A DNA stretch of 64,000 nt from Larkinella terrae (GTDB taxonomy: Bacteria > Bacteroidota > Bacteroidia > Cytophagales > Spirosomataceae): NCBI RefSeq assembly GCF_009668025.1, contig NZ_WJXZ01000014.1, positions 1,459,097 through 1,523,096 on the forward strand, read 5' to 3'. This document shows, one piece after another, positions 1-64,000 of this stretch. The notes under the pieces are model-generated. The model was not told the origin of the DNA. It was given only the letters and a program-made list of their open reading frames with translations, and ran no database searches. How positions within the stretch are numbered: the stretch's first letter is position 1; each line of letters opens with the position of its first letter. The translations under genes were made by a program, and so were the position numbers.

Positions 1-286
1 CGTCGAGTGGATCAATGATCCAGTTCAATCCTGTTCGGTCGGCGGTTTGACCTATGGTTCCCTCTTCCGTGATAAAACCGGCTTCAGGTAGCAGCCGGTG
101 CAGCGCGTCGACAATCTGCTTCTCGGCTTCCTTGTCGACGTACGAAACCAGGTTGTTAACATCCTTGTATTCAATTTTTTCGCGCGAAAAGAGCAGACTT
201 TCCTGCCGGATAAACCCCCCAACGGTTCGGGCGATATCGTCGATTTTCTGACTGATTTGTGCTAAGTGGAGATCAGGACCTGGCAT
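1..286 (-). CDS. Inositol monophosphatase family protein, N-terminal part (cut by window edge)
   Basis: Reading the minus strand from an ATG at 284-286 gives about 95 residues running off the left edge. The fragment holds the two metal-site signatures of the IMPase/SuhB family: a GFITEEG stretch supplying the conserved Glu pair and, at the very edge, WIIDPLDG, the Asp-Pro-Leu-Asp-Gly motif. Family members hydrolyse inositol-1-phosphate or other sugar or nucleotide phosphates (such as PAP) with Mg2+; which substrate applies here cannot be told from the fragment. The start overlaps the stop of the upstream DUF4105 gene by 14 bp, so the two are probably co-transcribed. Confidence 0.88.
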   Translation of the reverse strand, partial: MPGPDLHLAQISQKIDDIARTVGGFIRQESLLFSREKIEYKDVNNLVSYVDKEAEKQIVDALHRLLPEAGFITEEGTIGQTADRTGLNWIIDPLD

Positions 287-1538
287 ACGTTGTCTTTGCT
301 GTTTGGGTGGAGGCCGAGCGATACTGGTAAAACGCGCGAAAGAGTAAGGTTAGTAAAAAGAAATTAAAACCGTAGAGGTAATCCTGGAAAAAGGCGTACA
401 AAAAGAAGGCCACCAGGCCCACCATCGTCAACAAAAAATAGGTTCGGATGGTTTGGGAATTTCGCTGGCGCGTTACCCAGAAAATGAGCGGCAGGTGCAA
501 CGGCATGATGAACAGCAGGGCCGGGTTCCAGATCGTTACGCCGTGGTCGGTGCCGAACCAGAGGAACACCAGAAACCAGCCCCAGACGCCAACAAATCCA
601 AACAGCAGCCGGTCGAGCCAGAAACCATTTTCCTTCCGTTTTCGCTGCCGCCGGGTAATCAGGAAAACCACCACCAGCAAAACCGCAAAGAAGAAATCCG
701 GCGATAGCAGATACGTCAGAAATGCGTTGCTCTCGTCGGCGGTGGTGGCTCGAAACAGAAACAGGGAGTTGGCTACCAGGGGCGTTTCTTTGCCGTCGAC
801 GGTTCTGAGTCGGGCGCGTTCGGCTTCGTCGAACACGTTGTCGGGTAGGTACATCGCCTGCCAGCTGGACGCTTTCACATCCGCCGGATAGCCGATGCCG
901 AGGTTCATGCCCATCCGCGCCCAGGTCTGGTTCGTCAGGTACTTGTTCATCCAGTCGCGGTAGGAGAGCGTAGAATCGATGACGTTCAGAAATCGCAGGC
1001 TGTCCCCGCAGGCTTTGACGAGCATGTCGCGCGGGCGGGTGGAGCAGTTGTCGTAGTAAAATTTGTAGCGGTATTCCCGGTTTTCGGGACGGTAATTGGT
1101 TTCGAGCAATTCAAAAATCCGTTGTTTCTGGGCCGCCGACAGGTTCAGAATCTGTTCTTTCACGGAGCGGTTTTCGAGCTGCGACGCGTACAGCATGTTC
1201 GGCATCGAATGCACGGAAAGGATATACGGCAGGGTGCCGCGCAGAAACTTGATGTAAAAATTACCGGTCCGGAAATCGAACGTACCGTAGTTGTAAACCC
1301 GGTCGAGACCGTATAGTGGGTCAGAAATCCAGAGCGCCGTATGGCCAAACGACGAGTACAATTCCGGCCCCGGCGAAACCGTGATCAGGCTGACTTTGGC
1401 CTGCGGGGAAAGGGTTTGGGCGGAGGTAAAATGAATAATGAATAATGAACAATGAATAATGAAAAGGGCTTTCAGGAGTCCTTTTCTATTTCCCTTGGAC
1501 GACAATGACAATTTCACCTTTGATCGTTTTTTCGGCAA
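273..1538 (-). CDS. DUF4105 (Lnb-like N-terminal domain) membrane protein
   Basis: About 400 residues. After a hydrophobic N-terminal segment ending in an Ala-Gln signal-peptidase-like site, residues ~45-270 match the DUF4105 family: SLITVSPGPELYSSFGHTA, a GTFDF motif and the YYDNCSTRPRD stretch with a likely papain-like Cys. The last ~150 residues hold about five hydrophobic membrane helices separated by basic loops. Function is unknown; the family is common in Bacteroidota as an envelope protein. The start is uncertain: the longest frame begins at a TTG (1538) inside rsmI, with GTG 1517, TTG 1511 and TTG 1505 as alternatives. The signal peptide core is encoded by an ATGAATAATGA-type tandem repeat. 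Confidence 0.8.
   Translation of the reverse strand: MPKKRSKVKLSLSSKGNRKGLLKALFIIHCSLFIIHFTSAQTLSPQAKVSLITVSPGPELYSSFGHTALWISDPLYGLDRVYNYGTFDFRTGNFYIKFLRGTLPYILSVHSMPNMLYASQLENRSVKEQILNLSAAQKQRIFELLETNYRPENREYRYKFYYDNCSTRPRDMLVKACGDSLRFLNVIDSTLSYRDWMNKYLTNQTWARMGMNLGIGYPADVKASSWQAMYLPDNVFDEAERARLRTVDGKETPLVANSLFLFRATTADESNAFLTYLLSPDFFFAVLLVVVFLITRRQRKRKENGFWLDRLLFGFVGVWGWFLVFLWFGTDHGVTIWNPALLFIMPLHLPLIFWVTRQRNSQTIRTYFLLTMVGLVAFFLYAFFQDYLYGFNFFLLTLLFRAFYQYRSASTQTAKTTYARS
1428..1462. repeat. Tandem AATGAATAATGA-type word inside coding sequence
   Basis: Four imperfect copies of the word AATGAATAATG lie head to tail. The same word family (ATGAATGATGAA) builds intergenic palindromes at 22.2, 31.1, 58.1 and 62.1 kb. 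Here there is no facing inverted arm and the repeat is translated, giving the FIIHCSLFIIHF core of the DUF4105 signal peptide. Confidence 0.7.
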
Positions 1539-2151
1539 AGTACGTAATTATTTCCTGTATCGTACCGCGAACGGTTTCTTCAAACAGTTTTGTCAATTCG
1601 CGCGAGACGCTGGCGGGGCGGTCGGGGCCGAAGACTTCGCCAAACTGCGTCAGGGTTTTCAGCAGCCGGTGGGGCGATTCGTAGAAAATCATCGTGCGGG
1701 TTTCGTCCGCCAGTTCGCCGAGCCGGGTCTGTCGGCCTTTTTTGTGGGGCAGAAACCCCTCGAATGTAAACCGGTCGGCGGGCAAACCGGAGTTGACCAG
1801 CGCCGGAACAAAGGCCGTGGCGCCGGGTAGGCATTCGACCGGAATCTCGTTTTTAAGGCACTCGCGCACCAGCAGAAAACCGGGGTCCGAGATGGCGGGC
1901 GTTCCGGCGTCCGACACCAGCGCCAGCGTTTTGCCGGTTTTGAGCTGGGCAATCACGCGCTGCACGGTCTGGTGCTCATTAAAAATATGGTAGCTGTGGA
2001 GCGGTTTGCTGATCTGGAGGTGTTTGAGCAGCACGCCCGAGGTGCGCGTATCTTCCGCCAGAATGGCATCCACCGACCGCAGCACATTCACCGCCCGCAG
2101 CGTAATATCGTCTAAGTTACCAATCGGGGTCGGTACAAGGTAGAGCTTCAT
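1486..2151 (-). CDS. rsmI: 16S rRNA (cytidine-1402-2'-O)-methyltransferase RsmI
   Basis: 221 residues, the usual length for the short RsmI form. It is a tetrapyrrole-methylase-fold SAM enzyme that methylates the ribose of C1402 in the decoding centre of 16S rRNA. Diagnostic stretches are the N-terminal VPTPIGNLDDITLRA, LAEDTRTSG around residue 33, SDAGTPAISDPG near residue 85 and PGATAFVPALVNSGLP near residue 115. The ATG at 2151 is followed at once by the conserved KLYLVPTPIGN start, so the start is secure. The 3' end overlaps the possible start region of the DUF4105 gene. Confidence 0.96.
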   Translation of the reverse strand: MKLYLVPTPIGNLDDITLRAVNVLRSVDAILAEDTRTSGVLLKHLQISKPLHSYHIFNEHQTVQRVIAQLKTGKTLALVSDAGTPAISDPGFLLVRECLKNEIPVECLPGATAFVPALVNSGLPADRFTFEGFLPHKKGRQTRLGELADETRTMIFYESPHRLLKTLTQFGEVFGPDRPASVSRELTKLFEETVRGTIQEIITYFAEKTIKGEIVIVVQGK

Positions 2152-2160
2152 TTTTTATTG

Positions 2161-2236
2161 CGTGATTGAGCAGTTGGGTGATTGAGCGAAGGGCGCATAG
2201 CCACTCAATCGCTCAATCACTCATTCACTCAATGAG
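2161..2236. repeat. Intergenic palindrome built of TGATTGAGC/GCTCAATCA words
   Basis: Left side carries GTGATTGAGC twice; after a short spacer the right side carries CACTCAATC, GCTCAATCAC and CATTCACTCAATGAG. The two halves can form a long hairpin between the end of the pterin dehydratase gene and rsmI, both on the minus strand. The right half covers the dehydratase stop codon. It belongs to a set of word-built palindromes in this window. Confidence 0.7.
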
Positions 2237-2458
2237 TTTATCGATCGCTTTCGCGAGGGTTCGGTCTTTGTCCGTCACCGTGTCGCCCGCGTCGTGGGTG
2301 CTGAGCCGGAACGTGACTTTGTTATAGGTGTTGGTCCACTCGGGATGGTGGTCCATTTTCTCGGCGATAAGGGCCACGCGGGTCATAAACCCGAAGGCTT
2401 CGCTGAAATCCCGGAACACAAAGGTTCGGGTGAGCTGGTTGTTTTCTTCTGTCCACAT
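2225..2458 (-). CDS. 4a-hydroxytetrahydrobiopterin dehydratase (PCD/DCoH)
   Basis: 77 residues from the ATG at 2458; a longer frame to 2503 exists but the product from [13 protein letters not shown] has the normal compact length. The active-site signature is present: EKMDHHPEW (His37, His38, Trp41) and STHDAG (His55, Asp56), followed by VTDKD. The enzyme dehydrates pterin-4a-carbinolamine to quinonoid dihydropterin and recycles cofactor for aromatic amino acid hydroxylases; in bacteria lacking the hydroxylase other roles are possible, and no hydroxylase gene is visible here. Confidence 0.93.
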
Positions 2459-2547
2459 ACCCGTACCAACGGGATTGCGCCCGTTTTGTTTGTGTGGCGG
2501 CAAGTTAGACGATCGCGCGGAAAAAAACCGGATTTTGGTGTCAGGTA

Positions 2548-2578
2548 TTGGGAAAATAAAAAAACCGTCTTACTTTTG
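2548..2578 (+). promoter_or_regulatory. Bacteroidota-type promoter of tRNA-Ser
   Basis: A TTG at 2548-2550 is followed, 20 nt later, by TACTTTTG at 2571-2578, a full match to the TAnnTTTG -7 element. Initiation would fall near 2585, about 13 nt before the mature tRNA 5' end. Confidence 0.6.
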
Positions 2579-2597
2579 CACCCACATAAGTGACCAA

Positions 2598-2682
2598 AGA
2601 GGAATGGCGGAGTGGTCGATCGCGGCAGTCTTGAAAACTGTTGACTGTAACAGGTCCGGGGGTTCGAATCCCTCTTCCTCTG
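2598..2682 (+). tRNA. tRNA-Ser (anticodon TGA)
   Basis: A class II tRNA can be folded completely: acceptor arms AGAGGAA (2598-2604) and TTCCTCT (2675-2681), anticodon stem GCAGT/ACTGT around loop CTTGAAA with anticodon TGA, a long variable arm as expected for serine, and a T arm GGGGG-TTCGAAT-CCCTC (2658-2674). The discriminator is G2682 and the CCA tail is not encoded. It reads UCN codons. A dedicated promoter and terminator flank it. Confidence 0.96.
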
Positions 2683-2686
2683 CTGA

Positions 2687-2721
2687 AGCCCCTGATGACG
2701 GAAGTTGTCAGGGGCTTTTTC
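2687..2721 (+). terminator. Rho-independent terminator of tRNA-Ser
   Basis: Perfect 9-bp stem AGCCCCTGA / TCAGGGGCT (2687-2695 with 2708-2716) with a 12-nt loop and a run of five T, directly after the tRNA. Confidence 0.85.
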
Positions 2722-2759
2722 TTGTTTACTCTCAGAAGGTTAGCTACTTGTAATACGTA

Positions 2760-4006
2760 ATTCGATGAAGCATCCAACATTGTTGGTAAACATAAAGCAA
2801 AAGCTAGTTAGTAAGTTTTAGCATTTTTTTAAATCTAATATGAGCTTAGGCTCAATTAAAGAATGAATTAATGTCTTAGATAATAAATCATTTGCAAAGA
2901 GCTTAGCGGTGTAAACATTTTTTAAAGACTCAATTTTTGAATCTTTAAATTTAATAATATTTCCATGAGCAATATCACTTCTTAAGCTATACAGTTTTTC
3001 TATAAAAGTTTTGATTGGGGTTTCAGGGTTGTCAAAATACTTTTTTAAATCTATAGACTGGCTAAATCTATTATTTAATAAATGAATTTTAGCTGGAAGT
3101 TGTCTAGATATTGGATTACCCCTTCCATTCGTATCCTCAGTTAAAAGAAACTCAAATATAGACATAAATTCTAGGAACTTATATTGAGATTGGTTCGGAG
3201 TTTTGGAAGTATTGTAGTAGTTATAAATTGCCATTTTAATTAATTGATAACTTTCTCTTGAATTTGACATAAGGTCTTTTAGTCTTTTGTAAGAATCTCC
3301 AATGCCTTGCAACATACTCAAGGTTATTTCTATATTATATTTCATGATATCCAGCGATAAGAACTCATAATAACTTGCTAATACTAAGGGGTCAAAGTCA
3401 AAAAAAGGATTAGATATTTCTGAGCTTGTAAAACTAAATTCAGGTCCCATTAATAAGTTGTTATACAAATGACAACAAACTCTTAAGTCAAAACGCTGAT
3501 CCAAATCCTTAATGTTTCTACTTGCTATAATATAATAATTCCAATTCTGGTTGTCTAATTCTTTGCCAAATCTAAAAGGATTCTCATTGTATTGATTAAG
3601 GGTAAATGATATTTCATGGAAAGCAATATACTGTTTAAAATAAGCGGTGTGTTCTATTAATTTCTCTTTTATTACATGAACTTGTTTTTCACTTGCACGT
3701 TCCAAATAATAATTTTCTGTAATTAAGAATGGAAGTTTTATGTCACTACTAATCCTGTAGGCATTTAATAAAAAAATAAAATCGTTTATTTCGACTGTTT
3801 CCATTGTTTGTTTTAGTTTGAATATTTTTCCTTAAAATGTGTTACTATTTTTGCTACTGTGAAATGTCTATTATTTTTAGTTTTTAAAGGGCTTATTACA
3901 CATAAAAAGAGAGTATAGTCTTAATGAAACTTGTAATTATATGAAATTTTGATGAATATAAAATTACTATTTGAAACATTCATCATTTTGAAACATTTAT
4001 CATTCT
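2760..4006. other. AT-rich island beside tRNA-Ser (probable horizontal acquisition)
   Basis: From just past the tRNA terminator to the next gene the sequence is visibly AT-rich, with many TTTAA, TATAT and AATAAT runs, unlike both neighbours. It contains one gene (the HEPN protein) and flanking non-coding DNA, and I see no copy in it of the AAAACCG word that occurs about three times per kb around it. No duplicated tRNA 3' end, integrase or inverted-repeat ends were found, so the route of entry is not shown. Confidence 0.65.
2818..3804 (-). CDS. Apea-like HEPN domain protein
   Basis: 328 residues, cytosolic, no signal peptide. The C-terminal third carries a HEPN signature: SLRSDIAHGN supplies the R-x4-H pair (Arg275, His280) typical of HEPN RNases, preceded by an EFMSIFEFLLTE helix near residue 212-223 as in Apea-type HEPN. 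The N-terminal ~200 residues are not recognised. HEPN proteins of this group are often RNases in defence or toxin systems, but no partner gene, reverse transcriptase or antitoxin is adjacent, so a defence role is inference. Codon and base use are much more AT-rich than the neighbours, suggesting transfer. Confidence 0.75.
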   Translation of the reverse strand: METVEINDFIFLLNAYRISSDIKLPFLITENYYLERASEKQVHVIKEKLIEHTAYFKQYIAFHEISFTLNQYNENPFRFGKELDNQNWNYYIIASRNIKDLDQRFDLRVCCHLYNNLLMGPEFSFTSSEISNPFFDFDPLVLASYYEFLSLDIMKYNIEITLSMLQGIGDSYKRLKDLMSNSRESYQLIKMAIYNYYNTSKTPNQSQYKFLEFMSIFEFLLTEDTNGRGNPISRQLPAKIHLLNNRFSQSIDLKKYFDNPETPIKTFIEKLYSLRSDIAHGNIIKFKDSKIESLKNVYTAKLFANDLLSKTLIHSLIEPKLILDLKKC

Positions 4007-4570
4007 TCAAACCACAAACGGCAAAAACATCCAAGTCCGTTTTAGATATTCCCCATACTCATCCGGAAATAGCGCTAGCATCCGGTTTTCTTCTTTTCTG
4101 GCGCAGTACAGAAAATAACCGCTGTAGAGCAGCAGCCAGATCAGCCACATGAAACCGGCAGTGAGCAGGCAGCCGAACATCGCCAGCAGAATACCGGTGT
4201 AAATCGGGTGGCGAATCCGGCGGTACGGCCCCGTGGTGATCAGATCCGGTTTTTCTTTCACCGACATCGGCATGCCCCAGTTCCGGCCCAAGTGCATGCG
4301 GGCCCAGATGGCAAACGCCACCCCGGCCGCGCACAGCACGCAGCCGATGGATTGGAAAACCGGTGTGGGCGGAAAAACCGGGTAGTCGGCCAGCGGGCGA
4401 TACGTAAAATGGACCGTCAGAAACAGAATAACCGCAATTGCCATGATCAACCGGGTCAGCGCGCGGTCGTCGGGATTCGTATCGTCGAGCGTCTTTTTGG
4501 CGGTCCGGCTGAAGATAAACCAGATGCTGAAAAAAATAAACCAGCAGAGGGAGATAAACAGATTATACAT
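4007..4570 (-). CDS. Isoprenylcysteine carboxyl methyltransferase-family membrane protein
   Basis: 187 residues from the ATG at 4570 (MYNLFISLCWF); the frame continues to 4639 but the shorter start places a membrane helix at the N-terminus as in the family. Four to five hydrophobic segments are followed by the ICMT/PEMT-like cytosolic motif: LITTGPYRRIRHPIYTG near residue 115-131 and an EENRMLALFPDEYGEYLKR stretch near residue 160-178. These form the SAM and substrate pocket. Bacterial members methylate lipids or unknown acceptors; the substrate here is unknown. Confidence 0.85.
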   Translation of the reverse strand: MYNLFISLCWFIFFSIWFIFSRTAKKTLDDTNPDDRALTRLIMAIAVILFLTVHFTYRPLADYPVFPPTPVFQSIGCVLCAAGVAFAIWARMHLGRNWGMPMSVKEKPDLITTGPYRRIRHPIYTGILLAMFGCLLTAGFMWLIWLLLYSGYFLYCARKEENRMLALFPDEYGEYLKRTWMFLPFVV

Positions 4571-4670
4571 GTCGGGCGAAGGGTTGGACTTGCTGTAAAA
4601 CGAATGGTAGAAGTCTGGGTTCCAACGCTCGTCGGCCAAACCGGGTCAATCTGAAAAAACTGCCAAGCCC

Positions 4671-5099
4671 GTGAAAACTGTTCTGCCCGTTGTCTGCCTG
4701 ATTCTCCTGCTGTTCGGTTGCGAAAAAGCCGAAATTGGCACCGGCACCGACTGTACGGGTTACCTGACCAACCTCCTGCTGGCCGAAAATCAGATTCGGG
4801 GCGAGTGGCAACTGGCGAAAGTGATCGCTTTTATGCCGAATCAAACGGTGCCGGATGTCAGGCTCGTCATTGATCGAAACCGAATTACGGTTTGGGAAAA
4901 CGGGACCCAAACGAATCGGTTTCGCTACATCATTCTGAAAAACCACTCCAAAGAGCTGCTTCTCGTGACGGATGCGCAACCCGGGAACAACGCCTGGCGG
5001 GTTCAAAGAGCCGGGTTGCAGTTATGCAAAAACCGCCTGCTTCTGGACACCGGTCGGGCATATGACGCGCCAGCGTATGATTTCCACCGCAGCCGGTAA
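4671..5099 (+). CDS. Small lipoprotein of unknown function
   Basis: 142 residues. A lysine-poor N-terminus, hydrophobic stretch and LLFGC lipobox (Cys17) mark a type II signal peptide. The mature part (GEWQLAKVIAF, then beta-rich segments such as RLVIDRNRITVWENG) resembles small lipocalin-like Bacteroidota lipoproteins, but I cannot name a family. It is divergent from the methyltransferase-like gene and its stop at 5099 directly abuts the stop of the convergent DUF3828 gene. Confidence 0.75.
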   Translation: MKTVLPVVCLILLLFGCEKAEIGTGTDCTGYLTNLLLAENQIRGEWQLAKVIAFMPNQTVPDVRLVIDRNRITVWENGTQTNRFRYIILKNHSKELLLVTDAQPGNNAWRVQRAGLQLCKNRLLLDTGRAYDAPAYDFHRSR

Positions 5100-6122
5100 T
5101 CAGCGATTTGTTCGCTCAAAAACCAACTGGTCGGTCAGCACCCAGGTTTTGATAGTCGACGACTTTTTATCATCGGCGTCGGTTGACGTACTGATCGTGA
5201 GTTTGTTACCGGCTAAGGCCGAGTTGATCGTCTTCACGTATTCCACCTGGTCGGCGTAAAAAACCGGTTCCCGGAACTGAATTTTGGACGACGCGTCGTA
5301 TTGCACCAGCCAGGCTTCGGTTTCGTTCCCGTTGTCGTAGGCCATCACCAGCACCGTCCCGCGTTCTGTTGCCAAAACCGTGTCGAGCAAACACACTTTG
5401 GCGTCGGGCGCATTCCGTTTATCTTCCGAAACGATGCTCGCCAGCCCCAGCCGCGCAATCTCGTCGGCGGAGAGGTTCGGACGGTTTTCCAGTTTCGCCA
5501 TCACGTATTTCTCGTTCAGGGTGAGCGGTTTGAACGAGACGCCGGTGGTTGCGGGGCCAATGCCCATGTCGCACTCGATGCTGGTAATGAGCCATTTACC
5601 GTTTTCTTTTTTCAACGAGATGTTCCGTTCCATCGGGCTGTCGAACGATTTGCCAACGAGCGTGGCTACTACCCGATCGTCGCCCGCTTTCCGGAACCGG
5701 ACGGGCGAAGTGGTCCAGAAAGCCGGTTCCCAGTCCTGCGCGCAGAAATACTTGTCGGCATCCAGACAAGACGGCACATCGTCGACGGCTTCCTTCTGCC
5801 ACAACTGGCTGCATTGCTGGTAGAAAGCCAATTCCCCGGCAATGAATTCGTCGTTCACAAAACCGCTCTTTTTGAAATGCGCCAGATAGCGTTCCAGTTT
5901 CGGCTGAATGAGTTTGAGGTGGCTGCCCCGGTCGTCGGTGAAGTCGACTCGGTGGGTCGTATCCTGCGAAAATGCGGTGTACCATCGGTAAAAACCGTGC
6001 ACGGCGTCGGCAATGGCGGCTGAATCGGAAGCGGTTTCGGTCGCAGCCGAGGTTGTGGAGGAGCTTTGCTGACAGGCAAACAAAATCGCGAACGCGAAAG
6101 GTAAAAGCAGGAGGGATTTCAT
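5100..6122 (-). CDS. DUF3828 domain lipoprotein
   Basis: 340 residues with a lipoprotein signal peptide (LFAC, Cys17) and a Ser/Thr/Ala-rich linker. The N-terminal half, with AVHGFYRWYTAF near residue 41 and the DKYFCAQDWEPAFW stretch, resembles DUF3828, a family of secreted proteins of unknown function; the C-terminal ~130 residues (TERGTVLVMAYDNGNETEAWLVQYD) look like a separate beta-rich domain. It converges with the preceding lipoprotein gene with no spacer between stops, so transcription of one probably reads into the other. Confidence 0.75.
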   Translation of the reverse strand: MKSLLLLPFAFAILFACQQSSSTTSAATETASDSAAIADAVHGFYRWYTAFSQDTTHRVDFTDDRGSHLKLIQPKLERYLAHFKKSGFVNDEFIAGELAFYQQCSQLWQKEAVDDVPSCLDADKYFCAQDWEPAFWTTSPVRFRKAGDDRVVATLVGKSFDSPMERNISLKKENGKWLITSIECDMGIGPATTGVSFKPLTLNEKYVMAKLENRPNLSADEIARLGLASIVSEDKRNAPDAKVCLLDTVLATERGTVLVMAYDNGNETEAWLVQYDASSKIQFREPVFYADQVEYVKTINSALAGNKLTISTSTDADDKKSSTIKTWVLTDQLVFERTNR

Positions 6123-6154
6123 GAGTTACGGTAATGGCAAATCCTTGAATTGGA

Positions 6155-6634
6155 TCAGTGAACGGGTTTTTCGGCAGCCGCGAAGGCCGCAAATGTTTCC
6201 TCGTCCCGCAAAATGGTGATAAATACTTTTTCCTTCTTGATGACGGCCGAAATTTGTGAAAATAAAGCACTAAATGCCTTTCGCGAATTCAGTACCCGAT
6301 CTTTCTGGCGTTCCGTACCCGGCAGGAGGCAACCCAGCGAATCGACTTCCGAATTGCCGGGATGAATGCGAATGCCGTCAAAACCGGGGACATTGACCAG
6401 CAGGGGCAGGAATTTCTTAAACTTGTTGCTGAAATTGACGGCAATCTCATACCGCCCGTTCGGAATTGCTGTTTTGCCAAACACTTTGAGCTGTTTGATT
6501 TGCGACAAGGGCATTTCCGTAGTTAATCCCCGGTCGCGGTCTTCCAGGATAAAACCGCTGACCACGCCGTTCACGGAATAGTCCGAGATTGTTGACTCTC
6601 CGGTGAAAACTTTCCGAATAACCGTTATTTCCAT
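6155..6634 (-). CDS. DUF5675 family protein
   Basis: 159 residues, no signal peptide. Matches the DUF5675 pattern: start EITVIRKVFTGESTISDYS, ILEDRDRG near residue 31, AIPNGRYEIAVNFSNKF near residue 56 and the GIRIHPGNSEVDSLGCLLPG core near residue 87-105. The Cys/His-containing core suggests an enzymatic or amidase/hydrolase-like site and the family often sits with phage-tail or toxin-delivery genes, but none lie nearby. The function is unknown. Confidence 0.82.
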   Translation of the reverse strand: MEITVIRKVFTGESTISDYSVNGVVSGFILEDRDRGLTTEMPLSQIKQLKVFGKTAIPNGRYEIAVNFSNKFKKFLPLLVNVPGFDGIRIHPGNSEVDSLGCLLPGTERQKDRVLNSRKAFSALFSQISAVIKKEKVFITILRDEETFAAFAAAEKPVH

Positions 6635-6817
6635 TGATTGATAGGGGTTTAGCTTACCAGGACCAAGGTACTGGTTTCGGTAATTGCTTTCCCTAACTTT
6701 TTAATGACCGGTTTTTGTTACCCGGCTGATCATCTGCCATAAAAACCGCCAGATTCAGAGTTCCTCAGCACGAGTAGAAAAACTTTATTTATAGGTGATT
6801 GGTTGTGCAATAAACCA

Positions 6818-6825
6818 TAGTTTTG
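6818..6825 (+). promoter_or_regulatory. Candidate -7 element for the 6863 lipoprotein gene
   Basis: TAGTTTTG matches TAnnTTTG exactly, 38 nt before the ATG. A TTG at 6799-6801 lies 16 nt upstream, slightly close for the -33 element. The 228-bp gap it lies in shows nothing else that I recognise. Confidence 0.45.
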
Positions 6826-6862
6826 GGGCTTCTGTTTTATTCTATCCACCGGTTTAATTCGT

Positions 6863-7417
6863 ATGAAAATGAAGTGTTACCTGGTCGTGACCGGCCTGTT
6901 GATGACAATGCTGCTCGGATGTTCCAAATCCGACAACACCGTAACTCCCTCCAATACCGCCGATCTGCTGGTTCGTAAATGGTCGATTAATGAACTCAAT
7001 GTCAAAACCGACGCCAAATCGTATGCCATTCCTGCAACTGATGGCGGAACTTTTTTCGGCGACGACAATACCGCCACTTTTAAAAGCGACAATACCTATA
7101 CGGTTGTTGAAAATGGCAAATCTGGGAATGGTGGCAGCTGGAAATTGTCGACCGACAACAAAACCCTGTCACTGACCGATATTGACAACGTAACGACTGT
7201 ATTCACCGTGAACACCCTGACAAGTACGGCTATTGAATTGGCTACCAAGAGTGTGAACGTACTGAAAACCAATCCAACGGAAGAGGAGCAAAGTATTGCC
7301 TTAGCGGCCATGTTGCTGTTGTTTACGATCGATAAAGACAACGGCGGAACGATTGATTTCTCGAAGGAAACCGACCCGAAAACCGTTCAACTGATCCTGA
7401 AAGGGAAAGGTATTTAA
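6863..7417 (+). CDS. Lipocalin-like lipoprotein of unknown function
   Basis: 184 residues with a clear lipoprotein signal peptide (MLLGC, Cys20). The mature part begins with a Ser/Thr linker and then shows the pattern of Bacteroidota lipocalin-like proteins: LLVRKWSINELNV, a FKSDNTYTVVENG strand pair and GSWKLSTDNKTLSLTD. The C-terminal 50 residues carry a helical insertion followed by a short GTIDFSKETDPK segment. Role unknown; a promoter-like element lies just upstream. Confidence 0.78.
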   Translation: MKMKCYLVVTGLLMTMLLGCSKSDNTVTPSNTADLLVRKWSINELNVKTDAKSYAIPATDGGTFFGDDNTATFKSDNTYTVVENGKSGNGGSWKLSTDNKTLSLTDIDNVTTVFTVNTLTSTAIELATKSVNVLKTNPTEEEQSIALAAMLLLFTIDKDNGGTIDFSKETDPKTVQLILKGKGI

Positions 7418-7501
7418 GGAAATAGAAAATTTATTACCAATGTCGGATTTCCGGTCCGACACCTTTTTACGTTTAAACGAACGGGAAGCCGACTGCTTCT
7501 C

Positions 7502-7888
7502 TCAATTCTCAATTCCCAGGTTCTTGGCGTAATCCAGTCCCCACATAGCCATTGATTTCAAAATTGGTAAGGTCGCCCGGCCCCAATCCGTCAGGCTGTA
7601 TTCGACGCGCGGTGGAATTTCGGCGAAGATTTTCCGGTTCAGGATCCCGTTGTGTTCCAGATCCCGCAACTCCTGCGTCAGCATTTTCTTGCTGACTCCC
7701 GGCATCGCCCGTTGCAATTCGCCAAAGCGATTGATACCCAGCGATACGTTGTGGATGATGATAGGTTTCCATTTTCCGCCAATAATCAGGTTCGTCAGCG
7801 TAACCGGACACTTCGTTAAGGCATAAGCTGATAAATCTTCTGGAAAATGTTTTTCAGTAACTAACTCATTATCAGTTTTGGTTTCCAT
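7502..7888 (-). CDS. HxlR-family transcriptional regulator
   Basis: 128 residues from METKTDNEL (ATG 7888); the frame can be extended to 7936 but that start lies inside the opposite promoter. It shows the HxlR winged helix-turn-helix: CPVTLTNLIIGGKWKPIIIHNV, GINRFGELQRAMPGVSKKMLTQELRDLEHNGI and the wing PPRVEYSLTDWGRATLPIL. A single Cys (Cys27) precedes the first helix in the position used for redox or electrophile sensing in YodB/HypR-like members. It is divergent from the NmrA-type reductase gene, the classic arrangement where HxlR represses the reductase. Confidence 0.92.
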   Translation of the reverse strand: METKTDNELVTEKHFPEDLSAYALTKCPVTLTNLIIGGKWKPIIIHNVSLGINRFGELQRAMPGVSKKMLTQELRDLEHNGILNRKIFAEIPPRVEYSLTDWGRATLPILKSMAMWGLDYAKNLGIEN

Positions 7889-7918
7889 TTTGAAACTAGG
7901 CAACTTAAAAGTGATTAC

Positions 7919-7950
7919 TTGACAAATATAAACCATTGGCTCTAGTTTTG
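7919..7950. promoter_or_regulatory. Overlapping divergent promoters between HxlR and NmrA-type genes
   Basis: Plus strand: TTG at 7919-7921, 21 nt, then TAGTTTTG at 7943-7950, an almost ideal promoter for the reductase (ATG 7987). Minus strand: TATATTTG (plus-strand CAAATATA, 7923-7930) would be the -7 element of the HxlR gene (ATG 7888). The two elements overlap face to face, so one bound regulator could block both. Confidence 0.6.
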
Positions 7951-7986
7951 ATCCGAATTAGTCAAAAAATAATCAGATCAACTGCC

Positions 7987-8880
7987 ATGTACGTCATCAC
8001 TGGAGCCAGCGGCAATACTGGAAAAATCATTGCCCATCAATTGTTGAATGCCGGAAAACCGGTCACCGTTATCGGTCGTTCTGCCGATCATCTGAAGGAG
8101 TTTGCCGACAAAGGCGCTGAAGTAGCCGTCGGTAATCTGGACGATGAGGCCTTTTTAACCCAAACCTTTCGGGGCGCGACGGCGGTTTACGCCATGATTC
8201 CGCCTAATTTTGTCGTCGACGATTTTCCAACTTACCAGAACCGGATCGCGGATGCGCTTTCTGCGGCTATTCGGGCGAACGGCATTCCGTACGTAGTTTC
8301 GCTAAGCAGTTTCGGGGCTCATTTGCCGGATCATTCCGGCGTGATCCTGGGAATGCACCGACTCGAACAGCAACTCGATGCGATTGAAGGAGTGAACGCC
8401 CTGCACCTGCGGGCCGGATTCTTTTACCACAATTTATTCAGCAGCGTTGGCTTGTTGAAAAATGCGGGAATTCTGGCCGGTTTTCCCATCGCTGGCGACA
8501 AGCGACTGGCATTCGTGCATCCCGCCGACATTGCGGAGGTGGCCGCCCGTCATTTACTGGCATTGAATTTTACGGGAAAGAATGTGCAGTTTGTGGCCGG
8601 ACCCCGTGAACTGACGTTCGATGAAGTGGCCCGGGTGATTGGGCAGGCCATCGGCAAACCGGCATTGACCTGGACGGCGTTTCCCTACGATCAGGCGCGG
8701 GCGGGCATGATTCAGGCGGGTTTGCAACCCAGTCTGGCCGATAATTACGTCGAATTTTGCCAGTGCATCAATAACGACAGCCTGATGGCCGGTTTTGAAC
8801 GAAACGCCGACAATACGACCCCGACGACGCTGGATGAATTTGTGACGAAGGAGTTTTTACCGGCTTATCAGAACGCCTGA
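7987..8880 (+). CDS. NmrA-like NAD(P)-binding oxidoreductase
   Basis: 297 residues from MYVITGASGNTGK (ATG 7987). An N-terminal GxxGNTG dinucleotide motif (residues 5-11) and atypical SDR features without the YxxxK catalytic pair indicate the NmrA/QOR2/azoreductase-like group that reduces quinones or senses NAD(P) state. Internal hallmarks include VIGRSADHLKEFADKGAEV near residue 36 and FVHPADIAEVAARHL near residue 178. The frame extends upstream to 7936 but the promoter would then be inside the gene. Divergence from HxlR suggests induction by quinone or electrophile stress (inference). Confidence 0.9.
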   Translation: MYVITGASGNTGKIIAHQLLNAGKPVTVIGRSADHLKEFADKGAEVAVGNLDDEAFLTQTFRGATAVYAMIPPNFVVDDFPTYQNRIADALSAAIRANGIPYVVSLSSFGAHLPDHSGVILGMHRLEQQLDAIEGVNALHLRAGFFYHNLFSSVGLLKNAGILAGFPIAGDKRLAFVHPADIAEVAARHLLALNFTGKNVQFVAGPRELTFDEVARVIGQAIGKPALTWTAFPYDQARAGMIQAGLQPSLADNYVEFCQCINNDSLMAGFERNADNTTPTTLDEFVTKEFLPAYQNA

Positions 8881-8887
8881 AGGTAAT

Positions 8888-9493
8888 TTAGCGTCCGATT
8901 CGGATGCCGTACGAAACGCCAAGCGACACCACACCACTTCCCCGGCCAAAACTCGTACAGTAGGAAGAGTTTACATCCAGAAACCGGCCCTGCGGCAGCG
9001 GTAATAGGTACCCAATACCCGGTTCGAAACGCAGGCTGGTGCGCATGACCTCGCTGGCACCCACATCGGCACCCACCAGCACGTCGGCGTGCAGCCGATT
9101 GGTCAGGTAGGCGCGGGGGCCGACGCAGAGGGGAACGCTAACGCCCATAACCCGGTCGTTGCGCATGGCGTAATTCATGTAAAGCGTGTTGAAGCCGAAA
9201 CCTGAAATCGGGTTGTAACCGTAGCCCAGATACGCGTACGGATTCAGCGAACTGAAATTGATGCGGAAAACCTCAACACCCCCTTTCGCCGTGACGGCAA
9301 AAACCGGGCTGAGCGGATATTGAAACTGAGCAATGGCTCCGGCCCCAAACGTAATCGGGTTGTAGCGACCGACGCCGTGTTCCAGCGCCACGCCCCCGAA
9401 AACGAGTTTGTCCGTGGCCTGCCCGAAGGCTTTTGGCCAGTGGCCTCCCGCAAGGAGGCCACTGATCAGGAGTGAAAGGAGGTGCTTTTTCAT
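8888..9493 (-). CDS. Probable outer-membrane beta-barrel protein
   Basis: 201 residues with a Sec signal peptide ending in AFGQ. The mature sequence has alternating aromatic and small residues typical of a small barrel (YGYNPISGFGFNTLYMNY, FEPGIGYLLPLPQGRFLDV) and ends in a beta strand VSLGVSYGIRIGR. No family name is certain. It converges on the NmrA-type gene with 7 bp between stops and lies 47 bp after the next lipoprotein gene on the same strand. Confidence 0.7.
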   Translation of the reverse strand: MKKHLLSLLISGLLAGGHWPKAFGQATDKLVFGGVALEHGVGRYNPITFGAGAIAQFQYPLSPVFAVTAKGGVEVFRINFSSLNPYAYLGYGYNPISGFGFNTLYMNYAMRNDRVMGVSVPLCVGPRAYLTNRLHADVLVGADVGASEVMRTSLRFEPGIGYLLPLPQGRFLDVNSSYCTSFGRGSGVVSLGVSYGIRIGR

Positions 9494-9540
9494 TGGCGGA
9501 AAACGAATGCGAATGACGGCGGAAATCGGACCGGAAGCGC

Positions 9541-9993
9541 TTACTTTTTAGCGACAAAACTCAGCGCCAGACTTTCTTTGGTCTGCGGATCGGTTTCGGA
9601 CAAATTGAAGATGATGTTGCTGCCGTCGGCATCGGCAACCAGCTCGCCGTCCACGTACAAACCGTAGGCTTCGCTGGTTTTCCGGACTTCCACCTGATCG
9701 ATGTCAATGTTGGAGTCCTGCTGGCCAGTCACTTTAAGAACGAGGGAAAAAGACACGTGGTCGTCATCCGAACCGGGGCTTAGTTTGACCGTTCCCGAGA
9801 TGGTTTGGCCGCTTTGCGTATACGGCATCTTGGGCAGATTGATTTCGTCGGAACCGGAGGCATACCGGAAGGACGTCAGCGTGTAAGTCCCGGCAACGGC
9901 CTTGGCGGCACTCTTGGGTTGAACATCGGATTCGGCTTTTTTACAGGCGGAAAAAACCGTGAGGGCGAACAGAAACAGTGCGAGCGTTTTCAT
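9541..9993 (-). CDS. Small lipoprotein of unknown function
   Basis: 150 residues from MKTLALFLF (ATG 9993); the longer frame to 10038 would place charged residues before the signal. Lipobox FSAC with Cys17. The mature part contains AGTYTLTSFRYASGSDEINLP and alternating beta strands similar to lipocalin-like Bacteroidota lipoproteins. Its upstream region carries a 14-bp motif at 10066-10079 that is also found upstream of the response regulator gene next door, so the two may be co-regulated. Confidence 0.72.
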   Translation of the reverse strand: MKTLALFLFALTVFSACKKAESDVQPKSAAKAVAGTYTLTSFRYASGSDEINLPKMPYTQSGQTISGTVKLSPGSDDDHVSFSLVLKVTGQQDSNIDIDQVEVRKTSEAYGLYVDGELVADADGSNIIFNLSETDPQTKESLALSFVAKK

Positions 9994-10065
9994 GCGATTG
10001 GATTTGTTTTGCGAGTAACATTGGATTGACTGTGGCAAAACTACCGGTCGGAATCAGGGCCGACA

Positions 10066-10079
10066 ATACCGCATTTGTA
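10066..10079. promoter_or_regulatory. Shared motif ATACYGCATTTGTA, copy 1
   Basis: ATACCGCATTTGTA lies 73 bp before the lipoprotein ATG (minus strand). The only other copy seen, with one C/T change, lies before the response regulator gene at 10785. It contains ATAC-N7-GTAT symmetry on the minus strand, suitable for a dimeric regulator. Confidence 0.45.
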
Positions 10080-10114
10080 TGATTTTTAGGCGTGGGAACC
10101 GGGCAAAAACCGCT

Positions 10115-10750
10115 CTATTTTCGGCCCAGATACTTGTTGACGGCTTCCACTTTGGAGTGAACCTGCAATTTTTCGTAGATATTGAAAATGTGTTTGCGAA
10201 CCGTCGTTGGACTGACAAACAAGTCGTTCGCGACTTCCTTGTGGCTGTGCCCTTTCGCCAGCCGGTCGAGGATTTCCCGCTCACGACTTGTCAGCACGTC
10301 CAGTTCCTGGGTTGCCGTCGGGCTGACGTGAAATGAGCCCGCAATTTTCCGGGCGATGGTGCTGCTCATGGGCGCTCCGCCTTCGTGGAGTTCGGTAATG
10401 GCTTCCAGCAGCTTGTGGGGCGGGCTCCGCTTCAGAATATAGGCCGTAGCGCCCGCTTTGAGGGCATCGAACACGGTTTCGTCTTCGTCGTAAACCGTAC
10501 ACATCATAAACTGGGTCTGCGGACAGCGGGGCTTCAACTGGCGCACGCACTCGATGCCGTTCATGCCGGGCAGGTCGATGTCCATCAAAACCACATCCAC
10601 CGGTTCCTCGGCCAGTTGGTCGAGTGCATCTTCCGCCGTTTCAAACGTCAGCCGGCAGACGAAACCGTCGGCCCCGTCGACCAGAATGGCCAGCGATTGC
10701 CGGATGGCTTCTTTATCTTCAACAATGGCAACGGAAATAGAGGTTTTCAT
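10115..10750 (-). CDS. NarL/FixJ-type response regulator (orphan)
   Basis: 211 residues. The receiver domain (1-120) has Glu11/Asp12, phospho-acceptor Asp57 in VVLMDIDLPGMNG, Thr85 and Lys107, all in place. The C-terminal LuxR HTH (about 145-205) has LTSREREILDRLAKGHSHKEVANDLFVSPTTVRKH, the standard recognition region. No histidine kinase gene is adjacent. The motif ATACYGCATTTGTA stands 35 bp before its ATG and again before the downstream lipoprotein gene, pointing to autoregulation plus a neighbouring target. Confidence 0.95.
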   Translation of the reverse strand: MKTSISVAIVEDKEAIRQSLAILVDGADGFVCRLTFETAEDALDQLAEEPVDVVLMDIDLPGMNGIECVRQLKPRCPQTQFMMCTVYDEDETVFDALKAGATAYILKRSPPHKLLEAITELHEGGAPMSSTIARKIAGSFHVSPTATQELDVLTSREREILDRLAKGHSHKEVANDLFVSPTTVRKHIFNIYEKLQVHSKVEAVNKYLGRK

Positions 10751-10784
10751 CCGGCAATATTGGGCTGATTTTTACTGAAAAACC

Positions 10785-10798
10785 ATACTGCATTTGTA
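10785..10798. promoter_or_regulatory. Shared motif ATACYGCATTTGTA, copy 2
   Basis: ATACTGCATTTGTA, 35 bp upstream of the response regulator ATG on the minus strand. Flanking bases extend the symmetry (ATACT ... AGTAT). See copy 1 at 10066. Confidence 0.45.
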
Positions 10799-10959
10799 GT
10801 ATTTTGTCCGAAGCGGTTTTGTACTTGTAAGGTACGGATTACGGGTAGAATGTCAAAAAAATCAAAAACCGGTAGCCTGACGAACTTGTCCAAAACAAAA
10901 ATGACCCGGCAGCCATCGGAACGGACAGCTTTCGGGCCATTTACGGGTGTGGCTATAAC

Positions 10960-11130
10960 CTATTCTTCCTTGATCAGGAGTTTAACCTGCTCGGCCAATT
11001 CCGGCGTGACGGTAACGCCGTGGACCGCCGAAGCGTGTTCGGCCACTTGCTGGAGCACTTCCGTTTCGGTGGCGGCTTTGACCACGCCTGGGCAGTCAAA
11101 GCCGAGATCGCGGCAATGTACGGTTTTCAT
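10960..11130 (-). CDS. DUF1059 small protein
   Basis: A 56-residue gene from ATG 11130 to a TAG at 10960-10962. The product starts MKTVHCRDLGFDCPGVV and contains Cys6, Cys13 and the ETEVLQQVAEHASAVHG stretch, which is the DUF1059 signature (small proteins with a conserved Cys pair and His, function unknown). It lies 20 bp after the DsrE-family gene on the same strand and is most likely in the same transcript; both may be connected with sulfur or redox stress, which is inference. Confidence 0.88.
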   Translation of the reverse strand: MKTVHCRDLGFDCPGVVKAATETEVLQQVAEHASAVHGVTVTPELAEQVKLLIKEE

Positions 11131-11150
11131 GATTGTGCGGTTTTGAATGG

Positions 11151-11600
11151 TTAATAAGTCAGAATTCGGTCACTGTCAGCCGCCAGTTTGACCAGCACGT
11201 TCGGCAGCGCAAACTCGGCCGGTTTATCTTTTAAATCGTCCTGCGTGATTCCCCGGGCTTTGGAGGAATTGCCGGATAAATAAAACCGCCCGTTGCCCTT
11301 GACAATCGCGTCGTAGTGCTCCCGCAGTTTTCCGGTTCCCAAACCGGTCACTTCGTTGAGCGTTTGATCCTGTAACAGCCGGACGCCATCGCCCGCCAGA
11401 AACAAACTGACCGTGTGCCCTTCCTCCAGGGCGGTTTTGGCCACCAGAAAAGCCAGCGCGGCTCGGGTCGCATCCTGGCTCTGCGTTACGTGAATAAGGA
11501 ACTTCAGCTTGGGCGAATTCATGGCAAGGGGGTTCGACTGCGCATACAGCGCTGTTGTGAATAACAAGAAGACAATCAGTAGGTTAAAGCGGGTTTTCAT
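11151..11600 (-). CDS. DsrE-family protein with signal peptide
   Basis: 149 residues. An N-terminal Sec signal (hydrophobic core, ALYAQ cleavage site) precedes a DsrE/DsrF-like domain: LKFLIHVTQSQDATRAALAFLVAKTALEEGHTVSLFLAGDGV. DsrE relatives act in sulfur transfer through a Cys, but the mature part has no Cys at all, so sulfur relay is unlikely. An internal ATG (MNSPKLKF, residue 28) would give a cytosolic form without the signal; the long form is favoured because the promoter-like TACTTTTG (plus-strand 11624-11631) stands only 24 bp before ATG 11600. Confidence 0.82.
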   Translation of the reverse strand: MKTRFNLLIVFLLFTTALYAQSNPLAMNSPKLKFLIHVTQSQDATRAALAFLVAKTALEEGHTVSLFLAGDGVRLLQDQTLNEVTGLGTGKLREHYDAIVKGNGRFYLSGNSSKARGITQDDLKDKPAEFALPNVLVKLAADSDRILTY

Positions 11601-11623
11601 CCTGTCTGGCGAATTGGTCAGGA

Positions 11624-11659
11624 CAAAAGTAGAGCCGGATACCGCCAGAAAACGGTATC
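11624..11659 (-). promoter_or_regulatory. Promoter and palindromic operator before the DsrE gene
   Basis: On the minus strand TACTTTTG (plus 11624-11631) matches the -7 element. Immediately upstream, GATACCG (11638-11644) and CGGTATC (11653-11659) form perfect 7-bp inverted arms with an 8-bp spacer, lying over the expected -33 position. The Crp/Fnr-type gene that ends 22 bp further upstream is the obvious candidate regulator. Confidence 0.5.
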
Positions 11660-11680
11660 AAAAGTTACATAACTCAAAAT

Positions 11681-12310
11681 TTATTTTAGCTGGATGTATC
11701 CCCGGAACAATTTGACTTTGCCCTGTTGCTCAAACCCTTTCAGGATGCGGGAAACCACGACGCGGGTGGTGCCGAGCTCGTACGCGAGATTCTGGTGGGA
11801 GATGACAATTTTCGGGGAATTTTCCTTTTGGGCCCAGTTCTTCAGGTACGTCAATAACCGCTTGTCGATCGGGTCGAACGCGACGCTTTCGAACGAACCG
11901 AGCAGTTCGTCGTAGCGGCTGCGAAAAGTCTGGATCAGAAAGGCGTTCCAGGAAGAATATTTCAATTGCCACTCGTTGACGAGCCGGGTCGGGAAAACGA
12001 AGATTTCGGACGGTTTGGTCGCGACGCCGTACGAAGTGCTGGTCTGGCTGAAGTACGCGGCCGACAGGGACATCATGCACGTCTGACCTTCCCGAACGTA
12101 GTACAGCAGAATTTCCCGGTCTTCCTTTTGCTGAAATACCCGGATCTCGCCGGTGATGACAATCGGCAGAAAGTCCAGAAACTGACCTTCCCGGACAATG
12201 GTGTCGTCTTTATTAACCGTGATGAACTTTCCGTGGGTGATCATTTCCTGCCGCAGCGCCGACTCGGTAAAGGCGCCCGGAAGTTTGGCCAGAATATCAG
12301 TTTTTTCCAT
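11681..12310 (-). CDS. Crp/Fnr-family transcriptional regulator
   Basis: 209 residues from MEKTDILAKLPG (ATG 12310); the longer frame to 12403 runs through a likely promoter. The cyclic-nucleotide-binding beta-roll (about 20-125) contains the turn FLPIVITGEIRVFQQKEDREILLYYV; the C-terminal Crp-type HTH has ISHQNLAYELGTTRVVVSRILKGFEQQG. No Fnr-type N-terminal Cys cluster is present; Cys76 in GQTCMMSLSAAY stands alone. It is the first gene of a minus-strand group with DsrE and DUF1059 and may act on the palindrome before DsrE. Confidence 0.93.
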   Translation of the reverse strand: MEKTDILAKLPGAFTESALRQEMITHGKFITVNKDDTIVREGQFLDFLPIVITGEIRVFQQKEDREILLYYVREGQTCMMSLSAAYFSQTSTSYGVATKPSEIFVFPTRLVNEWQLKYSSWNAFLIQTFRSRYDELLGSFESVAFDPIDKRLLTYLKNWAQKENSPKIVISHQNLAYELGTTRVVVSRILKGFEQQGKVKLFRGYIQLK

Positions 12311-12400
12311 TGAATCGGACAGCGAACGTTCGGTGAAGTACCGAAAATACAAACGAAATTGCCAGCGGTTTTTGCGGAAATTCGCCCGTTCAACCGCTTT

Positions 12401-12408
12401 CAAATATA
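12401..12408 (-). promoter_or_regulatory. Candidate -7 element of the Crp/Fnr gene
   Basis: Minus strand TATATTTG matches TAnnTTTG; initiation near 12394 would leave a leader of about 84 nt before ATG 12310. Confidence 0.45.
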
Positions 12409-12490
12409 AAAAATAATTGGACAGTTTAGGCGTATCTTCCTAATTATCTGGCTAATGCGTGGAAAGTTGGTAAAATGAAAACCGGTCTGG

Positions 12491-13570
12491 TTAGTTCTCT
12501 TTCGTCAATTGCAGCAATTCCTTCGGAATTCCGACGTAATAGAGATCAAAACCGCCCGCTCCGCCGGGACGATTGGAGGAAAACAGGAGCAGATCGTTCT
12601 CAAATTGCTCGGCTTTCATGGCGATGGGGCGGTATTCATCGGAGGCCGTATTGATCGTCGGGCCAAAATTGGTCGGCGCCGACCAGGCCCCGTTTACCCA
12701 GCGCGAATAGTAGAGATCAAAACCGCCAAAACCGCCCGGGCGGTTGGACGTAAAAACCAGCAGGTTGCCGATGATGTAGGGGCATTTGTCGTCGGCGGAA
12801 CTGTTTAGAGCCGCAACGGGTGCGGGCTGGTTCGACGTTCCGGACTGGACCTGCAGGCTGGCGATCAGATTGTCTTTGGAAACCGGAACGGAGTACAGAT
12901 CAAAAGAACCGCTGCGGTCGGAAGTGAACAACAACTGATCCCCCGATTCGGTCAACGTCGGATACGCATCCTGGTGGTTCGAATTGATCAGATTGGCTTT
13001 GAACGGACCTTCGCCTTCGTAGGCGTGGGAAGCTGTGTGGTAGGGCGTGTAGTGGACAAAGTAAACATCCAGGTTCCCCGTCGAGTCGCTGGCGTACAGA
13101 AGCACCTCGCGTTCCGGGTTTTTAAACGTCCGAACAAACGGCCCCAGTTCGTTTCCGCCGGTGTTGATGCGCCGAAAGAGGTGAAAATCGAAGTTGCCGA
13201 TGTAGGTTTTGGGCGGCATATAACCGTAGGTTTCGGGGCCACCCGACATGCGATCCGCCCGGCGGTACCACTTGCCGCTGGTCTGGTCGAAGCTGACCGT
13301 CACCCGGTAATCCATAATGTCGTAGCTCAGTTTGGTGTCGGGCCGGAAGGTGTTGCTGCGATCCGACGAAAAGTAAAAATTCATGCCCGCACCCAACATC
13401 GGCGGCCCGGCCGAATTGTAATCGTTGGAAGGGGTGTTCAGTTCGGAAAAATTGGTGGGTTCGGCGGGGAGATTGGCGGTTTTGAAGTTAATCGTACGCT
13501 CGTTGTAGCTGGAAGGGCACCCCATCAGGACGCAGCTCAGCAGCGGTATCAAAACCAGAAACTTTTTCAT
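12491..13570 (-). CDS. WD40-like (PD40) beta-propeller lipoprotein
   Basis: 359 residues, lipobox VLMGC (Cys18). The mature protein carries PD40/TolB-type blades: FYFSSDRSN near residue 67, LLYASDSTGNLDVYF near 155, LLFTSDRSGSFDLYSVP near 215, and two near-identical blades with SNRPGG(F/A)GGFDLYY at about residues 276 and 338. Such propellers usually bind peptidoglycan-associated or envelope partners, often together with OmpA domains; no OmpA domain is present. The exact role is unknown. Confidence 0.85.
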   Translation of the reverse strand: MKKFLVLIPLLSCVLMGCPSSYNERTINFKTANLPAEPTNFSELNTPSNDYNSAGPPMLGAGMNFYFSSDRSNTFRPDTKLSYDIMDYRVTVSFDQTSGKWYRRADRMSGGPETYGYMPPKTYIGNFDFHLFRRINTGGNELGPFVRTFKNPEREVLLYASDSTGNLDVYFVHYTPYHTASHAYEGEGPFKANLINSNHQDAYPTLTESGDQLLFTSDRSGSFDLYSVPVSKDNLIASLQVQSGTSNQPAPVAALNSSADDKCPYIIGNLLVFTSNRPGGFGGFDLYYSRWVNGAWSAPTNFGPTINTASDEYRPIAMKAEQFENDLLLFSSNRPGGAGGFDLYYVGIPKELLQLTKEN

Positions 13571-13666
13571 AGGGAGACGAGTAGCGATGAGGGTTTGCGG
13601 ACTACCTGACTGACCCCTAAAATACGAAAAGAGTTGGTCTGTGATTGATAAATAACTGGTGAAGCG

Positions 13667-14497
13667 TCAAAATGTGTAGGAAACCGCTAAGCCCCGCGCC
13701 CCGTTCCGGGAGAATTGGGGCTGAAACGACAGGCGATCGGTTTTTCGGCTCCGTTTATGCAATTCCGGAACGCCGATTCCGACGGCGGCTCCCACCAGAA
13801 AACCGGTCATGACGTCGGTTCGAAAATGTTTCCCGGCCTCCATGCGGTTTACGCCAACCAGAATGGGCGGGACTGCGGCCGCTGTAAAAATAGCGACCCG
13901 TTTCCAGCCTTTAATGTGGTAAAAATCCGTCAGCACTTTGGCTGCAAAAAACGTCGCAGTGGTGCTGAAGGAAACGTGTCCGCTGTAAAACGAATTGCTT
14001 TTGGCATTACCGGTTTTCTCGTCTATCTGAAGCCCGGGATTGTAGGTGAGCGGCCGGGCGCGCCGGATCGAAAACGCGGTACCGAAATACAGCAGGTTGT
14101 TGATGGCGTGCGCGGTTGTGTACAGGGTCAGGACGTCGAGCCCTTCTTTTCGAATTCGCTGGCTGAGAATCAGGAGGATCGGGGAGGCAATCGAAATGTT
14201 TAAAAACCGGTCGGAGCGTTTCTGGGCACCGTCAAACCGGGCCGGATCCAGAAAGGCAACAGGGCGGTCGAACGCGTTGATCTGCGCCGGATTGAGCCGG
14301 GAGACCTCGTCGGCCGTGAGGTTGGCGTAGCGATCCAGTTGGCGATAGCCGAAAATCGACGTGCCGAGCACCACCAGAGAAGCGGGCAGTTCGTACGTCC
14401 GGTAAACCCGGTAAGGGGAGCGAGTTGTGCTTTCAGTCTGCCCGAACGAAACCGTGGTATAAATCAGCAGAATAAGTGACGACAAATAGACTTTCAT
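13667..14497 (-). CDS. PAP2-type phosphatase, exported
   Basis: 276 residues with a signal peptide (SFGQ site). All three PAP2 motifs are visible: SIRRARPLTYN (Arg-Pro of motif 1, near residue 143), SFYSGHVS (motif 2, near 169) and NRMEAGKHFRTDVMTG (motif 3, near 217-232, with Arg, His and Asp). Family enzymes remove phosphate from lipids such as undecaprenyl pyrophosphate or phosphatidic acid on the outer face of the inner membrane or in the periplasm. The terminal beta strand GLAVSYTF is unusual and may indicate outer-membrane association. Confidence 0.9.
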   Translation of the reverse strand: MKVYLSSLILLIYTTVSFGQTESTTRSPYRVYRTYELPASLVVLGTSIFGYRQLDRYANLTADEVSRLNPAQINAFDRPVAFLDPARFDGAQKRSDRFLNISIASPILLILSQRIRKEGLDVLTLYTTAHAINNLLYFGTAFSIRRARPLTYNPGLQIDEKTGNAKSNSFYSGHVSFSTTATFFAAKVLTDFYHIKGWKRVAIFTAAAVPPILVGVNRMEAGKHFRTDVMTGFLVGAAVGIGVPELHKRSRKTDRLSFQPQFSRNGARGLAVSYTF

Positions 14498-14601
14498 GAG
14501 TTGACCTCCGTAAAACGGGACAACAAGTATATCATTTTTTGCGAGATACCAGGGTAATTCATTGGGTAGAAAACGGTGATAACCGGGTGCCGCAAACGAT
14601 T

Positions 14602-15501
14602 CTACATCGAATAATAGGCGTACGGCGCTATTTTTTCGGGAATGTTCTCAAAACCGGTCATGGTTTTCAGGTTGATCTCGATATTACGGGCGATGGTTGT
14701 CACCGGCGTATCGGTCGGGGTATTTTCGAACGGATTCTGAAGCTGAATGCCGCTTTTTTCAAGCAGGAGAAAAGCGCAGGAAATCAGGGTCACCATGGGT
14801 ACATCCAGGTAAAAAAGATCGGCCTCAAAACAGAAGGGGAGAATAGCCGCAAAAAGGTAAATAAATATCCGCAGGTTGAACGTGGTCGTTCGGGGGAACG
14901 GCGTGTTTTTGATCCGTTCGCAGCGCCCCATCGAATCGGTAAGGTTGTTGAGCGTCGAGCTGAGGTGAATCATCTGAAAATCAGAAATTTGTCCCTCTTT
15001 ATGGAGCCGCCTGACCGCCGTGCCGTGATCGGAAAGGAGCGCATTGGGAATGTTATCGGCGGCCAGCAGGCGTTCGACGGTGGCCTGGGGCAGAAATTCC
15101 TGCAATCGACCGCTAACCTCGTGACCGCGTAGTGTATCGCCCAGCACAAAACACCAGGCGCACTGCCGCGTCACGAACGAATGCAGCAAGGGTTGGTGGT
15201 TCGGCGCATCGGATAAAAACATTTGAAGTTGCCGGATAAAACTGCGGCTGTCGTTGACAATGGCCCCCCAGACGATCCGGGCTTCCCACCAGCGGTCGTA
15301 AGCCTGATTCATCCGGAAAGCCAGCAGCAGCGAAATGCAGGTTCCCAATAAGGAGGGAATGGCAATCGGGATGGTCAGGTACCAGAGTCGAAAATAGAAT
15401 TTGGCTAGCACCACCACATTGGCGAACAGAAATACCAGCAGGGCTTCACGCCGAATTCGCCGGATTAAAAACGTGAAGGGTATCGGTTTCTCAAGCAGCA
15501 T
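14602..15501 (-). CDS. Bestrophin-like (UPF0187) ion channel
   Basis: 299 residues, the usual bacterial bestrophin length. Four hydrophobic segments with the family hallmarks: LLEKPIPFTFLIRRI at the start, RMNQAYDRWWEARIVWGAIVNDSR near residue 63-86 (the WWEAR motif), HEVSGRLQEFLPQ and a cytosolic helical region ending GFENIPEKIAPYAYYSM. Bacterial homologues are pentameric cation or anion channels. A terminator-like hairpin sits 30 bp before the ATG in the presumed leader. Confidence 0.93.
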   Translation of the reverse strand: MLLEKPIPFTFLIRRIRREALLVFLFANVVVLAKFYFRLWYLTIPIAIPSLLGTCISLLLAFRMNQAYDRWWEARIVWGAIVNDSRSFIRQLQMFLSDAPNHQPLLHSFVTRQCAWCFVLGDTLRGHEVSGRLQEFLPQATVERLLAADNIPNALLSDHGTAVRRLHKEGQISDFQMIHLSSTLNNLTDSMGRCERIKNTPFPRTTTFNLRIFIYLFAAILPFCFEADLFYLDVPMVTLISCAFLLLEKSGIQLQNPFENTPTDTPVTTIARNIEINLKTMTGFENIPEKIAPYAYYSM

Positions 15502-15522
15502 ACGGTTTTTAACAAGTTACAA

Positions 15523-15560
15523 CCAAAAACAAAGCCAGACGACCGAAGTCACCTGGCTTT
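15523..15560 (-). promoter_or_regulatory. Terminator-like hairpin in the bestrophin gene leader; rest of the 309-bp gap is empty
   Basis: Stem AAAGCCAG (15531-15538) and CTGGCTTT (15553-15560) with a 14-nt loop, followed on the minus strand by a TTTGTTTTT tract. The two flanking genes diverge, so this cannot end either one; on the minus strand it lies within about 60 nt upstream of the bestrophin ATG and could work as an attenuator. In the remaining gap (15502-15810) I see only AT-rich sequence and no clear promoter match. Confidence 0.4.
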
Positions 15561-15810
15561 TTACTATCGCTTAATAAACGGTTATTTTTTCAATCAGGTA
15601 CCTTTCAGAGTATCCCCGTTTATCAGCGATTAATACATATAAAACCGGCACCGGGGAGAATTGTTTAAAAAAGTTTTAATTTTTTTTAGTCAGGTTGAAT
15701 ATTGCCATTTCGGACCCGTAAAATTGAATTTTTTATTTTTTTCGTAAGACAATCCAACGATTTTCCGGTTAGGTGTGTCTATGAAGATAATTTAATTCAA
15801 CTATCCTGCC

Positions 15811-16680
15811 ATGCACACTTTTTTACGATCTGTAGCAATTGTCACCCTGATTGCTGTCGCCGACTCCTGCGCCGTCAGAGACCATCTGGCCCCCGAAACA
15901 AGCTCCTGCCGAACTACCGAATTTCTGGGAGATCTTGATTATTACGTAATTCCGGATGGTGAAACCGTTCAGATTGGCCAGTCCGTCCTGGGCCTATCGG
16001 GCAATATGATTCCGGTAATCTCGATCGTCAAAGCGGGCGGAACTTCGCTTGCGGTGGGTTATCCGGAATACACCATTACCTACGAATATGATTCGGAGGG
16101 TCGGGTGAAGAAAACCGCAACCGGTGGTCGGCTTTATCGCAACGAGCGGTTTACTTCCGAGTTTTCATACGCCCCCAATCAGGTGACTGAAATTTACTCG
16201 GCCTATAATTTCCGGCCGGAACCGTACGTCGAAACCAGAGTGCATATGCTGAATGCGGACGGCATTGAAGAAAAACCGAATTTTTCGTATGCCAACGGGT
16301 TGATTACCGAGGAGCGTTATGCCAATTACACAATAAAAAATACGATTGAAAACGGAAATATTGTCAAGTCGGAAAATATTCCCGTTGATCCATCATCGGG
16401 CCAGCAGGGGTTAAAAACGTACGAATATGACCTGAGCCAACTCAATCCGCTACCGGTTTTTTATCCGATTCTTGCCGCACCGGCTCCTTTTAAACCAAAC
16501 CGTAATCTGTTGCTTAAAATAACCGATGACGATCAGGTTCTGGATAATATCGGCCCCTACGTCATTGAATATAGCTATGTTACAAACGACTGGGGTTTCT
16601 TTCAAATTGAAAAGGTAAACCGTCCGAACGACAACCGGATTTCCTACAATATCAATGGCTACAAGCTATCCTGCCAGTAA
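15811..16680 (+). CDS. Probable lipoprotein with YD-repeat-like region
   Basis: 289 residues. The N-terminus is a hydrophobic signal ending near VADSC, a slightly imperfect lipobox (Cys20). Residues ~85-110 hold TYEYDSEGRVKKTATGG, like the YD/RHS-type strand pairs in Bacteroidota DUF4595-type proteins, and similar strands recur (FSYANGLITEERY, KTYEYDLSQLN). Function unknown. It is a single-gene unit closed by a terminator. Confidence 0.7.
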   Translation: MHTFLRSVAIVTLIAVADSCAVRDHLAPETSSCRTTEFLGDLDYYVIPDGETVQIGQSVLGLSGNMIPVISIVKAGGTSLAVGYPEYTITYEYDSEGRVKKTATGGRLYRNERFTSEFSYAPNQVTEIYSAYNFRPEPYVETRVHMLNADGIEEKPNFSYANGLITEERYANYTIKNTIENGNIVKSENIPVDPSSGQQGLKTYEYDLSQLNPLPVFYPILAAPAPFKPNRNLLLKITDDDQVLDNIGPYVIEYSYVTNDWGFFQIEKVNRPNDNRISYNINGYKLSCQ

Positions 16681-16702
16681 ATCGGTGGTTATTGAATTGG
16701 GT

Positions 16703-16727
16703 AAAGCGCTCTTTCGGGGCGCTTTTT
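16703..16727 (+). terminator. Rho-independent terminator after the 15811 gene
   Basis: AAAGCGC and GCGCTTT arms around an 11-nt loop followed by a T-rich tract, 23 bp after the stop codon. Confidence 0.7.
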
Positions 16728-16740
16728 CTTTTTCAACGAG

Positions 16741-16904
16741 CTGAGAGACTGTCTACAATTTAAAATTTTCCTTTTTTCGATCTGCCCCCAACCCCCTAAA
16801 GGGGGCTTTGAAATGCCGATTAAAGCCCGGCACCGGCCGCCCGGCCTTTAGGGGGTTGGGGGCAAAGTGGAAAAGGAAAATCTGAATTTTAGACAGTCTC
16901 TGAG
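16741..16904. repeat. Long imperfect palindrome, MITE-like, with CCCCCAACCCCCTAAAGG core arms
   Basis: Outer arms CTGAGAGACTGTCTA (from 16741) and TAGACAGTCTCTGAG (to 16904) differ at one base; inner arms AAAATTTTCCTTTT/AAAAGGAAAATC and TGCCCCCAACCCCCTAAA / TTTAGGGGGTTGGGGGCA continue the match to about 60 bp per side. The centre holds a second small hairpin, GGGCTTT/AAAGCCC. No gene lies inside, no clear target-site duplication was found. It resembles non-autonomous miniature elements seen widely in Cytophagales genomes (general knowledge). Confidence 0.8.
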
Positions 16905-16917
16905 ACAGGATTAAAAG

Positions 16918-17127
16918 TTACTCTTCCCGAATCATCGCAACTCCCTTCCTGAACGACGTATAGGCCAGAAAGGTAAACAGGATAACACTGCCGATTTTGG
17001 CTACAACCGCCATCCAGCCGTAGGTGTTGATCACCCGCATGGCTTCCTCATTGGCGTAAACCTGAACCGACATATAAACGAAAGCAAAAGAGAGGAGAAC
17101 CAGGCCAAAACCGGCGGCTTTTTTCAT
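16918..17127 (-). CDS. Small two-helix membrane protein
   Basis: 69 residues with two hydrophobic helices (about 4-25 and 39-56) joined by a short charged loop, and a basic-acidic tail ending in MIREE. No family recognised. It lies directly beside the MITE-like palindrome and follows the DUF3037 gene on the same strand with a 75-bp gap. Confidence 0.6.
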   Translation of the reverse strand: MKKAAGFGLVLLSFAFVYMSVQVYANEEAMRVINTYGWMAVVAKIGSVILFTFLAYTSFRKGVAMIREE

Positions 17128-17202
17128 AAGAAGAAGGATTTAGATGGCTCCAATATAGGTTTTTCTTCGGATTTTTGCGGTTTTTTGATCAATCGCGTTC
17201 GG

Positions 17203-17586
17203 TCAATTTTGAACCAGTTGTTCAAAGAGCCGTGCCAGCTTTTCGGCGGCATCGTCACATAAACCGGTATGAACCGGCGAGGTCTGGACGATGGTGCTGC
17301 GGTTGGCCGTGAGCCACCGGAACCGGCTCGCAATCGGCAGTTGCCCAATCGGACCGCCTTCGCGACGCCCGGCGCAGATCTTCTGGAAAACCCGCAGCCG
17401 TTCCTGCAGGCCCGGAATATCGATTTCGCGGCAAAAAGCGCCCAGGCGGTTTTCGTCCAGCTCAAAAACCGTCTGCAAAAAGCCCTGCGACGGACAAAAA
17501 AGGATGACACCGACATTGAGGAATTCTTCGCGTTCGACGCGCGGCACGACGCGGATCACGGCGTACTCAAACAAGTGATTGGGCAT
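17203..17586 (-). CDS. DUF3037 protein
   Basis: 127 residues from MPNHLFEYAVIRVVPRVER (ATG 17586; an upstream TTG at 17604 is less likely). Matches DUF3037 with EREEFLNVGVILFCPSQGF near residue 17-35, and ASRFRWLTANRSTIVQTSPVHTG near residue 86-108. Function unknown. Its start overlaps the end of the HipA-like kinase gene by 20 bp, so the two are translationally coupled and probably act together. Confidence 0.87.
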   Translation of the reverse strand: MPNHLFEYAVIRVVPRVEREEFLNVGVILFCPSQGFLQTVFELDENRLGAFCREIDIPGLQERLRVFQKICAGRREGGPIGQLPIASRFRWLTANRSTIVQTSPVHTGLCDDAAEKLARLFEQLVQN

Positions 17587-18367
17587 GTTGCGCTTCGTTG
17601 ACAAAGACTTCGGAATGGGCCAGCCGGGTTTCTAAAAAACGTACGTAAATCTGCCGTTGGTCCTCCACCGAATCGGCCGATGGTTCGCTCGTCAGCCACT
17701 CAGCAGGCACCAGATCAACAATGGCCTGAATGCGTTCGGGCGTCAGAATCTGGCGAAATTCGGCATCGACGGCATTGAGTTCGGTGGCCCAGGGGAGCAA
17801 AACGTGGTCTTTCACCGCAGCGAACGGCTTTTTGGCCTGCTCTTCCCAGGGCTGGCCGGAATGGTGAAAATAAAGGGCCGCGCCGTGATCGATCAGCCAG
17901 AGTTCGCGGTGCCAGATCAGCATGTTGGTATTGCGGGCCGTCCGGTCCACGTTGGTGATGAAGCAGTCGAACCAGACAATCTGGGATGCCAGCCGGGCGC
18001 TGACAGTGTTCAAAACCGGGTCGAAGGTGGTGGCGCGGGAGAGAAAGTGAAGCCCCAGATTCAGGCCACCACTGGCCCGCAGCAAATCCTGAATTTCCTC
18101 ATCCGGTTCGGTTCGGGCCATCGCGGGGTCAAGAATGGCGAACACAATTTCGGGAATCCGGAAGCCAAGCGCTCGGGCGAGTTCACCGGCAATCAGCTCG
18201 GCAATGAGCGCTTTGACGCCCTGGCCCGCTCCCCGAAACTTCAGAACGTACAGAAAATCATCGTCGGCGTCCACGATGGCGGGCAGCGAGCCCCCTTCGC
18301 GCAAAGGCGTAACGTACCGGGTCACGTGGACGGTCCGGATGGGAGATTCGCGATCGTTTGGGGCCAT
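17567..18367 (-). CDS. HipA-like kinase (HipA_2 type)
   Basis: 266 residues from MAPNDRES (ATG 18367), shorter than true HipA (about 440). Visible kinase features of the HipA/PI3K-like fold: VLKFRG (Lys43), AELIAGELARALG (Glu57 region), FITNVDRTARNTNMLI with Asp141 and Asn146 as catalytic and metal residues, and LIDHGAALYF with Asp160 replacing the DFG Asp. The N-terminal HipA domain is missing, as is any HipB-type HTH antitoxin. The partner is the overlapping DUF3037 gene. Target of phosphorylation unknown. Confidence 0.85.
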   Translation of the reverse strand: MAPNDRESPIRTVHVTRYVTPLREGGSLPAIVDADDDFLYVLKFRGAGQGVKALIAELIAGELARALGFRIPEIVFAILDPAMARTEPDEEIQDLLRASGGLNLGLHFLSRATTFDPVLNTVSARLASQIVWFDCFITNVDRTARNTNMLIWHRELWLIDHGAALYFHHSGQPWEEQAKKPFAAVKDHVLLPWATELNAVDAEFRQILTPERIQAIVDLVPAEWLTSEPSADSVEDQRQIYVRFLETRLAHSEVFVNEAQHAQSLV

Positions 18368-18511
18368 TCTTACCAGATTATTTGGGCGGTTGGAAAAGTT
18401 ACTTTCGACTTCCATTCCGAGTTTGCGGGAAATTTAGGCCAATTTTTTGAGAATTCAGGGCTGAATTACGGAATCGTTCGGCAACGACTTCGGCAGGATA
18501 ACGAAAAGCCT

Positions 18512-18519
18512 TACCTTTG
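18512..18519 (+). promoter_or_regulatory. Candidate -7 element of purL
   Basis: TACCTTTG matches TAnnTTTG, 27 bp before the purL ATG. No strong TTG lies at the expected -33 distance (TTCGG there). No purine riboswitch-like structure was recognised in the 179-bp divergent region. Confidence 0.4.
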
Positions 18520-18546
18520 CGCCAACGAACATTCTGCTCAATCCGC

Positions 18547-20799
18547 ATGTCTGCCGAAACGACCGATCAATTACCAACGCTCGAAACCGCCCGCAAACTG
18601 GGTCTGCTCCCCGACGAATACGACCGTATCATCGCCATTCTGGGCCGGAAACCCAACTTTACCGAACTGAGTATCTTCTCCGTCATGTGGTCGGAGCACT
18701 GCTCCTACAAAAACTCGATTGTCTGGCTCAAAACCCTGCCCCGCGACACCACCGGCGACGCACCCAGCCGGATGCTGGCCAAAGCGGGTGAAGAGAATGC
18801 CGGACTGGTCGATATTGGCGATGGGTTGGCCTGTAGTTTCAAGATCGAGTCGCACAACCACCCCTCGGCCATCGAGCCGTATCAGGGCGCGGCAACCGGC
18901 GTGGGCGGCATCAACCGTGATATTTTTACGATGGGCGCGCGGCCCATTGCCCAACTGAACTCGTTGCGGTTTGGCAATTTGTCGTTGCCGAAAACCCGGC
19001 GGCTGCTGAAAGGAGTCGTCAAAGGCATTGGCGATTACGGTAACGCGTTCGGGATTCCGACCGTGGGCGGAGAGGTCTATTTTGACGATTGTTACAACAT
19101 CAATCCGCTCGTCAATGCATTTTCGGCCGGGATCGTCGAAACCGGAAAGGTCGCCAAAGCGATTGCTTACGGCGTTGGCAACCCGGTTTTTATCGTCGGT
19201 TCGGCCACGGGCAAAGACGGTATTCACGGCGCAACCTTCGCTTCGGAAGATATTTCGGACAAGTCGACCGAAAAACTTCCGGCGGTTCAGGTGGGCGATC
19301 CGTTCATGGAAAAACTCCTGCTCGAAGCCACGCTGGAAGTGATTGCCACGGGCTATGTGGTTGGTATTCAGGATATGGGCGCGGCCGGTATCATCTGCTC
19401 GACTTCCGAAATGAGCGCCAAAGGCGAACACGGCATGGACATCGACCTCGACAAAGTGCCGACGCGTCAGGTGAACATGGACCCGTTCGAAATTCTGCTT
19501 TCGGAGTCGCAGGAGCGGATGCTGGTGGTCATTGAAAAAGGAAAAGAGGCCGTTATTCGGCAGATTTTTGATAAATGGGATTTGAACTGCGAGCAGATTG
19601 GTGTCGTCACCGATACCGGTCGCCTGAAATTCCACCGCTACGGTCAACTGGTGGCCGACGTGCCCGCCGATGACCTCGTGCTGGGCGGTGGTGCTCCGCA
19701 ATACAACCGCGAATACCGCGAACCGGCTTATTTCCAGGAATTTAAGAAGTTTACGATCGATAGCATTCCGGATGTAGAAACCGCCGAGATTCAGGCGGTG
19801 GCCGAACACCTGCTCTCACACCCGAACATCTGCTCGCGCCGGTGGGTGTATGAACAGTACGATTCGATGGTGGGAACCGCCAACCGGAGCACCAACGCGC
19901 CGTCGGATGCTGCCGTGGTCAGTGTGAAAGGCACCGATAAATCCATCGTCATCACGGTCGATTGCAACAGCCGCTACGTGAATGCCGACCCCGAAGAAGG
20001 TTGCGCTATTGCCGTAGCTGAAGCCGCCCGCAATATCGTTTGTTCGGGAGGGGAACCGCTGGCGATTACGAATTGCCTGAATTTCGGAAATCCTTATGTG
20101 CCAGAGGTTTACTGGCAGTTTGTGGGCGCCATCAAAGGCATGAAAAAGGCCTGCGAAAAATTCAATACGCCGGTAACAGGTGGCAACGTCAGCTTCTACA
20201 ACCAGAGCTCCGACGAAGGACCGGTTTTTCCGACACCAACAATCGGAATGCTGGGGCTGATGGAACAGTCCGACAACCGCATAACGCTAGGTTTCCGCCA
20301 GCCGGGCGATCTGATTTATCTGGTGGGCGAGTCGAAAAACGACGTCGGTTCGTCGGAATACCTGTATTCGTACCGGGGCGTCAAAGGGTCTCCGGCACCG
20401 GTTTTTGATCTGGACGAAGAGTTTACGCTGCAAGCGGTTGTGAAAGGCATTATTCAGGAGAAATTAGTTGTTTCGGCGCACGACATTTCCGACGGTGGGC
20501 TGTTTGTAACCCTGGCGGAATCCGCGATGGCGGGCCAGACCGGTTTTACGATCCAGACCGACGGCGGTTTCCGGAAAGATGCCTTCCTGTTCGGCGAAAG
20601 CCAAAGCCGGGTAGTCGTATCGGTTTCGCCCGAAAAACAGGCTCAATTTGAAGGCTCGCTGGAAAAGTCCAATGTTTCGGTTCGCAAGTTAGGTACGGTT
20701 TCGGCTGGTGACTTTGTGATCGACGGTGAGACAGTTTTGTCAGTTGCCGATGCGAAGTTGCTGTATGACAATGCATTGGGTCAGAAAATGGGAGCGTGA
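18547..20799 (+). CDS. purL: Phosphoribosylformylglycinamidine synthase subunit PurL
   Basis: 750 residues from [19 protein letters not shown] (ATG 18547). This is the small PurL form, which needs separate PurS and PurQ, not seen here. It performs the fourth step of purine synthesis, FGAR + Gln + ATP to FGAM. Signatures include [14 protein letters not shown] near residue 48 with the catalytic His, [24 protein letters not shown] near 100, [12 protein letters not shown] and the second half copy [17 protein letters not shown] near 650. Cytosolic. Divergent from the HipA-like kinase. Confidence 0.97.
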
Positions 20800-20864
20800 C
20801 TTTAGACGAAATAGAATTGATCAACGTGATTTCAGAGGTCCTTCGGCATTGATAACTAATCAGC

Positions 20865-21467
20865 ATGTTTACTTCAGACAGAAAAAGAAGTTACACGGTA
20901 GAAGAATATCTTTCCCTGGAGGAAAAGAGCGAAATCCGGCATGAACTCCTTGATGGCGAAATGCTGGCAATGGCTGGAACTTCGTTAAATCACAATGAAT
21001 TAATTGATCGAACAAAAGATGTTTTAAAAGTATTTTTTCGGCCGAAAGGGTGTAATGTTTACTCTGAAAGCATCAAACTGGAGGCAGGTAATGGACAGTA
21101 TACTTATCCGGATATCATTCTGACTTGTCATCCATTTGATTTGCGCGGAACCCAACATAGTATTCGGCAGCCGCAGTTATTGGTCGAAGTATTGTCAAAA
21201 TCGTCAGCGGCTGCCGATCGGGGAATTAAATGGCGGAAATACCGTAAAATTCCCTCACTCTTATATTACATGTTGATTGACCAATACTCAACAACAGTCG
21301 AACTTTTCAGCCGCATTGAACAAACCGATGAGTGGGTTAACAGCGTATATGAAAATTTGGATGATATTATCGTTTTGCCAAGGTTGAATTTTGAGTTCAC
21401 ATTAAAAGATATATATAACGGGATCGACTTGCATCCTGAGGAAGAGGACGTTCAGGAAGACGCATGA
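20865..21467 (+). CDS. Uma2-family endonuclease-fold protein (DUF820)
   Basis: 200 residues. Begins with the usual YTVEEYLSLEEKSEIRHELLDGEML, continues with VYSESIKLEAGNGQYTYPDIILTC and PQLLVEVLSKSSAAADRGIKWRKYRKIPSL, so the restriction-like nuclease residues (Glu in RHELLDGE, Asp in YPDI, Glu-x-Leu-Ser in VEVLSKS, Lys in KWRKY) are all present. The family is PD-(D/E)XK-like and its role is unknown, despite frequent duplication in cyanobacteria and Bacteroidota. Its stop overlaps the truA start by 4 bp (ATGA). Confidence 0.9.
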   Translation: MFTSDRKRSYTVEEYLSLEEKSEIRHELLDGEMLAMAGTSLNHNELIDRTKDVLKVFFRPKGCNVYSESIKLEAGNGQYTYPDIILTCHPFDLRGTQHSIRQPQLLVEVLSKSSAAADRGIKWRKYRKIPSLLYYMLIDQYSTTVELFSRIEQTDEWVNSVYENLDDIIVLPRLNFEFTLKDIYNGIDLHPEEEDVQEDA

Positions 21468-22231
21468 GTCAACGCTATTTTATCCAACTTTCATACCGCG
21501 GCACGGCTTACCACGGCTGGCAGTTTCAGCCCAACGGCATCAGTATTCAGGAAGTGCTGGAGCAGAAACTGAGCATGATTCTGAAAGAGCGCATTGCCAT
21601 TGTGGGAAGCGGTCGGACGGATGCCGGGGTTCACGCCGAACAGCAGTTTGCTCATTTTGAACGGGAGCACCCGCTCGACCTGACGGATACGCTGATTCAT
21701 GCCTTGAATTGCCTGCTGCCGCCGGACATTGCCATTCAGACCATTTTCCCAGTCGCCCCCGACGTTCACGCCCGGTTTTCGGCCACTACCCGTTACTACC
21801 AATACCGCATCCGAAAACAGAAAAGCCCGTTTCTGGATTACCTGGTATACGTTTTTCGGCCCCAACTCGACATCGACGAGATGAACAAGGCGGCCGCGCT
21901 CTTGTTTCAATACGATGATTTTGAGAGTTTTAGCAAAGTTCGGACGAAAGTGTCGCATTTTCGCTGTCTCATTCACCGGGCGGAGTGGGTAATTGAAAAC
22001 GACCAACTGGTTTTTCACATCAAAGCCAACCGGTTTTTATACGGTATGGTGCGCACGCTGGTGGGAACGATGCTCGAAGTCGGGCAAGGACGAATGACGG
22101 TTGCCGAATTTGAACAGATTCTGCTGGCAAAAGACCGCACCAAAGCCGGGCGTTCGGCCCCAGCGAGCGGGTTGTTTCTGGTGGAAGTGGGCTATCCACC
22201 CGGCGTATTTGATAAGAAAAATGACGAATGA
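21464..22231 (+). CDS. truA: tRNA pseudouridine(38-40) synthase TruA
   Basis: 255 residues, normal length. Motif GSGRTDAGVHA carries the catalytic Asp53; other family stretches are the N-terminal FIQLSYRGTAYHGWQFQPN, YYQYRIRKQKSP near residue 108 and the C-terminal FLYGMVRTLVGTMLEVGQG. It modifies uridines 38-40 in the anticodon arm of many tRNAs. Translationally coupled to the upstream Uma2 gene through an ATGA overlap. Confidence 0.97.
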   Translation: MSQRYFIQLSYRGTAYHGWQFQPNGISIQEVLEQKLSMILKERIAIVGSGRTDAGVHAEQQFAHFEREHPLDLTDTLIHALNCLLPPDIAIQTIFPVAPDVHARFSATTRYYQYRIRKQKSPFLDYLVYVFRPQLDIDEMNKAAALLFQYDDFESFSKVRTKVSHFRCLIHRAEWVIENDQLVFHIKANRFLYGMVRTLVGTMLEVGQGRMTVAEFEQILLAKDRTKAGRSAPASGLFLVEVGYPPGVFDKKNDE

Positions 22232-22298
22232 TGAACCATGAATGATGAATTCGAGTAAATTGGGTAATTCATCGTTTATCATTCATCGTTCATCATTC
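22219..22298. repeat. Intergenic palindrome of ATGAATGATGAA words between truA and xdhC-like gene
   Basis: Left half repeats ATGACGAATGATGAACC and ATGAATGATGAATT; after a 15-bp centre the right half holds AATTCATCGTTTATC, ATTCATCGTTCATCATT. The halves are complementary over about 30 bp with a few mismatches. An ATG inside it gives a spurious extension of the next frame. Confidence 0.75.
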
Positions 22299-22304
22299 AA
22301 AAAC

Positions 22305-23288
22305 GTGATTAACGAATTCCAGCAACTCATCCAGGCTTATCGAAAAACCGACTTTAGCCAGCGAAAAGCCGCCCTGGCAACCGTCGTCGGGTTGAGCGGT
22401 TCGGGCTATCGCCGACCGGGTGCCCGCATGTACATCACCGATGACGGTCAATGGATTGGAGCCATCAGCGGAGGATGTCTGGAAGGCGATGCCTTGCGGA
22501 AAGCCCGTGAAGTCATGCAAACCCGTCAGGCCCGTTTGGTTACTTACGACACCTCCAACCCGGAAGGTGAAAATTTTGGCATCGGGTTGGGGTGTAACGG
22601 CGTGTTGGACGTCCTGATTCAGGCCATCGACCCCGAGGATTCGGAAAATCCGCTCGAAACGCTCGACCGGGTGATGCAGGAACGACGACCGCTGAGGTTT
22701 GAAACCACCCTGCCCGACGGCGCCGGAATCTTCGTCGAAGAGCTTAAACCAGACATTCAATTGCTGGTTTTTGGGGGCGGTTACGACGCCGTGCCGCTGG
22801 TGCAACTGGCCAAACAGCTTGGCTGGCGGGTTGTGGTTACCGACGATTGTGTGGCGCATTTGCAACCCCGGCGGTTTGGCGTTGCCGACGAAATGCTGGC
22901 CGTTCAGCGCGACGATATTCGGCAGCAAATACCGATCGATGCCTACTCGGCAGCGGTTTTGATTTCTCACAATTTCAAATACGATCGCTCGGTTTTGCGG
23001 GAATTATTGCAGACCAATATTCCCTATATTGGCCTTCTGGGGCCGAAAAAGCGCGGAGATGCGCTGCTGGACGAGGTCAGCGATCTAGTCACTACCCGCG
23101 ATGAAAAACGGCTTTTCTGGCCGATTGGTCTGGATGTCGGAGCCGACAATCCGCCGGAAATTGCGCTGTCCATTCTGGCTGAAATTCAGGCGGTTTTTCG
23201 GAAAACATCGGCCCAGCCGTTAAAATTCAAGAATGCGCCGATCCATCAGCCTGTGCAATCGATCAGCACTTCCGTTGACCTGAACTGA
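22305..23288 (+). CDS. XdhC/CoxI family protein
   Basis: About 327 residues if translation begins at GTG 22305 (INEFQQLIQAYRKTDFSQRKA); the ATG at 22242 would add residues coded by the palindrome and is rejected. N-terminal XdhC_CoxI domain has SGSGYRRPGARMYI and IGAISGGCLEGDALRKA; the C-terminal XdhC Rossmann domain has LLVFGGGYDAVPL near residue 170 and YIGLLGPKKRGDALL near 240. XdhC proteins sulfurate or insert molybdenum cofactor into xanthine-dehydrogenase-type enzymes. The next gene is the usual nucleotidyltransferase partner, but no dehydrogenase gene is in this window. Confidence 0.93.
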   Translation: MINEFQQLIQAYRKTDFSQRKAALATVVGLSGSGYRRPGARMYITDDGQWIGAISGGCLEGDALRKAREVMQTRQARLVTYDTSNPEGENFGIGLGCNGVLDVLIQAIDPEDSENPLETLDRVMQERRPLRFETTLPDGAGIFVEELKPDIQLLVFGGGYDAVPLVQLAKQLGWRVVVTDDCVAHLQPRRFGVADEMLAVQRDDIRQQIPIDAYSAAVLISHNFKYDRSVLRELLQTNIPYIGLLGPKKRGDALLDEVSDLVTTRDEKRLFWPIGLDVGADNPPEIALSILAEIQAVFRKTSAQPLKFKNAPIHQPVQSISTSVDLN

Positions 23289-23301
23289 CCAGTAATTCCT
23301 C

Positions 23302-23889
23302 ATGAACATTGGCATCATCATTTTGGCGGCAGGCGCTTCGTCGCGGATGGGTAATCAACCAAAGCAACTCATTGAATGGGAGGGCCGTACGCTGATCCGG
23401 CGGGCGGTTGATATGGCGCTGGAGACACCTTTCCGGCCTGTCGTCGTCGTAGTCGGTGCCAATAAAAACCGGATTTCTCCTGAACTGGACGGGTTACCGG
23501 TTACCATTATTGATAACCAGCACTGGCAGCAGGGGCTTTCATCTTCAATAAAAACCGGTCTGGCGGCTGTTTATCTGACCCAGAAGAACATCGACGCGGT
23601 ACTGTTTTTGCTGACCGATCAACCGGGTGTCGATCGCGGTTTGTTGCTGCAATTGGCGCAGGTGTATCGGGAAACCGGTAAGGGAATCGTGGCTTCGGGT
23701 TACGCGGGCAGTTTGGGTGTTCCGGCCCTGTTCGACCGGAAATACATCAGCGAACTGCTCAGTCTGACGGGTGATACCGGCGCGAAGTGGGTGATTGCCA
23801 ATCATAAAGACGATTGTGCAGAAGTGCCTTTCGAATCCGGTAAAATTGATCTGGACACCGATGAGGACGTCGAGCGGTTTTTTGGTTAA
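23302..23889 (+). CDS. Molybdenum cofactor nucleotidyltransferase (MobA/MocA-like)
   Basis: 195 residues, cytosolic. N-terminal nucleotide-binding signature LAAGASSRMGNQPKQLIEW (residues 8-26), metal site in LLTDQPGVDRG near 103, and the later ASGYAGSLGVPALF and ALFDRKYISELLSLTGDTGAK stretches place it with MocA-type enzymes that attach CMP (or GMP) to molybdopterin. It starts 13 bp after the XdhC-type gene, forming a two-gene cofactor-maturation unit for a molybdenum hydroxylase encoded elsewhere. Confidence 0.92.
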   Translation: MNIGIIILAAGASSRMGNQPKQLIEWEGRTLIRRAVDMALETPFRPVVVVVGANKNRISPELDGLPVTIIDNQHWQQGLSSSIKTGLAAVYLTQKNIDAVLFLLTDQPGVDRGLLLQLAQVYRETGKGIVASGYAGSLGVPALFDRKYISELLSLTGDTGAKWVIANHKDDCAEVPFESGKIDLDTDEDVERFFG

Positions 23890-23945
23890 GAAATACCGCA
23901 AACTCACAACAGCTTACTATACCTAAAAAAAATTGTGCAGCAGTG

Positions 23946-23975
23946 TTTGCACTTTGCAAAACCTTAATAACTTTG
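23946..23975 (+). promoter_or_regulatory. Bacteroidota-type promoter of the 24017 gene
   Basis: TTTG at 23946-23949, 18 nt, then TAACTTTG at 23968-23975. Initiation near 23982 leaves a leader of about 35 nt. Confidence 0.6.
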
Positions 23976-24016
23976 AAACACAAAGTTCTTTTTATGGCCT
24001 TTTTAACTTTTCAATA

Positions 24017-25261
24017 ATGCGCGAAGAAATTCTATTGAATCTGGACAATCCCCGGCAATTGGAAAAGTTGTACCGGGATAACAAACCGTCCTTCAAATCG
24101 GCTTTTAATGCCTTGTATCCCCAGCTTGGGAGCAATTCGCTGGCTGACTTCTGGTATCAGCGGCTAAACTTTGATCAGGAAGATCTCTACTGGGGAACTC
24201 CCGGCGAACGGGTTTTTGTGCTGGTTGCTTCCCTGCTGGCTGCGCTACTGGCCAAGCTGCCCGAACTTTTTTCCCTGAATGCGGAGCTGTTTTTCCAGCG
24301 GAATGCGGCCTTTATCGTTTTTCCCATACTGACCGCCTATTTTGCCTGGAAAAACCGGCTTTCTCTGAAAAACATGGGTATCCTGGCCGCCGTTTTCCTG
24401 CTGACGCTGGTGTTCATCAATGCGCTACCCCAGAACCAAACCAGCGACACTTTTGTGTTGTCCTGCATCCATTTGCCAATCTGGCTTTGGGCGTTTCTGG
24501 GTTTTGCATTTGGGGGCGGAAAGCTCAAAAATTGGGAAAACCGGCTGGGATTTCTGCGTTATAATGGCGATCTGGTTGTGATGACCGCCCTGCTGCTGCT
24601 CGCGGGTGGGTTAACGACCGCCATTACAATTGGATTATTCAAGCTGATTGGCTGGCAAATCGAGAAATTCTATTTCAATTACGTGGTTATCTGCGGGCTG
24701 GCGGCTGTTCCCATCGTGGGTACTTTTCTTACTCAGAACCAACCCGGATTGGTGAATAAAATATCTCCTCTGATTGCCAACCTGTTTAGCCCGGTGGTGC
24801 TGGTCATGCTGGTGGTTTACCTGGCCGCTACGGTTTTCTCGGGTAAGGATCTTTATCACGACCGCGAGTTTCTCCTGCTTTTCAACGTCCTGCTGATTGG
24901 GGTGATGGCCCTTATTTTCTTTTCGGTAGCGGGTACCTCTTCGCTAAGTAAGAATCCGGCTCAGATCCTCATTCTGTTCCTGTTATCGGCGGTGACCTTG
25001 CTCGTCAATGGAATTGCCCTGTCAGCCGTCCTGTTCCGGATTGCGGAGTGGGGGATAACGCCCAACCGGGCCGCCGTGCTGGGTGGGAATTTGCTCATGC
25101 TTGCCCATCTTATTTTTGTGGGAATACGGCTTTTTGGGGCGCTGACCCGCAAGACCGATCTATCGCTGGTCGGAAAAACGATGGCGGTTTTTCTGCCGAT
25201 TTACAGCTTGTGGGGCGGTGTGGTCACGTTCTTGTTTCCCCTTTTCTTTGGGTTTAAGTAA
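24017..25261 (+). CDS. Polytopic membrane protein, DUF4153-like
   Basis: 414 residues from MREEILLNLDNPRQLEKLY (ATG 24017). A soluble N-terminal ~75 residues is followed by about eleven hydrophobic helices. The layout and helices such as RYNGDLVVMTALLLLAGG are reminiscent of DUF4153 membrane proteins, a weak assignment. No transporter motif is visible. It has its own promoter and ends 7 bp from the convergent hydrolase gene. Confidence 0.72.
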   Translation: MREEILLNLDNPRQLEKLYRDNKPSFKSAFNALYPQLGSNSLADFWYQRLNFDQEDLYWGTPGERVFVLVASLLAALLAKLPELFSLNAELFFQRNAAFIVFPILTAYFAWKNRLSLKNMGILAAVFLLTLVFINALPQNQTSDTFVLSCIHLPIWLWAFLGFAFGGGKLKNWENRLGFLRYNGDLVVMTALLLLAGGLTTAITIGLFKLIGWQIEKFYFNYVVICGLAAVPIVGTFLTQNQPGLVNKISPLIANLFSPVVLVMLVVYLAATVFSGKDLYHDREFLLLFNVLLIGVMALIFFSVAGTSSLSKNPAQILILFLLSAVTLLVNGIALSAVLFRIAEWGITPNRAAVLGGNLLMLAHLIFVGIRLFGALTRKTDLSLVGKTMAVFLPIYSLWGGVVTFLFPLFFGFK

Positions 25262-25267
25262 AACCGC

Positions 25268-26560
25268 TCAGTTATCTACATCCCGGATGGTTGGCCGCTT
25301 GTCCGTTTTTCGTATTTCGTACGGAACCTCGAATTGTGACAAATCCGGGCGGTTTTTCCGTTTGCGCTTTAATTCGTACTGGTAAATCGTTTGGCCGAGC
25401 TGGTAGAGAAAGGGATGGGCCACGCTCTCGTATTCGTATTGATTATCGTTCAGAATTTCGTCTTTGTTCACGTAAATCGTCGCGGAGAGCATGTACTCGA
25501 CTTTATTTCGGAAATCCGCGACGTAGGACGCATCCGTCATGAAACCGTACGCCCAGCCTACTTTATTGAATACGCGAACGCCTTCCGGCAATCTGTGATG
25601 TAAGCTGTCCTGAAAGAAAAACTTTACGTACGTGTCGTAATATTGATCCGAATCGTATTTGGGGTAATTGGTTTCGCCGGGAAACTGGGACAGATACTGA
25701 TACAAAAACGAATAGTCACTGTCGGTTAATTCGAACCGCTGCCGGGCCGGAACGGATTGCGGAAACAGCACCGATTGCAGCGTTTGCTGAAAAGCTTCCA
25801 GCGGATATTTGTTACGCGTTGAAAAGTCAAACGGTTCGTTGACCAGACTGTCCCGCGCACTCAAATACGCTTTTCCGATCTTGTCGATTCGCCGGAAATC
25901 AAACGCATCCTGGTTGTGGGCGGCTGGCTGGGCGTAAATCAATGTGCCATCAGGACGGATAAACCGCACCGGATTGGTGTGCCGGTTTTCGTCGGGCGAC
26001 ATGCGGACAAACCGGTGCGTAATGCGGGTGTCGGCGTATCCTTTGGCGTGCAGCGTACGGTTTGTACTTTCCTGACCCACAAACTCATACAGCCGGCTGT
26101 AGGCGTCATTATCACTCACCAGAAAAGCTTTTTTGATGAAGTGAGCAATCGACGGAAAACCGGTTTCGGAGGTGTTATCCGTCCATTCCCGGGTTTGATT
26201 CCGAAACGCGCTGTCAAACTGCATGGCTGTAAACTTGTTCACATCCGGAATTTTTAACCGGTTCAGTTTTTCCAGCGAAAGCAGGGCCAGCGGCAGTTTT
26301 ACGGTTGAAGCCGGATTGAAATAGGCGGTGCTATCGACGTGAAAATAGTAGTTGGTAAACGTCGGAACGTTGTTTCGGTCGCGGTTAATCTGGGTGTAAA
26401 TAATTTGCAGCCGGTAGGTGTCCGGATGTTTGATTACTTCCTGAAAAACCGGGTTCTGATTCTGAGCGAGAAGGTTCGTCAGCAGGGGAGAGGTTCGGGC
26501 TTGACCATACCCAATTGTTACCACCAGACAAATGGCTACTATGGCTAAAAGTTTGTTCAT
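25268..26560 (-). CDS. Exported serine hydrolase of the class A beta-lactamase fold
   Basis: 430 residues from MNKLLAIVAICLVV (ATG 26560), signal peptide ending GYGQ. Three active-site motifs of the Beta-lactamase2 family are clear: PASTVKLPLALLSLEKL (Ser-x-x-Lys), FLVSDNDAYSRLYEFVG (Ser-Asp-Asn) and NKVGWAYGF (Lys-x-Gly). The protein is longer than resistance beta-lactamases (about 290) owing to an inserted ~90-residue helical region between SDN and KVG, so a peptidase or esterase role is as likely as drug hydrolysis. Confidence 0.85.
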   Translation of the reverse strand: MNKLLAIVAICLVVTIGYGQARTSPLLTNLLAQNQNPVFQEVIKHPDTYRLQIIYTQINRDRNNVPTFTNYYFHVDSTAYFNPASTVKLPLALLSLEKLNRLKIPDVNKFTAMQFDSAFRNQTREWTDNTSETGFPSIAHFIKKAFLVSDNDAYSRLYEFVGQESTNRTLHAKGYADTRITHRFVRMSPDENRHTNPVRFIRPDGTLIYAQPAAHNQDAFDFRRIDKIGKAYLSARDSLVNEPFDFSTRNKYPLEAFQQTLQSVLFPQSVPARQRFELTDSDYSFLYQYLSQFPGETNYPKYDSDQYYDTYVKFFFQDSLHHRLPEGVRVFNKVGWAYGFMTDASYVADFRNKVEYMLSATIYVNKDEILNDNQYEYESVAHPFLYQLGQTIYQYELKRKRKNRPDLSQFEVPYEIRKTDKRPTIRDVDN

Positions 26561-26668
26561 GATGAAGAATGAGGAAAACCACAGGGACGGACCCGCAAGA
26601 ATAAATAAAATTCTATTTCCAGCCAACGCCCTTTCTCTACTCTTTCTTCTCACCTCTTTTTTCTGGAA

Positions 26669-29119
26669 TTAAAAATCAACCCGGTAATAGAAAACCGGTA
26701 GAAAACTCAGCTGGTATTCCCGTTTGATGAATGTTCCGTCGGGCTGGGGCGCGTAGCTCAGCGTCAGGATGTTCTGGATACCGAGGACATTGACGAGATC
26801 GACCGCAATTGTGTGGGTGAGCCGCGTCCGATTGATCTTGTAATCTACTTTCAAATCGAATCGCCGGTAATCCGGAAACTGGAGCGTATTCCGGCCTGCA
26901 CTTTGGTAAATGATGTCCTGTGCTGCTTTCGATTTTGCCTCGTCGACGATTCCATACCAGCGTCCGCCGATGGCCGTGAACTTAGCTCCCACGTTTAAAC
27001 TAGTTCTGCCGAAGGTAAATTCTTTCGCAAAAAGCAGGTTGTACGCGTATTTTCCATTGAAATCCGTATTCCTTAACACGCCGTCGGAGCCTTTGTATTT
27101 GGCATCGAACAACGATCCTGTTACCAGAAAATAATAACCGTCGCTGAAAAACTTCTCCAGCGTCAGCTCGGCTCCGTAGTTTCGGCCCGTTCCTTTATTG
27201 ACTAGTTTACCCGGAAAAACCCGCGAAAAACTGGCTCCCGTATTCAAAATCGAGAATGAACTGCTCTGCTCTTCAACCGGTACATCGAATAGTTTCTGAT
27301 AGTACGCTTCGACCTTCAACCGCAAATTGCGTCCCAGGAGCCAATCGTACGAGGTTACATAATGCCAGCTTTTGGTCAGACCCAAATCCCGATTGATGCG
27401 TTCACCACGTTTGGCGCTGTTGTGCAGATCATCGCCGTAAAAATAGATGTAGGTGGGCTGAATCTGACTGTGTAAACCGGCCGCAAAGCTGAGTTTCTGG
27501 CGGTTTGGTAAATCCCAGGCCAGGCCCACGCGGGGTTCGGCGGGTGAAAAACTGTTTTTGTTGAGCGAAAAATACAGGCTTGTCAGGCCCGCGCTCAGGG
27601 TCAAGCGGTCGGCCAGATTGACGCGCCACTGCACATACGGTTGTACGAGTAGCGCCGACTGACGCGAATCCCAGCGGGTTTGCCAGGGAGCCAACTCCAC
27701 CGGCATATTGGGTGAGATAATGACGTTACGCGCACTATCGACGAAATTGACGGCATACAGGTCGGAATTCAAGCCAGCCTTCAACGTGCTGCGCGGACTG
27801 AACTTATGATTAGCCGACACGGCCAGAGAGGTTTTAGTTTCCGCAAAGCGATAATCCAGCACCTTGGCCTGATCCGTAATTTTGTACCGGTTATTCTCGA
27901 CGACCGGAAGATTGTTGGCTCCGTACTGAAAAAAAAGATAGTTGTGGTACGTATCCTGAACATTGCCCGATTCGGCCAGAGTTGCGCGCAGAAAAGTCTT
28001 GCGGTTTAGCGGTTTTTCAAATGTTAAACCCACAACTCCCATGCGTGACGTATAGTATTGATCGCGATCGTTTTGGCCAAAAATATTTCGGTCCGATACT
28101 TCCTGTTTGCTGATGAGCAGATCAATTGTGCTGGTGCCGCCGAATCCCCATAACGACAGTTTAGCGTTGTTTTTCAGCGGAAAATTGAACCGAAAGGAAG
28201 CATCCTGGTAGGTTGGAATGGCCTGGGTTCCGATGTCGATACCGGCTTTATTAAAAAGCCACAGGTTGGCGTAGCGGTAGGTCACAAAATAAGACGACCC
28301 GGTTTTTTTGGAAAGGGGACCTTCCAGGGCGGCTTCCGTACCTAAAAAGCCGAATTGGAGTGTTCGCTGGTGTTTTTCGTTGTTGCCGTTGCGTAATCGG
28401 AGGTCGAAAACACCCGCAATACCGTTGCTGAATTCGGCCGGAAACGCACCGGTAAAAAAGTCGGAATTGGCCAGCATTTTGTTGCTGATGATGCTCACGG
28501 GGCCACCCGTCGTTCCCGAAATCGCAAAGTGATTCGGGTTTGGAATGCTGATGCCTTCGACCCGCCATACAACGCCACCCGGTGAATTGCCCCGGATAAC
28601 GATGTCGTTGCGCGAATCGTCGGCGCCTTGCACCCCGGCAAAGTTGGAGGCCATCCGGGCGGGTTCGCCCCGGCTTCCGGCGTAGCGGTCGGCTTCGTCG
28701 ACGGTAAACTGGCGGGCCGAAACGATGGCCATTTCGTTGCGGGCGTCGCCGGTGCGTTGCGCCTTTACGGTAACGCTGGCCAGCTCCGTTATGGCTTCTT
28801 CCAGGTCAACGTCCAAAATGGTTTCGCGACCCGCATCGACGATGATGTTGTTCAGCAGTGCTTCTTTGTAACCGATTCGGGAAATTTTAACAGTTCTTCG
28901 ACCCACCGGCACGTTGGTCAGGCGGTAACGCCCCAATGAATCGGTGATGGTGCCGGAACCGTCGGCCGTTGCATTCAGGATTTGAACCGTGACATCGGCT
29001 AGGGGATATTTGGATTCCTTATCAGCAACCCGCCCGCGAACGGTTTGGGTTAAAGCGGTTTGTGCGTGAAGTGAAGATAGAAAACCGGTGAAAAAAAACA
29101 GGCAATAAATGTATTTCAT
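26669..29119 (-). CDS. TonB-dependent receptor with carboxypeptidase-regulatory N-domain
   Basis: 816 residues. Signal peptide (LHAQ site), CarboxypepD_reg-like domain at about 27-105 (RGRVADKESKYPLADVTVQI ... GRRTVKISRIGYKE), plug domain around 120-225 with NDIVIRGNSPGGVVWRVEGI, then a 22-strand barrel ending FLPVFYYRVDF. It imports an unknown ligand across the outer membrane. No SusD partner or DUF4249 gene is adjacent, so it is not a SusC. Next to it on the same strand lies a polytopic membrane protein. Confidence 0.92.
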   Translation of the reverse strand: MKYIYCLFFFTGFLSSLHAQTALTQTVRGRVADKESKYPLADVTVQILNATADGSGTITDSLGRYRLTNVPVGRRTVKISRIGYKEALLNNIIVDAGRETILDVDLEEAITELASVTVKAQRTGDARNEMAIVSARQFTVDEADRYAGSRGEPARMASNFAGVQGADDSRNDIVIRGNSPGGVVWRVEGISIPNPNHFAISGTTGGPVSIISNKMLANSDFFTGAFPAEFSNGIAGVFDLRLRNGNNEKHQRTLQFGFLGTEAALEGPLSKKTGSSYFVTYRYANLWLFNKAGIDIGTQAIPTYQDASFRFNFPLKNNAKLSLWGFGGTSTIDLLISKQEVSDRNIFGQNDRDQYYTSRMGVVGLTFEKPLNRKTFLRATLAESGNVQDTYHNYLFFQYGANNLPVVENNRYKITDQAKVLDYRFAETKTSLAVSANHKFSPRSTLKAGLNSDLYAVNFVDSARNVIISPNMPVELAPWQTRWDSRQSALLVQPYVQWRVNLADRLTLSAGLTSLYFSLNKNSFSPAEPRVGLAWDLPNRQKLSFAAGLHSQIQPTYIYFYGDDLHNSAKRGERINRDLGLTKSWHYVTSYDWLLGRNLRLKVEAYYQKLFDVPVEEQSSSFSILNTGASFSRVFPGKLVNKGTGRNYGAELTLEKFFSDGYYFLVTGSLFDAKYKGSDGVLRNTDFNGKYAYNLLFAKEFTFGRTSLNVGAKFTAIGGRWYGIVDEAKSKAAQDIIYQSAGRNTLQFPDYRRFDLKVDYKINRTRLTHTIAVDLVNVLGIQNILTLSYAPQPDGTFIKREYQLSFLPVFYYRVDF

Positions 29120-29135
29120 AGATGTGTGGTGGAAA

Positions 29136-29909
29136 TTAATTCGTGGCCGAAGCGATCAACCCAAAAAGCAGCAAGCCCACTACGGTGCCCAGTAAAGTTC
29201 GAAAAAAGCGCCTTTTTTCCCGTTTTCGTTCCGGTTGAGTCATCTCCTTATACGGTTTCATGTTTTTTGTAAGTGCCCGGCCTAAGAAATAAAAACCGCC
29301 CGCCAGCACACCGGTTCCCAGCAAAATAACCATTACGGCCGCAAACCCTTGTTCGCTACACAATAAACCGCAGGCCAGACGGCTCGCAAAAATAAAGATT
29401 GGAATGCTGGCCAGAAACAGAAGGATGTAGGCAATTTTGGTTCCGGTCGTTGGTTTGTCCTGAGCGGTTTTGTCGCCGAACGAGCTAAGAAGTTGATTCG
29501 GAGCAGGTTGGGATAACGAATCTTTCTCGCTGATGACCGTGTAGGAGTTTTCGCTGGCTACGCTGACCGATGGTTCAGGGTGCAAAACCGCCCGGCCGCA
29601 GATGCCTCCCGCAACGACATAAGCGAGAAAATTGATGAGAAATAGGAATAAATAGCTATTCTTCTGAAACCGGAACCGCTTGTACGAAACCAGATCGGCT
29701 AATAGAATGGCGTTGTAGCGGCACAGCAGTTGTCGGATTAAAACCAGAGCGCCCAGAAGCAGCGACAAATACCAGCCCGGTTGATTGGAAAGAACCGCAC
29801 TGCCTAAAATGAGGCCGAGGGCAACATTGGAAAATTCCGACAGCGCGATCAGACCGGCAGCAACTCGTTGATGGCGGCTGGCGAATGCCGCTAGGACAGA
29901 GGTCGTCAT
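29136..29909 (-). CDS. Polytopic membrane protein of unknown function
   Basis: 257 residues. About six hydrophobic helices: two near 15-60, one near 85-110, then after a polar loop (residues ~115-150) two near 158-205 and one at the C-terminus after a strongly basic stretch RKREKRRFF. No recognised family. It starts the minus-strand pair with the TonB receptor (16-bp gap), suggesting a joint transcript. Confidence 0.62.
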   Translation of the reverse strand: MTTSVLAAFASRHQRVAAGLIALSEFSNVALGLILGSAVLSNQPGWYLSLLLGALVLIRQLLCRYNAILLADLVSYKRFRFQKNSYLFLFLINFLAYVVAGGICGRAVLHPEPSVSVASENSYTVISEKDSLSQPAPNQLLSSFGDKTAQDKPTTGTKIAYILLFLASIPIFIFASRLACGLLCSEQGFAAVMVILLGTGVLAGGFYFLGRALTKNMKPYKEMTQPERKREKRRFFRTLLGTVVGLLLFGLIASATN

Positions 29910-30043
29910 TGATTAGCAGATAACCGTTTTACCATCCCGGCAGTCGATTGGAGCCGGAACAGAAAGCTACCTAGTAATCAAGTTTACCATTATTTTGTTT
30001 GCAGCGGGCAAGAGGAGGCAAGGATTTACTTTGCGGTAAAAAA

Positions 30044-30140
30044 GTTAAGGTTTATAGTTCCTCGTTTATGGTTGACTGGCGCATTGGATTGTAAACATTC
30101 ACGCAAGTAACCACAAACGGAATACTATAAACCTTAAACG
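30044..30140. repeat. Intergenic palindrome of GTTTAAGGTTTATAGT words
   Basis: Left arm GTTAAGGTTTATAGTTCC then TCGTTTATGGTT; right arm AACCACAAACGGAATACTATAAACCTTAAAC. The arms pair over about 30 bp with mismatches around a 30-bp centre. It fills the 240-bp gap 29910-30149, which holds nothing else recognised. Confidence 0.7.
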
Positions 30141-30149
30141 ATCTAGAAA

Positions 30150-31115
30150 CTACAACAGCCGCTTGATGAGCTGGTCGACCGTGATGCCTTCGGCTTCGGC
30201 TTTGAAGTTGCGGACAATCCGGTGACGAATGATCGGATAAGCGACGGCCCGAACGTCTTCGATATCGGGTGAGTATTTGCCGTTCAGCAGAGCGTTACAC
30301 TTGGCCGCCAGAATCAGAGCCTGCGATGCCCGCGGACCCGCACCCCATTCGAGGTACGTATTGGCATCCGGCGATCCCATTTCGGTATTCGGGCGGGTTT
30401 TGTGAACCAGTTTCACGGCGTATTCGACTACATTATCAACCACCGGAACCCGGCGCACCAAATGCTGGAAGGCCAGCAGCTCGTCGCCCGTCAGTACTTT
30501 CTGCACTTGGTATTTTTCGTCGGTGGTTGTCGATTTTACGATGTCCAGCTCCGACTGGTACGAGGGATAATCCAGAAAAACATTGAACATAAACCGGTCC
30601 AGCTGCGCTTCAGGCAGCGGATAGGTTCCTTCCTGTTCAATCGGGTTCTGGGTCGCCAAAACAAAGAACGGCCGATCGAGCGGGTATTTTTGCCCGGCAA
30701 TCGTCACCGCGTATTCCTGCATGGCTTCGAGCAGGGCTGACTGCGTTTTAGGGGGCGTCCGGTTAATTTCATCGGCCAGAATGATGTTCGCAAAAACCGG
30801 TCCTTTGATGAATTTAAAACGGCGTTCCTGGTCAAGCGTTTCGGAACCCAGAATGTCCGAGGGCATCAGGTCAGGCGTAAACTGGATCCGGTTGAAGCTC
30901 AGATCAAGCGCCCCGGCGATGGTCTGAATGAGCAGCGTTTTAGCGAGTCCCGGCACCCCAACCAGCAGACAGTGTCCCTGGCAAAAGATGGCTGTCAGCA
31001 AAAGCCGGACGGTTTCTTCCTGACCAATGACCACTTTACCAATCTCGGTTTTCAGTCTTTTATACGCTTCATTCAGCGCTTCAGCAGCCGCAACATCGGA
31101 ATTATATTGTACCAC
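30150..31115 (-). CDS. MoxR-family AAA+ ATPase
   Basis: 321 residues from a GTG start at 31115. AAA_3 domain: Walker A GVPGLAKT (residues 53-60), Walker B ILADEINR (Asp115/Glu116), sensor-1 ATQNPIEQEGTYPLPEAQLDRFMF, followed by the small lid domain ending AEAEGITVDQLIKRLL. MoxR ATPases act as chaperones on von-Willebrand-factor-domain proteins and are usually followed by DUF58 and VWA/BatA genes; here the next gene downstream is a membrane protein, so the partners are missing or moved away. Confidence 0.93.
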   Translation of the reverse strand: MVQYNSDVAAAEALNEAYKRLKTEIGKVVIGQEETVRLLLTAIFCQGHCLLVGVPGLAKTLLIQTIAGALDLSFNRIQFTPDLMPSDILGSETLDQERRFKFIKGPVFANIILADEINRTPPKTQSALLEAMQEYAVTIAGQKYPLDRPFFVLATQNPIEQEGTYPLPEAQLDRFMFNVFLDYPSYQSELDIVKSTTTDEKYQVQKVLTGDELLAFQHLVRRVPVVDNVVEYAVKLVHKTRPNTEMGSPDANTYLEWGAGPRASQALILAAKCNALLNGKYSPDIEDVRAVAYPIIRHRIVRNFKAEAEGITVDQLIKRLL

Positions 31116-31128
31116 AGCAGAGGAGTTA

Positions 31129-31226
31129 AGAGTTTAGAATGGTAAATTATGAATTATGAAGGATGAACGATGCATTATTGTTCGCAGTTGGCTGCATTTA
31201 ATTCATCGTTCATCATCCATAATTCC
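31129..31226. repeat. Intergenic palindrome of ATGAACGATGCATT / AATTCATCGTTCATC words
   Basis: Left half GGTAAATTATGAATTATGAAGG then ATGAACGATGCATT; right half TAATTCATCGTTCATCATCC then ATAATTCC. Same word family as the 22.2 and 62.1 kb palindromes. It lies between the MoxR start and the foldase stop (both minus). Confidence 0.7.
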
Positions 31227-31227
31227 T

Positions 31228-32601
31228 TCACGGTCCTTCGGTTTTTTGACTGCCCAGAATATGGCAGCTTTGGTATTCAGGATCAACATTGATGTAGACA
31301 TCGCTGACGGCTTTTTTGAACCAGGCGTCGATGGCGGTATTCTTTTTATTATTCAGGACTATATTGGCAATTTTCTCGTAATCGTCCTTGATGCTGGCCG
31401 TGTGGGGCGCCACTTTCCGCTTGTAATACAAAAGCCGCACGGCACTTTTGCCATCTTCCAGCCGGTAATCCATCGGCGGACTAACGCTGCCCACTTTCAT
31501 GGAATCCAGCGTCATGTACAGCGTGTAATCCATGTTTTGATCGAGCGGCATCAACGTGCTGTTCGATTGCTGATCGCGAATGACACCGCCCGCGTCGGCC
31601 GTGGCTTTGTCTTCCGAAAAGTCCTTGGCGGCTTTTTCAAATTTGATACTGTCGGCTACAATCAACGTCCGCAGACTGTCCAGAAACCGGCGCGGCTGGC
31701 TCAGGTCCAGGCGGTTGTAATCGGGGCGGAGCAGGATATGCCGGGCGTGGTATTCGGCACCGCGCAATTCAACGAGCTGAATCAGGTGAAGCCCGAATTC
31801 CGACTCGACAATGTCCGACATTTCACCGGGTTTCAGCTTCATGGCTGCGCCTTCAAATTCGGCAACCATCGCACCGCGTTTGGCAAAACCGAGGCTGCCT
31901 CCCTTTTGGGCGGAACCTACATCTTCCGAAAATTCGGTGGCTAGTTTAGCAAAATCTTCGCCTTTTTCAACGCGCTCTTTTAGCGCCTGCAACCGTTTCC
32001 GCAACTCTTCTTTCTGCTCTTTCGTTACTTTCGCCAGCCGGACAATGTGTCCGATTTCGACTTCAGCCGGAATGTAAGGCAGGCTGTCTTTGGGAATACT
32101 GTTGAAAAATTTCCGGACTTCGTTCGGGCTCACTTTCACGTCGTCGGTAATTTTGGTCTGCATCCGCTGGCCCAGCATCTGCTCTTTCACTTCCGAGCGC
32201 AATTCACTTTTTAAAGCCTCAATGCTTTTTCCGTAGGCTTCCACCAGGTTTTTTTCCGAACCAAACTGCTGAATCATGTACGACATCCGGCCATCCATCT
32301 GGTTTTCAATCAGTTTGTCGTCGACAGTTACGGAGTCAATTTCGGCTTTTGCCAGCAATACTTTTTGCACAACGAGACTCTCCAGAAGCTGGCAATCCCC
32401 CGGAGCTTTCTGGTTCTGCTGGGCGTACGACTGACGGGCCTGTTCCAGATCCGATTTGAGCACGTAATAATTATCGGCTTTCGCAATGATCTTGTTTAAG
32501 CTGACGCCCTGCCCCTGCGAAAAGGCCGGAAGTACCGCTGTGAACAGCAGCGCCGTCAGAATAAAGTAGGAGAGAAGGATTGATTTCATTAAAAACTTCA
32601 T
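31228..32601 (-). CDS. SurA-like periplasmic peptidyl-prolyl isomerase
   Basis: 457 residues (or 453 from the second ATG at 32589), signal peptide ending PAFSQ. An N-terminal SurA_N-like helical domain (about 30-170), then parvulin domain 1 (about 178-280: EIGHIVRLAKVTKEQKEELR ... GGSLGFAKRGAMVAEFEGA) and a second parvulin domain (about 285-390: YHARHILLRPDYNRLDL). It chaperones outer-membrane proteins in the periplasm. The gene follows a second, larger foldase gene and precedes MoxR on the same strand. Confidence 0.92.
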   Translation of the reverse strand: MKFLMKSILLSYFILTALLFTAVLPAFSQGQGVSLNKIIAKADNYYVLKSDLEQARQSYAQQNQKAPGDCQLLESLVVQKVLLAKAEIDSVTVDDKLIENQMDGRMSYMIQQFGSEKNLVEAYGKSIEALKSELRSEVKEQMLGQRMQTKITDDVKVSPNEVRKFFNSIPKDSLPYIPAEVEIGHIVRLAKVTKEQKEELRKRLQALKERVEKGEDFAKLATEFSEDVGSAQKGGSLGFAKRGAMVAEFEGAAMKLKPGEMSDIVESEFGLHLIQLVELRGAEYHARHILLRPDYNRLDLSQPRRFLDSLRTLIVADSIKFEKAAKDFSEDKATADAGGVIRDQQSNSTLMPLDQNMDYTLYMTLDSMKVGSVSPPMDYRLEDGKSAVRLLYYKRKVAPHTASIKDDYEKIANIVLNNKKNTAIDAWFKKAVSDVYINVDPEYQSCHILGSQKTEGP

Positions 32602-32689
32602 TCAGGTTTATTATTCAATATTAACTATTTCGACAGGATTTATCGACATGCCGAATCAAGGAATCTGTTAAATGATGTTAACGGCCGGT

Positions 32690-35023
32690 TTATTTGGCCA
32701 GTTTCCGAACCTCTTCTTCGTTCATTTGCACCGGATATTGCTGTTTTAACCGATCGAGCCACTGTTTTTCCAAAACCGCCTGGTAATCGTTGATCACCGC
32801 TCCCCGGGCTTCTTCAAACGTTTTCAGCCGGGCGGGATCGATTTGGTCGATTTTCACCAGGGCCACTTTGCCATCCCGCCGGATCGTCTTGGTTCCCGGT
32901 TGCCAGTCAACGGCGTCGAGATACGGGTTGGCTCCTTTGGTGAACAGCCCCTCCGTTAACTTAACCGCGCCCGGGTCTTTCGAATTCAGAATCTTCTCCA
33001 CATCTTTTTTAGACGTCGAAAAGAGCTGAAACGTCACGCGACGGGCTTTCTCATTCCTGCCGGTTCCGGTGATACCCGGCCGGAATTTGCCGTGGTCTTT
33101 CTCCATAATCCGGACAATGGGAATCCGGTTGGCGGTAAGTACGCTCACCACGTTCCGAATCCGGCTGGCCGAAACGGTGTCCCGTTCCGTTCCGTCGGCC
33201 GAGCCCGAAACTTCAACGAGGTAATCCGGATTTTTAATCATCAACACCACCAGGTCAAACAGGGTTTCCCGCTGTTTCGCGTTCAAAGCGCTTTGATTGA
33301 CGCCGTAGCTCAGTTCTTCGACCGACCGCCGGAGCTGATACGGACTTTTGGCCAGCATGTCCGATGCCTGTTTCAGGGTTTCGTCGTTCGGAACCACCAG
33401 AATCGAAGCCGCAGCCCGCTGATCGTAGCGGTATTTTTCCTTGTGCGCTTCGTAATAAGTCCGCTGCCCGAGCGAGTCCGTCAGGGATTTTTCCCAGACG
33501 TTCATTTCCATCACCTGTGAAAGCAGTACGCCATCGCGGATGTCGTTCATCAACGACAGGAATTCCGGGTATTTTTTCTCCAGACCGGCCTCTTCCTGCT
33601 CAATGATTTTGTCATCGACAAACCGCCGGAAAAGCCGCTCCATCTGCACCGTAGCCGAGGACGTTGGGTCCCGGCGGGGCTGCTGACGACGCACGACGGT
33701 TTCCAGAAATTCATTCGCCGTATACGGTTGTTTATTGATCAGCACAATCGGTTTTTTCTCGATGGAAGCCTCGAGTGTAGCCGGTAACTTCCATTTTCCC
33801 ATCAGCAAACTGCTGTCGGCCAGCGCCAGCGTTTTCGCCAGCACGTCCGGAGATTCCGTCACCGTGTAATTTTTCCGCAGCTTCTGCACCAGCGCCTGTC
33901 GAACGATTTCCCCACGGGTGTCGGTGACAACTTTCTGCCGCAGCGCACCGGCCATTGATTCAAACGATTCGAGCGGTTGGCGCTCAATCAGCCGAACAAT
34001 GTGCCAGCCGTAATTGCTCTGGAACGGTTTTGAATAACTGCCGGGTTGGGTCAGGCTGTAAGCGGCTTCCTCAAATGGCTGAACCATTTGCCCAACGCCA
34101 AAGACGGGCAAAATCCCGCCGGTGTTGCGCGACTCGCGATCATCCGAAAATTCCTTCGCCAGCATGTCGAACGGTTCGCCTTTTTCCAGACGGCTATATG
34201 CTTCGTCGATCCGCGCCCTGGCGGCTTTCTGTCCTTCGGTGCCACCGCCCGACGCAGCCGCGCTGGGGCTGACGCGCACCAGAATATGCGCCACCTGCAC
34301 TTTCCCCCGGCTGGGCCGTTTGTCGAGAACTTTTACGAGGTGATAACCGGAGCGCGACCGGATCGGGGCCGAAACACTGCCCACGGGCGTAGAATACGCA
34401 GCTGTTTCGATCGGATAAACAACCTGAAAAACCGTCAGATACCCTAGATTCCCGCCGTTCGTTGCTGCGGTTGGATCTTTGGAAAACTGCCGGGCCGCCG
34501 TTGAAAAATCCAGGCCATCGAGGATCTGTTTCCGAACATCGAGCGCAGCGCGGTAGGCTTTCAGGGTATCGGCCGGGGCCGCATCGTCGGCAACCGGAAA
34601 CAGAATATGCGAAACATTCACCTCTTGTTTCAACCGCTCGTAAGCTTCGGCGGTCAGGTGTTCAATGATCTCTTTATCATTGAGATACGACTGGGCCAGT
34701 TGCTTGCGGTACGTTGCAATCTCCTCCCGAAAACCTTCCGTGGTGTCGCGCCCTTCCTGTTCGGCGGCCATCACTTTGAGCTTCAGGTTGGTGTATAAAT
34801 CGATGTATTCGCGAAGATCCGTCCGACGGGAAGAATCGCCGTTGATTTGATTTTTGGTGAACGACTGAAAGAACTCGTCGGTCGTAAAGGACCGGTTACC
34901 GAGTTTTAAAATAACCGGTTCAGGAGTTTTTGTAACAACCGGAGCTGAAGATTTGCAGCCTGCGAGTACACCACAGAGCAGGAAAAAACCGGTTGTCTTT
35001 TTAAAACGAATAGACGAGGTCAA
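32690..35023 (-). CDS. Lipoprotein peptidyl-prolyl isomerase with two parvulin domains (PpiD/SurA type)
   Basis: About 777 residues. No ATG is present near the start; TTG at 35023 (TSSIRFKKTTGFF) is preferred, with TTG 35035 as an alternative, because the frame further up runs into a palindrome. The N-terminus is a lipoprotein signal (GVLAGC, Cys23). Parvulin domains lie at about 135-225 (VSHILFPVADDAAPADTL, GGNLGYLTVFQVV) and 240-345 (VAHILVRVSPSAAASGG, GGILPVFGVGQMV). The C-terminal ~400 residues resemble a long chaperone arm. It probably works in the periplasm with the smaller SurA-like protein downstream. Confidence 0.88.
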   Translation of the reverse strand: MTSSIRFKKTTGFFLLCGVLAGCKSSAPVVTKTPEPVILKLGNRSFTTDEFFQSFTKNQINGDSSRRTDLREYIDLYTNLKLKVMAAEQEGRDTTEGFREEIATYRKQLAQSYLNDKEIIEHLTAEAYERLKQEVNVSHILFPVADDAAPADTLKAYRAALDVRKQILDGLDFSTAARQFSKDPTAATNGGNLGYLTVFQVVYPIETAAYSTPVGSVSAPIRSRSGYHLVKVLDKRPSRGKVQVAHILVRVSPSAAASGGGTEGQKAARARIDEAYSRLEKGEPFDMLAKEFSDDRESRNTGGILPVFGVGQMVQPFEEAAYSLTQPGSYSKPFQSNYGWHIVRLIERQPLESFESMAGALRQKVVTDTRGEIVRQALVQKLRKNYTVTESPDVLAKTLALADSSLLMGKWKLPATLEASIEKKPIVLINKQPYTANEFLETVVRRQQPRRDPTSSATVQMERLFRRFVDDKIIEQEEAGLEKKYPEFLSLMNDIRDGVLLSQVMEMNVWEKSLTDSLGQRTYYEAHKEKYRYDQRAAASILVVPNDETLKQASDMLAKSPYQLRRSVEELSYGVNQSALNAKQRETLFDLVVLMIKNPDYLVEVSGSADGTERDTVSASRIRNVVSVLTANRIPIVRIMEKDHGKFRPGITGTGRNEKARRVTFQLFSTSKKDVEKILNSKDPGAVKLTEGLFTKGANPYLDAVDWQPGTKTIRRDGKVALVKIDQIDPARLKTFEEARGAVINDYQAVLEKQWLDRLKQQYPVQMNEEEVRKLAK

Positions 35024-35060
35024 AACGAATGTCAATTGGATTGTTTGTGAGATTGTTCGA

Positions 35061-35124
35061 CAAGAGACGTGAGACAAGAGGCAACAATGGTGATAGGTTC
35101 AAAGGTCTCTTGTCTCACGTCTAT
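35061..35124. repeat. Intergenic palindrome of AGACGTGAGACAAGAG words
   Basis: Arms AGACGTGAGACAAGAG (35065-35080) and CTCTTGTCTCACGTCT (35107-35122) are exactly complementary with a 26-nt loop that repeats related words. Lies between two minus-strand lipoprotein genes. Confidence 0.75.
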
Positions 35125-35156
35125 CATCTTTTATCAAATCAGTAACCGCTAAGGTT

Positions 35157-35837
35157 TTAACGACTGGAAGCTGGCTTTATTTTCATGCGTTTTAGCTGAA
35201 TATCGTACTCGACTTCATATTCAAACGAATCGCGCAGGTGCTTCCCCGAAAACCGGGCGGGCACGTGTACAACCGATTCCTTTTTCTTCCGATCAACGCT
35301 GCTATCGGTCAATTCGACGCTGCTTTGACCCAGAATGTCGTCTTTATCCAGCCGGTCGGTAAACTGAATGCCCAGGCCCGCGGCCGTCAAAGCTGCAGTA
35401 ATGTATTTCAACGGCGTGAGTAATTCGGCTCCCAACTCAAAAAAACCGACCGGAACCTGAATCCAGCCGTTAATGTCCCGAATGCGTTTGATGAACTGTT
35501 GCGCCTGCGTATAATCGTCGACTTCGATCAGCACCAGCGACGCCACGATTTTCCCGCCTTTCGGGATCGACAACTGCACCGGAGCCTGATTCTGAAACGA
35601 TAAAACCGCTCCTTTTTTTACCTTCTCAACACCCCAGGCGCTGGAGGAAACTCCCACCAGGCGGTTTTTGCTGTCGAAGGCCGTGAGCGACCAGGTCATC
35701 ATCAGCTCATCTTTCCGGCTGATGGTTTCTTCCAGATTGATGGCTTTCAGACTGTTCAGCTTCATTTCCGCCGTTAGCGGTTTTTGGCTGGAACAGGCCG
35801 AAAAAAGCAGCAGTAATGCGAAATAAACGGATTTCAT
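35157..35837 (-). CDS. Lipoprotein of unknown function
   Basis: 226 residues, lipobox LFSAC (Cys15). The mature domain from KLNSLKAINLEETISRKDELMMTWSLTAFDSKNR is beta-rich and looks C2/immunoglobulin-like; later SVVHVPARFSGKHLRDSFEYEVEYDIQLKRMKI closes it. Family not recognised. It is followed downstream by the palindrome and the foldase gene, all on the minus strand, so an envelope role is plausible but not shown. Confidence 0.7.
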   Translation of the reverse strand: MKSVYFALLLLFSACSSQKPLTAEMKLNSLKAINLEETISRKDELMMTWSLTAFDSKNRLVGVSSSAWGVEKVKKGAVLSFQNQAPVQLSIPKGGKIVASLVLIEVDDYTQAQQFIKRIRDINGWIQVPVGFFELGAELLTPLKYITAALTAAGLGIQFTDRLDKDDILGQSSVELTDSSVDRKKKESVVHVPARFSGKHLRDSFEYEVEYDIQLKRMKIKPASSR

Positions 35838-35846
35838 ACAAAATAA

Positions 35847-36185
35847 TCAGCCAATTTCTTCGATGATTGACGCCCCCTCCGAGCCATCGCCGTTGGTCCA
35901 GCGCCAGCGTTCGTGCAGGCGGATGCGACCGTCGGGCAGGATTTCCGGGGTGGAACGACAAACGCCGGTGCGAAAGTCGCCTTCGGTATTCAGATGCTGG
36001 TAAACCATATCCAGCACGTTGTCGGCCAGTACTTTGGCAACGAGAAAACCTTTCACCACCGAACCGCCCCAGTATTCGGCCCAAACGACCTCACCTTCCT
36101 GATGGTACCAGAACGTGGTGGCCGCGCTTACTTCCCCGTTGTCGGTATTGGCCACCGAACCAAAAATCTTCTTATCGAACGTCAT
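35847..36185 (-). CDS. Small protein coupled to agmatine deiminase
   Basis: 112 residues, no signal. Contains VSAATTFWYHQEGEVVWAEY, GGSVVKGFLVAKV, RTGVCRSTPEILPDGRIRLHERWRWTNGDGSEGAS. Homologues in Bacteroidota exist under the loose label n-acetylglutamate synthase, but no acetyltransferase motif is visible and I treat the function as unknown. The ATG overlaps the stop of aguA by 4 bp (ATGA), so the two are translated together. Confidence 0.72.
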   Translation of the reverse strand: MTFDKKIFGSVANTDNGEVSAATTFWYHQEGEVVWAEYWGGSVVKGFLVAKVLADNVLDMVYQHLNTEGDFRTGVCRSTPEILPDGRIRLHERWRWTNGDGSEGASIIEEIG

Positions 36186-37264
36186 TCCTCAATGGCGGGT
36201 TCCTGCTGGCTCAGGCAATGAAACGTGCCCAGTCCCCAGACGATTTCCGTCGCGTCGATTCCCACTACTTTGCGGGTCGGGAAACAGCTTTCGAGAATAT
36301 CGATCGCGGTCTGATCCTTCGAACACCGGAACGTCGGCACAATAATGGAACCGTTGGTGATGTAAAAATTCGCGTACGATGCGGGCAGGCGCTGTCCTTC
36401 GCTGATCACCGGATCGGGCATCGGCAATTCAATGATATTCAGTTGTTTGCCATTGATCAACCGCATGTCTTTTACTTCCCTGTGAATTTCCTCGAGAAAA
36501 GGATAATTCTCATCGTTGGGATTGGTTTCGGTCGCTACAACCACCGTGTCTTCGTTAACAAACCGTACGGTATCGTCGATGTGACCGTCGGTATCATCGC
36601 CCACAATGCCTTCTTCCACCCACAAAACCTGCTGGACGCCATAATACTCGCACAGGTAATGCTCGATCTGGGCCTGCGTCAGGTGCGAGTTACGGTTCTG
36701 GTTTAACAGACACGCCCGGCTGGTTAAAACCGTTCCTTTGCCGTTGAATTCAACGGAGCCGCCTTCCATGACGATGCCCGGATTGACGTACGGCAACTGC
36801 CGGTAATGCGCAATTTCAACCGGAATTAACTGGTCCCGATCGTAGGGCGGATATTTGTTGCCCCAGGCGTTGTATTCCCAGTTGACGATGATTTTTTCTT
36901 TTGAAATCGGGTTGATCAAAAACGCCGGGCCGTGGTCGCGGCACCACGAATCGTTGGTTGGATTGGGCAGAAGCGTTATGTTGGATAAATCGACTCCGGC
37001 CACCAAAAGACGCATTTTAGCCGTTTGAATGACGGTTTCGTTGTGGGCGTTGATGCAAACGTGTTCGCTTTCGCTGATGGCCTGGATAAACTCAATGTAC
37101 GCCGGAAACATCAGCTCCTGCCGCGCGTTCGACCAGGACGCTTCGGTGTGCGGCCAGCTGAGCCAGGTTGCCACGTGGGGATGCCATTCGGCCGGAAAGA
37201 AAAAACCGTTCTGCGCCGGGACAAAGTGCGAGTTTGCCGTATGATGTTGGGATTGTATATTCAT
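36182..37264 (-). CDS. aguA: Agmatine deiminase
   Basis: 360 residues, typical length. Hydrolyses agmatine to N-carbamoylputrescine and ammonia. Catalytic features: DSWCRDHGPAF with the Asp/Arg pair near residue 105, NPGIVMEGGSVEFN with the Glu-Gly-Gly, GDDTDGHIDDTVRF with the catalytic His, and the nucleophile Cys350 in GLGTFHCLSQQEP. aguB, for the next step, is on the same strand about 9 kb away. A TAGTTTTG element 21 bp upstream of the ATG supports this start. Confidence 0.95.
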   Translation of the reverse strand: MNIQSQHHTANSHFVPAQNGFFFPAEWHPHVATWLSWPHTEASWSNARQELMFPAYIEFIQAISESEHVCINAHNETVIQTAKMRLLVAGVDLSNITLLPNPTNDSWCRDHGPAFLINPISKEKIIVNWEYNAWGNKYPPYDRDQLIPVEIAHYRQLPYVNPGIVMEGGSVEFNGKGTVLTSRACLLNQNRNSHLTQAQIEHYLCEYYGVQQVLWVEEGIVGDDTDGHIDDTVRFVNEDTVVVATETNPNDENYPFLEEIHREVKDMRLINGKQLNIIELPMPDPVISEGQRLPASYANFYITNGSIIVPTFRCSKDQTAIDILESCFPTRKVVGIDATEIVWGLGTFHCLSQQEPAIEE

Positions 37265-37284
37265 GCAATTTTTTGATCACACCA

Positions 37285-37292
37285 CAAAACTA
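37285..37292 (-). promoter_or_regulatory. Candidate -7 element of aguA
   Basis: Minus strand TAGTTTTG matches TAnnTTTG; initiation near 37278 gives a 14-nt leader. The divergent LRR gene starts only 8 bp further on, so the promoters of both genes must overlap coding sequence. Confidence 0.45.
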
Positions 37293-37299
37293 CAAAAAT

Positions 37300-40200
37300 A
37301 TGTCGGCTTGCAGGTTGCGAATCTTTCTGATGATTGGTTTGTGCTGGATAGTTGCGCGGGCGTCGGCCCAGGAGAAAGCGTTGACGGATGCGGAACTGGA
37401 GAGTCTGGTTATCTGGTATCCGCAGGAAAAGCTGCGGGCGGCACCTGGCCCGGGCCGACCCAATCCATATGTGTCGCCGACCGGCTACGAAAACCTGGCG
37501 GAACTGGCGGATCGAAACGATAAAACCGCTCCCGTCCGGGCTTTGCGGGTAACGATTGAAGTGCTGAAGAAAGGGAATATCGGACGGCTTGCCGAATTGA
37601 AAGACCTGCGGATTCTGAATCTGGAAGTCGATTCCCTGACTGCCACGGCTGCTCTCTGGCAAACCGTAAGCCAATTGCAACAATTGCAGCGACTAACCAT
37701 TCACCAGCGGTTTCCGGGTTTTAATTTTCTGCCATTTTCGCTTTCTCTACCCAACTCACTGCAGCAATTGAAACTGCTGGAACAACTGGATATCATGCTG
37801 CCGTCGCAGGAGAAAGAACTGACGTTTACAACGCTGGCGGGAATGCCTGCGCTTCGGAAATTGACGGTTTGGGTGAATGGCAACCCGGCGGTTTTGCCCG
37901 CAGGCGTAACAAAACTGCAACAGCTTACGTCACTAAGAATTCAGAATGGACAAAACCAGCTCCAGATTCCGTCGACGCTCGGCGATCTGAAGAATCTCCG
38001 GGAACTGGATGTCAGTTACCAGCGCATCGATCCGAAAACCGACTGGTCGTTTCTCAGTCGGCTGAGTGAGCTGGAGACCTTACGGCTGGGCAGCACCAAT
38101 CTCACCGTTTTGCCTGATCTCCGGAAATTAACCCGCTTGGAAACCCTTGATCTGCAGGGCAATCGGCAACTAACCATTCCCGATGGCACATTCAGTGACC
38201 TGAATACGCTCGAAAAAATAAATCTGGATAACTGTTACCTGCGGCAATTTCCGATGGCGGTGGTTCAATTGGGAAATCTGAAGCAATTGACGATCAGCAA
38301 CAATCCGCTGGGCGAACTGCCATCGGCGATCAGTTCACTCAGGCAACTCAACGTTTTGCAGGCTAATAGCTGCCAGTTGCACAAACTGCCGGAGTCGCTG
38401 GGAGAACTGATTCGGTTGAAATCACTCGGGCTGTCGGGCAATCAACTGGACACCCTGAATTTTGATCTGGGGCAGTTGTCCGGGCTGGTTTCCCTGTCGA
38501 TTTTCAATAATCAATTGCGGTATTTACCAGCTTCCATCGGCCAGTTGGCCCGGCTGGACCAGTTGAATTTGTCAGGTAACAAACTGGTTCGGTTGCCTGA
38601 ATCGATTGGTGATCTGATCAACCTGACGAGCCTGTCGCTTTCCATGAACCAGCTGACGGAATTGCCGAAGAGCCTTGGTAAGCTGGTCAGACTGAATCGA
38701 TTGGATGCAGGGCAAAACCAGTTGCAGCGGATTCCCACCGAAATTGGCCAGCTGTGGCAGCTGAGGCTTCTTACGCTTTCCGATAATAAACTGGCGCAAT
38801 TGCCGGAAGGTCTGGGCAAGCTCGATTCGCTGAATTCACTCTATTTGAACAAAAATCAATTTACGACGGTGCCAGATGCATTGTTCCGGCTGAAGCGGTT
38901 GCGGGAGCTTAATCTAAGTGAAAATAAGCTGCGTTCGATTCCGGCTGGCCTGGGCGCGCTCTCCAATCTGGCATTTCTGGTTTTAGCCAACAATCAACTG
39001 ACGACGCTGCCCGTTGAACTGGGGAAACTGACCAAACTACACCAGCTACTTCTTGACGCCAATCCGTTGGTGCAATTGCCCGAAACAATTGGAAATTGCC
39101 GCGAATTAATGACTTTTTTTGCGCGGAATACGAAATTGAAAGTATTGCCCGAAGGGATCACCCGACTGGACAAATTGCAAATGATCGACCTTTCCGGCAA
39201 TGAACTGACCATTTTACCGGCTTCGCTCGGGAATATGATCGAATTGCGGAACCTGCAACTGGGACGGACCCGATTATTAGCGCTCCCCGAATCCATCGGC
39301 CGGTTGGCGAGACTAACCAACCTGCAGGTCGGCGAAATGGAAGAAGATACGCCAAACGAAAATACCGGTTTGCGCCAGTTGCCGGACAGCATTGTGTATT
39401 GTCAGGAACTCAACAGTTTGCAGTTGACGAACCAGCCGAGTCTGGATGGGGAAGATGTATTTACGAAAATCAGCAAGCTGCCAAAACTGCGGAATCTGAC
39501 TCTGTTTCACTGCAACATTGATCGACTGCCTACGCTTGACTGGAAGAATCTCAACCTGCAACAACTGTCGCTGATGCGAAACCGCCTGGCGGAATTGCCC
39601 GTTGAAATACTGGAAGCACCTCAATTGTTCCAGATCGCGCTTTACGATAATTTGTTGCCCCAGCCCTTGAACACGAATTTCTCTTCCAAAGATGCCCTAC
39701 GGCTGGCGATGAGTGAAGCCGGTTTACTGTCGCTGGATAAAATCGCGAAGCCCAATCGGGGCGTGGCCACTTCCTACGTTCAGATGGCTTTTCAGAAAGC
39801 CGGGCAGCGCAACTGGTCGGAGGCTTTCGCCAGTTTTGAAAAAGCCATTGATTACGCTTCCGACACGATGCGAATTGTGCTGTACGCCCAGCGGGCCGAC
39901 ATGCACGCGTTCCGGCAGGAATACCACGAGGCCATTGCGGATTACGACCGGAGCATTCAACTGACCAGCCAGTTGAGCAAAGGAGTTGCCGGACAGACCA
40001 CTTTAAAACAGCAGTTTGAGCAGCCTGCAGCGCTGGCGTTGCGGGGCCGGGCAAATGCAAAGGCAAAGTTGGGTCAACTGGAGGCTGCCAGCGCGGATAT
40101 TGAGCTGTCGCTTCAAAAACTGGATTTATTTAAAGCCGACCCGCAATTGACAAGTAGTTTGTTAACCGAACAGGGGCGGTATTTAACGCTGCGAAATAAG

Positions 40201-40611
40201 GTGAAGGAAGCGAATCTGAGTTACCGGAAAGCTATTGAGGAATACGAAAAGTTACCCTATGCCAATCCAGGTAGCAAACTGACGGTTGTTGAACTCAATA
40301 TTATTGTCGGCCAGCCGGATCAGGCCCGGAGCGCTTTACAGCGGATTGATAAACGGGAATTGACCGGCGGTTTTGCCATTCTGGAAAAATACCTCGAAAG
40401 CAGTATTCAGGTTCAGAAAAGTGAAAAACCGGATTCGGAGGTTCTGAAGGAGTTGACTACCTTCCTGGCGAGTCACAACGAACGGATTATGGGCTGGAGT
40501 TTCGAGCTTTACGAAAACTGGCTGTCGCGTTCCAATTTGCCGACGGAAAAGCAGACAATTTTGCGGCAAATGACCCAACTCGCCAAGGAGCGGCTTCCGA
40601 AAATGGACTAA
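37300..40611 (+). CDS. Secreted leucine-rich-repeat protein with C-terminal TPR domain
   Basis: 1103 residues from MSACRLRIFLMIG (ATG 37300; the frame to 37168 runs back over aguA and is rejected). Signal peptide ends ARASAQ. Residues ~90-790 hold about 28 LRRs, many with a perfect 23-residue LPxxLGxLxxLxxLxLxxNxL pattern (NQLRYLPASIGQLARL, NKLVRLPESIGDLINL, NKLAQLPEGLGKLDSL). Residues ~820-1000 hold TPR-type helices (SEAFASFEKAIDYA, HEAIADYDRSIQL). The repeat surface suggests protein binding in the periplasm or outside. Convergent with the next gene, overlapping by 4 bp. Confidence 0.9.
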   Translation: MSACRLRIFLMIGLCWIVARASAQEKALTDAELESLVIWYPQEKLRAAPGPGRPNPYVSPTGYENLAELADRNDKTAPVRALRVTIEVLKKGNIGRLAELKDLRILNLEVDSLTATAALWQTVSQLQQLQRLTIHQRFPGFNFLPFSLSLPNSLQQLKLLEQLDIMLPSQEKELTFTTLAGMPALRKLTVWVNGNPAVLPAGVTKLQQLTSLRIQNGQNQLQIPSTLGDLKNLRELDVSYQRIDPKTDWSFLSRLSELETLRLGSTNLTVLPDLRKLTRLETLDLQGNRQLTIPDGTFSDLNTLEKINLDNCYLRQFPMAVVQLGNLKQLTISNNPLGELPSAISSLRQLNVLQANSCQLHKLPESLGELIRLKSLGLSGNQLDTLNFDLGQLSGLVSLSIFNNQLRYLPASIGQLARLDQLNLSGNKLVRLPESIGDLINLTSLSLSMNQLTELPKSLGKLVRLNRLDAGQNQLQRIPTEIGQLWQLRLLTLSDNKLAQLPEGLGKLDSLNSLYLNKNQFTTVPDALFRLKRLRELNLSENKLRSIPAGLGALSNLAFLVLANNQLTTLPVELGKLTKLHQLLLDANPLVQLPETIGNCRELMTFFARNTKLKVLPEGITRLDKLQMIDLSGNELTILPASLGNMIELRNLQLGRTRLLALPESIGRLARLTNLQVGEMEEDTPNENTGLRQLPDSIVYCQELNSLQLTNQPSLDGEDVFTKISKLPKLRNLTLFHCNIDRLPTLDWKNLNLQQLSLMRNRLAELPVEILEAPQLFQIALYDNLLPQPLNTNFSSKDALRLAMSEAGLLSLDKIAKPNRGVATSYVQMAFQKAGQRNWSEAFASFEKAIDYASDTMRIVLYAQRADMHAFRQEYHEAIADYDRSIQLTSQLSKGVAGQTTLKQQFEQPAALALRGRANAKAKLGQLEAASADIELSLQKLDLFKADPQLTSSLLTEQGRYLTLRNKVKEANLSYRKAIEEYEKLPYANPGSKLTVVELNIIVGQPDQARSALQRIDKRELTGGFAILEKYLESSIQVQKSEKPDSEVLKELTTFLASHNERIMGWSFELYENWLSRSNLPTEKQTILRQMTQLAKERLPKMD

Positions 40612-41111
40612 AACAATTTACTCCAGGCAAACCGGATGACGAGCAGTAAGCCGACAAATCCGACCACGATGTAAATGAATGGAATGTAGGTGACGGCGTA
40701 GATTCGGGTGCGATCGATGAACCAGAGAATGCCGATGACGGCGCCGATCAGCGTCATAAAGCCCGATAATTTGCCAAAACCGGGGATGTATTTGAACGGC
40801 AGCTTGCGTTTAATAAGCATCAGTGTAGCCGCCATCGTCACGATGGGCAAAACCTGCGTGATGAGGTTCATTTGCCAGATGCTTTGGCGCTCAAACAGAA
40901 ATAGATAGATATTGAGCGTAAAGGCGAAAATGCCGGGAATGCAGGCCAGATACACCAGCGTCGCGTACACAAACCGCCACCGCCAGATTTCCTCCGCTTT
41001 CTCGCCCGACCAGAGATTGAGGACGAAGGCCAGGGCCGGAATCGCCAGCAGAAAAACCGCCAGCAGCGCGGGATTGGACGAAACCGAGTTGAAGAAGTCC
41101 TGTAAAGTCAT
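40608..41111 (-). CDS. Five-helix membrane protein of unknown function
   Basis: 167 residues with about five hydrophobic helices (near 13-33, 47-70, 80-98, 113-130, 138-160), mostly without charged residues inside. No family recognised. It is the last gene of a minus-strand run whose other members are an ASKHA-type protein and coiled-coil proteins, separated from them by a perfect palindrome at 41121-41220. Confidence 0.65.
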   Translation of the reverse strand: MTLQDFFNSVSSNPALLAVFLLAIPALAFVLNLWSGEKAEEIWRWRFVYATLVYLACIPGIFAFTLNIYLFLFERQSIWQMNLITQVLPIVTMAATLMLIKRKLPFKYIPGFGKLSGFMTLIGAVIGILWFIDRTRIYAVTYIPFIYIVVGFVGLLLVIRFAWSKLF

Positions 41112-41120
41112 GAGTGAAAA

Positions 41121-41220
41121 GTTGTTTCGCGGAGTTGAGCGGAGTTAAAAAGAGTTAAGCAGAGTAAAATAACTATCTTCGCTTAACTCTTTTTAACTCC
41201 GCTCAACTCCGCGAAACAAC
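41121..41220. repeat. Perfect 40-bp-arm palindrome of GGAGTTGAGCGGAGTTAA words
   Basis: Arm 41121-41160 (starts GTTGTTTCGCGGAGTTGAGC) is the exact reverse complement of 41181-41220, with a 20-nt loop. Each arm is itself built from tandem words GGAGTTGAGC, GGAGTTAAAA and AGAGTTAAGC. It separates two minus-strand genes, 5 bp from the stop of the ASKHA gene. A degenerate relative with the same words lies at 63.05-63.16 kb. Confidence 0.92.
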
Positions 41221-41224
41221 CTCT

Positions 41225-42262
41225 TTATAAAGTCAGCAGATAACCAATTGTAAAGTTTGCGTCCCAGTCGAAGACGAACTGGTCGCAATTGGTGCCGTCG
41301 GCGATGGCTTTGTAAATATTGACTCCGGCTTTGGTTTTGGCTTCCGTTGATTTATAGGCCGAAGGGGCGTTCAGAACCGTGTACCGCTCTTTGCCTTTCC
41401 GAACTTCTTTGGCCAGTTCAAAGGGCACCCCGCCAATGATGAAAGCGGTTTTGCGGTTACCCGACGGAATTTTCCCGGCCAGGCCTTTCACCTCATTGTA
41501 CACCTTGGCATCATCTTCGCCGTTCTGGAAATACTTGGCGCCGGGGCCTTCCAGCGCAGTGGTATTCCCATTTTCTTTCCAGGAAATCTTGGTGTTCCCC
41601 GAACCGATATCGACGACAAAACCGTTGCTTTCAAAATCCTTCGGTAAAACCGCCCGCAATGCCAGACGACCTTCCTGTTCGGCGGTTACGGTATTGACCA
41701 CGTAATTCAGCGACTTCAGCGCCTTGATGATCTTCTGCGTGTTCTCGGCTTTCACCGCTCCCGAGCTGACCACAAAGTGGATATCCCGACCCGCAACGCC
41801 GAAGTTCAGCATCCCGGAAATGTATTTTTTCAAGCCTTCGCGAACGTCCTGATCGGTGGCCATATTTTCCAGCACCAGGCTATTGCCAAACTCGGCTTTC
41901 TCCAGTTTCCAGGCTTTCTGGGCATCAACGGTAATAATGAACGAGTTAAAACCACTGGCGCCCAGCTCAACGACGCCTTTTAGTTTGCCGTTTTGCGGAA
42001 CGGGGGGCGTATAATTGAAGGCCGATCGCGAACCCGCGTCGTCCGTTGCCTCCGTATCCGATGACGATTTAGACGCTTCCTCTTCTTTCGATTCAGAGTC
42101 TGCCGATGGCATCGAAGGCGAGTCGGACGATTGTTCTGTGGTTGGTTTCGACGCAAATTTTTTCAGCAAATCGACTCCGCCGATGTATTTTAACCCAAAG
42201 TAAATAGCGGCCAGAATCAGTGCCGTGATAATGAGCCTTCCGGCGACGGTTAAGCGTTGCAT
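41225..42262 (-). CDS. Membrane-anchored Ppx/GppA-like ASKHA protein
   Basis: 345 residues. One N-terminal helix (8-24) is followed by a Ser/Glu-rich linker (about 40-80) and an ASKHA-type domain. Phosphate-1 motif GVVELGASGFNSFIITV (residues 96-112), SSGAVKAENTQKII near 167, TAEQEGRLAL near 193-202 with Glu196 in the position of the Ppx catalytic Glu, phosphate-2 FVVDIGSGNTKISW near 215-228, and FIIGGVPFELA near 274. The likely topology puts the domain outside the cytosol unless the helix is inverted. An exopolyphosphatase or a nucleotide-binding scaffold are both possible; no adjacent gene identifies its substrate. Confidence 0.75.
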   Translation of the reverse strand: MQRLTVAGRLIITALILAAIYFGLKYIGGVDLLKKFASKPTTEQSSDSPSMPSADSESKEEEASKSSSDTEATDDAGSRSAFNYTPPVPQNGKLKGVVELGASGFNSFIITVDAQKAWKLEKAEFGNSLVLENMATDQDVREGLKKYISGMLNFGVAGRDIHFVVSSGAVKAENTQKIIKALKSLNYVVNTVTAEQEGRLALRAVLPKDFESNGFVVDIGSGNTKISWKENGNTTALEGPGAKYFQNGEDDAKVYNEVKGLAGKIPSGNRKTAFIIGGVPFELAKEVRKGKERYTVLNAPSAYKSTEAKTKAGVNIYKAIADGTNCDQFVFDWDANFTIGYLLTL

Positions 42263-42264
42263 GA

Positions 42265-42368
42265 ATTAAATGGTTAGATGGTTAATATGGTTTAATGATT
42301 GAAACATGGTTGAATGGTGAGCACCCGGTTTTATATAACCATTTAGCCATAAAGCCATTCAACCATTG
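42265..42368. repeat. Intergenic palindrome of ATGGTTTAATGATTG / AACCATTTAGCC words
   Basis: Left half repeats AAATGGTTAGATGGTTAAT, ATGGTTTAATG, ATGGTTGAATGGTG; right half has ATAACCATTTAGCC, ATAAAGCCATTCAACCATTG. Partially complementary over about 30 bp. Confidence 0.65.
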
Positions 42369-42372
42369 TCTC

Positions 42373-43398
42373 CTAATCTAAAAGACTCCGGTAGCCTTCG
42401 TCTTTTGGCGGGTTTACCGGACGGGCTACGGGCGTAGGCGGGGGCGTTTCGTCCAGCTTGATGATTTTAAATTCGCCGTGGTTGTAGGCTTCCAGCAGGG
42501 CCTGACCTTTGTCCGAAAGAATGCCGTTCTGAATATCGACCGAGTTGATGAAATCCATCGACATGTCCATCGCGCGTTTCATTTCGCCCAGTTTTTTGCT
42601 CATGTCGTCCTGAATGTATTCCATCGACTCGTCGAAGTAAAACTTCTTGTCGGGATCGCCCTTGAAAATGCTAATGGCTGTTCGTAATGCGTTGGAGCTT
42701 TCCTTGACGATCTGATATTCAGCTTCTTTCAGTTTTACCTTGATCTCGGTTTCCTTGATGATGTAGTCGGCGCTTTTGTTCACCTTCTCCATGAATTCCA
42801 GCACCGTCCGCATGTTTCGCTGCAGGGGCTGCAATTTCTCGTTCATCTCCTGCAAACCGGCGCCTTCGATGGTGGCTAGTTGAGCCGCTTCCTTCATGCC
42901 CGGCCGATCGGACATGTTATTGGCTTTGTTAGCTTCAGCAAATTTTTGCTTGATCGCATCGTTATTCTCGGCGATTTTCCGGTTCAGTTTCACCAGCTGG
43001 CCCGCCAGCGTATCGATCTGGCCCTGCATGTTCCGCCGTTTGTCTTTCAGGTCGCTGACGTAGATCTTCATGATCGCGATTGGGTCGAGCTGAATGACCA
43101 GACCGGTCAGTTTCCGCATCAGCGTTTTGTATAAAAAGAAAACCGCCGTGCGTACATCTTTGCTCGTAAACAGGAAAATCAGGAAGCCCAGAACGGCGAG
43201 CAAACCCGCCAGATAAAGTGTATTTTCGGTAACCTTGATCAGAAATTCGACGATTCGGTTGAAATATACTAATCCCATTGCACCGATGGCGGCCAGAAAA
43301 AACAGGCCCGTGATGCCTTCGGGGCGGCTCCAGAACGACCGCTTTTCGCCGTCTTCGGTTCGGCCACCCAATTGTGAAAAATCAGGAGTTGATGCCAT
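42373..43398 (-). CDS. Membrane protein with long coiled-coil domain
   Basis: 341 residues. Two hydrophobic helices near 28-50 and 60-80, then an Arg/Lys-rich amphipathic segment and a coiled coil from about 110 to 300 (IYVSDLKDKRRNMQGQIDTL, LVKLNRKIAENNDAIKQKF, MNEKLQPLQRNMRTVLEFME), ending in a Pro-rich tail (DETPPPTPVARPVNPPKDE). The coil has a PspA-like spacing, but this is weak. It likely forms a cytosolic scaffold with the neighbouring coiled-coil protein. No family name. Confidence 0.72.
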   Translation of the reverse strand: MASTPDFSQLGGRTEDGEKRSFWSRPEGITGLFFLAAIGAMGLVYFNRIVEFLIKVTENTLYLAGLLAVLGFLIFLFTSKDVRTAVFFLYKTLMRKLTGLVIQLDPIAIMKIYVSDLKDKRRNMQGQIDTLAGQLVKLNRKIAENNDAIKQKFAEANKANNMSDRPGMKEAAQLATIEGAGLQEMNEKLQPLQRNMRTVLEFMEKVNKSADYIIKETEIKVKLKEAEYQIVKESSNALRTAISIFKGDPDKKFYFDESMEYIQDDMSKKLGEMKRAMDMSMDFINSVDIQNGILSDKGQALLEAYNHGEFKIIKLDETPPPTPVARPVNPPKDEGYRSLLD

Positions 43399-43403
43399 TT
43401 GTT

Positions 43404-43560
43404 TAGTTTAAGGTTTATTGTTTAAAGTAAACTTGGTTTACGGTTTTCAGTATTCGGTAAAGAACAATTCGAAATTCAGTGTTCGGTATTCAATATTCGC
43501 TATTTTTCAAACTGGAATGCGTCAACCAACCGAATACCGTAAACTGAAAACCGTATACTG
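43404..43560. repeat. Intergenic palindrome of GTTTACGGTTTTCAGTATTCGGTA words
   Basis: Left half contains GGTTTACGGTTTTCAGTATTCGGTA and further ATTCGGTATTCAATATTCG words; right half has ACCGAATACCGTAAACTGAAAACCGTA. The outer arms pair over roughly 25 bp and the centre is built of similar words. Confidence 0.68.
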
Positions 43561-44292
43561 TTATTTAATGTATTCCCCCAGCTTCAGCAAATCGCGTTTG
43601 ATTTGGCCGACAAAAACCGCCAGCGTCGCATCATAATTGCTTTTGCTCTGGGTGATTTTTTGACGCTGGTCGTTTAACTCACCACCGATTTTGGCCAGCC
43701 GTTCCGTGTTGGCGTCCATTTTTCGCTGAAGTTCCAGAATCTGTTTGGCCAGTTGCTCGTTCTCCGCTTGCAATTGTTTCTGCTCGTTCGCCAGTCCGCC
43801 CACTTTTTCGGTTAGCGTCTCTTCAACGGTTTTCGAAAACGCCTGCTGATCGTTGTTCAAAGCCGTGAGGTACTGATTGGCTGAGCTAACCAGCGCCGAG
43901 ACATCCGCCGAACCGCCCATCGCTTTGTAACTCGCCCAGGCCGCCTGATACTGCTGATCTTCGCTCAGGTTGAGGTTCGACAGGTTTTTCAGCGTTTCCC
44001 GGAATTCAAAATAATCCGGACCCGGTGGATTGTTCCTGTGCAACACGGACGCAAAATGATCGACAAATTTCGGGTCGACCGCGCCTTCCGGTAACGGAGC
44101 CGAAACCGGAGCTGCGGACGCCGGAGCGGCCGGAGCCGGCCCCGATTGGGGTGACGGAACAGCGACTGGATTTCCCTGATTTTGAGGAATAACCGGAGCG
44201 GTTTTGCCGGATGTCGGCTCGTCTTTGATAAAGAGATTCAGGAGTTTTTTTCCGAAGCCCTCCAGCCCGGAACTCGTTTCTTGTTCTGCCAT
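43561..44292 (-). CDS. Coiled-coil protein with Pro/Ala-rich linker
   Basis: 243 residues, no signal peptide or membrane helix. A short helix at the N-terminus (GLEGFGKKLLNLFIKDEP) precedes a Pro/Ala/Ser-rich linker (about 28-70), a helical region, and a coiled coil at about 150-225 (EKVGGLANEQKQLQAENEQL, AKQILELQRKMDANTERLAK). It probably pairs with the coiled-coil membrane protein encoded 160 bp downstream. No family recognised. Confidence 0.7.
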   Translation of the reverse strand: MAEQETSSGLEGFGKKLLNLFIKDEPTSGKTAPVIPQNQGNPVAVPSPQSGPAPAAPASAAPVSAPLPEGAVDPKFVDHFASVLHRNNPPGPDYFEFRETLKNLSNLNLSEDQQYQAAWASYKAMGGSADVSALVSSANQYLTALNNDQQAFSKTVEETLTEKVGGLANEQKQLQAENEQLAKQILELQRKMDANTERLAKIGGELNDQRQKITQSKSNYDATLAVFVGQIKRDLLKLGEYIK

Positions 44293-44474
44293 CTTGTTTT
44301 AGGTTAAAGCTTTCGCTCTTGCGGATGAAAGACGGAACAATATTAGAAGGACGCAAGATGATAAAATAACCGTTTTAAGCCAAACGGTTTACTTATGGCC
44401 TGTAAGGACAAAAACAAGGCCGAAATAGGTGTTAATACATATTTCGGCGGTTTTCCGGAAGTCCTAAAACCCAT

Positions 44475-46115
44475 TTACGCTTTTTTGCGGGCGCCAGCGG
44501 TTTTTTGCATCGTGGCTCGTCCCAGGTAAATTTCGTCGCCTTTCAGATTGATTGTCGAATAAAATTGGTAACCGTCCTCGATGTACCGCAGCATGACCTG
44601 TTTATGCTGACCGGTTTTTCCGTATGGTTGCGTGGCTGCCACCAGAATCTGATTGCCGTTGACGATGGCGCGCACAAAAGGTACGTTATGCGTTTTTAAC
44701 TGATTGGCGTTGTATTTGTACCACGTTTTGCCGCCGTCGACGGAGCATTCCGTTTGCTCGTTCAGGTATTTTTCGCGGCCATTGAAAAGGTCGCCGTGGT
44801 GTTTGAACAAGCGCCACAGTCCGTGAATATAATGCTCGTAACAGGCGTAAACCCGGTCGTTCCCAATTTCCCGCAGGTGGGCTTCGGCCGGCGAGGGTTG
44901 ATCCGATTTTAAGTCCACCATATCATCCCAGAAAAGCGCGCCATACGCCCCAGTAAACCAGTAGAAGACGGCAACACCTTCGGCAATGGCGGGCGGGGCC
45001 GCGTTTTTGGCTTTTTCACTATTTGGAAAAGCGCTGCTTTGCGTATTGAACAACCACTGCCAGGCGATCCTTTTTTTTGGTGAAAGGCGCATATTTACCT
45101 CCTGCTCACCCAGCAAAGCGCCCAGCCAATGCCGCGAACCGTCTTCGTTGTGGTTAATGGAATAATCGAATTCCGGGTAGAGAAAATAAGTGCCGGGCAT
45201 CTGAAAATCAATGAAATCGGCGTAGGTTTTCCCAACCAGGGCGTCGGGCATACCGCGTTGACGCGAGCTTGCCGTGTGCTTCACCGGCATGGCCCAGAGC
45301 CAGTCGGGCGACGCCGAATAATCACGGGCGCGGGAATAACCGTAGCCATTCAACGGAACGGGCGCAATCGAGCCAACTTCGGTATACGGACTGATCCACT
45401 CCCGAATCGACTTCATCATAAAGGCATACAGATTCACCTGTTCCTGCCGGTTTAGTGGGTTGTTAAGGCCTTCATTCTCAATATCAAAAAATATTTTTCC
45501 GTAGGTGCTTTTGCGCTTGTCGGGCGGACAATCGCCAAAATTGACGCAGCCGCCACTCAACTCGAGCATCGCCCAGGAAACGCTGTTTTTGAAACCCTTA
45601 TCACCCCAGGGACGAACGTACCAGGTTTCGGGTCCTTTATCACCGCTTCGAGACCAGGAAATATTGAAAGGTTCTTCAGCCATGTAGCCCTGTCCGATGG
45701 TTAAAGCCCGCTGCGACGGTTTTAACCGACTCGTCCAGCCATCCGGTTTTGGATTCCAGTCGCTGCGAAATTCGTCGTTTGACATTCTGGTTTTATCGAT
45801 GGACGAAAAGCCCCGGCGAAACAGTTTCGACCAGTCCTGATCTACGTGCAGGTTGCGCCCCGCCCCGCTGAAAGTCAGGGATTTGGTAGCGGGAAGCGTA
45901 AAGTCACCAACCACGTCCGGGTTCCAATACCCTTTCCGGGTGGTCGGCGTAAAAGATTGGCGGGGCGTCGGAGCCAGTGCGGTTTGGGGTGGTAAAGCTC
46001 CGGTATGAACGGTTGTGATTGGCTCCGGGCCGTTGGTGTAGTTATAATAGTAAACGCCCCCACCCACTACTGCGGGAATCAATAGAGTCAAAAAAAGCTT
46101 CATACGATTGTTCAT
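44475..46115 (-). CDS. Large membrane-anchored protein of unknown function
   Basis: 546 residues. An N-terminal helix (about 5-24) acts as anchor or uncleaved signal, then a Pro/Thr-rich linker to residue ~70. The large remaining domain is rich in aromatic residues (WAMLELSGGCVNFGDCPPDKR, GYGYSRARDYSASPDWLWAMPV, IAWQWLFNTQSSAFPNSEKAK) with a glycoside-hydrolase-like look, and ends in beta strands. No family recognised. Its ATG overlaps the aguB stop by 4 bp; a 182-bp gap to the next gene contains only a short AT-rich stretch. Confidence 0.68.
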   Translation of the reverse strand: MNNRMKLFLTLLIPAVVGGGVYYYNYTNGPEPITTVHTGALPPQTALAPTPRQSFTPTTRKGYWNPDVVGDFTLPATKSLTFSGAGRNLHVDQDWSKLFRRGFSSIDKTRMSNDEFRSDWNPKPDGWTSRLKPSQRALTIGQGYMAEEPFNISWSRSGDKGPETWYVRPWGDKGFKNSVSWAMLELSGGCVNFGDCPPDKRKSTYGKIFFDIENEGLNNPLNRQEQVNLYAFMMKSIREWISPYTEVGSIAPVPLNGYGYSRARDYSASPDWLWAMPVKHTASSRQRGMPDALVGKTYADFIDFQMPGTYFLYPEFDYSINHNEDGSRHWLGALLGEQEVNMRLSPKKRIAWQWLFNTQSSAFPNSEKAKNAAPPAIAEGVAVFYWFTGAYGALFWDDMVDLKSDQPSPAEAHLREIGNDRVYACYEHYIHGLWRLFKHHGDLFNGREKYLNEQTECSVDGGKTWYKYNANQLKTHNVPFVRAIVNGNQILVAATQPYGKTGQHKQVMLRYIEDGYQFYSTINLKGDEIYLGRATMQKTAGARKKA

Positions 46116-46984
46116 TCGTCTAAATACCGTTTCGTAATGGGTTGGTACGAATCGATTCGCCGATCCCGCAAATAAGGCCAGGTCGTACGGTATTTATCGG
46201 TTAAATCCAAATCAACTTCCTGAACGTGAACGACTTCCTGGTCGTGCGGGGCCAGATACAGGAGCGATCCGTGGGGGTTGGCAACGAACGATCCACCCCA
46301 GAATTTTTGCCCGCCTTCCGTTCCCACCCGATTGACGGAAACCACGTGTACACCGTTGGCGATCGCGTGGCTGCGCTGAATGGTTTGCCAGGCACTGTAC
46401 TGTTCCTCGTCCACTTTGGGGTCGGTTTCCTCCGTGTCCCAGCCAATGGCGGTGGGATAAAACAGGATTTCGGCACCCATCAGCGACGTGATGCGGGCCG
46501 GTTCGGGATACCACTGATCCCAGCAAATCAGGACGCCAATTTTGGCGTATCTGGTTTCGAAAACTTTATAACCCAGGTCGCCTGGCGTGAAGTAAAATTT
46601 CTCGTAATACCCCGGATCGTCAGGAATGTGCATCTTCCGGTACTTGCCCAGATACGTTCCGTCGGCATCCAGCACGGCGGTCGTGTTGTGGTATAAACCG
46701 GCGGTGCGTTTTTCAAATAACGATGCAATAATGACGGTATTGGTTTCGCGGGCAACTTCGGCCAGACGGTCCGTGGTCGGGCCAGGAATGGCTTCCGCCA
46801 AACTGAAATTGTGGTGATCTTCCACGTCGCAGAAATAGAGCGAGCGGAATAATTCCTGCAAACAAACGATTTGAGCCCCTTTTTTGGCGGCTTCACGAAC
46901 GCCCGCTATGGCTTTTTCAAGATTAGCTTCCAGGTCGGCCGTGCAGGACATCTGCACCAGGCCAATACTTACTTTTTTAGACAT
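46112..46984 (-). CDS. aguB: N-carbamoylputrescine amidase
   Basis: 290 residues. Carbon-nitrogen hydrolase with Glu44 (VCLQELF), Lys117 (KYRKMHIP) and nucleophile Cys154 (VLICWDQWYPEPAR), and the AguB-type GYYEKFYFTPGD after the Lys. It converts N-carbamoylputrescine to putrescine, completing the agmatine route begun by AguA (36.2 kb, same strand). In many genomes the two genes are adjacent; here ten kilobases and a separate gene group lie between. It is coupled to the following 546-residue protein by an ATGA overlap. Confidence 0.95.
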   Translation of the reverse strand: MSKKVSIGLVQMSCTADLEANLEKAIAGVREAAKKGAQIVCLQELFRSLYFCDVEDHHNFSLAEAIPGPTTDRLAEVARETNTVIIASLFEKRTAGLYHNTTAVLDADGTYLGKYRKMHIPDDPGYYEKFYFTPGDLGYKVFETRYAKIGVLICWDQWYPEPARITSLMGAEILFYPTAIGWDTEETDPKVDEEQYSAWQTIQRSHAIANGVHVVSVNRVGTEGGQKFWGGSFVANPHGSLLYLAPHDQEVVHVQEVDLDLTDKYRTTWPYLRDRRIDSYQPITKRYLDE

Positions 46985-46996
46985 GTGCTGTTGGAA

Positions 46997-48019
46997 TTAA
47001 CGTTCCGGACCGGTTCGACGGGTCGATGGCCCGGTGCCACGCTGCAGTTCTTTCAGGTCAAAATCAAACGGCAATTCGTTCATGCATTTGAAATGACCCA
47101 GCGGACACCGATCGTAGCCTATTTTAGAACAAGGGCGGCAGGGCAACAGTTTGTTTTCGAGCAAAACAAAATTGGTTTTGTACGGATACATGCCCAGTTG
47201 CGGAGTCGTATTGCCCCAGATGGAGTAGATTTTTTTCTTCAAAGCCGCAGCGATGTGCATTAGTCCGGTGTCGTGGCTGAAAACCAGCGCAGACTGTTGC
47301 AGAATCGATGCCGACTGGTTGAGGTTGTATTTCCCGCAAGCGTTGTAAATCAGCTTATCTCCCAGCGCCTGCCGGACTTCCTCGCCCGCCTTAACATCTT
47401 CCTTACCACCCAGGAGAATGACAGGATAGTTGATTTTTTGACACAACTCGATCATCCGGTCAACGGGTAATTTTTTGGTATTATGTTGACCACCAATGGC
47501 GTAAGCGATAAAACCGCGACGATGAGTTGTCGGAAGCCACTCTGGTTCGACGATGTCTTTGTACGGGATGAAGTAATCCAGCCCTTTGTCATCATTGATG
47601 ACCCCAAACGGTTCGACGGTTTTCATATACCGGTCGACGATGTGCAGAGGAGGCATGGAATTGATCTTGAACCGAACGTAGAGCCACTTTTCCCAGTTCA
47701 GTTTGTCGAAACTCCGTGAACGAACGGCCAATCGGAGCTTGATCAGCATCGTGCGGAGGTTGTTGTGCAAATCAATGATGTAGTCGTAGCGCTCGGTTTT
47801 CAATTGAGCGATGAGGTCATTCAGGCTTTCATCCAGAAAAAAACCTTTGTCAATGTAGGGATTCGATTCAATGAGGGACTGGTAGGATCGCTTCGTACAG
47901 TAATGAATTTCCGCTCCCGGAACCTGTTGTTTCAGGCACCGAATAACCGGCGTCGTGAGTACGATATCGCCAATGGACGAAAACCGGATAATCAGGAACT
48001 TGACAGGAGTGGTATGCAT
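46997..48019 (-). CDS. Glycosyltransferase family 9 (heptosyltransferase-like)
   Basis: 340 residues from MHTTPVKFLIIRFSSIGD (ATG 48019). GT-B fold of lipopolysaccharide heptosyltransferases: N-terminal RFSSIGDIVLTTPVIRCLK, central DYIIDLHNNLRT, and C-terminal GGKEDVKAGEEV and SHDTGLMHIAAALKKKIYSIWG with the ADP-sugar-binding Asp/Gly/His. Cytosolic face of the inner membrane, likely adding a core sugar. A four-Cys stretch LPCRPCSKIGYDRCPLGHFKC near the C-terminus could bind metal. 12 bp upstream of aguB on the same strand. Confidence 0.93.
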   Translation of the reverse strand: MHTTPVKFLIIRFSSIGDIVLTTPVIRCLKQQVPGAEIHYCTKRSYQSLIESNPYIDKGFFLDESLNDLIAQLKTERYDYIIDLHNNLRTMLIKLRLAVRSRSFDKLNWEKWLYVRFKINSMPPLHIVDRYMKTVEPFGVINDDKGLDYFIPYKDIVEPEWLPTTHRRGFIAYAIGGQHNTKKLPVDRMIELCQKINYPVILLGGKEDVKAGEEVRQALGDKLIYNACGKYNLNQSASILQQSALVFSHDTGLMHIAAALKKKIYSIWGNTTPQLGMYPYKTNFVLLENKLLPCRPCSKIGYDRCPLGHFKCMNELPFDFDLKELQRGTGPSTRRTGPER

Positions 48020-48108
48020 CTGATACCAAAAGTACAATAAGGCCGGGATTTTTTGAAAGAATCCCCCAAAACCTACGGAATTGACGCGCTATAAATGATT
48101 TGACGGCC

Positions 48109-48222
48109 CACCCTGTCAGCGGTCGCAGACCCTGACAGCGGTGGAAAGCCATTATTTGCGGAGCTTTATTATATAACTCCAGAACTTCACCGCTGTCAGG
48201 GTCTGCGACCGCTGACAGGGTG
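48109..48222. repeat. REP pair (BIME-like), left copy
   Basis: Each 35-bp REP starts CACCCTGTCAGCGG and ends CCTGACAGCGGTG. Within it CTGTCAG pairs with CTGACAG and GGTC-GCA-GACC forms an inner hairpin. The second REP is the exact reverse complement of the first across a 44-bp spacer. It also carries the transposase stop codon (TGA at 48196-48198). Confidence 0.9.
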
Positions 48223-48822
48223 CGTAAACAATTCCTCAACGTTTTCCTGAAGCATATCCTGATGAAATTGAATGTATTCCGTTTTACCGCCAAACCAATT
48301 TAAGACATCGTCCCGCTTCAGCAACGTCGGGAGGTTTGACAGATGGCTTTGGTAGGAGGAATGGGCATAGGATGTCAAATCTTTCGTGACTCCGTGGTTG
48401 ACCGGATTGCAGTGAATATAGAAAATAAGCCTGGTGAAGTAAGAATCATCGCTCACAACTTTCCGCTGGAAGGGGCGTTCAAATAAACCGCCGGTTCGCT
48501 GAACTTGCGAATTGAAATACTGCGCGTAACTGTTGAAAAAATGAGAAAATTGACGACTGACATTGGGTGGTTTTCTCCAACCCCGTTCAACAAATAGCCG
48601 CTCCTGATCAAGTTCATGATTTTCCTTCACCCGAATCATCAGGTGGAAATGGTTTTTCATGAGGCAATAAGCATACGTATCAATGACGGGCGCCAGGTAA
48701 TTCGCGTATTGGTGCAGAAAAAAACGATAGTGATTTGGATCGACAAATATCGGAGCACCATTGATTCCTCGGTTATAAATATGGTAGTAGCGGCCCGGTT
48801 CGAGCGGTTCGATTGGTTCCAT
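48196..48822 (-). CDS. REP-associated tyrosine transposase (RAYT, Y1/HUH family)
   Basis: 208 residues from MEPIEPLEPGRYYHIYNRG (ATG 48822; a TTG at 48855 is an alternative). HUH motif NHFHLMIRV near residue 56-64, catalytic Tyr in DSYFTRLIFYIHCNPVNHG near residue 126-144, and YHIYNRG at the start put it in the IS200/IS605-related RAYT group, which act on single-stranded REP hairpins. The last residues HPVSGRRP are read from within the REP sequence, which tightly couples gene and element. Confidence 0.93.
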   Translation of the reverse strand: MEPIEPLEPGRYYHIYNRGINGAPIFVDPNHYRFFLHQYANYLAPVIDTYAYCLMKNHFHLMIRVKENHELDQERLFVERGWRKPPNVSRQFSHFFNSYAQYFNSQVQRTGGLFERPFQRKVVSDDSYFTRLIFYIHCNPVNHGVTKDLTSYAHSSYQSHLSNLPTLLKRDDVLNWFGGKTEYIQFHQDMLQENVEELFTHPVSGRRP

Positions 48823-48872
48823 CTGTTTTCGATTTAACCGTTTAGACGAAAACAACCGAAAAAGTCATCAGA

Positions 48873-48986
48873 CACCCTGTCAGCGGTCGCAGACCCTGAC
48901 AGCGGTGAGGGGTTGGAATTATTTAGTAGTGCTCTGCAAATGAGAGCTTTCCACCGCTGTCAGGGTCTGCGACCGCTGACAGGGTG
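48873..48986. repeat. REP pair (BIME-like), right copy
   Basis: Two 35-bp REPs, 48873-48907 and 48952-48986, inverted to each other around a 44-bp spacer; same length and REP sequence as the left copy. The spacer, read in reverse complement, matches the left one at many positions, including GGTGGAAAGC and ATTTGC.GAGC. Confidence 0.9.
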
Positions 48987-48987
48987 G

Positions 48988-50082
48988 TTACTGATCCCAG
49001 AAGCGGGGTTTGTTGGGAGTGCGGTTTAGGCTGTTGATGCAGGGAAGACAGGCCGCCAGGTTATCCAACTGAATAACTTTTCCGTTGGGAACGCCGACCG
49101 CATCCTTCGACCGGTCTACTTTCAGGGGCAGGACACTTACGCCGGCGGCACCGAAATAACCGTAAATCACCTCGTCCGGATTACTGGTGCATTTCATGTT
49201 CCCACCAACGGTCGCCGGGGCCGAATCGAACAATCCGCCCGTGTTGGTGACCAATTTCTGGACGCTGCTGAAAAACCGGTAAGCACCCGGACTGATGGAT
49301 TGCTGCTCCACTTCCAGGTAGTAAACACTCCGAGAGGTGAAAGGCACACTCATGATGTATTGCCTACTGATCGATTTTCCATTGATGGCAGCATCCGAAC
49401 GGATGTTGATGCAGTTGCTGTAACATTGATTAATGTCCCAACAGGCTGTACAACAGGGAATTCCGGTGTAGAACCCGTCGGCATTGAGACCGGGGCTTAT
49501 CTGACAGGCGGGTGTCATTTCGTAGTTTTTCCAGATCCAGCGGTAATAATCACCGGTCGTTTCCGGGTCTTTGGTATCCAGGTAAACCTCCCAGTTGTTG
49601 CGTAAATCATTGCTGAACGGGGCCGGATTATACGTGTATTCGTAAGTCAGCCGGGTGATCGGAGGAGCGGCTTTGAGCAGTTCCAGCGAAGATTCGTACT
49701 GTTTTCCGGCGGAGGTTCGGATCAGGAGTTTATAGGAACGACCTACGGTGCCGCGAATTCCGTTGGTAGCGGTTTGGTAAGAGCCCGGGAGCACCTCTTT
49801 CAAAACTTCCTGATTGCCCAGATTATCCGTAATCGTCACGGTTGCTCCGGTAACCAGTAAATTCAAGCCTGAGTAAGTATAGTCGGCAGTTTGGGTCAAA
49901 TTGACGACATACGGCCCGGGTTGATCGGTAATCATCCCTTCGACCACCACGGCCCGACCGATCGACTGGGTGTCGGGCTGGTAGGGAGTCAGGCAGGAAC
50001 TGACGAGACCTAAAGTGAGGAAAATCAGCAAATTGGCGCCAAGAAATGGTAAAAGCCGGTGGCTGTATTTTATACTTTTCAT
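48988..50082 (-). CDS. DUF4249 lipoprotein, partner of a TonB receptor
   Basis: 364 residues with a lipoprotein signal (LVSSC, Cys30). Typical DUF4249 sequence: IGRAVVVEGMITDQPGPYVVNLTQTADY, LLVTGATVTITDNLGN and a Cys-rich stretch GIPCCTACWDINQCYSNC near 212-229. Family members follow TonB-dependent receptors and are thought to be their surface or periplasmic partners. The gene ends immediately after the RAYT/REP element, which may have cost it its original 3' flank. Confidence 0.92.
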   Translation of the reverse strand: MKSIKYSHRLLPFLGANLLIFLTLGLVSSCLTPYQPDTQSIGRAVVVEGMITDQPGPYVVNLTQTADYTYSGLNLLVTGATVTITDNLGNQEVLKEVLPGSYQTATNGIRGTVGRSYKLLIRTSAGKQYESSLELLKAAPPITRLTYEYTYNPAPFSNDLRNNWEVYLDTKDPETTGDYYRWIWKNYEMTPACQISPGLNADGFYTGIPCCTACWDINQCYSNCINIRSDAAINGKSISRQYIMSVPFTSRSVYYLEVEQQSISPGAYRFFSSVQKLVTNTGGLFDSAPATVGGNMKCTSNPDEVIYGYFGAAGVSVLPLKVDRSKDAVGVPNGKVIQLDNLAACLPCINSLNRTPNKPRFWDQ

Positions 50083-50097
50083 ACGCGAGGATCGGAA

Positions 50098-52515
50098 TCA
50101 GAACTTGAAATTGTACGTCAGCGACGGGAAGGCCGAGCCGAAAACCGACAGTTTGTAACCATCCGTCAGGGAGGCTGAATTGAGCTTGAAAAACACCGAA
50201 TAAGCATTTTTTCGGGCGTAGACGTTGTAAATCGAGAAGACCCAGCTTCGTTCATACCGCCGTTTTTTCGCCGGGTCACTCCTGACTGGATCCTGATTGA
50301 ATTCGACCGCAAAATCAAGGCGGTGGTAATCGGGAATCCGCTGCTGGTTGCGGTTGATATAAATCGGAACAATAATGCCGTTGATGCGCGCCCGGGCGTA
50401 GGGCTGCGTTACGGGGCGGCCCGTGCTAAAGGTAAAGTTAAACGACATATTTACCCGGTTGTTGGGCCGAAAAGTCGTCATTGCATTGAGTGTGTGCGGT
50501 TTATCAAAATTGGCCGGATATTGCCTGCCGTTATTCACCCGTTCTTCCGGATAAGCCCCGTTGATCGTGTACAACGCCCGCGAATACGTATAACTGACCC
50601 AGCCAATCCAGCGACCTTTGTTTTTCTTCAATTGCGTTTCCAGCCCATACGCCTTGCCGCTGCCCTGCAGCAAGTCGGTTTCGGGCGTCGGATTCAGGGT
50701 CAGATTGGCGCCATCTTTGTAATCGATCGCGTTTAGAATGGTCTTGTAATACACCTCTGCGGAAGCTTCGATGGCATTTCCGGCCGTATTTTTGAAATAG
50801 CCCACCGACCACTGGTCCGCAATTTGCGGTTTGATGAACGAATCGCTCAGTTTCCAGCGGGAGATGGGCAGCGCAGCCGTCGTATTCGTGATCTGGTGAA
50901 TATATTGCCGCAGGCGGTTGTACCCCGCTTTGATCGACTGACCTTCCCCCACCGTCCAGCGTACCGCCAGCCGGGGCTCAATGCCACCGTCCTGGTGGTA
51001 AATATGCCCTTTGTTGTAAGTAGTTGACGATGTGGTGGTTTCAGGTTGAAGTGGAGCGCCCTCCTGGTAAATAGGCACGGTAGCGGGTCCGCGGTTCAGG
51101 AACTGGGAGTAGCGAAAACCGCCCAGAATGGAAACCGCTTCGTTCACTTTCCACTCATCCTGGACATAAACCGCCAGCTCATACGCTCGTTCGATGGGCA
51201 GGGTTTTCGCCAGCACATTCGACTGAAAACCGGGGACCAATTTGTTGGGCTGGAGGTAATAATCGATCAGGCTAAAACCGCCCTGCAACTGGTGATTTTC
51301 CGATGCGTCAAAACTCAGATCCGCTTTGAGCTGGCGGTGCAGAATTTCCGACGTAAGCCGAAACGCATTGGCAGAATCAGGAGCGGAGGTTTCGGGGCGG
51401 TATTGGCTGTAAATGGCCGTCGTTGTCAGGTTCAGCTGGTTGTTGATCGCGTAATTCCATTTCAGCGTACCGTTCAGGGTACGGTATTCGAATAGGGTAG
51501 AGGAAGCATTGACTTCCACGGTCGACAGCGAATCGGAAGCCAACTTGAACGCATCGTGACTGTTGTAACCCGTAAACGTAACCGTATGCTTTTCATTGGG
51601 TTGAAACTTCAGTTTAGTGGTTACGTCGTAAAAGTTGGCTTTCGTGTCCCGAATGTTTCGCGGCAGTAGTTTGAACAGAAAGTCATTGAACGAGGCCCGT
51701 CCGGCGAGCAGAAAGGAAAGTTTTTTGTTCAGAATTGGACCTTCGATACCCAACCGGCTGGCCACCACGCCAATGCCGCCGTTCACGCTGATTTTCTCCG
51801 TTTCCGGCTCTTTCACCCGAATGTCCAGCACCGAAGCAGCCCGCCCTCCCATACTCGGCGCAATACCGCCCCGGTTCAGCGTTACATCGCGAACAATATC
51901 GGGGTTGAAAACCGAGAAAAAACCCATCAGGTGGCTGGAATTGAAGATGGGAGCGTCGTCCATCAATACCAGATTCTGATCGGTGCTGCCGCCCCGGACG
52001 TTGATGCCCGGTGCTCCCTCGCCGACGGTCGTTACGCCCGGCAATAACAACAGACTCCGCACCACATCGGCCTCGCCCATAAACGCCGGAATGCGTTTGA
52101 TGGTTTTGATCGTCATTTGCGTAACGCCCAGTTCCACTTTTTTAACGTTGCGGTCGGGGGCTTCGGTCGTTACGGTGACCTCTTCCAGGTCTTTGGAGTC
52201 ATCCTGAAGCAGGATTTCCGTCAAAACCGTTTTGTTGAGTGTAATAGCGTGGGTCTGTGAATGAAACCCCACGTGGGTGAATTTAACGTTATAAGTTCCG
52301 GCGGGAAGCGAAATGACGAAAAAACCGTCGCGGCTGGTTGTGGTTCCCCGGCGGTTTTCGGTAATAAAAACCGTCACCCCCTGAATGGGCTGTTTGGTGG
52401 TGGCGTCGCGAATATAACCGGTTAACGAATGATTGAATTTTTCGGGTTTAGTCTGGCCCGCCCCCAAATAGGGAATCAGCCAACTACACACCAGGGTGAA
52501 GTAGAAAAATCTCAT
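50098..52515 (-). CDS. TonB-dependent receptor with carboxypeptidase-regulatory domain
   Basis: 805 residues. Signal peptide (LGAGQ), CarboxypepD_reg-like domain near 30-110 (LTGYIRDATTKQPIQGVTVF, GTYNVKFTHVGFHSQTHAI), plug around 120-220 (EADVVRSLLLLPGVTTVGEG, INVRGGSTDQNLVLMDDAPIFN), then the barrel ending FPSLTYNFKF. The DUF4249 gene begins 15 bp downstream of its stop, the usual pair. The ligand is unknown; iron or peptide uptake are common in this pairing but not supported by sequence. Confidence 0.94.
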   Translation of the reverse strand: MRFFYFTLVCSWLIPYLGAGQTKPEKFNHSLTGYIRDATTKQPIQGVTVFITENRRGTTTSRDGFFVISLPAGTYNVKFTHVGFHSQTHAITLNKTVLTEILLQDDSKDLEEVTVTTEAPDRNVKKVELGVTQMTIKTIKRIPAFMGEADVVRSLLLLPGVTTVGEGAPGINVRGGSTDQNLVLMDDAPIFNSSHLMGFFSVFNPDIVRDVTLNRGGIAPSMGGRAASVLDIRVKEPETEKISVNGGIGVVASRLGIEGPILNKKLSFLLAGRASFNDFLFKLLPRNIRDTKANFYDVTTKLKFQPNEKHTVTFTGYNSHDAFKLASDSLSTVEVNASSTLFEYRTLNGTLKWNYAINNQLNLTTTAIYSQYRPETSAPDSANAFRLTSEILHRQLKADLSFDASENHQLQGGFSLIDYYLQPNKLVPGFQSNVLAKTLPIERAYELAVYVQDEWKVNEAVSILGGFRYSQFLNRGPATVPIYQEGAPLQPETTTSSTTYNKGHIYHQDGGIEPRLAVRWTVGEGQSIKAGYNRLRQYIHQITNTTAALPISRWKLSDSFIKPQIADQWSVGYFKNTAGNAIEASAEVYYKTILNAIDYKDGANLTLNPTPETDLLQGSGKAYGLETQLKKNKGRWIGWVSYTYSRALYTINGAYPEERVNNGRQYPANFDKPHTLNAMTTFRPNNRVNMSFNFTFSTGRPVTQPYARARINGIIVPIYINRNQQRIPDYHRLDFAVEFNQDPVRSDPAKKRRYERSWVFSIYNVYARKNAYSVFFKLNSASLTDGYKLSVFGSAFPSLTYNFKF

Positions 52516-52626
52516 CAGGTCAGGTTGTAAGGGTTCTTACTACCTGGTAAATATCAAGTATTGAATAGTAAATTACGAATAATGAGGAGATTAAAATTAC
52601 ATTTAAGGTTCGATCAGTACCGAAAA

Positions 52627-54324
52627 TCAGCCACGGTTCTTCTTTTTGAGAAGATAGGCTTCCATTTCGGGCAGCGTTAGTGCGTTGAACGTCATATTTT
52701 TAGTTAAACCACCTTTGCGGGCCACTGCCACCCCGTAATGCATATCGTGAAAACCGGCCATCTCGTGCGCATCCGGATTGATGCTTAGCATAACGCCCTG
52801 ACTAACTGCGTATTGCACCCAACGCCAGTCGAGGTCGAGACGCCAGGGGCTGGCATTGATTTCAATAACAACCCGGTTTTCGGCACAAGCGTCGATGACG
52901 GCTTTGTAGTCGATGGGGTAGCCTGCCCGGGCCAGCAACAGGCGCCCCGTCGGATGACCGAGAATCGTGGTGTAGGGGTTTTGGATGGCATTGATCAGCC
53001 GGGCCGTGGCTTTTTCGCTGCTCATCGACAGATTCTGGTGAACCGAAGCCACGACGTAATCGAACGAGGCCAGAATGTCGTCGTCGTAATCGAGCGCCCC
53101 GTCGCTCAAAATATCGGACTCAATCCCTTTCAGGATTTTGAATGAACCGCCAAACTGGGCGTTCAGCCGGTCGATTTCTTCGTGTTGTTGCTGAATGCGG
53201 TACGGCTCGAGTCCTTTGGCGTAAACCGCCGTTTGCGAATGGTCGGCAATACCAAAATACGCAAACCCAAGCTCCCGGCAGTAGTTCGCCATCTGTTCCA
53301 GCGTATGCTTGCCGTCGGAATAGGTGCTGTGATTGTGCAGAATACCGCGTAGCGCATCCCAGGTGACGAGGTCATTAACGCTGTGACTCCGCGCCCAGTC
53401 AAACTCAAAACCGCCTTCCCGCATTTCGGGCACGATAAACGGCAAACCCGCCCTTTCATAAACCGCTTCTTCGGTTTCGGTCGGATAAGCCATACTGGTT
53501 TGGAGTAAGGTCCAGCCCGCTGCACCGGTTGCCTTCAGGTGTTTTTCGGCGGCTGAATGGATAAACAATTGACTTTCAAATTGATCGGACGGAACTGTGA
53601 TGATTTCAATCTGCACTTCGTAACCACTGGCCTGCCCGCGCCAGGTGAAAGGAGAGGATTCGATTTCATTCTGTTCCAGATACGACAGGGAATTCAGAAA
53701 CTCAAACGCGGCAATCGGGTCGGAGGTGCCAACGACAAACTGGACGGTATCGACCTCCTCGATTTTACGCCGGATTTGTCCGGTTATTTCAACGCGGCTA
53801 AACTCTTTTTCAAACACATCGAGCAGCATGCTGGCCAGCGCGTCGGCTTTATCCATGCGGAGTTTGCCGGACTGGTTTTCCAGAAAAGCCAGTGATTCGA
53901 GAATGGCCTGCTGCGTTTTTTCTCCAAATCCTTTGATCTTGGCAATTTCGCCACTTTCGCAGGCCAGCCGCAAATCCTGCAAGGTATCAATACCGTAATC
54001 CCGCCAGATCACCCGAATCTTTTTGGCGCCAATTCCCTTGATCCGAAACATTTCCAGCACACCTTCGGGCGTTTGAGCCAGCAAATCGTCCAGGTCCTGA
54101 AGCCGACCGGTTTCGATGATTTGCAGTACTTTTCCGGCCACCGATTTGCCGACTCCCGGCAGTTTGATCAGCTCCGGAAATGACAGTTTGGTGAGGTCTT
54201 CGCTGGTTTTGTCCAGATTAAAAGCAGCCGACTGAAACGCCCGGATTTTGAACGCATCCACATCGTGGAGTTCCATCAATTTGGCCGTCAATTCCAGCAT
54301 ATCGATAATTTCGGTATTGCTCAT
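52627..54324 (-). CDS. polX: PolX-type PHP protein with degenerate polymerase site
   Basis: 565 residues from MSNTEIIDM (ATG 54324). Order: helix-hairpin-helix N-terminus (about 1-150), PolX palm (about 155-310) and PHP domain (about 325-560). The palm should carry D-x-D after RR...; here RRKIEEVDTVQF has Thr193 and Gln195 at those places, the third Asp is Glu240 and GSKxH is lost (SAAEKH). The PHP metal residues are intact: His330/His332, Asp337, His340, Asp361/His362, Glu402, His429, His457, Asp518/His520. It is therefore probably an exonuclease or AP-endonuclease without polymerase activity. Confidence 0.93.
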   Translation of the reverse strand: MSNTEIIDMLELTAKLMELHDVDAFKIRAFQSAAFNLDKTSEDLTKLSFPELIKLPGVGKSVAGKVLQIIETGRLQDLDDLLAQTPEGVLEMFRIKGIGAKKIRVIWRDYGIDTLQDLRLACESGEIAKIKGFGEKTQQAILESLAFLENQSGKLRMDKADALASMLLDVFEKEFSRVEITGQIRRKIEEVDTVQFVVGTSDPIAAFEFLNSLSYLEQNEIESSPFTWRGQASGYEVQIEIITVPSDQFESQLFIHSAAEKHLKATGAAGWTLLQTSMAYPTETEEAVYERAGLPFIVPEMREGGFEFDWARSHSVNDLVTWDALRGILHNHSTYSDGKHTLEQMANYCRELGFAYFGIADHSQTAVYAKGLEPYRIQQQHEEIDRLNAQFGGSFKILKGIESDILSDGALDYDDDILASFDYVVASVHQNLSMSSEKATARLINAIQNPYTTILGHPTGRLLLARAGYPIDYKAVIDACAENRVVIEINASPWRLDLDWRWVQYAVSQGVMLSINPDAHEMAGFHDMHYGVAVARKGGLTKNMTFNALTLPEMEAYLLKKKNRG

Positions 54325-54468
54325 GGTGTCGAATAATTCAGTCGTTTTTGTAACCAAAATATCAAATGTGGTTTCTTGTTGGCCCGCTGCAAAAGAAAGT
54401 TGGGCTTCTTTATTGATTATAGCCTGAATCTGACTAACTTAATTTCCCCAACAATCGTAGACCCCTAC

Positions 54469-54753
54469 ATGGACACACGCGACCCTCATCTTTGGAAGCA
54501 GGCGAAAGCTCGGGCCGGCTTTAAAATGCACCTGCGTACTTATCTGTTTGTCAACGTTGTTCTCTGGCTGATCTGGCTGGTCATTTTCCTGGTTTTTAAA
54601 GAAAAATGGGGCACTTACCCGTGGCCAATCTGGACGACACTCGGTTGGGGAATCGGCCTGATTTCGCATTACTTCAGTGTTTACCACGGTTTTAACGAAA
54701 AAAATCTGGCCGAACGCGAATACGAAAAACTCAAACGCACTCACGGACTTTAG
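54469..54753 (+). CDS. 2TM domain protein
   Basis: 94 residues from MDTRDPHLWKQAKARAGFKM (ATG 54469; the frame up to 54376 is ignored). Two membrane helices (about 25-45 and 52-73) in the 2TM family layout: AKARAGFKMHLRTYLFVNVVLW, then WPIWTTLGWGIGLISHYFSVY and the conserved C-terminal EREYEKLKR. The family is common in Bacteroidota, often beside sensor proteins; function unknown. Divergent from the PolX gene. Confidence 0.88.
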   Translation: MDTRDPHLWKQAKARAGFKMHLRTYLFVNVVLWLIWLVIFLVFKEKWGTYPWPIWTTLGWGIGLISHYFSVYHGFNEKNLAEREYEKLKRTHGL

Positions 54754-54843
54754 CCCGCAAGATTTTCACTTCACAGCGTTAGTGTTCCCACGAAAAACCC
54801 CGAATCTCACGGATTTAAGTCTACGCTCCTTGGTTCGCAGAAA

Positions 54844-55638
54844 CTAAACCGCAACCGGAGCCTTGATCGCCGGGTAAGGATCGTAATTCTCCAGTTTGAA
54901 ATCATCGTATTTGAAATCGAAAATCGACTTCACCGACGGGTTCATCTTCATGACCGGCAATGCCCGTGGCTCGCGGGAAAGCTGTAAGTTAACCTGATCC
55001 AAATGGTTGAGGTACAGGTGTGTATCTCCACCCGTCCAGATAAATTCGTGGGGTTCATAGCCGCACTCCTGCGCAATCATCATGGTCAGCAGCGCGTACG
55101 AAGCAATGTTGAAGGGAACGCCCAGAAACACGTCGGCGCTCCGTTGGTACAACTGGCACGACAGGCGGTTTTCGGCGACGTAGAACTGAAACAGCGCGTG
55201 GCAGGGCGGCAACGCCATGTTCGGAACGTCGGCCGGATTCCAGGCTGAGACGATCATCCGGCGCGAATCGGGACGGTATTTCAACTGCTTCAGAACGTCC
55301 TGCAACTGATCGATGAGCTGGCCGTTGGGAGCTTCCCAACTGCGCCACTGTTTGCCGTAAACCGGTCCGAGTTCGCCGTTTTCATCCGCCCATTCATCCC
55401 AGATTTTGACGCCGTGTTCGGTCAGGTAATTGATATTTGTATCCCCTTTGATAAACCACAGCAATTCGTGAATCACCGATTTCAGGTGTATCTTTTTAGT
55501 CGTAACGAGTGGAAATCCTTCCTGTAAATCAAACCGCATCTGGTAGCCAAAAACGCTGATGGTGCCGGTGCCGGTGCGGTCGGTTTTTTGGGTCCCGGTT
55601 GCCAAAATATGCCGGAGCAGGTCGTGGTATTGTTTCAT
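54844..55638 (-). CDS. thyA: Thymidylate synthase
   Basis: 264 residues, the same length as the E. coli enzyme. Converts dUMP and methylene-THF to dTMP. Catalytic Cys146 in [14 protein letters not shown], Arg21 in [13 protein letters not shown], the [19 protein letters not shown] stretch and C-terminal [13 protein letters not shown] are all standard. The region just upstream holds a terminator for the OsmC gene, which leaves about 10 bp between hairpin T-run and start, an unusually tight arrangement. Confidence 0.98.
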
Positions 55639-55645
55639 TCTGCCA

Positions 55646-55680
55646 AAATAAAAAAAGGCTTCCGGGTTCGAAAGCCTTTT
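55646..55680 (-). terminator. Terminator of the OsmC-family gene, in front of thyA
   Basis: Stem AAAAGGCTT (55653-55661) with AAGCCTTTT (55672-55680) and an A-run 55646-55652 giving T7 on the minus strand. It lies 8 bp before the thyA ATG, so thyA must start its own transcript inside the hairpin region or depend on read-through. Confidence 0.7.
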
Positions 55681-55790
55681 GGGAGATAAAAGATTTGAGA
55701 CTAGAGACTAGAGATTTAACAGGTTATCAATCACCGATTTGTTTTTATCACCGGTCTCACATTTTTCTTCTCATTTCGCTTGTCTACCTG

Positions 55791-56252
55791 CTATTTTTCA
55801 ATTGTCAGTGAATACGTGATGGCGGCCGTCGGGCGAAGCTGGGCAGTTGCCGAGCAATATTTATCCATCGACAGGTCAATGGCCCGGCGCGCCTTGTCTT
55901 CGTCCAGATTTCCTTTCAGGAAGTAATGGAGATGAATGGCCTGGAATGGATTGGGGATGGCATCGGCGGGGCGCTGGCCTTCGACCGTAATGCGGAAATC
56001 CTCAATAATCTGCCGTTGTTTTTTCAGAATCAGAATCACATCGATGGCACTGCATCCGGCTAATCCCATCAGCAGCATTTCCATGGGACGGGCGCCCGCG
56101 TTGTGGCCGCCGATGTCCAGAGCGCCGTCAATATGTACCGGAACGTTGGAAACGCCGGTCGCTTCAAAATGGAAATCGTCATCAACCCGGTTCAACTCCA
56201 CTTTCATGGTTTTAAATTGGGGCGAAACGGTATTGGATTGCTCACTTACCAT
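55791..56252 (-). CDS. OsmC-family protein
   Basis: 153 residues. OsmC/Ohr fold: MKVELNRVDDDFHFEATG near residue 16, GGHNAGARPMEMLLMGLAGCSAIDVILILKKQR (with the first Cys, residue 67), and the second Cys in DKYCSATAQLRPTAAI near 130. Members reduce organic hydroperoxides using the two Cys. The true start may be the second ATG (56207, at MKVEL). No regulator of OhrR type is adjacent. Confidence 0.92.
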   Translation of the reverse strand: MVSEQSNTVSPQFKTMKVELNRVDDDFHFEATGVSNVPVHIDGALDIGGHNAGARPMEMLLMGLAGCSAIDVILILKKQRQIIEDFRITVEGQRPADAIPNPFQAIHLHYFLKGNLDEDKARRAIDLSMDKYCSATAQLRPTAAITYSLTIEK

Positions 56253-56342
56253 GGTTTTTTCGTTATAGGAATATTGACAAACTGCAAGATTGTTTGTTTG
56301 TCATAAAATACGTAATTTCACTCGAATAAATTCCTGTCAATC

Positions 56343-56678
56343 ATGTCGGATCGACTATTTGACTTAAAAAACGACCGCCGGTTCAGCATGTATCTGTACC
56401 GTGCCGGTTTTGGTTTCTGGCTCCTGTACATTGTCATGGGCGCCCGTTTCATGCGGGAGTTGGTTGCTTACCGGACCGACTGTGCGGTTTTCTCCTTTTT
56501 TCTGATGGTCATGGCATTGTCGGCCTCCATGTACTACGATTACCATCATCATCCCGCGGAATTTGAGCAAAAGAAAAAGTGGCTGATTGCCATGTATATG
56601 GTTTTAGCCGGGCTCATCTACGTTTTTATTCTCCGCAAGGAACCACTTGATCTGTCCCACATTCTGCCCCATTTTTAG
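56343..56678 (+). CDS. Small membrane protein of unknown function
   Basis: 111 residues with three hydrophobic segments (about 20-36, 47-64, 79-97) and a His-rich loop DYHHHPAEFEQ between the second and third. No recognised family. Its TAG stop overlaps the stop region of the convergent siroheme gene by 4 bp; opposite is the OsmC gene start 90 bp upstream. Confidence 0.65.
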   Translation: MSDRLFDLKNDRRFSMYLYRAGFGFWLLYIVMGARFMRELVAYRTDCAVFSFFLMVMALSASMYYDYHHHPAEFEQKKKWLIAMYMVLAGLIYVFILRKEPLDLSHILPHF

Positions 56679-57244
56679 GGCTTCATTACCCTGGTAATTT
56701 CGTTTAGTCGCTCCACTTTTTCCTGAAAATCACCTTTCAGGCGGTTTCGGATGCTTTGTAGGTTATTGAGCGTATCCTGTAACGAATCCGGCAGGATTTC
56801 TTCCAGTATTTCCCGAAACCGTTTGGCGAAGGTGGGTGACTTGCCGTTCGTTGAAATAGCGATTTTCAGATCGCCCTTTTTAACAACCGAACTCAAATAG
56901 AAATCGCACAAATCGGGTGTGTCGGCCACGTTAACCAGAATCCGGCGGTTTTTGCAATCATTCTGCACCTGCGCATTGACCGCCTTATCGTTCGTTGCCA
57001 CGATGACAAGGTCGTTGTTTTGCAGGTATTCAGGACGATAGGAATCGTAAATCAGGCGAAAATTGGGATGTGTTTCGGTCAGTGCAACCAGTTCTGGTCG
57101 GATTTCGGGAGCGATCAGGGTAATGGGGGCATCGGGAGCATTCGATAGCAGGGCATTCGCCTTTTCCAACCCTACATTTCCACCACCTACCACCAGCGTC
57201 CGGAGGTTTTCAATTTTCAGAAAGATGGGGAAGAGGTTGTTCAT
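56675..57244 (-). CDS. Precorrin-2 dehydrogenase / sirohydrochlorin ferrochelatase (Met8/CysG-N type)
   Basis: 189 residues. NAD-binding start LRTLVVGGGNVGLEKANALLSN and the Met8-type core ILVNVADTPDLCDFYLSSVVKKGDLKIAISTNGKSPTFAKRFRE, with the NGKSP motif. It oxidises precorrin-2 to sirohydrochlorin and inserts Fe2+ to make siroheme. Together with the SUMT gene next in the cluster it supplies the cofactor of the sulfite reductase encoded just upstream on the same strand. Confidence 0.94.
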   Translation of the reverse strand: MNNLFPIFLKIENLRTLVVGGGNVGLEKANALLSNAPDAPITLIAPEIRPELVALTETHPNFRLIYDSYRPEYLQNNDLVIVATNDKAVNAQVQNDCKNRRILVNVADTPDLCDFYLSSVVKKGDLKIAISTNGKSPTFAKRFREILEEILPDSLQDTLNNLQSIRNRLKGDFQEKVERLNEITRVMKP

Positions 57245-57346
57245 GGAAAGAAAGGTGGTAGGAACACGGATTGAACAGATTTCAAAAGATTAAAACGGGT
57301 CATTATCCGTGAAAATCCTATGCATCCGTTCAAACCGCGTTTATCT

Positions 57347-58096
57347 CTAAATATTTGCGATAACCTGTTGCAAATCAGTTAATTGTAAATCACGTAACCG
57401 CGCAACTTCACCGACTACGATAATGGCCGGGGAACTGATTTTAGCGGTTGCAACCTGCTCAACAATCGTTGAAACTTTTCCGGTTACCACGCGTTCGTCG
57501 GTCAGCGAGCCGTTTTGAATAATGGCAACCGGCAGATCGGTTTTGCCGCATTCACCGAAAACCGTCATGATTTCAGCCAGTTTGTGCATACCCATCAGGA
57601 TTACGACGGTCGCGGTAGATTGTGCCGCCAGATGAAGATCCTGCGAAAGCTGACCGGTTTTGGTGGTGCCGGTTACCACCCAGAAACTCTCACTAACTCC
57701 GCGCGTAGTCAGCGGAATTCCCGCCAGAGCCGGAACGGCGTAGCTGCTGGACAAACCGGGGATCACTTCCGTTTCAATACCGCACTGCCGGGCGTATTCC
57801 ATTTCCTCGTACCCGCGTCCGAAAACGAAGGAATCACCGCCTTTCAACCGCACAACGTGACCGTAATTCTGCGCATAATGTACGATTAGCGGATTGATTT
57901 CTTCCTGCGTACACGAGTATTCGTTCAAGCGCTTGCCGACATACACTTTCAGCGCATCCGGTTTGCAATAATCCAGTAAATCGGGGTGCACCAGCGCATC
58001 GTACATGACCACATCAGCCCGTTGCAATGCTTTGACGCCCTTCAGTGTTATCAAATCCGGATCACCAGGACCCGCACCTACCAATGTCAATTTCAT
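57347..58096 (-). CDS. cobA: Uroporphyrinogen-III C-methyltransferase (SUMT)
   Basis: 249 residues from MKLTLVGAGPGDPDLITLKG (ATG 58096; the frame to 58159 runs through a palindrome and is rejected). SAM-binding signatures VRLKGGDSFVFGRGYEEMEY, GIPLTTRGVSESFWVVTGT and VVILMGMHKLAE are standard for the family. It methylates uroporphyrinogen III twice to precorrin-2, the substrate of the downstream Met8-type enzyme. Part of the sulfate-reduction cluster. Confidence 0.96.
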   Translation of the reverse strand: MKLTLVGAGPGDPDLITLKGVKALQRADVVMYDALVHPDLLDYCKPDALKVYVGKRLNEYSCTQEEINPLIVHYAQNYGHVVRLKGGDSFVFGRGYEEMEYARQCGIETEVIPGLSSSYAVPALAGIPLTTRGVSESFWVVTGTTKTGQLSQDLHLAAQSTATVVILMGMHKLAEIMTVFGECGKTDLPVAIIQNGSLTDERVVTGKVSTIVEQVATAKISSPAIIVVGEVARLRDLQLTDLQQVIANI

Positions 58097-58103
58097 TAGA
58101 AAT

Positions 58104-58183
58104 AAGTTTTGAAGCATGAGTGATGAAGTATGAGTTAACCGCGTCAGCCAACTCATCATTCATAACTCATAACTCTTCATTCA
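58104..58183. repeat. Intergenic palindrome of ATGAGTGATGAAGTATGAGTT words
   Basis: Left half CATGAGTGATGAAGTATGAGTTAAC; right half AACTCATCATTCATAACTCATAACTCTTCATTC. The arms pair over about 25 bp and use the same ATGA word as the other palindromes. Located between the sulfite reductase stop and the SUMT start. Confidence 0.7.
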
Positions 58184-60331
58184 TTAGCTGTCTTTTGCAA
58201 TGACCAGTTCGCGCAGTTCGGGCAGACCTTCCAGTTCGATCTGACGTTCACGGTAGACCCGGAATTTTTCGATAAAATCAGCGGCTTGCGCCATAAAGGA
58301 TTGGGCAAACTCTTCGGTAGGCTCGTTTTTATTGATGCTGAAAACCAGCGCTTTGAAGTCCCCTTCCTGTTCGTGGAAACCTTCGCCAACGAAGTTTTTA
58401 TCGAAATCGCTGACAATACCATGCTGGGTATTGGTGTTGATGTCTTTCATCATCAAACAACCTTTGGCACCCACAATCCACGCGTTGTACGTATGATAAA
58501 TGGCATCAGCCCATCTTCCTTCGTTGTAGGCTTCGCGGGCCCAGCCCAGTTTTTCATTGGCTTCCGTCAGAACCGTAGCCACCAGGTCGATCATCACACT
58601 GGCACATTCGCCAATCCCGATTTCGGTAATGAATTGCTCCGTATGATCCCAGTCTGTATAATCTTCCTGGGCCAGTGTTTTCAGGTCGGCCAGCGGTTTT
58701 AAGAGCGAATAGAAATAATTTTTGCCTTTTCTCGCGTAATAATCACTGTAATACTCGCCATCGAAGGCGTTGGCATCGTAATCGTTCAGCAACAGACGGA
58801 GACCTTCCGGACCGCGTTTGGTCGGAATTTTTACCACTTTATCGCCGAAAAGACCTTCTCCTTTTCCATTAAAACCGCCCCCAAGCAGCACTTGAAGAGC
58901 TGGAATGATGTAGGCTCCGTTTTTCACCGAGCTACTGTGGAAACCGATGTTGGCAACGGAATGCTGACCGCAGCCGTTCATACAACCCGAAATCTTGATT
59001 TTGATGTCGTTGTTGTAAATCAGGTCAGGGAATTCAGCTGTCATCATTTTCTCCAGAGCCCGCGTGATCCCGTAACTGCTCGAAATTGCCAGGTTACAGG
59101 TATCGGTACCGGGGCAGGTGGTGATGTCGGCGGCAGAATCAAAACCGGGAGTTGCCAGACCAAGCGCATCGAGTGCGGCATACAGTGCGGGCAGGTTTTC
59201 CGGCTGGATGTGCCGCAGGATATAGCCCTGATTCACCGTTACGCGAATATCGTCACCGGCGTATTTTTTAACGACATCAGCCAGCGCCCGGGCCGTATCC
59301 GAGTGCATATCACCCAGTAAAACCCGGATTTGGGCCGCATACCAGCCTTTTTGTTTCTGCTCGAATACGTTGGTTTTCAGCCAGGCCTGGTAGCGCTCAT
59401 CACCCGACAACTCTGCTGGATTTATCAGCGAGACAGTCGCCGTTGCATCGGGTTCCGAGAGAGCAATGATGTTAGTATCGATGGCGTACGTTTTATTTTT
59501 CAACGCCAGTCGTTCCCCTTCTACGCGCTGTAAAAATTCTTCAAGACCAATGTCCTGAAGCAGGAATTTCATGCGGGCTTTGTGCCGACGGGTGCGCTCA
59601 CCAAAGCGGTCGAAGACGCGGATACAACCTTCGATAAACGGAATGATTTTGTCTTCTTCCAGAAACTCGTAAGCGGTTTCGGCCATGTAGGGCTGAGCGC
59701 CCAAGCCACCGCCAACCATCACTTTAAAGCCTCTTTTTCCGGCTTCGTTGATGCGCGGAACCAGCCCGACATCGTGCATGTAACCGTAGGCGGAGTCTTT
59801 TTCGCTCGAGGACAAGGAAATCTTGAATTTCCGGCCCATTTCCTGGCAAATCGGATTGCGTAGGAGGTAATCAAATATCGAATAGGCGTAGGGAGTAATG
59901 TCAAACGGTTCTTCGGGATCGATACCCGCTGTGGCCGAACCGGTTACGTTGCGGACGGTATTTCCACAAGCTTCCCGGAGCGTTATTTTGGCATCTTCCA
60001 GGTCCGACCACAGTTGGGGTGTGTCAACCAGTTTCACAAAGTGCAACTGAATGTCCTGTCGGGTGGTTGCGTGAAGATTTCCGGTGGCGTATTTATCAGA
60101 AATGTCGGCAATTCGGACCAACTGATCGGCCGTAATCCGCCCGTGGGGCAATTTAATACGAATCATCTGCACACCCGGTTGACGTTGCCCATAGACGCCC
60201 CGTCCTAGCCGAAATTTGCGAAAGTTTTCTTCGGGCATTTCACCATTGGCAAAGCTTTCAATTTTACTCTGCAGGACCAGAATATCACGCTGGGCGGCCG
60301 GGCTGACGTTATCGGTGAATTGAACAGACAT
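58184..60331 (-). CDS. Ferredoxin-type nitrite/sulfite reductase with C-terminal HEPN-like extension
   Basis: 715 residues from MSVQFTDNVSPAAQRDI (ATG 60331). Two NIR/SIR ferredoxin-like and catalytic halves: GVYGQRQPGVQMIRIKLPHG near 46-65, TTRQDIQLHFVK, and the siroheme-[4Fe-4S] Cys ligands Cys406/Cys412 (TTCPGTDTCNLA) and Cys450/Cys454 (SGCMNGCGQH). Reduces sulfite to sulfide. Residues ~570-700 are extra; GWAREAYNEGRWADAIYHTYNAWIVGAKGCL is the HEPN-type helix pattern. No flavoprotein subunit gene is present, so ferredoxin is the probable donor. Confidence 0.94.
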   Translation of the reverse strand: MSVQFTDNVSPAAQRDILVLQSKIESFANGEMPEENFRKFRLGRGVYGQRQPGVQMIRIKLPHGRITADQLVRIADISDKYATGNLHATTRQDIQLHFVKLVDTPQLWSDLEDAKITLREACGNTVRNVTGSATAGIDPEEPFDITPYAYSIFDYLLRNPICQEMGRKFKISLSSSEKDSAYGYMHDVGLVPRINEAGKRGFKVMVGGGLGAQPYMAETAYEFLEEDKIIPFIEGCIRVFDRFGERTRRHKARMKFLLQDIGLEEFLQRVEGERLALKNKTYAIDTNIIALSEPDATATVSLINPAELSGDERYQAWLKTNVFEQKQKGWYAAQIRVLLGDMHSDTARALADVVKKYAGDDIRVTVNQGYILRHIQPENLPALYAALDALGLATPGFDSAADITTCPGTDTCNLAISSSYGITRALEKMMTAEFPDLIYNNDIKIKISGCMNGCGQHSVANIGFHSSSVKNGAYIIPALQVLLGGGFNGKGEGLFGDKVVKIPTKRGPEGLRLLLNDYDANAFDGEYYSDYYARKGKNYFYSLLKPLADLKTLAQEDYTDWDHTEQFITEIGIGECASVMIDLVATVLTEANEKLGWAREAYNEGRWADAIYHTYNAWIVGAKGCLMMKDINTNTQHGIVSDFDKNFVGEGFHEQEGDFKALVFSINKNEPTEEFAQSFMAQAADFIEKFRVYRERQIELEGLPELRELVIAKDS

Positions 60332-60426
60332 AATGTATTGCTTTAGTGAGATAGTCGATAGATTTGAGAGACTAGTGTTTTGAACAAAATGCCGGAAATC
60401 CGGCACTTTGGGTTATGGTTTACATA

Positions 60427-60468
60427 CAAATGTACTCATTTATCAGTTCCTACCATTCCGGAAATAGG
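60427..60468 (-). promoter_or_regulatory. Promoter and candidate operator of the sulfite reductase gene; remainder of the 458-bp gap
   Basis: Minus strand TACATTTG (plus 60427-60434) matches the -7 element; initiation near 60420 leaves a leader of about 90 nt. Upstream, 60449-60468 holds CCTA...TTCCGGAA...TAGG, a partly symmetric block over the -33 position that could bind a sulfur regulator. The leader also has a CCGGAAATCCGG hairpin. The rest of the gap 60332-60789 shows no gene or known riboswitch. Confidence 0.45.
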
Positions 60469-60789
60469 CCTACTTTTTATTATTGGTCATTACTATTGGT
60501 TATATAGCGCACGCGTTTTCAGAATGATAAAGCCAAATCTGTCAACTAATTACCTTGCTTTACCCGAATGTTTGGGAAAGTCGATTCGGTTGCTTTTCGA
60601 ATCAACAACCTGAACCACCAAAAGCCGATTGAAGAGGCAACGACGATCGCTTTTATAGCGGTTTTACCGAATACAACTCGTTGAAGGGAATCGGGTTAGC
60701 AGTAAGCAAAACGCTGTCCCACCCGCAGCAAGGGCCGATATTCGGCGATGCAACGTAGGAACAGCGACTGTTAACGAGATACTTAAAAA

Positions 60790-62043
60790 TTAAATGGCTT
60801 CTTTCCGGAGCATCAAGGCACCAACCGTTACGTTCGAGGTTTCGTCAATCAATATAGCTCCGCCATTGACCCGGTTTTTGTCGTAAGGGTCAAAGCTAAC
60901 CGGTTTTGCGGTTTTGAGAACAATCCGGGCAATGTCGTTCAGCTTCAGACTTTCAACGTCTTCCGTTTCTTCATACGTATTGACATTCAATTGGTAGATG
61001 ATTTCGCGGACGGCGCAGCGGGTCCGGAACGTACCGTGTTGCAGCGTATACTTGTTACCCACTTTCAGCGGTTTGGTATCCATCCAGCAGAGCATAGCTT
61101 CGACATTCTGACTCACAACTGGCTGGTTATCTGACTTTACGATGAGATTTCCACGGCTCACGTCGACATCGTCGGCCAAATGCAGCACGACCGACATGGG
61201 CGCAAACGCTTCATCAAAATGCTTTTCGGCCACTTCAATGGCATCGATGGTGGAGGTTTCACCAGTTGGTAAAACCGTTACCGTATCGCCTTTCCGGAAA
61301 ATACCGCTGGTAATTTTTCCGGCGTATCCCCGGTAATCGTGCAGTTCGGCAGTCTGCGGACGAATCACATACTGAACGGGAAAACGAGCATCTGTCAGGT
61401 TTTCGTCGTGGTCCAGCTCGACAGTTTCGAGGTAGCTCAGCAGCGGTTCACCTTCATACCAAGGCATATTGGCCGACTTTTCGACCACATTATCCCCGTT
61501 CAGGGCGCTCAACGGAATATAGGTGACTTCGCCGACGTCCAGTTTTTGGGCCAGTTCGTTGTAATGAATGCAGATGTTGGAAAAAACATCCTGCGAATAA
61601 TCCACCAGATCCATTTTATTGATGGCCACCACCAGGTGCGGAATACCAAGCAGCGAAGCGATCAGCGAATGGCGACGCGTTTGTTCAACCACCCCGTGTC
61701 GGGCATCGACCAGCACAACCGCCAGTTGGCAGTTGGATGCACCCGTGACCATATTGCGGGTATACTGGATGTGACCCGGTGCGTCGACAATGATAAATTT
61801 CCGTTTGGGCGTCTGGAAATACCGGTAAGCCACGTCAATCGTAATGCCCTGTTCGCGTTCGGAGCGTAAACCGTCGGTCAGCAGTGCCAGGTCGATTTCA
61901 CCATCATCCCGACTTTTGCTGGCGCGTTCGATGGCTTCCATCTGGTCAGCCAGAATGGATTTTGAATCGTATAACAGGCGGCCGATCAGCGTGCTTTTGC
62001 CGTCGTCGACGCTACCTGCGGTAATAAATCTGAGTAAGTCCAC
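60790..62043 (-). CDS. cysN: Sulfate adenylyltransferase, GTPase subunit CysN
   Basis: 417 residues, CysN alone without a fused CysC (APS kinase) domain. GTPase motifs: G1 AGSVDDGKSTLIGRLLYD at the start, DAPGHIQYTRNMVTGASN (G3) near 90, NKMDLVD (G4) near 143. Followed by EF-Tu-like beta-barrel domains. It drives formation of APS by CysD through GTP hydrolysis. The downstream order cysH-cysD-cysN-sulfite reductase follows the sulfate assimilation pathway. Confidence 0.97.
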   Translation of the reverse strand: MDLLRFITAGSVDDGKSTLIGRLLYDSKSILADQMEAIERASKSRDDGEIDLALLTDGLRSEREQGITIDVAYRYFQTPKRKFIIVDAPGHIQYTRNMVTGASNCQLAVVLVDARHGVVEQTRRHSLIASLLGIPHLVVAINKMDLVDYSQDVFSNICIHYNELAQKLDVGEVTYIPLSALNGDNVVEKSANMPWYEGEPLLSYLETVELDHDENLTDARFPVQYVIRPQTAELHDYRGYAGKITSGIFRKGDTVTVLPTGETSTIDAIEVAEKHFDEAFAPMSVVLHLADDVDVSRGNLIVKSDNQPVVSQNVEAMLCWMDTKPLKVGNKYTLQHGTFRTRCAVREIIYQLNVNTYEETEDVESLKLNDIARIVLKTAKPVSFDPYDKNRVNGGAILIDETSNVTVGALMLRKEAI

Positions 62044-62048
62044 TTTTA

Positions 62049-62128
62049 AAATGATGAATTAAGAATGATGAATGATGAGCAAGAATTAGCAGGAATAAAC
62101 TCTACATTCTTAACTCATAACTCTTAAC
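62049..62128. repeat. Intergenic palindrome of AAGAATGATGAATGATGAGC words
   Basis: Left half ATGATGAATTAAGAATGATG, AATGATGAGCAAG; right half ACATTCTTAACTCATAACTC, TTAACTT. Imperfect pairing of about 20 bp between the cysN start and cysD stop, with the same ATGA word as the other palindromes. Confidence 0.6.
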
Positions 62129-63040
62129 TTAAAAATAGCCTCCCTTTTTCCGGTCTTCCATCGCGGCTTCCGACACCTGATCGTCGATCCGGGTTTCGCC
62201 CCGTTCGCTGATTCGGGTGGCCTGAATTTCGGCAATGGCGGCTTCCAGCGTGTCGGCATCCGATTCCACGGCGGCCGTGCAGGAAATATCACCCACCGTC
62301 CGGAACCGAACCCGGCGGGTTACGATTTCGTCGGTTTCTTCCTGTTGAATAACGCCTTTCGCCGTGGCCAGCAGCTTACCGTCGCGCAGAATCAGCTCGC
62401 GTTCGTGGGCAAAATAGATGCTCGGCAGAGCAATATTTTCGCGTTTGATGTAATTCCAGACATCCAGCTCGGTCCAGTTCGAGATTGGGAAAACCCGAAC
62501 GTTCTCGCCCTTGTGAATCTTGCCGTTGTAAATGTTCCAGAGTTCGGGCCGTTGCAGTTTGGGGTCCCAGGAACCGAATTCATCCCGAACGGAAAAAACG
62601 CGTTCTTTAGCGCGGGCTTTTTCTTCATCGCGCCGGGCACCACCGATGCAGGCATCGAATTCGAATTCTTCGATCGTATCGAGGAGGGTAAACGTCTGCA
62701 GCGCATTCCGGCTGGCGTTCCGGCCCGTCGGTTCTTTCAGTTTCTTTTCCCGAATGGTATCTTCCACATACCGCACAATCAGCTTTTCACCCAGGCTTTC
62801 GGCCAGCCAATCCCGAAAATCGAGGGCTTCCTGGAAGTTGTGACCGGTGTCGATGTGCACCAGCGGAAACGGGAATTTACCGGGACGAAACGCTTTGAGC
62901 GCCAGATGCACCAGCGTAATGGAATCTTTCCCGCCCGAAAACAGCAGCGCCGGTCGCTCGAATTGCCCGGCGACCTCGCGCATAATGTGAATCGCTTCCG
63001 ATTCGAGCTGATCTAAATAGTCAAGTTTGTAAGTACTCAT
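62129..63040 (-). CDS. cysD: Sulfate adenylyltransferase subunit CysD
   Basis: 303 residues. PAPS-reductase-like ATP-pyrophosphatase fold with LLFSGGKDSITLVHLALKAF (P-loop, residues 32-51), HIDTGHNFQEALDFRD near 73 and the CIGGARRDEEKARAKERVFSVRD stretch near 131. With CysN it activates sulfate to APS. The cluster lacks cysC, which fits with direct reduction of APS by CysH. Confidence 0.97.
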   Translation of the reverse strand: MSTYKLDYLDQLESEAIHIMREVAGQFERPALLFSGGKDSITLVHLALKAFRPGKFPFPLVHIDTGHNFQEALDFRDWLAESLGEKLIVRYVEDTIREKKLKEPTGRNASRNALQTFTLLDTIEEFEFDACIGGARRDEEKARAKERVFSVRDEFGSWDPKLQRPELWNIYNGKIHKGENVRVFPISNWTELDVWNYIKRENIALPSIYFAHERELILRDGKLLATAKGVIQQEETDEIVTRRVRFRTVGDISCTAAVESDADTLEAAIAEIQATRISERGETRIDDQVSEAAMEDRKKGGYF

Positions 63041-63044
63041 ATGT

Positions 63045-63159
63045 ATTCTCTGCTTCCCTCTGAAAATCTCCGCTTAACTCTGCGATATAACCCGTTGAAC
63101 TATTTCGCGGACGGGGCCGCCCGGCGGTTGAGCAGAGAAAAGAAGAGTTGAGCGGAGGT
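63045..63159. repeat. Degenerate palindrome of CTCCGCTTAACTCTGC words
   Basis: TCTCCGCTTAACTCTGCG on the left and AGAAGAGTTGAGCGGAGG on the right use the same words as the perfect palindrome at 41.12 kb, but the centre (ATATAACCCG...GCCGCCCGG) differs. Located between cysD and cysH, both minus. Confidence 0.65.
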
Positions 63160-63873
63160 TTATTTGGCATGTAATCCGCACTCTTTTTTCGAATTATCTT
63201 CCCACCACCAGCGACCGGCCCGGAAATCCTCGCCCTCCTGAATGGCGCGGGTGCAGGGCTGGCAGCCGATCGATACAAAACCGCGGTCGTGCAACGGATT
63301 GTACGGCACATTGTTTTTGCGCACGTAATCCTTCACCTCGTCGAACGTCCAGCTCATCAGCGGGTGGAATTTGATCAGGTTATGTGCCTCATCCGCTTCC
63401 AGTTGCGTCATCGTCTGGCGGTTTTGGGACTGTTCGGCCCGAATGCCGGTAACCCAGATTTTGTTGCCCGCCAGCGCCCGGTTCAGCGGTTCCACTTTCC
63501 GGATGAAACAACATTCTTTCCGGTTTTCGATTGACTCGTAAAAGCTGAACGGACCTTTTTCATTCAGCATTTTTTCAACGGCATCGGTTTTCGGATAATA
63601 CGCTTCAATCCTGGTGTCGTACCGGCTGTTGGTTTTCTGCCAGACCTGATACGTCTCGCCAAACATCCGGCCCGTATCCAACGAAAAAATGCGAATCGGG
63701 ATGTTGTTGGCCAGAATCATATCCGTAATCACCTGATCCTCATAGCCGAAGCTGGAGGAAAAAACCACCTGGCCGGGAAATAACTCAGCCAGTGTCCGCA
63801 GACTTTCTACTTCGGTTTTACCCGCGAGTAGGTCCGTCAGACTTTCGATGGTGTAAGAAGGTTCTGCTATCAT
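63160..63873 (-). CDS. cysH: Adenylyl-sulfate (APS) reductase, [4Fe-4S] type
   Basis: 237 residues. N-terminal SSFGYEDQVITDM, LDTGRMFGETYQV; cluster ligands Cys121/Cys122 (KECCFIRKVEPL) and Cys204/Cys207 (GCQPCTRA) mark the APS-specific type, unlike PAPS reductases which lack them. The redox Cys232 sits in the C-terminal KKECGLH. It reduces APS to sulfite and AMP with thioredoxin. First gene of the sulfate cluster; the 49-bp gap above shows only a short CGGACT hairpin. Confidence 0.97.
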   Translation of the reverse strand: MIAEPSYTIESLTDLLAGKTEVESLRTLAELFPGQVVFSSSFGYEDQVITDMILANNIPIRIFSLDTGRMFGETYQVWQKTNSRYDTRIEAYYPKTDAVEKMLNEKGPFSFYESIENRKECCFIRKVEPLNRALAGNKIWVTGIRAEQSQNRQTMTQLEADEAHNLIKFHPLMSWTFDEVKDYVRKNNVPYNPLHDRGFVSIGCQPCTRAIQEGEDFRAGRWWWEDNSKKECGLHAK

Positions 63874-63922
63874 TGGGTACTCACGGACTGAAGTCCGCGC
63901 TTTTATGTGCTATAGTCGTACG

Positions 63923-64000
63923 CTACTTCAGGGTGATGGGTTTGCCTCCTTCTTTGGCCGAGCGACGGGCCGCATCCAGAATTTCCATCACCACCATATT
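63923..64000 (-). CDS. C-terminal end of a Gfo/Idh/MocA-family oxidoreductase (cut by window edge)
   Basis: The minus strand gives 25 residues, starting NMVVMEILDAARRSAKEGG, before a TAG at 63923-63925. The MEILDAARRSAKEG pattern is the usual C-terminal end of Gfo/Idh/MocA sugar oxidoreductases. Only the tail is available, so this is a moderate call. It lies 50 bp before cysH on the same strand. Confidence 0.6.
   Translation of the reverse strand, partial: NMVVMEILDAARRSAKEGGKPITLK

Follow-up and report, generated by a model that had tools for sequence, protein, structure and literature searches.

The window analysed here is a stretch of 64,000 nucleotides (G000:C6:1459097-1523096) from a Larkinella (phylum Bacteroidota) genome of 7.85 Mb, called G000 below. 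At window positions 48109-48986 it carries a single gene for a REP-associated tyrosine transposase (RAYT), placed between two 114-bp units of opposite orientation, each of which is an inverted pair of 35-bp REPs. No base differs among the four REPs. The features of the locus, in window positions, are as follows.

46997 to 48019, minus strand: glycosyltransferase family 9 gene (PF01075), downstream neighbour of RAYT in four species
48109 to 48143, plus strand: REP 1, 35 bp, on the glycosyltransferase side
48144 to 48187, no strand: left REP-pair spacer, 44 nt, inverted relative of the right spacer (31/44)
48188 to 48222, minus strand: REP 2, 35 bp, overlapping the RAYT 3' end and providing its stop codon
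48196 to 48822, minus strand: RAYT gene, 208 aa, with the HUH motif H58-F59-H60 and with Y135 in YIHCNP
48873 to 48907, plus strand: REP 3, 35 bp, upstream of the RAYT start
48908 to 48951, no strand: right REP-pair spacer, 44 nt
48952 to 48986, minus strand: REP 4, 35 bp, 1 base from the stop codon of the DUF4249 gene
48988 to 50082, minus strand: DUF4249 gene (PF14054), upstream neighbour of RAYT in four species

The first-pass annotation had described four identical REPs in two inverted units around the transposase gene, and this arrangement is confirmed by the coordinates and by the 89% complementarity of 48108-48222 with 48873-48987 over 115 nt. The REP core pattern was found in the window four times exactly and once with three mismatches, and the mean of shuffled sequences was 0.38 (up to three mismatches). 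A scan of 47000-50200 with Rfam gave no match at the gathering threshold. The RAYT ORF starts with ATG at 48822 on the minus strand and stops with TGA at 48196-48198. Translation is unlikely to begin at the TTG of 48855, because three orthologs start with MEEIEP at ATG. As was noticed earlier, the last eight residues (HPVSGRRP) and the stop codon are encoded by the REP at 48188-48222.

The earlier assignment of the gene product to the Y1/HUH transposases is upheld by profile and structure comparison. RAYT scored 51.5 bits with NCBIfam NF047646 (REP_Tyr_transpos, cut-off 80) and 14.4 bits with Pfam Y1_Tnp (cut-off 23), both below the cut-off, and PHROGs had no match for it. A profile of six RAYT members reached 4er8, the E. 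coli RAYT, at 1e-4, and a profile of 39 rows reached it at 2e-6. When the AlphaFold model (pLDDT 91.2, pTM 0.87) was compared by Foldseek, 4er8, which is E. coli RAYT with REP hairpin, came first (E 1.4e-8; TM 0.72 relative to the target) and the ISDra2 and IS608 transposases came next; the structural alignment with 4er8 had 14% identity. Among 39 aligned sequences H60 was invariant, and H58 and Y135 were conserved in at least 90%. The tyrosine of the YIxxNP motif (Y135) aligned with residue 115 of 4er8, and the catalytic mutant of the E. coli enzyme is given as Y115F (PMC8266576). Because of this alignment Y135 is taken as the catalytic tyrosine, and H58, H60 and Y135 are expected to form the active site. 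The protein has NHFH, FQ where WQ was expected, and YIHCNP in G000 (YIHNNP in three orthologs), and judged by these motifs it would be nearest to RAYT group 4, or TnpAREP subclass 2.4.

Relatives of RAYT at 73-75% identity were present in Larkinella humicola, L. punicea and L. sp. C7. Further relatives belonged to many phyla, and we used the best 80 of 155, some of them at loci with short flanks. Where they differ in length, the difference falls after the HUH motif and before the long helix that comes next. In 49 of these best 80 the ORF had a hairpin on either side or the two flanks had a 13-mer in common, and in 31 of the 80 a flank 13-mer recurred at nt 150-330 of the ORF; both are crude counts with no chance control. 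We inspected 45 of the 80 loci, and many of their repeats were built like the Larkinella REP, with two quasi-palindromic half-sites. Eight relatives at 42-50% identity (L076, L078, L089, L084, L092, L122, L126 and L150) came from contigs assigned to Geobacteraceae, Chloroflexi and Methylobacter, mostly metagenome bins. It means either wide transfer or contamination of the bins.

The 35-mer REP folds as (((((((((((.((((...))))))))))).)))) with -11.9 kcal/mol as DNA, and equally good folds were obtained in 2 of 200 shuffles on the folded strand and 0 of 200 on the other strand. Its stem of 4-7-4 bp has two bulges, each a single C, and closes with a GCA triloop. The internal symmetry proposed at first therefore holds as a hairpin with a GCA loop, but not as a perfect one, on account of the two bulged C. 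The whole 114-nt unit forms a single long hairpin (z = -14.3). In 83 aligned REPs of G000 (64 distinct), 95% of the cells were paired and the covariation of the hairpin was 0.242 against 0.104 in shuffles (0/500 as high), with at most 0.044 when the partner was slid; pair counts and pair-type counts alone gave no excess over shuffles in the same 83 REPs. It means that compensatory changes maintain the REP hairpin. The bulged C was retained in 82 of 83 5' arms and 81 of 83 3' feet. Neither a GT[AG]G nor a CGTC tag was present at the feet of these REPs, because the feet are mostly RCC and GGY.

The REP is dispersed and not bound to this locus, so the condition named at the outset as refuting the first-pass annotation, a REP confined to this one place, does not hold. 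With at most three mismatches to the 35-mer there were 28 copies in G000 and none in the reversed control, and a 26-base pattern raised the number to 82, a looser pattern to 101. Chance or local tandem duplication as the origin of the REP is ruled out by these dispersed copies. In general 60-80% of the REPs follow the stop codon of an ORF of 100 codons or more at a distance of no more than 60 nt, compared with 9-15% of random places; in G000 it was 50 of 83, compared with 15% for random places at the same loci. The 114-bp unit did not turn out to be dispersed in the same way. Its spacer was common to only the two window units (100% and 89%), and other inverted REP pairs matched the 114-mer at 72-76%, owing to their REPs (40 of 70 first-look candidates were scored). 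G000 has 25 inverted core pairs not more than 150 nt apart, with spacers of 26-143 nt from core to core.

Other arrangements of REPs were also observed. An array of five REPs lies at G000:C6:901676-901994 (L340, L006), with four in tandem at a period of 71 bp (REP and 36-nt spacer) and the fifth inverted at the end of the array, where an ORF stop falls inside this last REP. In a second pair geometry, besides head-to-head, two REPs stand tail to tail and their 26-nt cores are about 13 nt apart (L011, L015, L016, L035).

We compared nine Larkinella genomes (G000-G008). G000 has one intact RAYT copy, and RAYT occupies the same chromosomal place in four of the nine genomes (G000, G002, G005 and G008). 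In G002, G005 and G008 DUF4249 and glycosyltransferase family 9 enclose the ortholog, which has REPs at either side and a tail reading THPVSG(R/H)RP before the stop codon. The search for empty sites, suggested with the first description of the locus, gave three genomes with both neighbours and no RAYT: G006 and G004, and also G007, where the upstream gene ends differently and by eye looks like a member of the same family. In G001 and G003 no end of DUF4249 was found within 1,500 nt upstream. Since G006 is sister to G000 in a single-gene tree of the glycosyltransferase (95/99), loss of RAYT in G006 would be the simplest explanation. Its RAYT-less site holds one palindrome of another REP family. 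This second REP-like motif, CTGWCAGCGCCGGGCC, had 1 to 16 matches (at most one mismatch) per genome in the nine genomes, with 0 in the reversed control except 1 in G003 and 2 in G007, and a related stretch is fused with a REP in L256.

The dN/dS of RAYT among the three sister orthologs (G002, G005, G008) was 0.18-0.25, compared with 0.06-0.10 for the neighbour gene, which indicates purifying selection on RAYT, though with less constraint than on its neighbour. Between G000 and the sisters the synonymous sites of RAYT were saturated (pS 0.77-0.79), while only 2-3 positions differed in the last 30 nt, so the statement that REPs stay nearly constant while their surroundings drift is borne out. 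The place of the RAYT gene is thereby shown to be fixed, and the gene is probably inherited vertically.

Genomes with intact RAYT had 101 (G000), 66 (G002), 76 (G005) and 29 (G008) REPs, and the five genomes without it had 1, 0, 4 (G004), 16 (G006) and 0. High REP numbers are thus confined to genomes with intact RAYT, which represent two lineages and not four, because G002, G005 and G008 form one clade in the glycosyltransferase tree. That only two lineages carry it, and that G006 has 16 REPs without it, are points against the reading that RAYT spreads REPs.

A second kind of RAYT (type B) was also seen. In G000 it lies at G000:C17:156236-156825 (L030, L031) and is interrupted by stops, and open copies exist in G004 and G002 beside a gene which we take to be S24/LexA-like. 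The type B copy of G007 is open, though both the initial His of HUH and the tyrosine of YIxxNP are gone, and nothing in G007 matches the REP pattern. In Larkinella knui (L081, about 3602-3682) perfect inverted arms of 35 nt with a short loop directly follow the stop codon of RAYT-B. Perhaps it is the same growth of arms as described below, at a different REP family.

The REP-coded tail was examined as a possible device of RAYT itself and rejected, since several host genes also end in a REP-coded PVSGRRP and stop, and tail residues 201-208 have pLDDT below 50 in the model and are disordered. In a first set, an ORF of 100 codons or more ended inside the 35-mer at 7 of 83 sites in G000, 11 of 53 in G002, 7 of 31 in G005 and 1 of 4 in G008. 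With more sites the counts were 7/83, 12/58, 16/71 and 7/20, respectively, and those of G000 are at chance level, because random places gave 8-11%. The tail is a general effect of REPs at gene ends. Both REPs that supply stop codons to flanking ORFs and REPs that overlap RAYT 3' ends ("3'ov") have been reported (PMC3733652).

The two spacers of the window locus (48144-48187 and 48908-48951) match in inverted register at 31 of 44 positions without indels. None of 20,000 shuffles reached this agreement (best 23), which agrees with the first reading of the spacers as diverged inverted copies. When orthologous loci were compared, again 0 of 1,000 shuffles were as good for the window locus, and the inverted symmetry gave p = 0.29 in G002, 0.035 in G005 (weak) and 0.44 in G008. 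Significant symmetry is therefore confined to G000, with G005 weak at most. Homology of the G000 upstream spacer with those of the sisters was suspected by eye and found no support on comparison. The symmetric spacers would fit a recent inverted copying of one REP pair to the opposite side, and the symmetry of the cassette is local, probably recent and not a sign of a mobile unit.

A different kind of symmetry was found around REPs of the sister species G002, G005 and G008, where palindromic arms (score at least 12) enclose 32 of the 149 REPs examined. By genome it was 12/58 in G002, 17/71 in G005, 3/20 in G008, 1/83 in G000, 0/13 in G006 and 0/3 in G004, and pairing the arms of different loci as control gave 4 of 5,701 over the six genomes. 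At a score of at least 8 there were 14, 20, 4, 2, 1 and 1, respectively, and 22 in the controls. The count covered 58 of 66 REPs in G002, 71 of 76 in G005, 20 of 29 in G008, 13 of 16 in G006, 3 of 4 in G004, and 83 in G000 (82 or 101 by pattern), with some REPs dropped by the pairing filter or by de-duplication. The RAYT locus accounts for every armed REP of G008 (three), for three in G002 and for another three in G005, and in these three species the 3' end of the DUF4249 gene is copied into REP arms. Arms measure 12-31 nt from the 26-nt core, including 3-4 nt of REP foot, and 28 of the 32 sister arms have 19-28 nt. At 13 inspected sites the outer arm was adjacent host DNA copied in reverse, often a coding 3' end. 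A single REP of a pair can carry arms alone.

Orthologous sites show what was added. At a gene which we take to be PQQ-like, the coding end is common to seven orthologs, and REP and inverted copy are present only in G005 and G002; both the copy and the whole REP are absent in G000, G004, G006, G007 and G008, with a short REP-like piece remaining in G006 and G008. Of eight candidate pairs of orthologous REPs, armed in one genome and unarmed in the other, six are used here (L330/L006, L328/L168, L200/L272, L323/L283, and L207 and L230 with L281); L203/L223 was left out as an artefact of register, and L344/L331 because its flanks match weakly.

Sixteen orthologous arm comparisons were laid out, and the seven between G002 and G005 were summed by hand; in two of the nine others (third REP of L064) a deletion shifts both arms and makes the counts meaningless. 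In the seven, with 136 positions, 11 differences were coordinated, 10 were one-sided and 3 were of other kinds, and about one coordinated change would be expected by chance from the 18 and 20 differing positions per side. Nine of the 11 were at the RAYT locus and two at L207/L230, and the shared arms of L195/L326 had no coordinated change. It means that shared arms partly co-diverge. Among nine orthologous REP-pair spacers of G002 and G005, two were inverted (L180/L322, L186/L321), six direct and one ambiguous. The bulged C was lost in 15 of 33 armed and 29 of 116 unarmed REPs (p = 0.031; the arm threshold differs from that of the count at score 12), an association too weak for a strong link between arms and bulge loss, although a switch that rewrites the stem should remove the bulge. 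Searches of one open-access collection gave no paper linking REPs with template switching or inverted duplication of flanks, and none on Larkinella palindromes. The host-derived arms of the sister species are the new part of this work and worth following.

How could such arms arise? If RAYT nicks at a REP, the 3' end might fold back, copy the flank (snap-back) and be rejoined, so that arms would be scars of its reaction. The PQQ-like gene of G005 and G002, where each flank of one insertion is inversely copied inside the REP pair (by eye), looks as two-end fold-back predicts, and REPs armed at score 12 or more occur only in RAYT-bearing genomes, the RAYT-less sample being 16 REPs. However, lone armed REPs within pairs also occur, and RAYT alone is insufficient to drive arm growth, because G000 with intact RAYT has one armed REP in 83. 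We regard such scars as a rather unlikely origin of the arms.

Selection alone might also be considered, with REP hairpins and arms kept as terminators or stabilisers of mRNA 3' ends by compensatory point mutations, without RAYT or template switching. The clustering of REPs behind gene ends and the covariation in both core and arms are in its favour. Point mutation would, however, hardly make arms that repeat the adjacent, often coding sequence in inverted form and that are absent where the orthologous site has no REP or an unarmed one; two of nine spacers are inverted between G002 and G005, and REP number tracks RAYT. Selection as the sole cause thus seems improbable to us, though a long hairpin that serves as terminator or mRNA stabiliser might be selected for, which would be another way of keeping arms paired. 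The symmetric cassette of the first-pass annotation, if taken as a mobile 880-bp element of RAYT and two inverted REP pairs with 114-bp terminal inverted repeats, has in its favour the equal and exact inverted ends around a single transposase gene, but is very improbable and already largely refuted by the single intact copy in G000, by the spacer shared only between the two window units, by the one ancestral place in four species despite saturated synonymous divergence, and by the absent or weak spacer symmetry of three relatives.

We consider it probable that the locus is a vertically inherited REPtron in which RAYT spreads REPs, and that the symmetry of the locus, the arms and the spacer inversions were made by later template switching. 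By analogy with the E. coli enzyme, RAYT would bind, nick and rejoin single-stranded REP hairpins and carry REPs to new sites, and the RAYT gene itself would stay. Afterwards, template switching of replication at REP hairpins would rewrite one side from the other, which may give identical REPs, drifting spacers and inverted spacer copies at the window locus, and in the sisters a reverse copy of about 20 nt of adjacent host DNA on the far side of the REP. Template switching is described as creating and repairing hairpins (PMC8794818), with inverted copies, stem repair and spacer inversion (PMC8794818; PMC8604942). It appears the best account of arms and spacer inversions, and the polymerase mechanism is inferred. 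RAYT as its trigger is our hypothesis. DNA-protein crosslinks or covalent complexes are reported to stimulate template switching in E. coli (PMC6357072), RAYTs are reported to form a covalent 5'-phosphotyrosine complex (PMC8266576), and we infer that the two could be linked. A further and doubtful extension is that a RAYT nick or covalent adduct at a REP provokes fold-back synthesis or template switching with reverse copying of about 20 nt of host DNA; REPs would then seed host-derived palindromes, perfected again and again, at gene ends, and RAYT, as a domesticated enzyme, would amount to a mutator that builds palindromes at gene 3' ends.

The locus belongs to a known kind, the REPtron. Though a cassette this symmetric in Bacteroidota had been thought to deserve description, RAYTs of Bacteroidetes flanked by REPs or atypical hairpins are described in PMC6006769, and the 3' overlap in PMC3733652. 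As PMC6006769 presents it, TnpAREP subclass 2.4 (RAYT group 4; Cyanobacteria, Bacteroidetes and others) has the motifs NH[IFV]H, WQ and YIxNNP. NHFH in RAYT, YIHNNP in the three orthologs, the variable stretch between HUH and Y among the relatives and the hairpins that flank many homologs are matched with it, but RAYT has FQ for WQ, and no GT[AG]G foot, single or double, is present on the Larkinella REP. For this subclass REPs inserted in frame between HuH and Y are also reported (PMC6006769), whereas RAYT of the window locus has no internal REP and has one at its 3' end instead. The E. coli TnpAREP and REPtron (4er8, PMC8266576) are alike in fold, in the bulged REP and in the YIxxNP tyrosine at residue 115, but differ in the low identity given above and in the GTAG tag, which the Larkinella REP does not have. 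REPINs of Pseudomonas (PMC3116915) share the inverted REP pair with a less conserved spacer and one hairpin, and a dependence on RAYT was proposed for them as for Larkinella; unlike them, Larkinella has widely varying spacer lengths and no single conserved unit.

Hairpins made by template switching (PMC8794818), including E. coli quasipalindromes (PMC6357072), are alike in complementary arms and in inverted copies that one step may make, but those of Larkinella are centred on REPs, with about 20 nt of host sequence, and occur at many sites within a single clade. Exact symmetry and compensatory changes next to REPs should not be taken as proof of transposition or of RNA function. Growth of REPs, their homogenisation and the inversion of spacers can be read directly from Larkinella sequence, the growth because the same site occurs with and without a host-derived arm. 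The abstract of PMC3733652 closes with the question whether new REPs still form, and the Larkinella arms may bear on the origin, spread and perfection of REPs.
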